35,216 nt of DNA from Akkermansiaceae bacterium (lineage in GTDB: Bacteria > Verrucomicrobiota > Verrucomicrobiia > Verrucomicrobiales > Akkermansiaceae), in assembly GCA_023253625.1 (NCBI GenBank), contig JALRFY010000197.1, forward strand, positions 1-35,216. Reading direction: 5' to 3'. Within the stretch, counting starts at the first letter, position 1; every line of letters begins with the position of its first letter. The notes below the pieces were generated by a model. That model searched no databases and was not told the DNA's origin. It saw only the letters and a program-made list of their open reading frames with translations. Below are positions 1 through 35,216 of the stretch, one piece after another. Both the position numbers and the translations under genes were made by a program.

Positions 1-1
1 C

Positions 2-145
2 GGTGTCACCGCGCTGTGGTGGAAATACGTCGGCACACAAGGCAAGGTGATCGGTATCGACCGCTTCGGCCTCAGCGCCCCTGGCGGCACCGTCTTCAAG
101 GAACTCGGTATCACCAAGGATGCCGTGGTCGAGGCCGCGAGGTGA
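2..145 (+). CDS. tkt: Transketolase, C-terminal end (5' truncated by window)
   Basis: The open frame entering from the left edge encodes 47 residues ending in a TGA stop at 143-145. The peptide GVTALWWKYVGTQGKVIGIDRFG followed by SAPGGTVFKELGIT matches the C-terminal domain end of transketolases (family pattern: G-x-x-x-x-W-x-KYVG, then FG-x-SAP, then LF-E-x-G). Transketolase moves two-carbon units between sugar phosphates in the cytosolic non-oxidative pentose phosphate pathway. Only the last few percent of the roughly 660-residue protein is visible, so thiamine-binding and catalytic residues cannot be checked. It marks the core-genome left border of the accessory region that follows. Confidence 0.85.
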   Translation, partial: GVTALWWKYVGTQGKVIGIDRFGLSAPGGTVFKELGITKDAVVEAAR

Positions 146-547
146 CCGGCCTTTCTCGCCAAGGCGCTTGATTCGTGAGGATCTTGCCCTTCTCTCCGCG
201 CCATCGGGCAAGCCATGCCTTGAGGTTGTCGGTGAGCGGGCCCAGACACAGGCCGCAGTCTTCGCCTTGCTGCCCGCGATCTCGATGTGCCCGCGGTCCC
301 ATTTGAACCTCTAATCCGCAGTTGGGATTGAGGATGGGGAGCGCGCGGCCACAGATTCATTCATCATCAAAAGCAAGCCAGCCCCGATTGGATTGCGCAA
401 CAGCTTGCGATGGAGCATCCTGGCTCCGTGAGTCGACAAGTAGGCAGGGTCAAGCGCGACCGGAAACTACACAAGCAAGCCGATCAACTGGAGAAAATGT
501 TACAATGCGGGGACTCGAGAGACCTTGTTCGGCAATGGATAATCTTA

Positions 548-706
548 GAAAAAGAAATGGAACCGCAGATGGACGTTAATGGACACAGATTATCAAAGAG
601 TTGGATCGATTCCACAACTCACCTTTTGGATGCGTCGTGGATTTACCACAAGCCTCTGAGAATTAACGTTTATCTGCGTTCATCTGCGGTTCATTTTTCC
701 ATTTAG
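548..706 (+). repeat. Palindromic dispersed repeat, family A, copy 1 (159 bp)
   Basis: This segment aligns end to end with the reverse complement of 31347-31505, also 159 bp. Both have imperfect inverted ends: left arm with ACCGCAGATGGAC (562-574), right arm with ATCTGCGTTCATCTGCGGTT (672-691). Shared interior blocks include TCACCTTTTG and a CCTCTGA block just before the right arm, and both copies end in CATTTAG. No transposase is encoded, so it looks like a MITE- or REP-like non-autonomous element. The motif resembles short ATCTGCGTTCATCTGCGG repeats I recall from environmental bacterial genomes; that is recollection, not a search. Confidence 0.75.
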
Positions 707-727
707 GATAATAGACACCATCCTAAA
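702..727. promoter_or_regulatory. Candidate operator palindrome upstream of antitoxin gene
   Basis: A perfect 8-bp inverted repeat, TTTAGGAT (702-709) and ATCCTAAA (720-727), separated by 10 bp, lies 19 bp before the antitoxin ATG at 747. A further half-site-like TAGGAT follows at about 733-738 and may also serve as the Shine-Dalgarno region (AGGA about 8 nt from the ATG). Ribbon-helix-helix antitoxins normally autorepress by binding such palindromes with their toxin partner. The left half-site overlaps the end of the family A repeat, so it could instead be part of the repeat. Function is inferred from position. Confidence 0.4.
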
Positions 728-746
728 GTGATGTAGGATTTACAGC

Positions 747-1004
747 ATGATACGCACCCAGATCCAACTTCCGGACGAGCTTTACCAGCGAGCCAAAGCC
801 TTCGCGGCACAGCGGGAACTCTCGCTAGCTGAGGTCACTCGCCGTGGCTTGGAACTGTTTCTCGACCGCTTCCCAAGCACCGAGCCAGCACGTGGCACTT
901 GGACGCTTCCTCGGGTTGATGCGGGCGGAATCATGGTTCCCTTGGAATCCCTTCGCACCATCACGGCGGATCACGAAAGCAATCGCAGCCTCGCCGACCG
1001 ATGA
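747..1004 (+). CDS. vapB: Ribbon-helix-helix antitoxin (VapB-like)
   Basis: An 85-residue protein starting MIRTQIQLPDELYQRAKAFA and continuing through AEVTRRGLELFLDR, the classic ribbon-helix-helix pattern: a short basic-polar strand, then two helices, in the first 43 residues. The C-terminal half (about 45-85) is less structured and is the usual toxin-wrapping tail. The stop codon overlaps the start of the downstream PIN-domain gene as ATGA, giving the standard antitoxin-first, coupled toxin-antitoxin layout. It should neutralise the toxin and repress its own promoter through the upstream palindrome. The family assignment is strong; the symbol vapB is given by context with a PIN toxin. Confidence 0.8.
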   Translation: MIRTQIQLPDELYQRAKAFAAQRELSLAEVTRRGLELFLDRFPSTEPARGTWTLPRVDAGGIMVPLESLRTITADHESNRSLADR

Positions 1005-1444
1005 TTTCGCTGGATGCCAACATCCTTTTACCCGCCGTCGAGTCCCGCAATGCCCATCACCCCAAGGCGGCGGCGTTTCTGGAATCCCTCCAGGAACGCC
1101 AGGACGTCGCGATCTGCGAATTCATCTTGCTCGAACTCTACGTGCTGCTGCGGAACCCCGCCGTGCTTGCCAAGCCTCTCTCGCCCGCCGCCGCCGCCGA
1201 TGTCTGCGAGGCCTTTCGCCAACACCCCCGTTGGCAGATCATCGGCTTTCCGCCCGACAGCCGTAATTTTCATGACATCTTCTGGCCAAAACTCCGCGAA
1301 GCCGACTTCGCCCGCCGCTGCGCCTACGATTGGCGGGCCGCGCTCCTCCTCATCCAGCAAGGCGTCACCGACTTCGCAACCGTCAACGAAAAGGACTTCC
1401 GCGACTGCGGCTTCAGGCGGGTCTGGAATCCGCTTGCGGATTGA
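1001..1444 (+). CDS. vapC: PIN-domain ribonuclease toxin (VapC-like)
   Basis: A 147-residue PIN-domain protein. The N-terminus MISLDANILLPAV carries the first acidic metal ligand (D5). CEFILLELYVLLRNP around 39-53 supplies the conserved glutamate (E40 or E45), and CAYDWRAALLLIQQGVTDFATVNEKDF (107-133) gives the later aspartates (D110, D124) and the family F-A-T-x-N-x-x-D-F motif. PIN toxins are Mg-dependent endoribonucleases, often cutting tRNA or rRNA; the target here is unknown. The start overlaps the antitoxin stop (ATGA). All expected acidic positions look intact, so it is probably functional. Confidence 0.85.
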   Translation: MISLDANILLPAVESRNAHHPKAAAFLESLQERQDVAICEFILLELYVLLRNPAVLAKPLSPAAAADVCEAFRQHPRWQIIGFPPDSRNFHDIFWPKLREADFARRCAYDWRAALLLIQQGVTDFATVNEKDFRDCGFRRVWNPLAD

Positions 1445-2103
1445 ACCCCATGAAAAACGAAATCGTCGATTGCCACTGACTCCAACCTGAAACCGCACTC
1501 TCCCTTTCTCAAAACCCGAGCCTTCACCCGGAAAAGCGGCAGGGACCTTTTTCCGAAAGGTCCGGCGCGTGGGCCGCGAATGAACGGCTGGGTCGCCGCG
1601 TTCCGCCCACTTATCGCCAACGGCGCCAACCGTTCATTTGTACCAATGAACCATGCACGCAGCATCCCGATGCCCTTCCACGCCCTCGGCGGCGGCAAGG
1701 ACAAGATCCGGGAACGCTTCACTGCCGTCGGCCAACCGTCGCGCGCCATGGCCACCACTCTGGGTGGATGAACAGGGAGGCGCTGCCTGTGCTCGCTCTG
1801 GCCAAGCGGCGTATTAGGAAAAGGAGCGGACTGAGCGCAATCTCACCATAAACAGCAAGTTGGCGCTCGCCAGCCCCAGTAAATCTTTGAATCCATGGAC
1901 TACTCCGGACACGCAGACTCACCGTCAAGCCATTATGTTGAAATGCATGGCCTGGGCCGAATTATGGGGTCATTAAATTTCATCGTCAAGTATCGCGTTG
2001 ATGACATATAACGTGCGAACTCGGACATCTCATCGGGGGCGGGACACCAGTCCTCCTGAAGCATTGGCTTGTAATCTCACACTCAGGCTTTAAACACCCC
2101 GCG
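1445..2103. other. Gene-poor stretch between vapC and the topoisomerase
   Basis: About 660 bases with no gene I can support. It contains a short perfect stem-loop (1543-1563) and a second imperfect inverted pair, AATGAACGGCTGG (1579-1591) and CCAACCGTTCATT (1626-1638). The ORFs at 1580-1771 (+) and 1719-1928 (-) lack recognisable motifs. The last 200 bases are AT-richer and should hold the topoisomerase promoter, but no convincing -35/-10 pair or strong ribosome binding site was recognised. Confidence 0.6.
1543..1563. other. Short perfect stem-loop
   Basis: GGACCTTT and AAAGGTCC form an 8-bp perfect stem around the loop TTCCG. No T-run follows on either strand, so a Rho-independent terminator is unlikely. 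It lies about 100 bp after the vapC stop and may be a transcript-end hairpin or a remnant of a mobile element. No function is assigned. Confidence 0.35.
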
Positions 2104-4398
2104 ATGAATGTCCTTATCGTCGAGTCGGCAGCCAAGACGCGCACCATCCAGAAATACCTGGGTTCCGATTGGCGGGTATTGGCGACGGGCGGCCACGTGG
2201 AAACCTTACCTCAAGACCGTGAAAAACACGGCAAGGATGCGGGCAAGGCTTACTGGGGCAACCGCCCCGGTGCACTGCCGAACCCGCCATGGGTATGGAC
2301 AGACCGGGGCGAGAAAGCGGTCCGTGAGATTCTGGAGGCCGGGGGCAAAAACCCGTCTTTCTGGATCGCCACCGACCCGGACCGCGAAGGGGAGTTCATT
2401 GCGTGGTGCCTGGAGAGGCTCCTCAAGCCCCACGGACCTACCTGCCGCGTGACTTTTCAGGAGATCACAAAGGACGCGGTGTCCGCCGCGATCGAGCAAC
2501 CCAGGCAGTTGGACCTACGGATGGTTGACAGTGCCCTTATTCGGAAGTTCGTCGACAGATTAGTCGGCTACCGCACTTCTAAGACGGCGGCGGGCGTTGT
2601 GGGACGCGGAGCATCTATGGGACGCGTTCAGACGCCGACCTTGGGATTTGTGGTTGAGCGGGAGGAGGAGCGGAAGTCTTTCGTGCCGACTTCCTATTTC
2701 GAAGTTCGGGCAACTGCGGAAGGGGTGAAGCTCAAGGTGCGTTTTCATCAGGGTGGCGACCCTCAGGCTTGGCGCGACACGACTGGGAAGATCGACACCC
2801 AGCGCACATTGGATGCCAATCTTGCCGCCGGTGCCTTCGAAGCGATTTCCGCCGCCGCAAAAGCCCGGGTAACTGGCATTCGAGCCACAACGAGATCTGC
2901 CAAACCACAGCCTCCATTCACCACCGATACGCTTCTGCAGGAGGCGGGCTCCAAATTCGGCTGGTCTCCCAAAAAAACGTCTGCATTGGCTTCTGCGTTG
3001 TATGAGGCGGGCCACATCACCTACATCCGCACGGATTCCACGCGCTTGGCAGATTCCGCGACAGAGGCAGCACGAATGGTGGTATCAGCCGCGTTTGGTG
3101 AAGATTTTCTGGGACAAGAATCATTCATAAACCAGCCAGATGGCACCATCCAGGACGCCCACGAGGCGATCCGGCCGACCCACATAGAAATTCCAGATGC
3201 CCAAGTGGAACAAGACGTGGAGACCGGACGACTCTATCGCCTGATCCGCGCGAGAACCCTGGCCAGCCAGATGCTTCCTTCAATCAGGGAAAGCCGGTCG
3301 ATCGAAGCGCAGTGCTACGGATTAGACCTTCCGCTGGTTGGCAGCGTCTCATGGCGCACCTTCACGGGCTGGGAGGCGGCGTATGCCGAGTTTCAAGATG
3401 AGGCTGCCGACCTTCCACCGGCAGCCGCCATCGCTGAAGGCGCAGTCTGGTGTTTGGATCGCCCGGCCGAGGGAGAGACCAATCCTGTTCTTGTGCAGGA
3501 TGAAACCAAGCCCCCGGGACGCTACCGGGCGCATACGCTGATTGGCCTGATGAAAAAGGCGGGAATTGGCCGGCCATCTACCTACAGCCGCACAATCGAA
3601 AAACTCGAAGAGCGCGGATTTGTGGAAATCGAGGACAAAGCCATCAAACCGACTGAGAAAGGGTGTGCCGTCTGGCTGCGAGCCGCCCCTCTTTATGCTG
3701 CCGACGATACGTCCGACGCGGGACAGGAACTTTTCAACATCCAATACACCGCCGAGATGGAGGAGGGGCTTGATCTGATTGCGGCAGGCACCGTATCCGC
3801 TCCGGACCTATGGAAACTCTGGCGCGACCAGATCCGCTTCCTTCATGAAGCAGCGAAAGCCCGCTTGAAGTCAGGCGCGTCCACCATGAAGCAGCAGGAA
3901 ACCCTAGTCCGATTGTTACCGAACGCGCCGGAGGATTTCAGCCAGCCATCCGACGTGAAGTCCTTGTCTTACCACGAAGCGGCTGGGTTGTTGGCACAAC
4001 TGCGCGAAGCTGGCGTCGAACCAGTGCCCTCATCGGCGCAACTTGATCTGATAGACAACCTGCTAAACGACCTTTCCCTCACCGGCGATGAACTTTATGA
4101 AATCATTCCGGCGGGTGATCTCGGGAAGATCCGGACCAGTGCCGCCGCCAGCCGTGTCATTGAGGATTTGAATCGATTGCACGATGAACGAAAGCCTCCC
4201 AGCGCCAGACAGCGTCTCTACATTGATGGTCTTCTGGAAAAGACAGCCATCACAGGAGAGGATGCGGCCACGCTGATTGGTCTCTCTTCGATCGGCCATC
4301 TGACTGGCGGAAGGCATGGAACCGCAAGCAAACTCATCGAGGCATTGAATAAGCGTAAGGAGGAATGCAAGACAGGGACAAATACCCCATCACGATAA
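2104..4398 (+). CDS. topA: Type IA DNA topoisomerase (topoisomerase I) without zinc fingers
   Basis: A 764-residue type IA topoisomerase, which relaxes negative supercoils through a transient 5'-phosphotyrosine link. The Toprim domain opens with MNVLIVESAAKTRTIQKYLG (catalytic Glu7) and carries the metal motif DPDREGEF from residue 91. VDRLVGYRTSK and GRVQTPTLG are core motifs, and the catalytic tyrosine is Y307 in GHITYIRTDSTR. Unlike E. coli TopA (865 aa) there are no CxxC zinc ribbons; the C-terminal ~170 residues are an unassigned helical region with ARQRLYIDGLLEKTAITGEDAATLIG. Location beside a toxin-antitoxin pair and a putative defence operon, together with the missing zinc domain, suggests an accessory paralogue rather than the housekeeping enzyme; this is inference. 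Confidence 0.92.
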   Translation: MNVLIVESAAKTRTIQKYLGSDWRVLATGGHVETLPQDREKHGKDAGKAYWGNRPGALPNPPWVWTDRGEKAVREILEAGGKNPSFWIATDPDREGEFIAWCLERLLKPHGPTCRVTFQEITKDAVSAAIEQPRQLDLRMVDSALIRKFVDRLVGYRTSKTAAGVVGRGASMGRVQTPTLGFVVEREEERKSFVPTSYFEVRATAEGVKLKVRFHQGGDPQAWRDTTGKIDTQRTLDANLAAGAFEAISAAAKARVTGIRATTRSAKPQPPFTTDTLLQEAGSKFGWSPKKTSALASALYEAGHITYIRTDSTRLADSATEAARMVVSAAFGEDFLGQESFINQPDGTIQDAHEAIRPTHIEIPDAQVEQDVETGRLYRLIRARTLASQMLPSIRESRSIEAQCYGLDLPLVGSVSWRTFTGWEAAYAEFQDEAADLPPAAAIAEGAVWCLDRPAEGETNPVLVQDETKPPGRYRAHTLIGLMKKAGIGRPSTYSRTIEKLEERGFVEIEDKAIKPTEKGCAVWLRAAPLYAADDTSDAGQELFNIQYTAEMEEGLDLIAAGTVSAPDLWKLWRDQIRFLHEAAKARLKSGASTMKQQETLVRLLPNAPEDFSQPSDVKSLSYHEAAGLLAQLREAGVEPVPSSAQLDLIDNLLNDLSLTGDELYEIIPAGDLGKIRTSAAASRVIEDLNRLHDERKPPSARQRLYIDGLLEKTAITGEDAATLIGLSSIGHLTGGRHGTASKLIEALNKRKEECKTGTNTPSR

Positions 4399-4427
4399 AA
4401 TACGCCTGATTTAAGAACACAACATAG

Positions 4428-4442
4428 TTGTCTAATAGACAA
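4428..4442. terminator. Weak hairpin between convergent genes
   Basis: TTGTCT, loop AAT, AGACAA form a 6-bp stem in the 55-bp gap between the convergent topoisomerase and HEPN-protein genes. It is placed where a bidirectional terminator would be, but it is short, AT-rich and has no long T-run, so support is weak. Confidence 0.25.
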
Positions 4443-4453
4443 TCAAAACAGAG

Positions 4454-6226
4454 TTACAGTTCGCCGTAAGTTTCTTTCAAATATCTGAGATCCTCTTCCC
4501 ATTCGGCGATGGCAAGATCCATGTCACTGCTACGGCGGCGCCTTGCATTTTTAGCGAAGGTAGCCAGGCTATTAGCGATTTTTTTCAGGCGTAACTCACT
4601 CTTGGGCTCGCCCCATTCAGCCATGTATTCGTGAGACTGGACCTTTGGAAGTCTTTCGTTGAATACATAATCAAGAACCTGCTGCCGCCTGTTGCGATAA
4701 GCACCCTTCTGGCCAACGGCGTATCCCATGAACTTCAAAAGACCTTCTTCATAATCAAAGTGATTAAGGCTCAACGCGGACGATGAATCTCCGATGACGG
4801 CCGTTGACGGCCATTTGAAGGATTGAGGTTTTTCTGCACTCAGTGCGGAAAGCCTGTCAGCCAGCCTTTTGTAAAGGTTCAGCGCTTTCCTCGACTTCCG
4901 AAACTTTAGTTCAGAAAGCACTTTCTGCAGATGGTCCATGTCACCGAAACGAGTTTGGGCCAAGGCCTCGAGTTCGCTCCAGTTGAGTGTGACGTAAGGT
5001 CGGGCTTCTTGATTTATTGGAAGAGTTTTTTGGGTAACTAATTTTCTTTGGGGCGTAATCTTAAAATCATGCGCCATAGAAAGCAGCGTCGTCAGAACAA
5101 ATGCCGCCGCGGGCGTGACGATATCATCTAAAGAAAATGTGACAGCTAGCCAATTGTGCGTATGGTTCGTTTCACCAAACAGTTCCCCTCTACGACCGAC
5201 GGCATGCGCGCCGAGCCCGATGAGTAGCACAGAGGTGTCGATTCCGTTAACTCGGTCGATTTCAGCCAAGGACATACAGTATCTGCTTGCTCGCTTGCCG
5301 CCTTTGCGAAGTGCCACTCGCAAATCCATGGTGAGCTGTCCATCACTCAGACGGCGAATACCGACGCGTAGGCGACGCACTATGTCATCCCAAACGATTG
5401 GAGAAGCAAGCCGCGACTCACAGAATACTTGGCCGAACTCTCCCTCACCCTCATCATCCATAAGGACTACATGAATAATGAAATCACAGCCATCGGGGCC
5501 ACTGACTTGCCAGGGTATCGCTGTCGCCGCCACGGCTCTTCCATCAAAGCTCGTGATCTCCGTATTCATAGATTCACCCGGACCGATGAGTTGAAAACTC
5601 CCAACCGAGATTCCCTTTAAGGTCTTGCTGGCAGCATGCGCCTTACCTTCTTTAATTGGAGAGAGGATATGCCGGGCAGCGATTTTCTGAGTAACCGAAT
5701 GGTCGGCCTCCTCCTTTCTCGCAGGTTTTTTTATGACTTCTGGCAGAATCTTAATTGACTCAGCAATTCCCGAGGCCATCTGGATCAGCATCGCCTGTTT
5801 GATTTCCCTCAGGGCGTCGATGGTCGCCTTATTGGCCCCGATCGCAATTAGGAACCTCTCCAGTGTATCGATGTGCCGATAAGCATCTGCCACAGGGATG
5901 TCAGTGCCCCCGCTGGCATGGTGCGCCAAGGAGTGGCGCAGGTCCGAGACTTCCTTGGCGTGGGTACGGACTTCACTTGGTAGCTGCGCCGCGTGTGAGA
6001 GCTCTGCCCAGTTTCGATCGAAAACCCGCAAGAGTGCGGCAATGTCAAGACCGTCTAGACTTTTGATGCCTCGGGTGCGCACCTGGCCCTGTTGGCCGTA
6101 GGTGAGTTGATTGACGACATGGCTGGACCACCACGAATCACCACCGATGCCAGGAACTCGTGCATTTAGGAAACGCACGAGTTCAGTGGCGGCTTTGCGA
6201 AGCTGGTTATGGAGGATGGTCTGCAT
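4454..6226 (-). CDS. Swt1-type HEPN domain protein, probable defence or RNA-targeting effector
   Basis: A 590-residue protein with no full-length match I recognise. Residues ~5-130 resemble the Swt1-family HEPN domain: GLDIAALLRVFDRNWAELS then LPSEVRTHAKEVSDLRHSLAHH, with the HEPN Rx4H motif at R97-H102. HEPN domains with this motif are commonly ribonucleases in toxin, abortive-infection and CRISPR proteins. The middle (~200-400) is an uncharacterised mixed region. The C-terminus (~490-590) has a conserved-looking pattern: FMGYAVGQKG, RRQQVLDYVF, YMAEWGEPKS, then AEWEEDLRYL. It is the last gene of a tightly packed leftward operon, 3 bp after the previous stop, and converges on the topoisomerase. 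Its codon and base composition looks less GC-rich than the flanking core genes. The HEPN call is good; ribonuclease activity and target are inference. Confidence 0.7.
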   Translation of the reverse strand: MQTILHNQLRKAATELVRFLNARVPGIGGDSWWSSHVVNQLTYGQQGQVRTRGIKSLDGLDIAALLRVFDRNWAELSHAAQLPSEVRTHAKEVSDLRHSLAHHASGGTDIPVADAYRHIDTLERFLIAIGANKATIDALREIKQAMLIQMASGIAESIKILPEVIKKPARKEEADHSVTQKIAARHILSPIKEGKAHAASKTLKGISVGSFQLIGPGESMNTEITSFDGRAVAATAIPWQVSGPDGCDFIIHVVLMDDEGEGEFGQVFCESRLASPIVWDDIVRRLRVGIRRLSDGQLTMDLRVALRKGGKRASRYCMSLAEIDRVNGIDTSVLLIGLGAHAVGRRGELFGETNHTHNWLAVTFSLDDIVTPAAAFVLTTLLSMAHDFKITPQRKLVTQKTLPINQEARPYVTLNWSELEALAQTRFGDMDHLQKVLSELKFRKSRKALNLYKRLADRLSALSAEKPQSFKWPSTAVIGDSSSALSLNHFDYEEGLLKFMGYAVGQKGAYRNRRQQVLDYVFNERLPKVQSHEYMAEWGEPKSELRLKKIANSLATFAKNARRRRSSDMDLAIAEWEEDLRYLKETYGEL

Positions 6227-6229
6227 GGC

Positions 6230-6592
6230 TCAGTGTCTCACTACAATGGGTTCCAAGCCCATATCCCTAAGGTCGAAAAGGATGTCCTTGAGGTATTCTT
6301 CGGTGCCATGCCCGGTGGGGTGACAGACCACGGTGACTTTTCGGCTGGTATCTGATAAGCGCTCCCTAAGATTTTGGCTGGCAAAAATTTCTTGGAGGTC
6401 GCCCCGCAAGTAATGTGGATTCTGCGGGTGCGGATTCTTGAGCTGATTCGCTCCCTCCATCCAAACGAGACAGGGAACAAAGACAGCGGCCAGCGACAGG
6501 TCGGTGGCTTCGTGAGTAGGAAAAACGAGTGTGAATTTCATGTATGGTTTGTCTAATTTAGGGTTGTTTCTGCAATGTCTACCGCACTTCAT
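6230..6592 (-). CDS. Small uncharacterised protein upstream of the HEPN gene
   Basis: A 120-residue ORF (or 103 residues if started at the internal ATG at 6541, MKFTLVFPTHEATDLSLAAV). I do not recognise a family. It is mixed alpha/beta in appearance, with a hydrophobic strand after the internal start and a C-terminal KVTVVCHPTGHGTEEYLKDILFDLRDMGLEPIVV, which could be a small Rossmann-like or regulatory fold. The upstream start overlaps the end of the preceding ORF by 14 bp, and the stop is 3 bp from the HEPN start, so it is probably translated from the same message. A partner or inhibitor role for the HEPN protein is possible from position only. Neither start has a clear ribosome binding site. 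Confidence 0.55.
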   Translation of the reverse strand: MKCGRHCRNNPKLDKPYMKFTLVFPTHEATDLSLAAVFVPCLVWMEGANQLKNPHPQNPHYLRGDLQEIFASQNLRERLSDTSRKVTVVCHPTGHGTEEYLKDILFDLRDMGLEPIVVRH

Positions 6593-6827
6593 GATCGATG
6601 TGAATTGTAGGGAGTTGGGACAATGTTTCGAGGAGCGTAAGCGGATGGAATGATGGGAAGACTACTCTCAGACGGCCGGTCTGAATCAGGGATATCACGT
6701 CAAGTATCCTTCTGGCAGCCTTGGGAATGTTGCCACGGCTAATGTCCTGCAACGCGGTCTTGAGGATGGAACAGGTCTCTCGAAGCATTGATAGAACGGC
6801 TAGTGGATTTTGTGGTGGGTTATTCAT
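6579..6827 (-). CDS. Small helical uncharacterised protein
   Basis: An 82-residue ORF (LSMLRETCSILKTALQDIS, then AARRILDVISLIQTGRLRV) with amphipathic-helix character and no recognised motif. Its ATG overlaps a TGA in the preceding frame (ATGA at 6824-6827), and its own end overlaps the next ORF by 14 bp. These tight junctions in a same-strand series are the main argument that it is real. Function unknown; small helical proteins inside such operons are sometimes antitoxins or adaptors, but nothing in the sequence proves this. Confidence 0.5.
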   Translation of the reverse strand: MNNPPQNPLAVLSMLRETCSILKTALQDISRGNIPKAARRILDVISLIQTGRLRVVFPSFHPLTLLETLSQLPTIHIDHEVR

Positions 6828-6901
6828 GATTTGGTTTGGTTTTCGTTAGCAAAGGCTCCGGGCCAGCCGCCGTGTTCGATGACTGGGTCGATCTCAGCCA
6901 T
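6824..6901 (-). CDS. Possible 25-residue micro-ORF linking rhuM and the small ORFs
   Basis: A 26-codon frame (MAEIDPVIEHGGWPGAFANENQTKS) that the ORF track shows only as the end of a longer frame (6824-7027) overlapping rhuM. Its ATG overlaps the rhuM stop as ATGGCTGA, and its TGA overlaps the next ATG as ATGA, so it bridges the only real gap in the operon. It may be a coupling peptide, the remnant N-terminus of a lost gene, or the original rhuM C-terminus after a frameshift. Sequence alone cannot decide. Confidence 0.3.
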   Translation of the reverse strand: MAEIDPVIEHGGWPGAFANENQTKS

Positions 6902-7874
6902 GAGGCGGTAGGTTTTTAATGGCTTGGTCGAAGTCAGATTCGAGCATGCGATCTTCCTTTCGGCGGAATGCCGTGAACTCATCTTCGGCATGTTCTTTGG
7001 CGAGATCTGCGGAGACTTTGCCGGCATTTTTCAGCACTTCGCGGTCGTTGAGGGTGAGGAAACCTTCGAGCTTGGTGATCCAGTCCTGCATGGACATGGG
7101 AATCCGGCGCTCTGCCTGGGATTGGGCGAAGATGAGATATTGCTCCACCAGGTTGTTCAGGGCGCGGAGTTCGTCTTCGTTCAAATAGTTCTTGGCGATG
7201 CCGACATCGGACTTGCGGATGCGGACGCCTTCCCAGTTGGTGAGACCCATGTTCGGCAGGGTTCGGTCGGCACGGGAGACGATGACCTCGGCGGCGGTCT
7301 GGCCGTGGATGGCGTAGTGAACCTTGTTTTGGACGGTGGCGTAAAAGGTCTGGGTCAGCGGCGCATCCTTGTCGTAATCAATGCTGGTGGCGTAGATGTC
7401 GGTGATTTTCTGGTAAAACCGCCGCTCGCTGGTGCGGATGTCTTGGATGCGGCGCGTCAGCTCCTCGAAGTAATCGTTGCCCTCCTGCGGGTTTTTCAGA
7501 CGGTCATCATCGAGCACGAAACCCTTGGTGATGTATTCCTTGAGCTTGTCTGCCGCCCATTGGCGGAAACGCACGGCCATGGGGCTGCGCACGCGGAAGC
7601 CGAGCGCGAGCACCATGTCGAGATTGTAGCACTCCACTTCGCGAGTCACTTCACGAGTGCCTTCGATTTGAACTGTTCGGAATAACCGAACAGTTGCCTC
7701 AGGCTCCAGTTCCCCGTCCTCGAATATGTGTTTGATGTGTTCGCTGATGGTTCCCTTGGCCTTGCCGAAAAGCTCGGTGAGCTGTTTTTGGCTCAGCCAG
7801 ACGGTCTGGTTTTCCAGCCGCACGTCCAACTTCGTGCGCCCGTCTTCGCTTTGGTAAAGGATGACTTGGCTCAT
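6894..7874 (-). CDS. rhuM: RhuM family protein
   Basis: A 326-residue protein with the hallmark RhuM sequence: an N-terminal winged-helix-like part (QTVWLSQKQLTELFGKAKGTISEHIKHIF, ~23-51), then EVECYNLDMVLALGFRVRSPMAVRFRQWA and the long helical region with YATVQNKVHYAIHGQTAAEVI and LTNWEGVRIRKSDVGIAKNYL. The family was named from a Salmonella pathogenicity island gene but is widespread in restriction-modification and defence loci; its biochemical role is not established. Length is normal for the family. Its ATG overlaps the stop of the upstream PLD-helicase fragment as ATGA, and its stop overlaps the possible micro-ORF. Confidence 0.88.
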   Translation of the reverse strand: MSQVILYQSEDGRTKLDVRLENQTVWLSQKQLTELFGKAKGTISEHIKHIFEDGELEPEATVRLFRTVQIEGTREVTREVECYNLDMVLALGFRVRSPMAVRFRQWAADKLKEYITKGFVLDDDRLKNPQEGNDYFEELTRRIQDIRTSERRFYQKITDIYATSIDYDKDAPLTQTFYATVQNKVHYAIHGQTAAEVIVSRADRTLPNMGLTNWEGVRIRKSDVGIAKNYLNEDELRALNNLVEQYLIFAQSQAERRIPMSMQDWITKLEGFLTLNDREVLKNAGKVSADLAKEHAEDEFTAFRRKEDRMLESDFDQAIKNLPPHG

Positions 7875-8194
7875 GACTTCCCTTCGGGTTGGAGAAAAGG
7901 ATTCGGGGTTTTGGCTTCCTCGAGGCTGCGGTCGAGGACGTCCTTCGCACGACTTTTGAGTGCCTCAAGCAACTCCTTGCGAGTCCGCATCGTGGTTTCA
8001 TTGCCCATCAGGATGCGGATGTGATCGAGCTTCTGCCATTTTCCGTCGAGTTCTAACAAAGCGCCGATCTCAAAGTATCCCGTTGCGATATCGAAGGTTT
8101 TGGAAATCTCGGTCCATTCAGCCAAATAGCGCAAACCGGTCCAGCCGGAGATGCTGTTATCAACGATGAAAAGGTCGGATTGATTGGTGCGCAT
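7871..8194 (-). pseudogene. N-terminal fragment of a PLD-type helicase, coupled to rhuM
   Basis: A 107-residue ORF. DLFIVDNSISGWTGLRYLAEWTEISKTFDIATGYFEIGALLELDGKWQKLDHIRILMGNE matches the start of large SNF2-type helicases that carry an N-terminal phospholipase-D-like nuclease domain, proteins typically near 1000 residues in defence islands. Here the frame stops after LEEAKTPNPFLQPEGKS, before the PLD HxK catalytic motif and the whole helicase, and overlaps the rhuM ATG as ATGA. I interpret it as a truncated gene in which rhuM has replaced the 3' part. The clean overlap also leaves open a short, still-translated derivative. Family identification rests on memory of the motif, not a search. 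Confidence 0.65.
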
Positions 8195-8413
8195 GAAATC
8201 AGGACATTAGCTTTTACCACAGGGGGTGGGACAAATAGGGGGGCAGCGTCAAAATTTGTGAAATTTTTTCTACGCGATGCAGGATCCGCCCGCCGTTGGC
8301 CGGAAGCGCGGCTGCAAGTAGTTGGTTTTCAGTATGTTCATCATGTTTGCTCGCGCATTATCCTGAAACCGCCGTGTCTAGCAAGGCGGATTGGTGACGG
8401 GGCTTTTTGTAGC

Positions 8414-8875
8414 CTACCGGGGGCAGGGTGCCAGCAGCTTTGGGTGGATCCGGATCTGGAAGAGCGGGACATAGGCACCGGCGGATTTGCGAAATGGCTT
8501 TCCGGGCAGCGGAACCAGGGTGCGGAGGAGCACTTGCAGGCGCTGGATCACTGCCCGGACCTTGGGCTGGCCTGCCGGGCGGGATTTGGCGGCGACGGGC
8601 AGCGGGATGCGATTGGCGGGATGGGCTGCGATTTGGGCTTGGCGGTCGGCGAGGTCGGTGAATTCCAAGCGGTTGCGGATTCTCAAAGTCTCCATTTCCG
8701 CGGTGAACCAGCGGTGCGTCGGGAACAGCACGGTGGATCGGTGCGGGTGGAGAGATCGCGGAACAGGCCGTTGAAATCGCCAAGCTGGCCGGCCGGTGGC
8801 CTCAAATCCCTGTAGGGCCTTGCGTGATATCTCCGCCAGCAGGTCCAAAGCTCGCAGACAAGAAAAAGGAAGCAC
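8414..8875 (-). pseudogene. Possible decayed gene of unknown function
   Basis: The minus-strand frame is open for 153 codons and its second half has strong third-position G/C periodicity and protein-like sequence (FTAEMETLRIRNRLEFTDLADRQAQ, then RAVIQRLQVLLRTLVPLPGKPFRKSAGAYVPLFQIR). In the first half the displayed frame (RPAWRFQRPVPRSLHPH) looks unnatural, while another frame over the same bases reads GQLGDFNGLFRDLS, suggesting one or two frameshifts near 8740-8800. No family is recognised and no good start is visible. It could also be an intact hypothetical protein. Confidence 0.35.
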
Positions 8876-8902
8876 GCTGGGTGGAAGGAGGTGGAATAAG
8901 GC

Positions 8903-8966
8903 GGAATCCCGAGCCGGAGGCTCAGGTCACGGTTGGAATCCGGAGCCGGAGGCTCGGGCTACGGTT
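8903..8966. repeat. Tandem repeat, two 32-bp units
   Basis: Two adjacent 32-bp units, 8903-8934 and 8935-8966, start GGAATCC and contain GAGCCGGAGGCTC, itself a 5-bp stem with a 3-base loop. They differ at only a few positions. They lie in non-coding sequence between the decayed ORF and the DUF456 gene. Confidence 0.7.
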
Positions 8967-8971
8967 GAAAC

Positions 8972-9013
8972 CAAAGAAAGGGACGGGCCTCCCAAAGAAA
9001 GGGACGGGCCTCC
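8972..9013. repeat. Tandem repeat, two identical 21-bp units
   Basis: The unit CAAAGAAAGGGACGGGCCTC plus a final C is repeated exactly twice (8972-8992 and 8993-9013), followed by a third, diverged CCAAGAAGGGAGG start. It directly follows the 32-bp tandem block and precedes the DUF456 gene by about 75 bp. Probably replication-slippage repeat DNA; no function is assigned. Confidence 0.75.
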
Positions 9014-9088
9014 CCAAGAAGGGAGGTTGAGCACTTGCGGTGGTGCCGAGGTGCTTGCTTCCGGCGAGCGTGCCGTATATCGATCCCC

Positions 9089-9625
9089 ATGCCCGACTGG
9101 CTGCTATCGGATCAATTGTGGGGCGGGGTGGGGACCGGGCTGGCCTGGCTGGTGACTTGCTGCCTGCTGGCGGTGGGCATGGCGGGTTGCGTGTTGCCGT
9201 TCCTGCCCGGGCACCTGTTCCTGTTCCTCGCGGCGGTGTCGCACCGGTTGATGCTGGGAGCTGAAGCCTCCGGCCTGCATTGGTGGTCGTTCGTGATCCT
9301 CGGCCTGATGATGGCGATCTCGCAGGCGCTGGAGTTTTTCAGCGGCGCGGCGGGCGCGAAGTGGTTCGGCGGCAGCCGCTGGGGCGCACTTGGCGCATTG
9401 GCCGGCGGCTTGGCCGGGATGTTCTTCATTCCCCTTGGTTTGCTGTTGGGTCCGCTGATCGGCGCGGTGCTCGGCGAGTTCGCGATCGCCCGCAGGTCGG
9501 CACGGCCGGCGCTGGTTTCCGGTGTCGGCTCGGTGGCGGGCACGCTCGCCGGCATGGCCATCAAGCTCGCCATCGGCGGCGCGATGGTTGTCTGGTTTTT
9601 CCTCGACGTGTTGTGGATCGGTTAG
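9089..9625 (+). CDS. DUF456 family membrane protein
   Basis: A 178-residue integral membrane protein of the DUF456 type. It has four to five hydrophobic segments rich in Gly/Ala (LAWLVTCCLLAVGMAGCVLPFLPGHLFLFLAAV; FVILGLMMAI; ALGALAGGLAGMFFIPLGLLLGPLIGAVLGEF; GVGSVAGTLAGMAIKLAIGGAMVVWFFLD). The family signature G-x-x-x-P-x-x-P-G early on and the central glycine-zipper-like loop ending in GPxxGAxxGE are present. The ATG at 9089 (MPDWLLSD) is preferred over the track's 9035 because the extra 18 residues are basic and Cys-rich and unlike the family. Function is unknown. It converges with the 5'-nucleotidase-like gene. Confidence 0.8.
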   Translation: MPDWLLSDQLWGGVGTGLAWLVTCCLLAVGMAGCVLPFLPGHLFLFLAAVSHRLMLGAEASGLHWWSFVILGLMMAISQALEFFSGAAGAKWFGGSRWGALGALAGGLAGMFFIPLGLLLGPLIGAVLGEFAIARRSARPALVSGVGSVAGTLAGMAIKLAIGGAMVVWFFLDVLWIG

Positions 9626-9632
9626 GCCGCGT

Positions 9633-11171
9633 TTACCCGATCTCGCCGCGGCGCAGCAGGCCGTCGATGAGCGCGCCGCGGGTGTCCACGACGGTGGTGC
9701 GGCGTTTGGCATCGGGGCGGGAGACGAGTTCGCGCAGTTTCATCATCGAGCGTCCGCCGGATTGGGCGTCGTAGCTGTTGCAGGCGATGCTGAAACGCGC
9801 GGCCATGTCCACCGGCTCGCCGTGGCGGGTGAAGCGGAGGATTTCGCCGGTGTTGGAAACGCGCAGGTCGAAGGGCCAGAGGATGCGGTCGGAGCCACGC
9901 AGCTGGCGTTCATCCTTGAGGATTTCCAACAGCGCGGCGGCGTCGAGTTCGGCGGTGACGAGCAGGTTTTCGTAGGGGATCAATTTCCAGCAATCGGCCA
10001 CGGTGAGATCGCCGGGCTGCAGGTCGCCGGTGCGGAAGGTGCCGTGATAGACGCCGTCCACGGGTTTGCCGTCGCGTTGCAGGGCGTCTGCAAAGCACTC
10101 GCAGAAAAGCGTGGCGAGCGGATTGCCCTGGCCGCCGGAGCGGATGATGGATTTGACGGTGGCGACCTTGCGCGCGAGTTGGGCGGCGGTGGTTTTCAGG
10201 TCGGGCTCCGCCAGCTCGATCACGGCGGGGTCTTGCGCGATGTCGGAACCCATCAACTCGGTGATGGCGTCGCGGCCGATCAGTTTGCGGCTCTCGATAT
10301 CGAAGGTGAGGTCGAGCCGGCCGAGGTGGATGCCATGATAGCCGGCCTGTGAGCAAAACACGTTGCCGGTTTTCCACAGCGGTTGGTTCTGGTGGCTGTG
10401 GCCGCCGAGGTAAGCGTCCACGCCTGCGACTTCACCGAGGATTTCCCGCAGCGGATTGGCGAAATCGTCGCGCGGGCGGAATCCCATGTGGCCCATCACC
10501 ACCACGGCGTCGGCCCCGGCCTCACGCGCCTCGGCCACGGATTTGCGCAGCGAGGCGAGCGGGTGCTCGACCGTCACGCCGCCGAGCGTTTCCGGCGCAA
10601 GCCAATACGGGAGTCCCGGCGTGACCAGTCCGACGAGCGCGATGCGGAATCCGCCCGCATCCACCATCGTCCAAGGCCGCACGTTTTTCCACGCGCCGGC
10701 GAGCGTGCCGGGTGCCTTGCCATCGACCGCGATGTTTCCTGTTAGAACAGGTGATTTGGAAAGCGCGAGGTTGGCTTCGAGCACCGCGCGGCCCCAATCG
10801 AAGTCGTGGTTGCCAAGCGTCCATGCATCGTAATCGAGCAGATTGAACATCCGCATCATCAGCTTGCCCTGGTTGAGATGGCTTTCCGGCGTGCCTTGCC
10901 AGACGTCGCCGAGGTCCACGAGCAGCGAGTGGGGAAACAGGTGCCGCCACTCCCGGATGCGGGTGGCGCAACGGGCGAAGCCGCCGAGGTTTTCCACGCC
11001 ATCGTAATTCCGGGTCGGCACGATGTGGCCGTGGAGATCGGTGGTGTGGATGATGGAAACCGTGCGGAAGTTCTGCTCCGCGGCGCGCAGGCCGAGCGCC
11101 GCGGCACCCAGCCACGCGCCGGTGCCGCGCAGGAAACCCCGCCTGGTGGTGTGTGCGTTCATCGGCTGCAA
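9633..11171 (-). CDS. Tat-exported 5'-nucleotidase/metallophosphatase (UshA-like)
   Basis: A 512-residue secreted bifunctional metallophosphatase. The N-terminus TTRRGFLRGTGAWLGAAALGLRA is a Tat signal (RRxFL). The metallophosphoesterase domain follows with the metal-binding motifs TTDLHGH (~43-49), LVDLGDVWQG, TLGNHDFDWG, VVMGHMGF and GGHSHQN. The C-terminal 5'-nucleotidase domain (~330-510) contains DGVYHGTFRTGDLQPGDLTVADCWKLIPYEN and the substrate-site region near ACNSYDAQSGG. Family members hydrolyse nucleotides or UDP-sugars in the periplasm for phosphate or nucleoside salvage. A start at the second ATG (11162) is equally likely. The gene is monocistronic as far as can be seen. Confidence 0.88.
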   Translation of the reverse strand: MQPMNAHTTRRGFLRGTGAWLGAAALGLRAAEQNFRTVSIIHTTDLHGHIVPTRNYDGVENLGGFARCATRIREWRHLFPHSLLVDLGDVWQGTPESHLNQGKLMMRMFNLLDYDAWTLGNHDFDWGRAVLEANLALSKSPVLTGNIAVDGKAPGTLAGAWKNVRPWTMVDAGGFRIALVGLVTPGLPYWLAPETLGGVTVEHPLASLRKSVAEAREAGADAVVVMGHMGFRPRDDFANPLREILGEVAGVDAYLGGHSHQNQPLWKTGNVFCSQAGYHGIHLGRLDLTFDIESRKLIGRDAITELMGSDIAQDPAVIELAEPDLKTTAAQLARKVATVKSIIRSGGQGNPLATLFCECFADALQRDGKPVDGVYHGTFRTGDLQPGDLTVADCWKLIPYENLLVTAELDAAALLEILKDERQLRGSDRILWPFDLRVSNTGEILRFTRHGEPVDMAARFSIACNSYDAQSGGRSMMKLRELVSRPDAKRRTTVVDTRGALIDGLLRRGEIG

Positions 11172-11488
11172 TTTGACCGGAATCCTCGGTTTGGCAAGCC
11201 GCCGGACACGGCCCGGGCCGACGCATCAGGATACCTTGGATTCACCGCCAAGACGCCAAGTCCGCCCAGATCTTGGGAGGATGTCGCGGAGTTACCACGA
11301 TCCGAACAAGTGTTACGACCGCTTGTTGGATTGGATTTTGAAAATTCCTTGGCGTCTGGCGTCTTGGCGGTGAAAAATGCCGGATTTCAAGATGCGTCGG
11401 CCCTGCCACGGCACACAGTCCGGCACTCCTCAAAGGCAGCGGCATCTCGGAGGTTGACCCTCCGCCCGGGGCCCGCGAGGCTGTTGCC
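11172..11488. other. Intergenic region with palindromic repeat, upstream of the sulfatase
   Basis: A 317-bp divergent intergenic region that should hold promoters for the 5'-nucleotidase and the sulfatase. Its centre is occupied by a 134-bp palindromic repeat (11241-11374). The last 20 bases include GCGAGG about 8 nt before the sulfatase GTG start, a reasonable ribosome binding site. No other element was recognised. Confidence 0.6.
11241..11374. repeat. Palindromic dispersed repeat, family B (134 bp)
   Basis: Terminal inverted repeats TTCACCGCCAAGACGCCA (11241-11258) and TGGCGTCTTGGCGGTGAA (11357-11374) match perfectly over 18 bp. The interior shows no open gene. A 15-bp piece of the left end, CGCCAAGACGCCAAG, recurs exactly at 25410-25424 inside mfd, followed there by a further CGCCAAG. 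This makes it a second family of small, transposase-less dispersed repeats in this genome. Spread by trans-acting enzymes is inference. Confidence 0.75.
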
Positions 11489-12952
11489 GTGAAATCACTG
11501 ATAGCCGCGCTCTGCTTTTCCGCCTGGTCATGGGTTCTGTATGCGGCCGGGGAAGCGCGACCGAATTTCATTTTCTTCATCTCGGACGACATCTCGCAGG
11601 AGGACCATGGCTGCTACGGCCATCCGGTGATCAAGACCCCGCGCATCGATGGCCTCGCGGCGGACGGCATGCGCTTCGACAACGCCTACCTCGCGATCAG
11701 CAGTTGCAGCCCGTCGCGATGCAGCATCATCACCGGACGCTATCCCCACAACACTGGCGCTCCCGAGCTGCATTCGGTGCTGCCCGACGACCAGATCCGT
11801 TTCCCGGAGCTGTTGCGCAAGGAGGGCTATTACACCGCGCTCTCGGGAAAGAACCACATGTTCGGCAACAAGGACCGGGCGTTTGATTCGATCACGCGCG
11901 GCGGCGGACCCGGCGGTTCGGACGATTGGGTGGGCCTGGTGCGCGACCGGCCCAAGGACCGGCCGTTCTTTTTCTGGTTCGCCGCGAATGACGCCCACCG
12001 CGGCTGGGATGTGAGCGATCATGCTCCCGAATACGATCCAGCCGAGGTGGTTGTGCCGCCTTACAATGTTGACACACCCGTTACCCGCGAGGACTACACG
12101 AAGTATTATCATGAGGTGAGCCGCTTCGATCACTTCGTCGGTTTGGTGCGTGACGAACTCGAGCGGCAGGGAGTCTTGGAAAACTCCTTCCTGGTGGTCG
12201 GCTCGGACAACGGCCGGCCCTTTCCCCGCGCCAAGAGCCGTCTCTACGACAGCGGCATCAAGACGCCGTGGGTGGTCCATTTTCCGAAGTTGATCCAAAA
12301 GGGAGCGGTCACGAAGAGTTTTGTCAGCAGCATTGATCTCAGTGCCACTTGCCTGGAATTGGCCGGGATCGATATTCCCGAAACCATCCAGGGACGTAGC
12401 TTCCTGCCTATCCTCAAGGACCCGGAAACCACCGTGCGCGAGGTGATTTTCGCCGAACAAAACTGGCACGTTTACCGCAACCATTCACGCCTCGTGCGGT
12501 GGGGGGACTTCGCCTACATCCGCAACAATATCCCCAACCAGATCAACATCTGCGCGGAAGCGGATCTGACTTATCCTGCCGGCAAGGAACTCTGGCAGGC
12601 CCATGCCGCGGGCAGGACCACGGAACAACACTGGCAGGTTTTCGCCAATCCATGCCCGGAGGAGGAACTATACCATGTCAGTGCAGATCCCCACCAACTC
12701 ACCAACCTCGCCACCAAACCGGAGTATGCGGCGCAGCTCGAGACCGCCCGCAAGGCGCTCGCCCGGTGGACCGGGGAAACCGGTGACACCGTTCCCGCCA
12801 ATCCCACGCCCAACCGCCGCGGCCCGCCGCGCGTCGTGGACGGCAAGGTCGTGCCGGGAAAACAAGAGGCGGGTGGCAACCCGCATGCCGAGTTCCCCGG
12901 TGCCGCGCGCAAGGCGACGAAGATCCATCATCCCGGGCCGTTGCGTCCCTGA
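11489..12952 (+). CDS. Secreted sulfatase, N-sulfoglucosamine sulfohydrolase-like
   Basis: A 487-residue formylglycine sulfatase with a GTG start and a Sec signal peptide (~1-20). RPNFIFFISDDIS carries metal-binding Asp33/34, and SSCSPSRCSIITGRYPHNTG contains the C-x-P-x-R motif at C73-R77, the Cys being converted to formylglycine by a maturase. ALSGKNHMFGN, NDAHRGWDV and GSDNGRP are further active-site stretches, and DSGIKTPWVVHFP is typical of the heparan N-sulfatase (SGSH, S1_8-like) branch. It should desulfate a sulfated sugar outside the cytoplasm. The C-terminal tail (PTPNRRGPPRVVDGKVVPGKQ) is short and basic. It converges on a phosphoesterase gene with only 11 bp between. The branch assignment is tentative. 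Confidence 0.87.
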   Translation: MKSLIAALCFSAWSWVLYAAGEARPNFIFFISDDISQEDHGCYGHPVIKTPRIDGLAADGMRFDNAYLAISSCSPSRCSIITGRYPHNTGAPELHSVLPDDQIRFPELLRKEGYYTALSGKNHMFGNKDRAFDSITRGGGPGGSDDWVGLVRDRPKDRPFFFWFAANDAHRGWDVSDHAPEYDPAEVVVPPYNVDTPVTREDYTKYYHEVSRFDHFVGLVRDELERQGVLENSFLVVGSDNGRPFPRAKSRLYDSGIKTPWVVHFPKLIQKGAVTKSFVSSIDLSATCLELAGIDIPETIQGRSFLPILKDPETTVREVIFAEQNWHVYRNHSRLVRWGDFAYIRNNIPNQINICAEADLTYPAGKELWQAHAAGRTTEQHWQVFANPCPEEELYHVSADPHQLTNLATKPEYAAQLETARKALARWTGETGDTVPANPTPNRRGPPRVVDGKVVPGKQEAGGNPHAEFPGAARKATKIHHPGPLRP

Positions 12953-12963
12953 ACGGCAACGAG

Positions 12964-14022
12964 TCAATTCCCGGGTCTGGAAAGTTTGAGAGTGAAGCGG
13001 TTCTGCGCACCCAGGTTGCTGCAGTCCTGGGTCGGGGAATAGTCGTGGACCTCGACCGTGCCCTGTGCGGTGAATTCCATGAGCCGCAGCCAACTGTCGC
13101 CGCCGTTTGGCTTCATCTGGAAATTGACGAGCATCTGGTGGACATCGCGGCCACCGGGGGTGGTGCTGGTGAGGCGGGCAAGACCTTCGCGCAGGACGTG
13201 GCCGTTGAGGGTGAGGATGAAGTTTTCGTGCCTGGACACTAGGTTCTGCCATAACTCCTCACCGTCCATCACGTCATCACCGTTGTTCTTTGCCATCGGG
13301 TAGGATTTCGAGTGGGGGTTCCAACTCTGCTTTTCACCAAACTTCTGCCAGTCGTAGCGGACGTTGCCGAGGTAAGTGTAGGCGTGGGTGATCAGGATGG
13401 CTTCCCGGTTGGCGTGCTTGGCGGCGACCTCGTTGGCCCAGCGTACCACATCGGCCCGGGGGCCGAACTCCAGCGCAATGACGAGGAACTTGCGTCCGCC
13501 CGCCGTGAACAGGTGGTAGCTGTTGCACATGCTGTCGGGCTCCTTGTCGTAAGTGCCGCCAAAGGTGGGGAGCTTGTCGTATTTGGACTTCGGGAAGTAG
13601 TCGTTGAGCAGGGTGCTGCGGTCTGCGGCCTTGCCGTTTTGGCCGCAGTCGTGATTGCCGGGAACGAAGAAATAGGGCAGCTCGCCGTCGAGCCGGCCCA
13701 TCGCCGCCCGGGCGACCTCCCACTGCGATGGCGTGTTGTGCTCGGTGATGTCACCGAGGTGGAGCACCGCCTCGATCCTGCGCCGCTTCTTCTGCTCGAC
13801 GAGCCACTGGGTCTGGGCATGGAAGCCGTCCGGGAATCTCTGGCAGTAGGTCTGGGTATCGGGCAGGACGGCGATGGTGAATGAGTCCTCGGCGGGCAGC
13901 GGTGGCTCGCCGGCTTGGAGGATGGAGGGCTCCTTGGCGGCGAATGCCGGGCTGGCGGAGGATCCCGCGAGCGAAGCGAGGGAACTAATGCGGAGAAACC
14001 GGCGGCGTGTCGTTTGAGTCAT
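12964..14022 (-). CDS. Tat-exported calcineurin-like metallophosphoesterase
   Basis: A 352-residue protein with a Tat signal (TTRRRFLRISSLASLAG) and alanine-rich cleavage region near residue 28. Metallophosphoesterase motifs follow in order: IAVLPDTQTYC, VLHLGDITEH, FFVPGNHD, AILITHAYTYLG and ILTLNGHV, giving the usual Asp/His/Asn dimetal site. The C-terminal quarter (QMKPNGGDSWLRLMEFT) forms the family's beta-rich end. Substrate is unknown; relatives act on phosphodiesters or phosphomonoesters. Convergent with the sulfatase; the start is set by the Tat motif. Confidence 0.85.
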   Translation of the reverse strand: MTQTTRRRFLRISSLASLAGSSASPAFAAKEPSILQAGEPPLPAEDSFTIAVLPDTQTYCQRFPDGFHAQTQWLVEQKKRRRIEAVLHLGDITEHNTPSQWEVARAAMGRLDGELPYFFVPGNHDCGQNGKAADRSTLLNDYFPKSKYDKLPTFGGTYDKEPDSMCNSYHLFTAGGRKFLVIALEFGPRADVVRWANEVAAKHANREAILITHAYTYLGNVRYDWQKFGEKQSWNPHSKSYPMAKNNGDDVMDGEELWQNLVSRHENFILTLNGHVLREGLARLTSTTPGGRDVHQMLVNFQMKPNGGDSWLRLMEFTAQGTVEVHDYSPTQDCSNLGAQNRFTLKLSRPGN

Positions 14023-14174
14023 GGGTGCAGGGGAATATGGAGATGCTCGATTCCCAAGCCCAATATGAAGCTCTTAACAATTCAACCATGTTGTCTCCCA
14101 AATCTTGCCAGCATCGCCCTTGAAAAGGGTGCCGACGTATTGGGCGGTGGTGCCAACAGCGATGACGTCACGAT

Positions 14175-14693
14175 TCAGCGCCCGGAAAGGCGCAGGGCGG
14201 CGTGGATTTTGAAATCAACGAGCTTTCCGGCGGACTGTTGCTCGCGCAGCCAGCCTGCCAGTTCCACGAGCGGGACGTGATGAACGGTGATGTCCTCGCC
14301 AGCGGTGCCGCCGCCCTGGTGTTCGCGCGTCAGGCCGGTGGCCTGGAACAGGTGGATGATTTCCGAGGTCATGCCCGCCGAGGTCGGTGTGTCGAGCAGC
14401 AGCCGGATGTCCGTGGCACGGTAGCCGGTTTCCTCCAGCAACTCGCGCGCGGCCGTTTCCGCCAGCGATTCGCCGCAGTGCTCGTCCTCGTCGCCGACGA
14501 TGCCGGCGGGGATTTCAATCACGCGGGCCTGCACCGGGATGCGGAATTGCTCGACGAGCACGATTTCGTCCTCCGGCGTGATGGCGAGGATGCCGACGCA
14601 TTCGTTCGACTGCGGACGGCGGACGAAGTCCCATCGGCCGATCCGCTCAAGTCTGAGCCAACGGGTTTGATGGAGGAGTTCAGGTTGGGTCAT
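14175..14693 (-). CDS. Nudix hydrolase, ADP-ribose pyrophosphatase-like
   Basis: A 172-residue Nudix protein. GDEDEHCGESLAETAARELLEETGY contains the REUxEExGU core of the Nudix box; the spacing from the first Gly to the first Glu is two residues longer than the strict consensus. Features typical of the ADP-sugar pyrophosphatase group are ILAITPEDEIVLVEQFRIPVQARVIEIPAG before the box and the proline-containing TSAGMTSEIIHLFQATGL after it. It probably cleaves ADP-ribose or another nucleoside diphosphate sugar in the cytosol. The ATG at 14693 (MTQPELLHQTRW) is chosen; the track's longer start would run over the divergent dehydroquinate-synthase-like gene and adds no domain. Confidence 0.85.
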   Translation of the reverse strand: MTQPELLHQTRWLRLERIGRWDFVRRPQSNECVGILAITPEDEIVLVEQFRIPVQARVIEIPAGIVGDEDEHCGESLAETAARELLEETGYRATDIRLLLDTPTSAGMTSEIIHLFQATGLTREHQGGGTAGEDITVHHVPLVELAGWLREQQSAGKLVDFKIHAALRLSGR

Positions 14694-14758
14694 GGGAATT
14701 TGTCGGGCAAGAATGGCTGGCGCTTGACGTATGAGGGCGATACTTCCGGCCCGAACCC

Positions 14759-15907
14759 ATGTCACGTCACGATTTTCCAATTCCCGTCGTCCACCAGCAT
14801 CGCATCGTCTTCACGCATGCGGCCTTTGCTCCGGAGAACCGGGAGCTCGCCACTTTGCTTGAGGAGGGTGGTGGACGCCGCGCGCTGGTGCTGGTGGAAA
14901 ACCAGGTGGCCGCCGCTTGGCCCGGGCTGGTGGAAAGCATTGGCGGATATTTTTCCGCGATGGCCGTGGAGCTGGCGGGCATTCACCTGCTGCCCGGTGG
15001 CGAATCCGCCAAGGCGGACGATGAGATCGCGCGCCGGATCTGGGAACTCATTGCCACCGCGCACCTCGACCGCCATTCCTACCTGCTCGCCATCGGCGGC
15101 GGGGCCTTTCTCGACGTCGCTGGCTACGCCGCCGCCACCGCGCACCGAGGTGTTAGACTGATCCGTTTCCCCACCACCACACTCGCCCAGGACGACAGCG
15201 GGGTGGGGGTGAAGTGCGCCATCAATGCCTTCGGCAAAAAGAACTGGGTCGGTTCCTTCGCCGTGCCCTTCGCGGTGATCAATGATCTCGATTTCCTCCA
15301 CACCCAGCCGGAGGAAACGCGGCGCGCCGGATTGATCGAGGCGGTCAAGGTGGCGCTGGTGAAGGACCGCGGATTCTTTGAATGGATCGAGGCGAATCTG
15401 GCCCCGCTTGCCGCGCTGGAAAAAAGCGTGCTCGAAACCTGCGTCGAGCGCTCGGCCATGTTGCACGCCCGCCACATCGCGGAAGGCGGCGATCCGTTCG
15501 AAACCGGCTCCAGCCGCCCGCTCGATTTCGGCCACTGGGCCGCACACAAACTGGAATCGCTCACTTCCTATCAACTCCCGCACGACCGCGCCGTCGCCGT
15601 GGGCCTGGCGCTCGATACACTATACGCCGCGCGTTCGGGAATGCTCGCCGCAGCAACGGCCGATCGTGTGCTGGCCGTGCTGCGCGTGCTCAAGCTCGCC
15701 CATTACCACCCGGCGCTGGACCAGCGCGATGCAGGCGGTCGGCGGCTGGTGCTCGATGGCCTGGACGAATTCCGCGAGCACCTCGGCGGCGAACTCACCG
15801 TGTTGATGCCGCGCGACATCGGCCGCTGCGAGGATATCCACCACTTCAATGGTGAAATACTCGGTCGCTGCATCGATGAGCTGCGCGAAATGCCGGGCGA
15901 TGAATAG
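14759..15907 (+). CDS. 3-dehydroquinate synthase-like protein, EboD-like branch
   Basis: A 382-residue member of the dehydroquinate synthase/sugar phosphate cyclase superfamily. The NAD site reads AIGGGAFLDVAGYAAATAHRGVRLIRFPTTTLAQDDSGVGVKCAINAFGKKN. Metal-ligand positions appear intact: Glu in GLIEAVKVALVKD, His in RPLDFGHWAAHKLE and His in LPHDRAVAVGLAL. HAAFAPENRELATLL near the N-terminus, GKKNWVGSF and INDLDFL are features I associate with EboD, the cyclase-like protein of the ebo cluster, rather than canonical AroB. It may therefore make a cyclised sugar for a specialised metabolite; a shikimate role cannot be excluded. asd follows after 64 bp on the same strand. Confidence 0.8.
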   Translation: MSRHDFPIPVVHQHRIVFTHAAFAPENRELATLLEEGGGRRALVLVENQVAAAWPGLVESIGGYFSAMAVELAGIHLLPGGESAKADDEIARRIWELIATAHLDRHSYLLAIGGGAFLDVAGYAAATAHRGVRLIRFPTTTLAQDDSGVGVKCAINAFGKKNWVGSFAVPFAVINDLDFLHTQPEETRRAGLIEAVKVALVKDRGFFEWIEANLAPLAALEKSVLETCVERSAMLHARHIAEGGDPFETGSSRPLDFGHWAAHKLESLTSYQLPHDRAVAVGLALDTLYAARSGMLAAATADRVLAVLRVLKLAHYHPALDQRDAGGRRLVLDGLDEFREHLGGELTVLMPRDIGRCEDIHHFNGEILGRCIDELREMPGDE

Positions 15908-15971
15908 ATTGCCAGAGCGCCGCAAGCCGCTATCTTGCGCGCCCCGGCCCGGAATAGCCGGCTTTCAATCC

Positions 15972-16970
15972 ATGAACCAACCCACAGTGGCGATTGTTGG
16001 CGCGACGGGTGCCGTCGGCGCGGAAATGCTTGTTTGTCTGGAACAGCGGAATTTTCCGCTCGGAAAACTGAAGCTGCTCGCTTCGGCCCGCTCCGCCGGC
16101 AAACATCTCAAGTTCCGTGGCGGGGATGTCGTGGTTGAGGAACTCACTCACGATTCGTTCGCCGGTGTGGACATCGCACTGTTCAGCGCGGGCGGCGGGA
16201 TTTCCAAGGAATTCGGCCCCTCCGCCGCGGCCGCTGGCGCGGTGGTGATCGATAACTCTTCCGCCTTCCGCATGGATGATGACGTCCCGCTGGTCGTTCC
16301 GGAAATCAATCCGCAGGCCGCGAAAAACCGCCCGCGTGGCATCATTGCCAATCCCAACTGCACTACCATCATCTCACTCATGGCGCTCGCGCCGCTGCAT
16401 GAGGTGTTCGGGCTGAAGGCGGTCATCGCATCCAGCTATCAGGCCGTTTCCGGCTCCGGCGCGCAGGGCATCGTCGAATTGGAGGAACAGGTGCACGCCA
16501 TCGTTTCCGGCAAGCCGTTCACGCCGAAAGTTTATCCGCGCCAGATCGCCTTCAATGTGATCCCGCAAGTCGATGTCTTCACCGACAACGGCTACACCAA
16601 GGAGGAACTCAAGATGCTCCACGAAAGCCGCAAGATCATGGGGCTCTCGGAGTTGAAGGTTTCCTGCACCTGCGTCCGGGTGCCGGTCTATCGCTCGCAC
16701 TCGGTTTCCATCACCGCGCAGTTCGAGCAACCCGTGGACGTGGATGCCGCCCGCGCAGCCTATGCCGGCAAGCCCGGCGTGCAGGTCGTGGACGACCCAT
16801 CCAACAAAATCTTCCCCGTGCCGCTCGACACCACCGGCAAGGACGACTGCCTCGTCGGCCGCATCCGCAAGAACATCGTCCTCGACAACGCGCTCGACCT
16901 CTGGGTCGTCGGCGACCAGGTCCGTAAGGGCGCGGCTCTCAACGCCGTGCAAATCGCGGAGATTCTTTGA
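15972..16970 (+). CDS. asd: Aspartate-semialdehyde dehydrogenase
   Basis: A 332-residue enzyme that reduces aspartyl phosphate to aspartate semialdehyde with NADPH, the branch point to lysine/diaminopimelate, threonine and methionine. VAIVGATGAVGAEML is the nucleotide-binding loop, the catalytic cysteine is C130 in IANPNCTTI, SSYQAVSGSGAQG is the family motif, and RVPVYRSHSVSI carries the substrate-binding Arg and the active-site His. Length is normal. The start at 15972 (MNQPTVAIVG) is preferred to the track's 15849, which would overlap the previous gene by 59 bp and add 41 residues outside the fold. A palindromic repeat follows directly after its stop. Confidence 0.93.
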   Translation: MNQPTVAIVGATGAVGAEMLVCLEQRNFPLGKLKLLASARSAGKHLKFRGGDVVVEELTHDSFAGVDIALFSAGGGISKEFGPSAAAAGAVVIDNSSAFRMDDDVPLVVPEINPQAAKNRPRGIIANPNCTTIISLMALAPLHEVFGLKAVIASSYQAVSGSGAQGIVELEEQVHAIVSGKPFTPKVYPRQIAFNVIPQVDVFTDNGYTKEELKMLHESRKIMGLSELKVSCTCVRVPVYRSHSVSITAQFEQPVDVDAARAAYAGKPGVQVVDDPSNKIFPVPLDTTGKDDCLVGRIRKNIVLDNALDLWVVGDQVRKGAALNAVQIAEIL

Positions 16971-16973
16971 AGA

Positions 16974-17039
16974 GATAGTGGATCGCAGATGGTGGATCGA
17001 AGATCTTCATCTACAATCGACAATCGACAATCTACTATC
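16974..17039. repeat. Imperfect 66-bp palindrome between asd and the prenyl synthase
   Basis: The two halves, starting GATAGT and ending ACTATC, pair over about 31 bases with roughly 23 identities; several mismatches are G/T changes that would still pair in RNA. The right half contains a 7-bp tandem ATCGACA repeat. The element fills almost the whole 77-bp gap and ends 8 bp before the prenyl synthase ATG, where the transcript would fold into a long hairpin. It looks like a third family of small dispersed repeats, although only one copy is in this window. Confidence 0.55.
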
Positions 17040-17047
17040 ATCTTCCC

Positions 17048-17929
17048 ATGGACCTGGAATCCTATCTCGCCGACCGCGCCGCACTGGTGGATGCCGCGAT
17101 GAGCGCCTATCTGCCGGCGGGCAGCGAACGACCGTCCACCATCCACGAGGCGATGCGCTACGCCGTCTTCGCCGGCGGCAAGCGGCTGCGGCCGGTGCTT
17201 TGCCTCGCGGCAGCGGAAGCCTGCGGCGGCCTCACCGCCGACGCGCTCGCGCCCGCCTGCGCCGTCGAGTTGATGCACACCTACTCGCTGGTCCACGACG
17301 ACCTGCCCGCGATGGACGACGACGACCTGCGCCGCGGCCGGCCGACCTGCCACAAGGTCTATGGCGAGGGAATGGCCGTTCTCTGTGGCGACGCCCTTCT
17401 CACGGAAGCATTCGCCGTATTGTGCCGGATTCCGGTCACCAAGCGCTATTCCACCCGGGATTACATCGCGGAACTCGCCGAAACCGGCGGCAGCCGCAAA
17501 CTCATCGGCGGCCAGGTGATGGACCTTGAAGGCGAGGGCAAGAAACTCACCAAGCGCGACCTGGTCCGCATCCACATGGCAAAAACCGCGGCGCTGCTCA
17601 CCACCTCGCTGCGGCTCGGCGCGATGACCGCCAACGCCACCGCCGCCAAGCTCGCCGCCCTGACGGATTTTGGCCACAACCTCGGTCTTGCGTTCCAAGT
17701 GATCGACGACATTCTCGACGTCACCCAAAGCACTGAAGTCCTCGGCAAAACCGCCGGCAAGGACCAGGCGGTGGGAAAAACAACCTATCCCTCCGTCATC
17801 GGCCTGGACGCCTCGCGAAAAGAAGCCGCCAAGCTCACCAAAGCCGCTATGGCCGCGCTCAAACCGCTTGGCAAAAAAGCCGACCGCCTCGAGCAGATCG
17901 CCTCGCGTCTCTTGCAGCGCGGGTATTGA
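17048..17929 (+). CDS. ispA: Polyprenyl diphosphate synthase (farnesyl/geranylgeranyl type)
   Basis: A 293-residue trans-prenyltransferase that condenses isopentenyl diphosphate onto allylic diphosphates to make C15-C20 precursors. [16 protein letters not shown] contains the Gly-Gly-Lys-Arg-Arg diphosphate-binding segment. The first Asp-rich motif is [20 protein letters not shown] (D84, D85; DDx4D form, as in bacterial short-chain synthases), and the second is [11 protein letters not shown] (D220, D221). [15 protein letters not shown] is the usual KTxxYP region. Whether the product is FPP or GGPP cannot be read with confidence. The ATG lies 8 bp after the palindrome and shows no clear Shine-Dalgarno sequence. 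Confidence 0.9.
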
Positions 17930-18082
17930 GCGCAAGCGCCAACCACGCGTCACTTGGCCCATTGACAACGTTGGATCTGCGCCCATCCCGCTTACGAAGT
18001 TTCGAGACGCTTTGTTGAAATGCGAGACCCCAATCATCGTGGCAAATTTTTATCTGCCATCGATGTGTGGGCCGCATGCGAT

Positions 18083-19078
18083 TCATTTTGAAATTGCTTG
18101 AGCCATCCTGCCTTCGATCCGCCGGGCCCGCATGGCGATCATTACGCCGGAAATCACCAATACCCCGCCAAGCCACTCGCCCGGGTGCAGGGTTTCCCCG
18201 AGAAAAATCCAGCCGGTAAGCAGTGCGAAAAGCGGTACCAGGTTGATGAAAACGCCGGACGCCACGCCGCCGATCCGCCGGATCGCATGATAATATGCGA
18301 AGTAGGCAAGGCTGGTCGCGGGCACCCCGAGATAGAAGATGCCGGTCCATGCGGTGGCATCGATGGCGCTGATTTCTTCCAATAGCCCGCCGGCCAGCGC
18401 GAACGGCAGGATCAACGCCGTGCCGATCAGGCAGGACCATGTCACCGCCACCAATGGCGGCAGATCATTCATCACCGGCCGGGCGAGCAGCGTGTAGGCA
18501 GTCCAGCAAAACACGCATCCCAGAATCATCAGGTCGCCAGGCTTGACACCGCTCCGTATCAACGCGAGCGGATCGCCGCGCGAGATGACGATCCACACGC
18601 CAGCCAGCGAGATCAGGATGCCAGCCATGGCGTTTCGCGATGGTCGCTTGCGCTCGATCGCCGCGGAGCAGAGCGCTATGCAGGCCGGGATGAAACCGAC
18701 GATCAGCCCGGCGCGTCCCGCCTCGGTGGTCTTCAAGCCGGTGAAAAACAGGAAGCTGTATCCGAAAATCCCGGTGGCGGCGAGCAGCAGTAGATGAGGC
18801 AGCATGCGGGCCGGCACCCTGAGAATGGCAGCTCCGTGAAGCCGCAGGCAAATCAGCACCAAGACGGCGGCCGCCATGGCGAAGCGCAGCAGCGCGGCAT
18901 TCCATGGATCCACCGAGGCGGAAACCACCCGCCCGACCGGCCAGGTGCCGCCCCACAATGCCATGGTGGCCACCAGCATGAGAATCACCGGCCAGCGCGG
19001 AGCGTCGGGGCCATCATGTGGATCGCGGTATGACATGCGCCATCTATTCGGTGCCCGGGGATGTGATGCGCGAATCAT
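18083..19078 (-). CDS. EamA/DMT-family transporter
   Basis: A 331-residue inner-membrane protein with about ten hydrophobic segments arranged as two EamA repeats. The first repeat begins VILMLVATMALWGGTWPVGR, the second GDLMILGCVFCWTAYTLLARPVM; each ends in a GE- or P-containing amphipathic loop (SLAGVWIVISRGD; LFALLTGWIFLGETLHPGEWLGGVLVISGV). Family members export amino acids, metabolites or nucleotide sugars; the substrate is unknown. Its ATG overlaps the stop of the upstream hydrolase gene as ATGA, so both are probably translated together. A shorter start at 19036 (MSYRDPHDG) is possible and would remove a 14-residue basic leader. Confidence 0.87.
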   Translation of the reverse strand: MIRASHPRAPNRWRMSYRDPHDGPDAPRWPVILMLVATMALWGGTWPVGRVVSASVDPWNAALLRFAMAAAVLVLICLRLHGAAILRVPARMLPHLLLLAATGIFGYSFLFFTGLKTTEAGRAGLIVGFIPACIALCSAAIERKRPSRNAMAGILISLAGVWIVISRGDPLALIRSGVKPGDLMILGCVFCWTAYTLLARPVMNDLPPLVAVTWSCLIGTALILPFALAGGLLEEISAIDATAWTGIFYLGVPATSLAYFAYYHAIRRIGGVASGVFINLVPLFALLTGWIFLGETLHPGEWLGGVLVISGVMIAMRARRIEGRMAQAISK

Positions 19079-21036
19079 TGGCCATGCGCCTGCCGGATCA
19101 CGAATTCCACCAGCTTGTCACATTGGAACCAGTGCCGGTTCATGTCGTGACCACCGCCCGGGATGATATCGAGTGTCATGGCTCCGCCGAGCCCGTCGTA
19201 GCGTTGTTTGAGCAGGCCTGAGTTTTCATTCAACGGAACGACCGTATCATTGTCACCATGGATGTGATAGATCGGCACGCCGGCCTTGGCGAGGGGGGCG
19301 AGGCGTTCGATGGGGCTGTGATCGGCGAGTTGCGAGGCGAATGTTTCCTCCGAGACACCATAGGCAGCGCTTGCGCGCGCAAGTCCGGGCCAGCTGGCGG
19401 GGTTGCAGACCGGGTAAATTCCGGCGATGGCCGCGACCTTGTCCGGATTCCCTGCGGCCCAGTTGTAGAGCATCAGCCCGCCGCGGCTGCGGGCCAGCAG
19501 ACAGGGCTTGGGTGACATGCCACGGTTTGAAACGAGTTCCTTGTGAAAGGCGGTGAACCACGTGCGCCCCTGCGGGTTTCCCATGGATTCGCCGACATCG
19601 ATGCCTGCGATTGCGATGCCTGCCGCGGTGAATTTTTCGAACATCCACTTTTCCTCGCCGCCCGGCAGTCTTGGCAAGGTGGGTGCATACCAGACCCAAG
19701 GTGTGGGTTTCGCGGCGTCGAGGGATTCCGGCAGGATCAAGAACGCGGTGTGTCCCTCGACCGTGAATATTTCGCCGGGCATCGGGAGATGTTTCGCGGG
19801 TTTCTCCAACGCCTTGCGGATGCCGGCGGCGACCGCTTCACCGAGGGCCTTGCGTTCCTCTTCCTGATAGAAATGCACGTCGCTTTTTTGCCGCCAGTTG
19901 TCGAACACCGGCGAGGCATCGATCACGGCGTGCAGATCGGTGACGAGGATGTCCGGATGCCGGCGCATCACTTCCAGGGCGGCGGCGTTGAAATCCGCGG
20001 AGGCACCCTTGCGGCGGGCATACGGGCCCAGGTTGTGATTGGGCACCGGTGTGGTGGTGCAGAAGATGAGCCGGGCACCGGTGTTGCGCAGGATGGTGAT
20101 CTGTTTTTCCAAGTTGGCCTGATAGGTCGCGACGGGCACGGAATACGCCCCCCATGTGTCGGTCTTGGCATCGTAGGATTGCTTCAAATCATGCAGGCCA
20201 TGATTGAACTGGATGACATCCCAGTGAAATCCCTTCTGCCGGAAATCGCCGAGCCAGAGTTCAGTGTTCAGCACACCGCGCTCCGACGGTCCTGCATTGC
20301 CCTCGTTGCGGTGATAGTTGGCGATGCCTTTCAAAGCGGCCTTGGCGGCGTCGTGATAATTCATGCTGATCGAATCCCCGATGACGAGCACGCGCGGCAG
20401 CCCTGGGTCATCTGTGAGGCGAGGGTCGGGCAGGGGAGTGGCGTCGATGCGGTCCACCACGAGCATGCCGTCTTTCGGCTCCGCCGCGAGCGTGGCTTGC
20501 CAGAATCCCCCGGCCAAGTCTTCCGGCGTGAGTGGCGCAATATGCTGGATACGCCAGTGGCGGGCGCGCAAGGTGACACTTACCGGTTTGTCATCGATCA
20601 TGATTGTCCCACCGCGCGGCTCGTTTCCGGCATCCGGAGTGAACCAGCCGGTAACCTCGTTGTCGGTGATGGACGGCTCGCCGCCGGTGGCACCTTCGAG
20701 CAGGGTGGCGACTCGCGCGGAAAACGCCTTGCGTGCGTCGAGAGCCTCGCGGTTGGCGGCATCGATGCCCTGGAACCTCGTCCACACCGGTCCCTTGATG
20801 CCGGCGAAGGAGCGCTTTTCCTCGATGCGGCGGAGTATCGCATCATGCGTCCACACACACTCGAAACGGGAGCGGCCGGTCTCGGTCTTTGGATCGTATT
20901 CCGTTTCCTTCAGCAGTTCGAAACGACGCGTCGCCGGATCGACGCGAAACAGCATGCCGGAGATATCCGCCCCTTCGGATGCCTGACAGAACAAATACAG
21001 GAGGAGTATTCTGAGCCTGGGAACGAGAGCTTTCAT
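19075..21036 (-). CDS. Secreted two-domain hydrolase: SGNH esterase plus alpha/beta hydrolase
   Basis: A 653-residue protein with a Sec signal peptide from the ATG at 21036 (MKALVPRLRILLLYLFCQASEGA); the track's upstream start adds an implausible 33-residue leader. Residues ~35-205 are an unassigned N-terminal region. An SGNH/GDSL domain follows: VLVIGDSISMNY (Ser222), VIQFNHGLHDLK and KSDVHFY (Asp-x-x-His equivalent). The C-terminal third is an alpha/beta hydrolase with nucleophile Ser517 in LLARSRGGLML, acid in HGDNDTVVP and histidine in PGGGHDM. It is probably an extracytoplasmic carbohydrate esterase acting on acetylated or feruloylated sugars; substrate unknown. Coupled by ATGA to the EamA transporter and divergent from the DUF6288 gene. 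Confidence 0.8.
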   Translation of the reverse strand: MKALVPRLRILLLYLFCQASEGADISGMLFRVDPATRRFELLKETEYDPKTETGRSRFECVWTHDAILRRIEEKRSFAGIKGPVWTRFQGIDAANREALDARKAFSARVATLLEGATGGEPSITDNEVTGWFTPDAGNEPRGGTIMIDDKPVSVTLRARHWRIQHIAPLTPEDLAGGFWQATLAAEPKDGMLVVDRIDATPLPDPRLTDDPGLPRVLVIGDSISMNYHDAAKAALKGIANYHRNEGNAGPSERGVLNTELWLGDFRQKGFHWDVIQFNHGLHDLKQSYDAKTDTWGAYSVPVATYQANLEKQITILRNTGARLIFCTTTPVPNHNLGPYARRKGASADFNAAALEVMRRHPDILVTDLHAVIDASPVFDNWRQKSDVHFYQEEERKALGEAVAAGIRKALEKPAKHLPMPGEIFTVEGHTAFLILPESLDAAKPTPWVWYAPTLPRLPGGEEKWMFEKFTAAGIAIAGIDVGESMGNPQGRTWFTAFHKELVSNRGMSPKPCLLARSRGGLMLYNWAAGNPDKVAAIAGIYPVCNPASWPGLARASAAYGVSEETFASQLADHSPIERLAPLAKAGVPIYHIHGDNDTVVPLNENSGLLKQRYDGLGGAMTLDIIPGGGHDMNRHWFQCDKLVEFVIRQAHGQ

Positions 21037-21168
21037 ATGCAAGACATCGGTGGATGGACGGAGGCGCTTGTGATAACGCGCGGAGAGGTGGTGATTTTGC
21101 AGGATATGCGGGTCCGGCGGGATTTTCATTGGCACCGGCCTGCAGCGCCGTTAATGGCGTGTTGATCC

Positions 21169-23595
21169 ATGAATAATCCACATCTTTCCAGATCGATGCA
21201 TTCCTTTTCCCGCAGGTGGCCGGCCGCCATGACCGCCCTTTTTGCCGCATGTGCGATCGCTTGCGGCCAGGGTGCCGCGCCGCCTGATTTCACCAAGGGC
21301 GAGGCCATTCCCGAGAAGGCGCGGCACGATTGGAACCTCGGCGCGACCGGTCTGCGCGGGTGGATGTTCACCAAGGATTTCGCCACCACGGCAGCGCGGC
21401 AGATCAAAGTCACCGCTGTGGCCGGTGGCTCGCCTGCGGATGGCACGCTGGAAGTGGGCGATGTGATCCTGGGAGTGGGCGGGAAGCCGTTTTCCCATGA
21501 TCCGCGCACGGAATTCGGCAAGGCGCTCACACGCGCGGAGTCCGGTGAAGGCGCTGGCAGGTTCGTTCTGACCCGTTGGCGCGAAGGTAAACAGGAGGAT
21601 GTCACGATCATGCTCCCAGTGCTCGGCAGTTACGGCGCGACAGCTCCTTTCGATTGCGAGAAATCCAAGCTCATTTTGCAGCGGGGCTGCGCCAACTTGG
21701 CCAAGCGCATGGTGGAGCCGTCCTACAATCCCGATCCGATCGTCCGCTCGCTCAACGCCCTTGCGTTGCTGGCAGGAGGAAACCAGGAGCATCTTCCGCT
21801 GGTGAAGCGCGAGGCGCAACGCGCCGCCGCCTACGAGGGCAGGGGATTTCGAAGCTGGCATTTCGGCTATGTGATGATGCTCGCCGCCGAATACCAACTG
21901 GCGACCGGTGACGACTCCGTGATGCCCGGCCTGCGGCGGCTCGCGCTTGAGACCGCCAACGGCCAGAGCGCCGTCGGCTCGTGGGGGCATGACTTCGCGA
22001 GACCCGATGGACGGCTCAAAGGCTATGGAATGATGAATGCGCCCGGACTGCCGCTCACCACCTCTCTGGTTCTGGCGCGTGCCGCCGGCGTGGATGATCC
22101 GGTGATCACCGCCGCCATCGAGCGCAGCCTGCGATTGCTGCGGTTCTACATCGGCAAAGGCGCCATTCCTTACGGCGACCACGGGCCATGGATGGAAGGC
22201 CACGAGGACAACGGCAAGTGCGGCATGGCCGCGGTGCTCTTCAACCTGACAAACGAGGACCAAGGTGCGGAGTTCTTCGCGCGCATGAGCCTCTCCGCCC
22301 ACGGCGGCGAGCGCGACTGTGGGCACACCGGCAATTTCTTCAACGTGCTCTGGGCCATGCCCGGTGTTTCGTTATCCGGCCCGCACGCCACCGGTGCGTG
22401 GATGCACGAATTCGGCGCGTGGTATTTCGACCTCGCGCGGCGCTGGGACGGCAGCTTCGCCCATCTCGGGCCGCCGGAGCCGGACTTTGACAGCTATCGC
22501 GATTGGGATGCCACCGGTGCCTTGTTGCTCGCCTACGCCGCGCCTTTGAAAAACCTCTACATCCTCGGCAAGCGGCCCACGAAGGTTCCTCAACTCTCAG
22601 CCGCGGGCGCTGAAAATCATATCGCCCCCGGCCGCGGCTGGTCACAAGGGGACCGCACCAGCGTCTATCAGAAAATGGGCGATGACGAACTGCTGGCGAT
22701 GCTGGGTTCCTGGTCGCCCGTCCTGCGCAGCCGCGCGGCGATGGCACTCGCCATGCGCAAGGATCCGCCCGTCGATCACGTCATTGCCTTGCTCGACTCC
22801 CCCTCGCTCGATGCGCGGCTCGGTGCCTGCAAGGCGATCACCGAGATGCGTGGCAAGGCTGCCACCGCCGTTCCCGCCCTGCGCATGGCTCTTGGCTCCG
22901 ACGCTCTGTGGCTGCGGGTGCGGGCCGCCGAGGCCCTCGCTGCCATTGGAAAACCCGCCGCCGGAGCCGTTCCGGACTTGTTGGAACTGCTGGCGCAGGG
23001 TCCCACCCGGGAAGACCCGCGCGCCATGCAGCAACGTTTCGTTTCCAAGGCCCTGCTCGGTTCGCGCTCCGAACTGCTTGGTCCTGCGCTCGATGGCGTG
23101 GACCGCAAGCAACTCGATCGCGCCGTGCGCTCGGGATTGCGCAATGAGGATGGCTGGTGCCGCGGCAATATTTCCAAACTCTACGCGAAACTCAGTTTCG
23201 AGGAAATCAAGCCACTGCTGCCCGCCATCCTGCAAGCCGTCATCGAGCCCGCGCCCAGCGGCGAAATGTTTGCCGATGAAGTCCGCATCGAGGGATTGCG
23301 CGTGCTGGCCAAACACCACGTTGAAGACGGCATCCATGCCTGCGCCGACTACGTCCGAGACCAAAACCCATGGGCCAGCGAGCACCGCACGCCGGAAATC
23401 CTCAAGATCCTCGAGAGCTATGGCGCGCACGCCACTGCCGTCATCCCGCAACTCAAATCCATTGCTGCGGACTTCGCCGATGGCGAACCGGATTTCCCGA
23501 TGCGGCTCAGCCAGCAAAAAGCCGCCGCCGTACGCGACGCCATCGCGCGGATCGAAGTGGCCAGCGCACGGCCGGAATTGAGGCGTATCCAATAG
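21169..23595 (+). CDS. Exported PDZ / DUF6288 / HEAT-repeat protein
   Basis: An 808-residue exported protein. The signal peptide lies around residues 10-36 (RRWPAAMTALFAACAIACGQG; an alternative start is Met10 at 21196). A PDZ-like domain spans ~60-155 (GATGLRGWMF, then SPADGTLEVGDVILGVGGKPF). The central ~160-480 region matches what I know as DUF6288: SWGHDFARPDGRLKGYGMMNAPGLPLTTSLVLARAAGV, then AIPYGDHGPWMEGHEDNGKCGMAAVLFN, an alpha-toroid-like helical fold. The C-terminus (~500-800) holds HEAT-like repeats (RSRAAMALAMRK; RLGACKAITEMRGKAATAVPALRMAL; RVRAAEALAAIGKPAAGAVPDLLELL). Function is unknown; PDZ plus HEAT suggests a periplasmic scaffold. It is divergently placed from the secreted hydrolase. 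Confidence 0.78.
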   Translation: MNNPHLSRSMHSFSRRWPAAMTALFAACAIACGQGAAPPDFTKGEAIPEKARHDWNLGATGLRGWMFTKDFATTAARQIKVTAVAGGSPADGTLEVGDVILGVGGKPFSHDPRTEFGKALTRAESGEGAGRFVLTRWREGKQEDVTIMLPVLGSYGATAPFDCEKSKLILQRGCANLAKRMVEPSYNPDPIVRSLNALALLAGGNQEHLPLVKREAQRAAAYEGRGFRSWHFGYVMMLAAEYQLATGDDSVMPGLRRLALETANGQSAVGSWGHDFARPDGRLKGYGMMNAPGLPLTTSLVLARAAGVDDPVITAAIERSLRLLRFYIGKGAIPYGDHGPWMEGHEDNGKCGMAAVLFNLTNEDQGAEFFARMSLSAHGGERDCGHTGNFFNVLWAMPGVSLSGPHATGAWMHEFGAWYFDLARRWDGSFAHLGPPEPDFDSYRDWDATGALLLAYAAPLKNLYILGKRPTKVPQLSAAGAENHIAPGRGWSQGDRTSVYQKMGDDELLAMLGSWSPVLRSRAAMALAMRKDPPVDHVIALLDSPSLDARLGACKAITEMRGKAATAVPALRMALGSDALWLRVRAAEALAAIGKPAAGAVPDLLELLAQGPTREDPRAMQQRFVSKALLGSRSELLGPALDGVDRKQLDRAVRSGLRNEDGWCRGNISKLYAKLSFEEIKPLLPAILQAVIEPAPSGEMFADEVRIEGLRVLAKHHVEDGIHACADYVRDQNPWASEHRTPEILKILESYGAHATAVIPQLKSIAADFADGEPDFPMRLSQQKAAAVRDAIARIEVASARPELRRIQ

Positions 23596-23685
23596 CCCCG
23601 CCACATGAAATGAGCAGGGGGGCATGGCCGCCATGACGCCGATGGAAACCAAGCTCCAGCGCTGCTGAATACCTGCTCATGGACA

Positions 23686-25050
23686 TCAGCGAGCATGTTT
23701 GGCCGCTTCTTGGTCATCAACCTGATGCGCATGCCCGCAGCGTCGCCACAAACGCGGCCCCAGGGTGACGCAGGCAACCGCCAATCCCGCGGCCAAGCCC
23801 CACCACACTCCGCGCGCGCCCATATCCATGCCTAAGGCGAGCAGCCCGGCCACCGGCATGCCGCAGATCCAATAGGAGACGAAGCTGATGATGGCCGGCC
23901 CCCGCGTGTCGTGCAGCCCGCGCAACATCGCTGCGGAGGAAACCTGGCTGGCGTCAAAAATCTGGAAAATCCCCACGATCACCAGCAGCGAGGCGGTCAG
24001 GCCGATCACCGCCGGATCATCCGTGAATGCCGCCGCCATCGCTTTCCCTAACATCAGGAACGCCGCCGCCGCCAGCAATGAGCAAGCGATTCCCAGCAGC
24101 CAACCGGAAACCGCGATCGACCGCAGCCGCTGGTTATCCCCCGCGCCGTGTGCTTCACCGAAGCGCACCGTCAGCGCCATGGATAAGCCCAGCGGCACCA
24201 TGAACGCGGTGGCCGCCAGCGTCACCGCAATCTGGTGCGCTGCCATCGCGTCCGGGCCGATCCGACCCATCAACAGCGCCGCGAACGAAAACGCACCCAC
24301 CTCGAAGATCATCTGCGCGCTCGCCGGCAATCCGAGCGCCAGCATCGCCATCACTTCCCGCCGGTTCGTCCCGCGAAACCATCGCCGTGGCACCCAGTCG
24401 TGCAGCCCCTTGGCATGCCTCAGCCAGAACATCATCGCCAGCAGGATCGCCGTCCGCGAGATCAGTGTGGCCCACGCCGCGCCTTCGAAGCCCAGCGCCG
24501 GGCAACCGAGCTTGCCGAAGATCATGATCCAGTTGAGTGCGATGTTGAGCAGCACCCCGCCGAGGAAAATCCAGAACGCCGGCCACGGGCGGTTGAGCGC
24601 GTCGGCATGGTTCTTGAGCGCGATCGAGGCCAGCGCCGGCACCACCGAGAACATCACGATCCGGAAATAAACCGGCGTCCGCTCGATCACCTCCGCCGGT
24701 TGCCCGAAGATGCCCAAGTGCGAGGACAGCGGCCACGACAGCACGAACATCAGCAGCCCGAGCAGCGTGCCCAGCACCAAACCGTCGCGACAGCTCTGCC
24801 GCGCGCCCGCCGCATCGCACGCGCCGCGCCGGTTTGACGTGAAAACCGACACCGCCGTCAACACCCCGATCCCGAACACGAACGGCAGATGAAACAACGC
24901 CGTCGCAAACGTCAGCGCCGCCAGTTCCATCACTCCCAGCCGGCCGATCATGACCGTATCCGCCACCCCGAGCAGCATCTGGCTGAGTTGGCCGATCATC
25001 AATGGCAGCGCCAGCCGCAGCGTCAACCGTGATTCATTCCGCAAGTTCAT
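23686..25050 (-). CDS. MATE family efflux transporter
   Basis: A 454-residue membrane protein with about twelve hydrophobic segments and MATE family features: LALPLMIGQLSQMLLGVADTVMIGRLGVMELAALTFAT at the N-terminus, the repeated P-M/L-x-x-G-x-S pattern (VPLGLSMALTVRFGEAHGAG) and the mid-protein ALGLPASAQMIFEVGAFSFAALLMGRIG. These antiporters export cationic drugs or metabolites using Na+ or H+. Its ATG overlaps the mfd stop (ATGA), so it is probably co-translated with that DNA-repair gene. Length is normal and no inactivating change was seen. Confidence 0.9.
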   Translation of the reverse strand: MNLRNESRLTLRLALPLMIGQLSQMLLGVADTVMIGRLGVMELAALTFATALFHLPFVFGIGVLTAVSVFTSNRRGACDAAGARQSCRDGLVLGTLLGLLMFVLSWPLSSHLGIFGQPAEVIERTPVYFRIVMFSVVPALASIALKNHADALNRPWPAFWIFLGGVLLNIALNWIMIFGKLGCPALGFEGAAWATLISRTAILLAMMFWLRHAKGLHDWVPRRWFRGTNRREVMAMLALGLPASAQMIFEVGAFSFAALLMGRIGPDAMAAHQIAVTLAATAFMVPLGLSMALTVRFGEAHGAGDNQRLRSIAVSGWLLGIACSLLAAAAFLMLGKAMAAAFTDDPAVIGLTASLLVIVGIFQIFDASQVSSAAMLRGLHDTRGPAIISFVSYWICGMPVAGLLALGMDMGARGVWWGLAAGLAVACVTLGPRLWRRCGHAHQVDDQEAAKHAR

Positions 25051-28000
25051 GCCATGCTTCCCAGCATCTGGATGGTTTCAGCGAGTTTCCCGGCGGGTTG
25101 CTCCGCCTTGAGCCTCGGGAAGCGGCGGCCTTCGAGGAGGATGTAGTCGCCGTTGCGGTAAAGCATGAGGCGCTGGCCGGAGATCTCGACGGATGAGATC
25201 CGCTCGGCGGCGGCGGCGGCCTTGATGCGGGCGATGGCGAGCAGGTTTTCCGCGGCCTCGGGAAGGCGGCCGAAGCGGTCGCGCCAGGCGGACCCGAGGG
25301 CATCCACCGCCTTTTCAGTGCCGGCTTCGGAGAGTTCGCGGTAGGCGGCGATGCGGAGGCGGGTTTCGGCCAGCCAGGAGGACGGCAGGAATGCGGGAAG
25401 AGGTTGAAGCGCCAAGACGCCAAGTTCGCCAAGGTTTTGCTTCTGACCGGAACTCTGGATTCTGGTTTCTGGATTCTGGTGTCTGGAAACCCACGCCGTT
25501 TCCGTGGAGACGATGAAGTCGGCCTTGAAAGAACATTCGCCGCGGGGGGCGTCCTTGCGTCCCTTGAGCCGCTCGACGGATTGGCGCAGGAGCTGGCAGT
25601 AGAGTTCAAAGCCGATCTGGGCGATGTGGCCGGACTGTTTGGTGCCGAGCAGATTTCCCGCGCCGCGGATTTCGAGGTCGCGCATGGCGATCTTGAAACC
25701 GGAACCGAGCGCGGTGTATTCCTTGATGGCGTGGATGCGCTTGCGGGCGTCGCCGACGGTCATCATGTCGCGCGGCAGCAGCAGGATGGCGTAGGCCTTT
25801 TCCCCGGCGCGGCCGACGCGGCCGCGGAGCTGATAGAGATCGGCGAGGCCGAAGCGGTCGGCGCGGTCGATGAGGATGGTGTTGGCGTTTGGGATGTCGA
25901 TGCCGGTCTCGATGATGGTGGTGGCGAGCAGGACGTCGGCCTCGCCCTTGACGAAGGCATGCATGACGGTTTCAAGGTCGTGTTTTTCCATCTGTCCGTG
26001 GCCGACGAGAATGCGGGCCTCGGGGACGAGTTCGGCGATGCGGGAGCGCATCATGTCAATGGATTTGACACGGTTGTGGAGGAAGAACACCTGGCCGCCG
26101 CGTTTCATTTCGCGGCGGATGGCGTCGCGGATCACGCGTTCGTCGTAGGCGCAGACGGTGGTGGCGACCGGCACCCGGTTGGGCGGCGGAGTGTCGATGG
26201 TGGACATGTCGCGCGCGCCCATCAGCGCCATGTAAAGCGTGCGGGGAATCGGCGTGGCGGAAAGCGTGAGCACATCGATCTGGCGGAAGATCTGCTTGAA
26301 TTTTTCCTTGTGGGCCACGCCGAAGCGCTGTTCCTCATCGACGACGACGAGCCCGAGGTTCTTGAAATGGACATCGCCTGAGACCAGGCGGTGGGTGCCG
26401 ATGACCACGTCCACCGTGCCATCTGCCAGGCCGGCGATGGTGTCGCGGACTTCGCCTGCGGAGCGGAAGCGGTTGAGCAGGTCGATTCTAACAGGGTAAT
26501 CCGACATGCGCTCGCGGAAGGTGCGCCAGTGCTGCTCGGCGAGCACGGTGGTGGGCACGAGGATGGCGGCCTGTTTGCCGCCGGTGACCGCCTTGAACAC
26601 CGCGCGGATGGCGACTTCCGTTTTTCCGAAACCTACGTCGCCACAGATCAAACGGTCCATCGGGCGCGGTTGTTCGAGATCGAGCTTGGTTTCCTCGATC
26701 GCGCGGCGCTGGTCGGGCGTCTCGCTGAAGTGGAACGAGCGCTCGAATTCCCACATCCATTTGGTGTCGGCAGGGTGGGCGTGGCCGGGTTCGTGCTGGC
26801 GCTCGGCCTGGACGCGGAGCAGCTGCGCGGCGTAGTCGGCGATGGATTTCTCGGCGGCCTTGCGGGCGTTTTTCCATGCGGATCCGCCGAGCTTGTTGAG
26901 ATCGGGCGTGCGGCCGCCCATGCCGATGTATTTGCCCACGAGGTGGGCTTGTTCGAGCGGCACGCCGAGCATGGCGCCGTCACGGTATTCGAGCACCATT
27001 TCCTCGCCGTCATCGCCCTGCTGGATGCCGCGGAATTTCGCCAGCCCGTATTCATAGTGCACGACGAGGTCGCCCTCATCCATTTCATCCACGGTGGCCT
27101 TGGCGCGGGCGGCACGGGCTTTTTCGAGGATGTTGCGGCGCACCGTGCCGGGCGTGCGGTAGCGGCCGAAGAGTTCGGACGAGGAAAGCACGGCCAGCCG
27201 GATCACGGGCAGAGTGAATCCCGCCATCAATTCGCCACGGACGGGAGTGAGGCCGAGGTCGCGCTGGAGATCCTTGCCGGCGAGTTCGGCGAAACGTTCC
27301 TGCTCGCCCTTGTTGGCGAAGACCATGGCGATGTCCCACTCGTCGCGTTTCCATTCGTTGAGCTGGCGGAAGAAATTTTCGCGACGCAGTTCCTCCAACA
27401 CGAAATCGCCGGCCTCGAAAGTGCCGAGCGGGCTGCCATGACTGGCCAGCGTGAAATCCTCCTCGCCTTCCAGCGGCGCGGCACCTTCCAAAATCATCAC
27501 ATCGGCATTGTCGATCTCCGAATCCACCGCCACGGTCAGATCACAGGCGCGGCGGTATTCGGCCACGCTGGCATCGGCGGCCGGCTCGGCGAGCAGCAGT
27601 TCCGCTTCCAATAATTTCGTGGTGGACGCCTGCGAATCGAGATCGAACTCGCGAATCGATTCCAAGTCGGTATCGAAAAACTCGAGCCGTAGCGGCCGCG
27701 CGGCCTGCCATGCGAACAGATCGACGATGCCGCCGCGCACCGCAAACTGCCCGCGGGACGCGACGGTGGGAACGCGTTCGTAACCGTGACCGGCGAGCGA
27801 TTTCGAAAGTTCTTCCGGATCGAGCGCCATGCCCGGCTTGAGTGAGGTTCGTGACGAGCGCAGCGCGGCGGGCGAGGGGGCGCGGGCGGCGAACGACTCA
27901 CTGTCACAAATCACCACGCAGCGATCGGCGCGGGCGAGCACCTCAAGCACCGCGAACCACTCGGCAGCGGATTCCGGATCGGCAATGGTGCCTTCCTCCG

Positions 28001-28322
28001 TTTCGGTGGGCATCTCGGGCAGGACCAGCGCGTTGATGCCCCAGAGTTCCATTTCCGCCGCCAGGCGTTCGCGTTGGCGCGGCATGTGGCAGACGATCCA
28101 GCAGCGCGTTTTACGGAGATCGGCCGCGGCTTCGCAAACCAAGGAAAGCATGAATCCCTGCGCGGCCTCGGCGACGTGGTCGAGCACGAGTGGGCCCTCG
28201 CCAGTGGCCATGGCGGCCAGGCGTGAGACGAAATCCGGATGGGTTACGGCATTGCGCAGCCAGCCGTGTGCTGGACCGTCCTTGCGGGACACGGCGCAGC
28301 GATACGCGCGCGGGCCCGGCAC
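25047..28322 (-). CDS. mfd: Transcription-repair coupling factor Mfd, with repeat-derived insert
   Basis: A 1091-residue Mfd, the ATPase that strips stalled RNA polymerase from DNA and recruits UvrA. The UvrB-like N-terminal part covers ~1-350. The CarD-like polymerase-interaction domain is near 410-470 (EGDLVVHYEYGLAKFRGIQ, then YIGMGGR). The RecG-like translocase has Walker A GDVGFGKTE at 561-569, DEEQ at 662-665, TLSATPIPRTLYMAL and the translocation region QLRGRVGRA to EIRGAGNLLGTKQSGHI. The C-terminal TRCF domain starts at AFLPSSWLAETRLRIAAY. Between the last two lies a low-complexity segment, about residues 945-976, encoded by dispersed-repeat DNA (separate entry). It is ATGA-coupled to the MATE gene. 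A start near 28322 fits, although the first ~15 residues are not conserved-looking. Confidence 0.93.
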   Translation of the reverse strand: MPGPRAYRCAVSRKDGPAHGWLRNAVTHPDFVSRLAAMATGEGPLVLDHVAEAAQGFMLSLVCEAAADLRKTRCWIVCHMPRQRERLAAEMELWGINALVLPEMPTETEEGTIADPESAAEWFAVLEVLARADRCVVICDSESFAARAPSPAALRSSRTSLKPGMALDPEELSKSLAGHGYERVPTVASRGQFAVRGGIVDLFAWQAARPLRLEFFDTDLESIREFDLDSQASTTKLLEAELLLAEPAADASVAEYRRACDLTVAVDSEIDNADVMILEGAAPLEGEEDFTLASHGSPLGTFEAGDFVLEELRRENFFRQLNEWKRDEWDIAMVFANKGEQERFAELAGKDLQRDLGLTPVRGELMAGFTLPVIRLAVLSSSELFGRYRTPGTVRRNILEKARAARAKATVDEMDEGDLVVHYEYGLAKFRGIQQGDDGEEMVLEYRDGAMLGVPLEQAHLVGKYIGMGGRTPDLNKLGGSAWKNARKAAEKSIADYAAQLLRVQAERQHEPGHAHPADTKWMWEFERSFHFSETPDQRRAIEETKLDLEQPRPMDRLICGDVGFGKTEVAIRAVFKAVTGGKQAAILVPTTVLAEQHWRTFRERMSDYPVRIDLLNRFRSAGEVRDTIAGLADGTVDVVIGTHRLVSGDVHFKNLGLVVVDEEQRFGVAHKEKFKQIFRQIDVLTLSATPIPRTLYMALMGARDMSTIDTPPPNRVPVATTVCAYDERVIRDAIRREMKRGGQVFFLHNRVKSIDMMRSRIAELVPEARILVGHGQMEKHDLETVMHAFVKGEADVLLATTIIETGIDIPNANTILIDRADRFGLADLYQLRGRVGRAGEKAYAILLLPRDMMTVGDARKRIHAIKEYTALGSGFKIAMRDLEIRGAGNLLGTKQSGHIAQIGFELYCQLLRQSVERLKGRKDAPRGECSFKADFIVSTETAWVSRHQNPETRIQSSGQKQNLGELGVLALQPLPAFLPSSWLAETRLRIAAYRELSEAGTEKAVDALGSAWRDRFGRLPEAAENLLAIARIKAAAAAERISSVEISGQRLMLYRNGDYILLEGRRFPRLKAEQPAGKLAETIQMLGSMA
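25395..25490 (-). repeat. Dispersed-repeat sequence in frame inside mfd
   Basis: Ninety-six bases inside mfd have repeat-like DNA. CGCCAAGACGCCAAG at 25410-25424 exactly matches the family B repeat at 11246-11260 and is followed by another CGCCAAG. The adjacent part has a 14-bp period built from CTGGATTCTGG (25453-25485). It is translated as VSRHQNPETRIQSSGQKQNL and twelve further residues ending LQPLP, composition unlike the flanking Mfd sequence. The frame stays open through it. This resembles the coding insertions of palindromic elements described in Rickettsia. The exact boundaries need an alignment with uninterrupted Mfd proteins. Confidence 0.65.
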
Positions 28323-28561
28323 GGCAAGCCGTCATTGCTTCAGCCGGATCACCAGTATGCCACGATCGATCTTGAAATCCTCTTCGCTGCGGACGGGCCG
28401 CCGACCATGTCAATGCCGGGGCGGGCCATGGCTAAGGAGGGACGGACTGTGGTCGCCCATGGCGCATGGGAAAAGCCTTCTGGCCGTGGATGCGCCTGGG
28501 TGCTCGCATCTCCCTCACACGGCGGCCGAAGTCCGCCGCCCCCTACTGCATGGTAACGGTT

Positions 28562-29962
28562 TTAAGACTTCTTCATGTGGCTGATGCCGTAGGGAGCACG
28601 CTCCGGGCGGCTGAGCAAGGCGTTGGCAGCCTCGTCGCCATCGAATCGTTCGTTGACCGGATCCCACTTCAGCTTGCGGCCCAGTTTCATGGCGATCCAG
28701 CCGAGGATGCAGGCACTGGTCGAGCGGTGCGCTTGCTCGGCGTTGGTGACGGCGGGCTTGCGGGTTTGCATGCTGGTGATCCAGTCGAGGTGGTGATCGC
28801 CATTCGGGCTTTCGTGCAGGCGGATTTCGTTTTCGCCGAGGGGCGTCCTGAAGATGTCCATATTGCTGGCCTGCAGCGCTTTCGCCGCGTTCCCGGCGGG
28901 CACGGGATCAGAGGAGGTGACGCGCTCCGCGCCGCGGGTGACAAAGATCCAGCCATCGCTGCCTTCGAACCGGATCCCATTGGGGAACTTGTGGTCGATG
29001 ACCATGGTCACGCCGTTGGCATAACTCATCTCGATGTGATAGGGGCCGTGGACGTTCCACAGACCGGACTTGGGAAACTCCGCCTTGCCATCGACCGCGA
29101 TCGGGCCGGTGAGTTCGGTGTCCATTCCCCAGTGGCCGATATCGACATGATGCGATCCCCAGCCGGTGATCATGCCGAGGCAATAACTCTCAATGCGCAG
29201 CCAGCCGGGGCGCGGGCCGTAGCGCTCTTGGACGCTGCCGGCCTGATGGTGGACGAGGTCCGCAGTGTAGGGGACCACGGGCGTGCAACCGAGCCACTTG
29301 TCAAAATTCAAATTGGGCGGCACCGGGATTTCATTGATGCTGCCGCCGGAGGGGTCGCTTGGCAGGCCGATCTTCACGGTGTGAAGCTTGCCGATGCGGC
29401 CGTTGCGGACCATTTCGCAGGCGATGCGGAATTGTCCGCCGGATCTCTGCTGGCTGCCGATCTGGAACATGCACTGGTTCTTCCTGACAATATCGCTCAC
29501 TGCGCGGCCTTCCTCGATGGTCATGGTGAGCGGCTTCTGGACGTAAATGTCCTTTTTCATCAGCGCCGCGGCGATGATCGGCTCCGCGTGCCAGTGATCG
29601 GGCGTGCTGATGGAAACCGCGTCGATGTCCTTGTGCTGGAGCGCCTCACGGTAGTCTTCGTAAGCACCAACTTCGAGCTCCACGCCCTTCTTCTGGTAGT
29701 GGCTTTGCACCATGTCCTTGCCGTCGGCAAGGCGCAGCGAATCGACATCGCAGACGGCGACCATGCGGGTGGCGTCGTGACGCAGCACGCCGGGGATGTC
29801 CATGCCGCGTGCAATGCGTCCGCAGCCGATTTGCACGACATGGATTTTCTTGCTGGGGGCGTCCGCGCCGAGGACGCGGGATGGGATAATGGTTGGAAAT
29901 CCGAGGGTGGCACCGGCGAGCCCGGCGGTCTTGAGGAAACTGCGGCGTGGTTGTGTGGTCAT
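28562..29962 (-). CDS. Tat-exported Gfo/Idh/MocA family oxidoreductase
   Basis: A 466-residue NAD(P)-dependent oxidoreductase family member with a Tat signal (PRRSFLKTAGLAGATLGFP). The Rossmann fold follows with VVQIGCGRIARGMDIPG as the GxGxxA-type loop, VAVCDVDSLR, AVSISTPDHWHAEPIIAAALMKKDIYVQKPLTMTIEEGR (family EKP motif here as QKP) and GSQQRSGGQFR. The C-terminal sheet domain contains GWGSHHVDIGHWGMD with the usual catalytic His. Members oxidise or epimerise sugars and polyols, and the exported forms are common in Planctomycetota and Verrucomicrobiota. The start at 29962 is set by the Tat motif. The gap to the paralogous upstream gene is only 25 bp, suggesting one operon. Substrate unknown. 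Confidence 0.9.
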   Translation of the reverse strand: MTTQPRRSFLKTAGLAGATLGFPTIIPSRVLGADAPSKKIHVVQIGCGRIARGMDIPGVLRHDATRMVAVCDVDSLRLADGKDMVQSHYQKKGVELEVGAYEDYREALQHKDIDAVSISTPDHWHAEPIIAAALMKKDIYVQKPLTMTIEEGRAVSDIVRKNQCMFQIGSQQRSGGQFRIACEMVRNGRIGKLHTVKIGLPSDPSGGSINEIPVPPNLNFDKWLGCTPVVPYTADLVHHQAGSVQERYGPRPGWLRIESYCLGMITGWGSHHVDIGHWGMDTELTGPIAVDGKAEFPKSGLWNVHGPYHIEMSYANGVTMVIDHKFPNGIRFEGSDGWIFVTRGAERVTSSDPVPAGNAAKALQASNMDIFRTPLGENEIRLHESPNGDHHLDWITSMQTRKPAVTNAEQAHRSTSACILGWIAMKLGRKLKWDPVNERFDGDEAANALLSRPERAPYGISHMKKS

Positions 29963-29987
29963 GGTTGGCGCTATGGTGAATCGTGTT

Positions 29988-31310
29988 TCAATCGGCTTCG
30001 GTGAGTTGGAATCCTTCGCGGTATTTGCGATGGAGCATGGCGGCGGCGGCGGGATCGTCGAGGATGCTTTCATTACCCGGATCCCACTTGATGGTGCGGC
30101 CGGTGGTCATGGCGAGGTGGTGGAGCACGCAGATGGTGTTGGAGCGGTGGCCCGCCTCGACCGGGGCGACCGGGTCCTTGCCGCTGCGCAGGCAATCGAT
30201 GAAATTGCCGATATGGCTGGATGAGGTGGCGAGTTCGATGCCGCCTTCGGGTTTCTCGCGCAGCAAGGTTGGGTTTGAAGCCTTGAAACCGCCACGTTCC
30301 ACTTCCAGCCATCCTTCGCTGCCGGTGATGCGGACGAGACCGCCCTTGCCGGTGCCGGATTTCAATATCACGCCGTTGGCATAGCGTGCGGTGCCGGTGT
30401 AGCGGGTGTGGACGTCGAACAGGCCACGCTCAGGGAAATCGCCCTGGGCCCGGATTTCGACCGGGCCGGAATCGCGGTCGGTGCCGAGCGCCCATTGGGC
30501 GATGTCGTAGTTGTGCGCGCCCCAGTTGCAGACGTTGCCGCGGCAGTATTTCGTGATCTGCATCCAGCCGGGACGACTGCCGATCCGGTCTGAGCCCTGC
30601 GGGTGGCAGCGGGCCTCGGTGTAGGGTTCGTCGGTGGTGGGGCCCATCCATGCGCGGTAGTCGAGGTTTTCAGGCACCGGCATCGGCGTGGCATCGCCCT
30701 CGCCCCTGTCGAGTGGGGTGGACACCTCGATTTCGCGGACCTCGCCAATAAAGCCGTTGCGGGCGAGCCAGCAGACGCGGTGGAAATAGACCGAACTGCG
30801 TTGCTGCGAGCCGGTTTGCAGGACCACGCCGTGTTTTCTGACAGCCTTCACCAAGGCCTGTCCCTCGGGGATGGTGTAGGTGAGCGGCTTTTCCAGATAG
30901 ATGCCCTTGCCGGCGCGGGCGGCGGCGATGGCGATGTGGGCGTGCGCGAAATCCGGCGTGCAGATGAAAACGCCATCAATGTCGTCACGGGCGAGCAACT
31001 CGCGGTAATCGTGGTGGACGCTGATCTTGTCGTGCGGGTTGCCGTGGATTTCGCGGCCCTTGGTTTCCGCGGTTTTGCGGGCGGCCTCGGCGCGGATGCG
31101 GTCCACATCGCAGACGGCGACGACTTGCGAGCCGAGTTTTTTTCCCATGCCGATGGCGGTGACCATGTTTCCGGTGCCCATGCGGCCGGTGCCGATGCAG
31201 GCGAGGCGCAATGTCATGCCTGGGGATTGCGCGCCGAGCAGGCGCCCCGGAACGATCGTCGGCGCGGCACCGGCGGCGAGCATCGCGGCGAGAAAGCCGC
31301 GGCGATGCAT
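29988..31310 (-). CDS. Tat-exported Gfo/Idh/MocA family oxidoreductase (second copy)
   Basis: A 440-residue paralogue of the downstream gene. Tat signal MHRRGFLAAMLAAGAAPTIVPGRLLGA; Rossmann loop LACIGTGRMGTGNM; VVAVCDVDRIR; VFICTPDFAHAHIAIAAARAGKGIYLEKPLTYTIPEG with the EKP motif; GSQQRSSVYFHRV; and the C-domain GAHNYDIAQWALGTD with the catalytic-position residues. The ATG at 31310 is preferred because it places the twin-arginine at the N-terminus; the track start adds nine residues. A family A repeat occupies most of the 200-bp gap upstream, so this gene and the one downstream may be transcribed from a promoter near or inside that repeat. Substrate unknown. Confidence 0.9.
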   Translation of the reverse strand: MHRRGFLAAMLAAGAAPTIVPGRLLGAQSPGMTLRLACIGTGRMGTGNMVTAIGMGKKLGSQVVAVCDVDRIRAEAARKTAETKGREIHGNPHDKISVHHDYRELLARDDIDGVFICTPDFAHAHIAIAAARAGKGIYLEKPLTYTIPEGQALVKAVRKHGVVLQTGSQQRSSVYFHRVCWLARNGFIGEVREIEVSTPLDRGEGDATPMPVPENLDYRAWMGPTTDEPYTEARCHPQGSDRIGSRPGWMQITKYCRGNVCNWGAHNYDIAQWALGTDRDSGPVEIRAQGDFPERGLFDVHTRYTGTARYANGVILKSGTGKGGLVRITGSEGWLEVERGGFKASNPTLLREKPEGGIELATSSSHIGNFIDCLRSGKDPVAPVEAGHRSNTICVLHHLAMTTGRTIKWDPGNESILDDPAAAAMLHRKYREGFQLTEAD

Positions 31311-31346
31311 ATGGGATTGGCGATGTAAAACCGGCATTGGTTTAAC

Positions 31347-31505
31347 CTAAATGGGAAAATGAACCCCAGATGAACACAGATGAACGTTGATTTTCAGAGG
31401 TTTGCAACAAATTCAAAGAAGCCGCAAAAGGTGAAGCGTTTTATTGATATAACTGATTCAATATCTGCCTTCAGGAAGGTCCGTCTGCGGTTTTATTTCA
31501 TTTTC
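31347..31505 (-). repeat. Palindromic dispersed repeat, family A, copy 2 (159 bp)
   Basis: The inverted copy of 548-706 with the same length. On the plus strand it begins CTAAATGGGAAAATGAACC, contains AGATGAACACAGATGAACG, then CAAAAGGTGA, and ends CCGTCTGCGGTTTTATTTCA then TTTTC. It sits between two same-strand Gfo/Idh-type genes, ending 5 bp from the stop codon of the upstream gene (31511). It could therefore provide a transcript-end hairpin or separate the two cistrons; that role is inferred from position only. Confidence 0.75.
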
Positions 31506-31510
31506 AAGAT

Positions 31511-32869
31511 CTAACGGCTCATGCGGTAGGCGTCCATGATGGTGCGGTATTTGGCGAGCGTGTTGGGCACTTCCCATGAGGGCATTTCGCCTTTTTTCAG
31601 ATAGCCGAGGAAATCCGTCGCCACTTGTGAGAAGTGTGCTTCGTGGCCGAGGCGGTAGGAATCCGGGAAATTGACCACCCAACCGAAGTCCGTCCTGGCC
31701 ACTTCCACGCCGGGCCAGGTGGCGACGGCTTTCTTGACGGCGGCGGCGAGGGCTTGTTCAAGGCTGGCGGGATCCACGCCTTCCCGGGGTTCGAGATAGA
31801 GCATCGGCTTGTAGCCCTGCTCCTTGCCCTGGCGGATGATGGCGGCAACCTGGGTGCCGCGCATCAGCGAGTAGTGGGTGTCGCCGCCGCCGGCGGGTGC
31901 CTCGTAATCCCAGATGACCGAGATCTTGGCGTGGATGCCGTGAAGCTTGAACACGAACTCGCCATTGCTGGCGACCTCCAGGTTGCCGTCGGCATTGAGA
32001 TACGGCTTCAGGTAGTCCGGGATTACCTCGACCTTGGTCGAGCGCGTGAACTGGGCGGGGGTGAGGGTGGTGTTCCAAGTCCTGGCGGAGAGCACCTTGG
32101 CGTCGTTCAAACCGAGGATTTTTTCTGGAAACACTTCCCACTGGACAAGATCGACGAGGTGGGTGGTGACATCGACGATGCCTTCGCCCTGTTGCGCGGT
32201 GTCATAGAACCATGCCGGCCGCTGCAACGGCGCGCCAGCCACGGTCTTGTAGAAATGGTGGACGCTTTCCTTGGTGACCGACGGATCATCCGGAGTGCCG
32301 GGATCGATTTGGCCGAAGAAATCCGTCTGCTGGGCGAAGAATTTCTGCAGGCGCGTGGTGATCTCATGCCGCTCGGTCATGATGTCGGTGAGCATGAGTT
32401 TTTTTTCTGCGGCGATGGCATAGGCCTCTTGCAACATCTTGAAATCCTCGGGCGTGCTGGCCATCGGCTTGTCGGATAGCACGTGCAGGCCGGCCTTGAC
32501 GGATTCGAGGATGTAGCGGGTCTTGGCGCGATTGTTGCCGGCGAGTACGACGATGTTGCCGGGTTTTTCGGCGAGCATGCGTTCGAGGAAATCGCGGCCG
32601 GCGTGGACCTTGGATTCCCACGAGGTCGGGTTGTCCTTGCGGGAGTTGAAGCTGTCGATCCGCTGCATGTGCAGCTGGAGGTCCGGACCTTCGGGCGCAT
32701 AGACATGGACCACGGGAGACACGCCCGGCAGCATGCTCTTCTGCACCAGCGCGGCGTGGAAATGGCCGGGATCGAGCGTGATCAGGCGGAAGGCGGGTGC
32801 CTCGGCATGGATGATGGCGGTGGCCATGCAGGCGGCGATGACGGAATGGTGCAAGAATTTGGAGCTCAT
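31511..32869 (-). CDS. Secreted Gfo/Idh-type putative oxidoreductase
   Basis: A 452-residue protein with a Sec-type signal peptide (HHSVIAACMATAIIHAEA). The fold follows Gfo/Idh logic: RLITLDPGHFHAALVQ near the N-terminus instead of the usual GxGxxG, then NIVVLAGNNRAKTRYILESVKAGLHVLSDKPMASTPEDF, with DKP in place of EKP, and GEGIVDVTTHLVDLVQWEVFP in the C-terminal domain. The altered nucleotide-binding start fits the putative oxidoreductase group with its own C-terminal domain, in which NAD use is unproven. The stop is followed 5 bp later by the family A repeat, and the upstream DUF6807 gene ends 8 bp before its ATG, so these two are surely one transcript. Confidence 0.85.
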   Translation of the reverse strand: MSSKFLHHSVIAACMATAIIHAEAPAFRLITLDPGHFHAALVQKSMLPGVSPVVHVYAPEGPDLQLHMQRIDSFNSRKDNPTSWESKVHAGRDFLERMLAEKPGNIVVLAGNNRAKTRYILESVKAGLHVLSDKPMASTPEDFKMLQEAYAIAAEKKLMLTDIMTERHEITTRLQKFFAQQTDFFGQIDPGTPDDPSVTKESVHHFYKTVAGAPLQRPAWFYDTAQQGEGIVDVTTHLVDLVQWEVFPEKILGLNDAKVLSARTWNTTLTPAQFTRSTKVEVIPDYLKPYLNADGNLEVASNGEFVFKLHGIHAKISVIWDYEAPAGGGDTHYSLMRGTQVAAIIRQGKEQGYKPMLYLEPREGVDPASLEQALAAAVKKAVATWPGVEVARTDFGWVVNFPDSYRLGHEAHFSQVATDFLGYLKKGEMPSWEVPNTLAKYRTIMDAYRMSR

Positions 32870-32877
32870 GTGAGAGG

Positions 32878-33801
32878 TTAGGGATTGGCTGTGGAGAAAT
32901 CAGCATGCTTTCCGGCAATGTCGATGGATTCCGGTGTGCCGGTGAAAATCAACACCCGATAGCGCAGGCGCAGGGTGGAATCCTTTTTGAGGTGCGTGGA
33001 TTTTCCATCCTCCGGCCAAAACATCGGGGTGGGGGAGAGGAATCCATAATCGCGGGTGAACCACGGCGACGGGTAGCCGGGGTTGGACGGGTGCTGGAGG
33101 ACGGCGAGTCCCTCGGTTTTTCCGCCGCGCGGGCCGAAGCAGGTGAGCCATGGCGAGGGTTTGCCGAAGGTGCCTTTCTCGCCGGCGAGTCCCTCGGCGT
33201 TGCGCATGCGGCCGCCATATTGCGGCGTGAGGTCGGGATCCATGCGGGCGCTGAAGAACGAGTGGTTGGTCTTCTCGATCACCACGTCCTCCAGGGCGGT
33301 GAGAGTGACATCAAAATCGATTTCCCTTAGCTCCGGCGCAGGTGCGCGGACCGCGATGCGCCGTGTGTCGCGGAACGGTTGGACGGCATCAGGTCGCTGC
33401 CAGTCGCAGGTGTCCTTGATGACGATTTCCGGGCCGTTATCAACGAGGATTTCCGGGCCTCGTGAAAGGATCTGGCCGCGCGCGTTGGCTTCCTGCCAGT
33501 AGTTGCCGCCATTAACTTTGTCGCAGCCAAAAAAAAGCGAGCTGTGGTGTGGATACTGGCCATTGCGCATTGAGGTGACAGCCGCCCCGGATGGGCCGTT
33601 CACCGGAAAGAAAAACGGGTATTTCTCATCCTTGGAAAAACGGTAGCTGGTAAGGAACGCGCCGTTCACGGTGATATCAATGCGGGAGCCGGTCATGACG
33701 GCCTGCAATTTCGCCGGCTGGCTTGCGTGGAGGGATGCGGATGCCGCGGCCACCATCGTGGCGAAAGCCGCGGCCGCGATCAGGGATTTGATGGATTCCA
33801 T
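32878..33801 (-). CDS. Secreted DUF6807 (PmoA-like) family protein
   Basis: A 307-residue exported beta-rich protein. Signal peptide at ~1-27 (KSLIAAAAFATMVAAASASLHA). Family-like stretches are TSYRFSKDEKYPFFFPVNGPSGAAVTSMRNGQYPHHSSLFFGCDKVNGGNYWQE, TCDWQRPDAVQPFRDTRRIAV, the central GGRMRNAEGLAGEKGTFGKPSPWLTCFGP and GLAVLQHPSNPGYPSPWFTRDYGFLSPTPMF. Databases often label the family as methane oxygenase PmoA; I see nothing linking it to methane oxidation, and the neighbours point to carbohydrate metabolism. It is the first gene of the leftward cluster with three Gfo/Idh-type genes. Function unknown. Confidence 0.82.
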   Translation of the reverse strand: MESIKSLIAAAAFATMVAAASASLHASQPAKLQAVMTGSRIDITVNGAFLTSYRFSKDEKYPFFFPVNGPSGAAVTSMRNGQYPHHSSLFFGCDKVNGGNYWQEANARGQILSRGPEILVDNGPEIVIKDTCDWQRPDAVQPFRDTRRIAVRAPAPELREIDFDVTLTALEDVVIEKTNHSFFSARMDPDLTPQYGGRMRNAEGLAGEKGTFGKPSPWLTCFGPRGGKTEGLAVLQHPSNPGYPSPWFTRDYGFLSPTPMFWPEDGKSTHLKKDSTLRLRYRVLIFTGTPESIDIAGKHADFSTANP

Positions 33802-33940
33802 GGCGGATCTCCAGCACTAAGCCGGCTGCGCTCAAACGCTAAGCGGGGGGCGGATCTTTCAGCAAGCCTGCATCTCAGAGGCATTCCGTGGGAAACCACC
33901 GCAGCAGAGGCGACATGCTGCTGGCTTGCATGGCGCGGGC

Positions 33941-35216
33941 TCAATCGAGCAGTTCGCCGTAGCGCTTGTGTGCCACGGCAAGCGAGAGATCGAGGATGCC
34001 TTGCGAGCGCGTGTGTCGCAGCGCTTCGTCGGCCATGGCGGCGCATTCCGCGAAACTGAGTGAACGTATGGCTTGGCCGACGGATGGCACCTGCTGTGGG
34101 CCGACCGAAAGCTCCTCGACGCCAAGGCCAATGATGAGCGGGGTGAGGCGGATGTCGCCGGCCATTTCGCCACAGATGCCGGTCCAGATTCCGTGGTCGT
34201 TAGCCGCATCGATGGTGCGCTTGATGAGGCGGATCACGGCCGGGTGGGTGGGCCGGTAGAGGTCGGCCACATGCGGGTTCACGCGGTCGGCGGCGACTGT
34301 GTATTGGATGAGGTCATTGGTGCCGATGGAGAAGAAATCGACTTCCGGGGCAAGCAGGTCCGCACAGAGCGCGGCGGCTGGCACCTCGATCATGACACCG
34401 ACCGGGATGTCGTGATCAAAGGGAATGCCTTCTTCGTCGAGTTCTTCCATGCAACGGCGGACCATTTCCTTGCAGCGCCAGATTTCGGACAGGCCGGAAA
34501 TCATCGGAAACATCATGGCCACCTTGCCCTTGGCGCTGGAACGGATGATGGCACGCACCTGCTCGCGGAACATCGCGGGGCGGGCGAGCGAGACACGGAT
34601 GCCGCGCCAACCTAGAAACGGATTGGGCTCCGGCTCGGTGAGCGGCTCGACAGGAAGTTTGTCGCCACCGGCATCGAGCGTGCGGATGATCACACGATGT
34701 GGCGCCATTTCGCGGACCACCCGCGAATAGATTTCCGCCTGCGTGTTTTCCGCGGGCATGTCGTCACCATTGAGCAGGAGGTATTCGGTGCGGTAGAGAC
34801 CAATACCTTTCGCACCGCTGCGTTTCACCAGCGGCAGTTCCTCGACGATTTCGATGTTGGCGGAAACATCGATCTGGCGGCCGTCGGAGGTTTCCGTGGC
34901 GGCACCGCGCTTGGCCTCGAGTTGGCTCCGCATGCGCGCCTTGGCGTCACTCAGCTTGTGATAGCGGGCGAGCGTCTCGGGCGACGGGTGAAGGATCAGC
35001 TTGCCGGTGTAGCCATCGAGAATAGCCGGGGACAAGGCGACGACATCGATGACCGTGCCGCCCTCGAGGCCGACCACTGCGGGGATGCCGAAGGCGCGGG
35101 CGAGGATGGCGGTGTGGGAGTTGACGCTGCCTTGCTCGGTGGCGAAGCCGAGCACATCGCGGCGGTTCATCGAGGCGGTGTCCGACGGGGCGAGGTCGTA
35201 GGCGAGGAGGATGTGA
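33941..35216 (-). CDS. ptsI: PTS enzyme I (phosphoenolpyruvate-protein phosphotransferase), 5' end beyond window
   Basis: The window holds about 425 C-terminal residues of enzyme I; the frame is open to the right edge (HILLAYDLAPSDTASMN upstream of the track's Met). GSVNSHTAILARAFGIPAVVG contains the phosphorylated His (usual motif GGxTSHTAI; the residues before Ser-His differ). The PEP-binding barrel shows GIGLYRTEYLLLN, RTLDAGGDKLPVEPLTEPEPNPFLGWRGIRVSL, FFSIGTNDLIQYTVAADR and the catalytic Cys in GICGEMAGD. The protein takes phosphate from PEP and passes it to HPr; in bacteria with few sugar permeases the system is often regulatory. HPr and EIIA genes may lie just beyond the right edge. 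Length to the stop is normal. Confidence 0.92.
   Translation of the reverse strand, partial: HILLAYDLAPSDTASMNRRDVLGFATEQGSVNSHTAILARAFGIPAVVGLEGGTVIDVVALSPAILDGYTGKLILHPSPETLARYHKLSDAKARMRSQLEAKRGAATETSDGRQIDVSANIEIVEELPLVKRSGAKGIGLYRTEYLLLNGDDMPAENTQAEIYSRVVREMAPHRVIIRTLDAGGDKLPVEPLTEPEPNPFLGWRGIRVSLARPAMFREQVRAIIRSSAKGKVAMMFPMISGLSEIWRCKEMVRRCMEELDEEGIPFDHDIPVGVMIEVPAAALCADLLAPEVDFFSIGTNDLIQYTVAADRVNPHVADLYRPTHPAVIRLIKRTIDAANDHGIWTGICGEMAGDIRLTPLIIGLGVEELSVGPQQVPSVGQAIRSLSFAECAAMADEALRHTRSQGILDLSLAVAHKRYGELLD

Follow-up and report, generated by a model that had tools for sequence, protein, structure and literature searches.

Short palindromic elements of an Akkermansiaceae genome and their probable relation to palindromic elements enclosing GxxExxY genes

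Two short palindromic sequences lie in opposite orientation in the window analysed here, a stretch of 35,216 nucleotides of an Akkermansiaceae genome (assembly GCA_023253625.1, contig JALRFY010000197.1), which raises the question whether they are copies of a mobile element and, if so, what might have moved them. The sequence-only reading had described 548-706 and 31347-31505, the latter taken in reverse complement, as equal in length, with matching ends, arms and interior blocks around a diverged middle, and as an old, non-autonomous mobile or structural repeat. Here we determine the extent of the two elements, their relatives in this and other genomes, and the genes found between similar arms elsewhere.

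The window copies and their family

The claimed similarity held. A blastn comparison within the window aligned 548-706 end to end with 31505-31347 on the minus strand over 160 columns (73.75% identity, E 4e-22); without gaps the two are 71.7% identical over 159 columns, and their local alignment score of 108 compares with a maximum of 23 in 300 shuffles. Agreement is best at the ends and in the arms and poorest near positions 80-100. Similarity thus goes beyond the short core ATCTGCGTTCATCTGCGG, and the possible refutation that only this core is shared failed. The coordinates had to be corrected, as a 20-nt tip, CCTAAATGGRAAAATGAACC, lengthens both elements beyond 548-706 and 31347-31505. Based on the match of this tip and on the offsets of the target duplications, the exact elements are 544-707 on the plus strand (copy a) and 31346-31509 on the minus strand (copy b), both 164 bp, with the ends set 17 nt ahead of AACC and 16 nt past GGTT. 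The extent of copy a is further supported by homology to other copies and by its end-to-end fold, that of copy b by its homology to copy a.

Copy a has a left arm, AACCGCAGATGGACGTTAATGGACACAGAT, arranged in 10-bp steps at 561-590 and an inverted right arm at 662-691 (AACCGCAGATGAACGCAGATAAACGTTAAT on the minus strand), both evident in the sequence and common to the genome copies. The sequence equivalents in copy b, on the minus strand, are 31362-31391 for the right arm and 31463-31492 for the left arm, the latter decayed (AACCGCAGACGGACCTTCCTGAAGGCAGAT on the minus strand). More generally, family-A elements, as we call this family, consist of two inverted arms, tips of about 16 nt and an exchangeable centre; the arms are inverted arrays of about three units of about 7 bp (CGCAGAT-type), spaced 8-11 bp apart, whose first bases are AACCRC. 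Being 164 bp long, with inverted arms and tips and without a transposase gene, the window copies are MITE-like. Copy a folds into a single end-to-end hairpin (-59.4 kcal/mol, z -6.45), whereas this fold is lost in copy b (z -1.31).

Flanking target duplications, a check proposed together with the original description, were found and are 5 bp long. Copy a is bordered by ATAAT at 539-543 and by its exact repeat at 708-712, at an offset common to other copies; at the same offsets, copy b is bordered by TTTAA at 31341-31345 and TCTAA at 31510-31514, which agree in 4 of 5 bases, and the latter overlaps the stop codon of the gene at 31511-32869 on the minus strand. Copy b had been said to separate two metabolic genes, and this held, both neighbours being Gfo/Idh/MocA-type oxidoreductase genes. 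A toxin-antitoxin promoter claimed beside copy a remains unconfirmed, as the adjoining open reading frames (747-1004 and 1001-1444) have no Pfam match at 1e-3.

The genome to which the window belongs (3.44 Mb in 291 contigs, 97% complete) contains about 12-18 copies of the family, a number drawn from pattern and similarity searches and possibly incomplete, so that the absence of further copies, which would have counted against a mobile repeat, can be dismissed. Near-identical copies are present on contigs C279 (96%), C221 (95%) and C222 (98%, truncated by the contig end), diverged copies on C73, C257, C282, C145, C148, C156 and C76, and single arms elsewhere. The distance from AACC to GGTT is 130-131 bp in eight copies. 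In its centre, copy a resembles copy b and the C257 and C73 copies, but not those on C148 and C156. Four copies are 95-98% alike while their flanks are unrelated; the description of the family as old therefore holds only in part.

Exact 5-bp direct repeats border copy a (ATAAT) and the copies on C279 (CTTAC), C221 (CCCGA) and C156 (ATGAA), and the C257 copy has a TTGATA repeat shifted by one base. Among 300 trials with mispaired flanks, none gave four exact duplications at one offset pair (the maximum was three, seen once). The C156 copy is inserted where a gene ending in CCATGA would overlap a gene beginning with ATGAAGG, and its ATGAA duplication provides both genes with a stop or start codon of their own. 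When the C156 flanks were joined through a single ATGAA and searched against the genus, the matches ran continuously across the join, and 29 same-genus loci were found that carry this junction without an insert, most of them with one ATGAA or TGAA. This is direct evidence for insertion with a 5-bp duplication. Copies with unrelated flanks, 5-bp duplications at a fixed offset and un-inserted junctions together show that the family consists of mobile elements, in support of the original interpretation; they persist mainly in intergenic gaps.

The 20-nt tip is confined to the five closest gene-less copies, and no longer element with the same tips was found in this fragmented, 97%-complete genome. 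Plasmid and phage records contained no match to the family-A element. Several pairs of family-A type arms, 80-110 bp apart, are present on three IMG/VR contigs classed as viral (L218, L219, L223), and two of the enclosed spans, when translated, contained no GxxExxY. Other palindromes were noted close to family-A copies or at their sites. A different element with CACGAAA-type arms (L008, about 1340-1490) directly adjoins the C221 copy, and at the junction orthologous to that of C156 another genome (L256, G525) carries an independent short palindrome, AACCACAATCC...GGATTGCATGGATTTCACAG..., ending in CCGTGGTT, which suggests a hot spot.

GxxExxY genes between inverted arms

In two genomes of the same family (L077, L084), a GxxExxY reading frame lies between family-A arms that are separated by 448 and 469 bp, an association that the sequence-only reading did not reach. 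Each of the six GxxExxY genes or remnants found in the window's own genome is bracketed by inverted AACCRC arms with steps of about 10 bp (five recognised by alignment, L049 by eye). One of these elements (L047) has the CGCAGAT-type units of the window copies, and another (L050) is a 165-bp element that retains just the C-terminus of GxxExxY.

This architecture extends far beyond the genome studied. Almost all of 36 GxxExxY loci of the window's phylum have inverted arms, those of L108 being the same as those of L198. Across bacteria and archaea, inverted arms (score of at least 28) were detected at 61 of 78 sampled GxxExxY loci, compared with 2 of 430 position-shifted controls, and the arm-bearing loci include cyanobacteria, Bacteroidota, Acidobacteria, Chloroflexota and one Methanosarcinales archaeon. 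The 78 usable loci come from the 80 best matches among 84,980 species representatives and thus represent close relatives of the query rather than the family as a whole. GxxExxY itself is present in 229 of 388 sampled genomes of the window's phylum, in many other phyla and in 8 plasmid records, but in no phage record.

The arms of the GxxExxY elements usually comprise three 7-bp units (CACAGAG, CACGAAG, CGCAAAG, CGCAGAT and others) with a spacing of mostly 7-11 bp. The two arms of one element mismatch at 6.9% of positions in the units and at 31% in the spacers, a contrast that speaks for recognition of the units by a protein and not for pairing in RNA. In addition, arm similarity tracks GxxExxY protein similarity (Mantel rho 0.28, 0 of 500 permutations, 88 loci; 0.25 on distant pairs). 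Both the association of gene and arms and this covariation are shown by the data, the latter by a statistic that ignores host relatedness.

The GxxExxY protein matches PF13366 (PD-(D/E)XK) and TIGR04256, and three residues of catalytic type, E22, D61 and K73, are invariant in 20 proteins. Its predicted model (pLDDT 97) has as best PDB match SSO0001 (4ic1), which we take to be a Cas4 protein, at a moderate level of similarity (TM about 0.5, E 1e-3); PADLOC Cas4 profiles gave weak matches and a search of the PDB by sequence gave none. GxxExxY is thus predicted to be a minimal, Cas4-like PD-(D/E)XK nuclease of about 116 amino acids, with its cutting activity being inferred. In the open-access literature GxxExxY is scarcely named, in one paper just in passing, PF13366 is likewise rare, and the arm sequences we searched for are absent from any relevant paper. 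The GxxExxY-type palindromic elements thus form a widespread and apparently undescribed class, a statement that is provisional because subscription papers were outside our search.

A putative mobiliser and its rivals

The reading we favour, by a modest margin, is that the window copies are non-autonomous members of a palindromic class whose gene-bearing members carry GxxExxY, and that they were probably moved by GxxExxY in trans. According to this model, the GxxExxY protein would bind the units in the arms of its own element, which sit roughly one helical turn apart, and would make the cuts that move the element. Family A inserts through a staggered cut of 5 bp with duplication of the target, and copies like those in the window, which lack the gene but have matching arms, would be moved by GxxExxY in trans. 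Arm binding, cleavage, mobilisation in trans and descent from gene-bearing elements are inferences, and a role of GxxExxY as the mobilising nuclease has not been shown. Gene-less derivatives do arise, as seen from L050, which keeps only the end of GxxExxY, and from the internally deleted element L307 described below. A bolder reading is that a single GxxExxY nuclease reads the arm code and moves both its own element and large families of gene-less palindromes, without any known transposase, in a new class of mobile elements across bacteria and archaea with parallel S23p or Mrr classes; on present evidence we find this slightly harder to accept than to doubt.

Several observations weigh against the GxxExxY model. 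No enrichment of target duplications was found at any offset around the GxxExxY-bearing elements as a set. The window copies also differ in their tips (CCTAAATGG...) from both gene-bearing elements and the gene-less copies of other genomes, whose tips are GAAGAATTT-like. An autonomous relative with the same ends remains possible, as three elements have family-A arm units around GxxExxY (L047, L077, L084), although the exact window tip is confined to gene-less copies. In their centres, the window copies have neither a GxxExxY gene or remnant nor any similarity to one, and we therefore file these copies only as non-autonomous relatives. The covariation of arms and protein is uncorrected for host relatedness. 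Finally, four-helix-bundle and Mrr genes also sit between such arms, so that enclosure alone does not mark a gene as the mobiliser.

The main rival, which remains possible, is a conventional MITE, in which an ordinary DDE transposase acts on the tips in trans, with GxxExxY, four-helix-bundle and Mrr genes carried along as passengers between the inverted repeats in the manner of mobile insertion cassettes. A target duplication with a fixed length of 5 bp is typical of DDE transposition, and that of family A fits; the finding of several unrelated genes between arms and the restriction of demonstrated duplications to gene-less copies also speak for this explanation. Against it, the 20-nt tip is found only on gene-less copies in a genome that is 97% complete, and the unit code corresponds to the protein family inside and, across phyla, varies together with the GxxExxY sequence, which would not be predicted for passengers.

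An element acting at the RNA level is unlikely. Here, the arms would form a transcript stem, cut by RNase III as in intervening sequences and kept for an effect on operon mRNA, with DNA mobility being incidental. In favour of this explanation, copy a folds end to end, elements are located between operon genes, and S23p genes, which have been described in rRNA intervening sequences bounded by terminal inverted repeats (PMC4990558), occupy elements of the same architecture. However, the fold is lost in copy b, the arms are kept as units and not as continuous pairing (the 31% spacer mismatch), insertion duplicates a DNA target, and an Rfam search of the window gave no match. An rRNA-type intervening sequence in particular is not supported, since the elements lie between protein genes and the window lacks an Rfam match.

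Movement by a Y1 (RAYT or TIRYT) transposase is very unlikely: Y1-moved intergenic palindromes are known, some between long terminal inverted repeats (PMC3733652), and Y1_Tnp matches 10 loci of the genome. However, the 1.5 kb around each of these loci is free of family-A arms, and family A has a 5-bp target duplication, while HUH/Y1 transposition makes none. The suggested link to a REP-associated transposase was thus not found, and a REP/RAYT identity was rejected for want of a Y1 gene next to family-A repeats. One Y1 transposase gene of this genome (L035, on C112) has the REP-like inverted repeat CCCAGGGCGTTGCCCTGGG on both sides and is a normal RAYT unit with no relation to family A.

Known systems, other cargo and shared insertion sites

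Family A resembles MITEs and ERIC-like intergenic repeat units (127 bp and related), which have been compared with MITEs in the literature (PMC2759123), in being short, palindromic, intergenic, gene-less and dispersed. It differs in that its arms are arrays of units of about 7 bp, in that the architecture also encloses GxxExxY, and in that a 5-bp duplication and an un-inserted site are shown. With REPs and their RAYT or TIRYT genes, the latter of which lie between terminal inverted repeats (PMC3733652), it shares the intergenic palindromes, but no Y1 gene is found near its arms, a target duplication is present and the enclosed gene encodes a PD-(D/E)XK nuclease. The intervening sequences of 23S rRNA, in which a small S23p open reading frame lies between terminal inverted repeats and which are viewed as selfish (PMC4990558), are comparable because genes of the S23p family are also found inside elements with this architecture; in contrast to these, the present elements lie between protein genes, the window copies have no such reading frame, and the unit codes differ. 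In mobile insertion cassettes, as in the gene-bearing elements, a gene is flanked by terminal inverted repeats and a transposase is lacking, but no parental insertion sequence with family-A ends was found in the window's own genome and the gene family is matched to the arm code.

The location of GxxExxY genes nearly always inside palindromic arms gives these genes a testable role. Their association with the arms accounts for one common kind of intergenic repeat, and it suggests that DNA may be moved by a Cas4-like nuclease instead of a known transposase. That S23p genes are enclosed in the same way is relevant to the origin of rRNA intervening sequences. In a separate survey of the phylum (L333-L362), inverted arms with a unit code of their own were found at 22 of 30 four-helix-bundle (S23p/TIGR02436) genes compared with 5 of 179 controls; these arms have 8-10-bp units with a TAGTGGC-, AAGCTTT- or TCAGCGA-like code. 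A four-helix-bundle gene between inverted arms was also noted in the window's own genome (L133, on C66). Furthermore, in a same-genus genome a 1-kb element at glnS (L315:156-1037) has family-A arms around a gene for an Mrr-type restriction endonuclease (Mrr_N plus Mrr_cat), whose start codon lies inside the arm.

Different elements occupy the same site in close relatives. The pheS-pheT junction is empty in two same-genus genomes (L308, L311) and holds GxxExxY elements in the window's own genome and in L296, L297, L298 and L300. Four-helix-bundle elements with different arms, called by eye from the translation, are found there in L295, L299 and L302, and an internally deleted one in L307. Gene-less elements are present at this junction as well, of the family-A type in L306 and, judged by its flank, in L082, and of a CGCAGAG type in L305. 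Three GxxExxY elements of the window's own genome (L045, L047 and L048, on C194, C187 and C112) adjoin pheS/pheT, hisS/aspS and glnS, neighbours recognised by eye from their translations; a preference for insertion next to aminoacyl-tRNA synthetase genes is a possible explanation.
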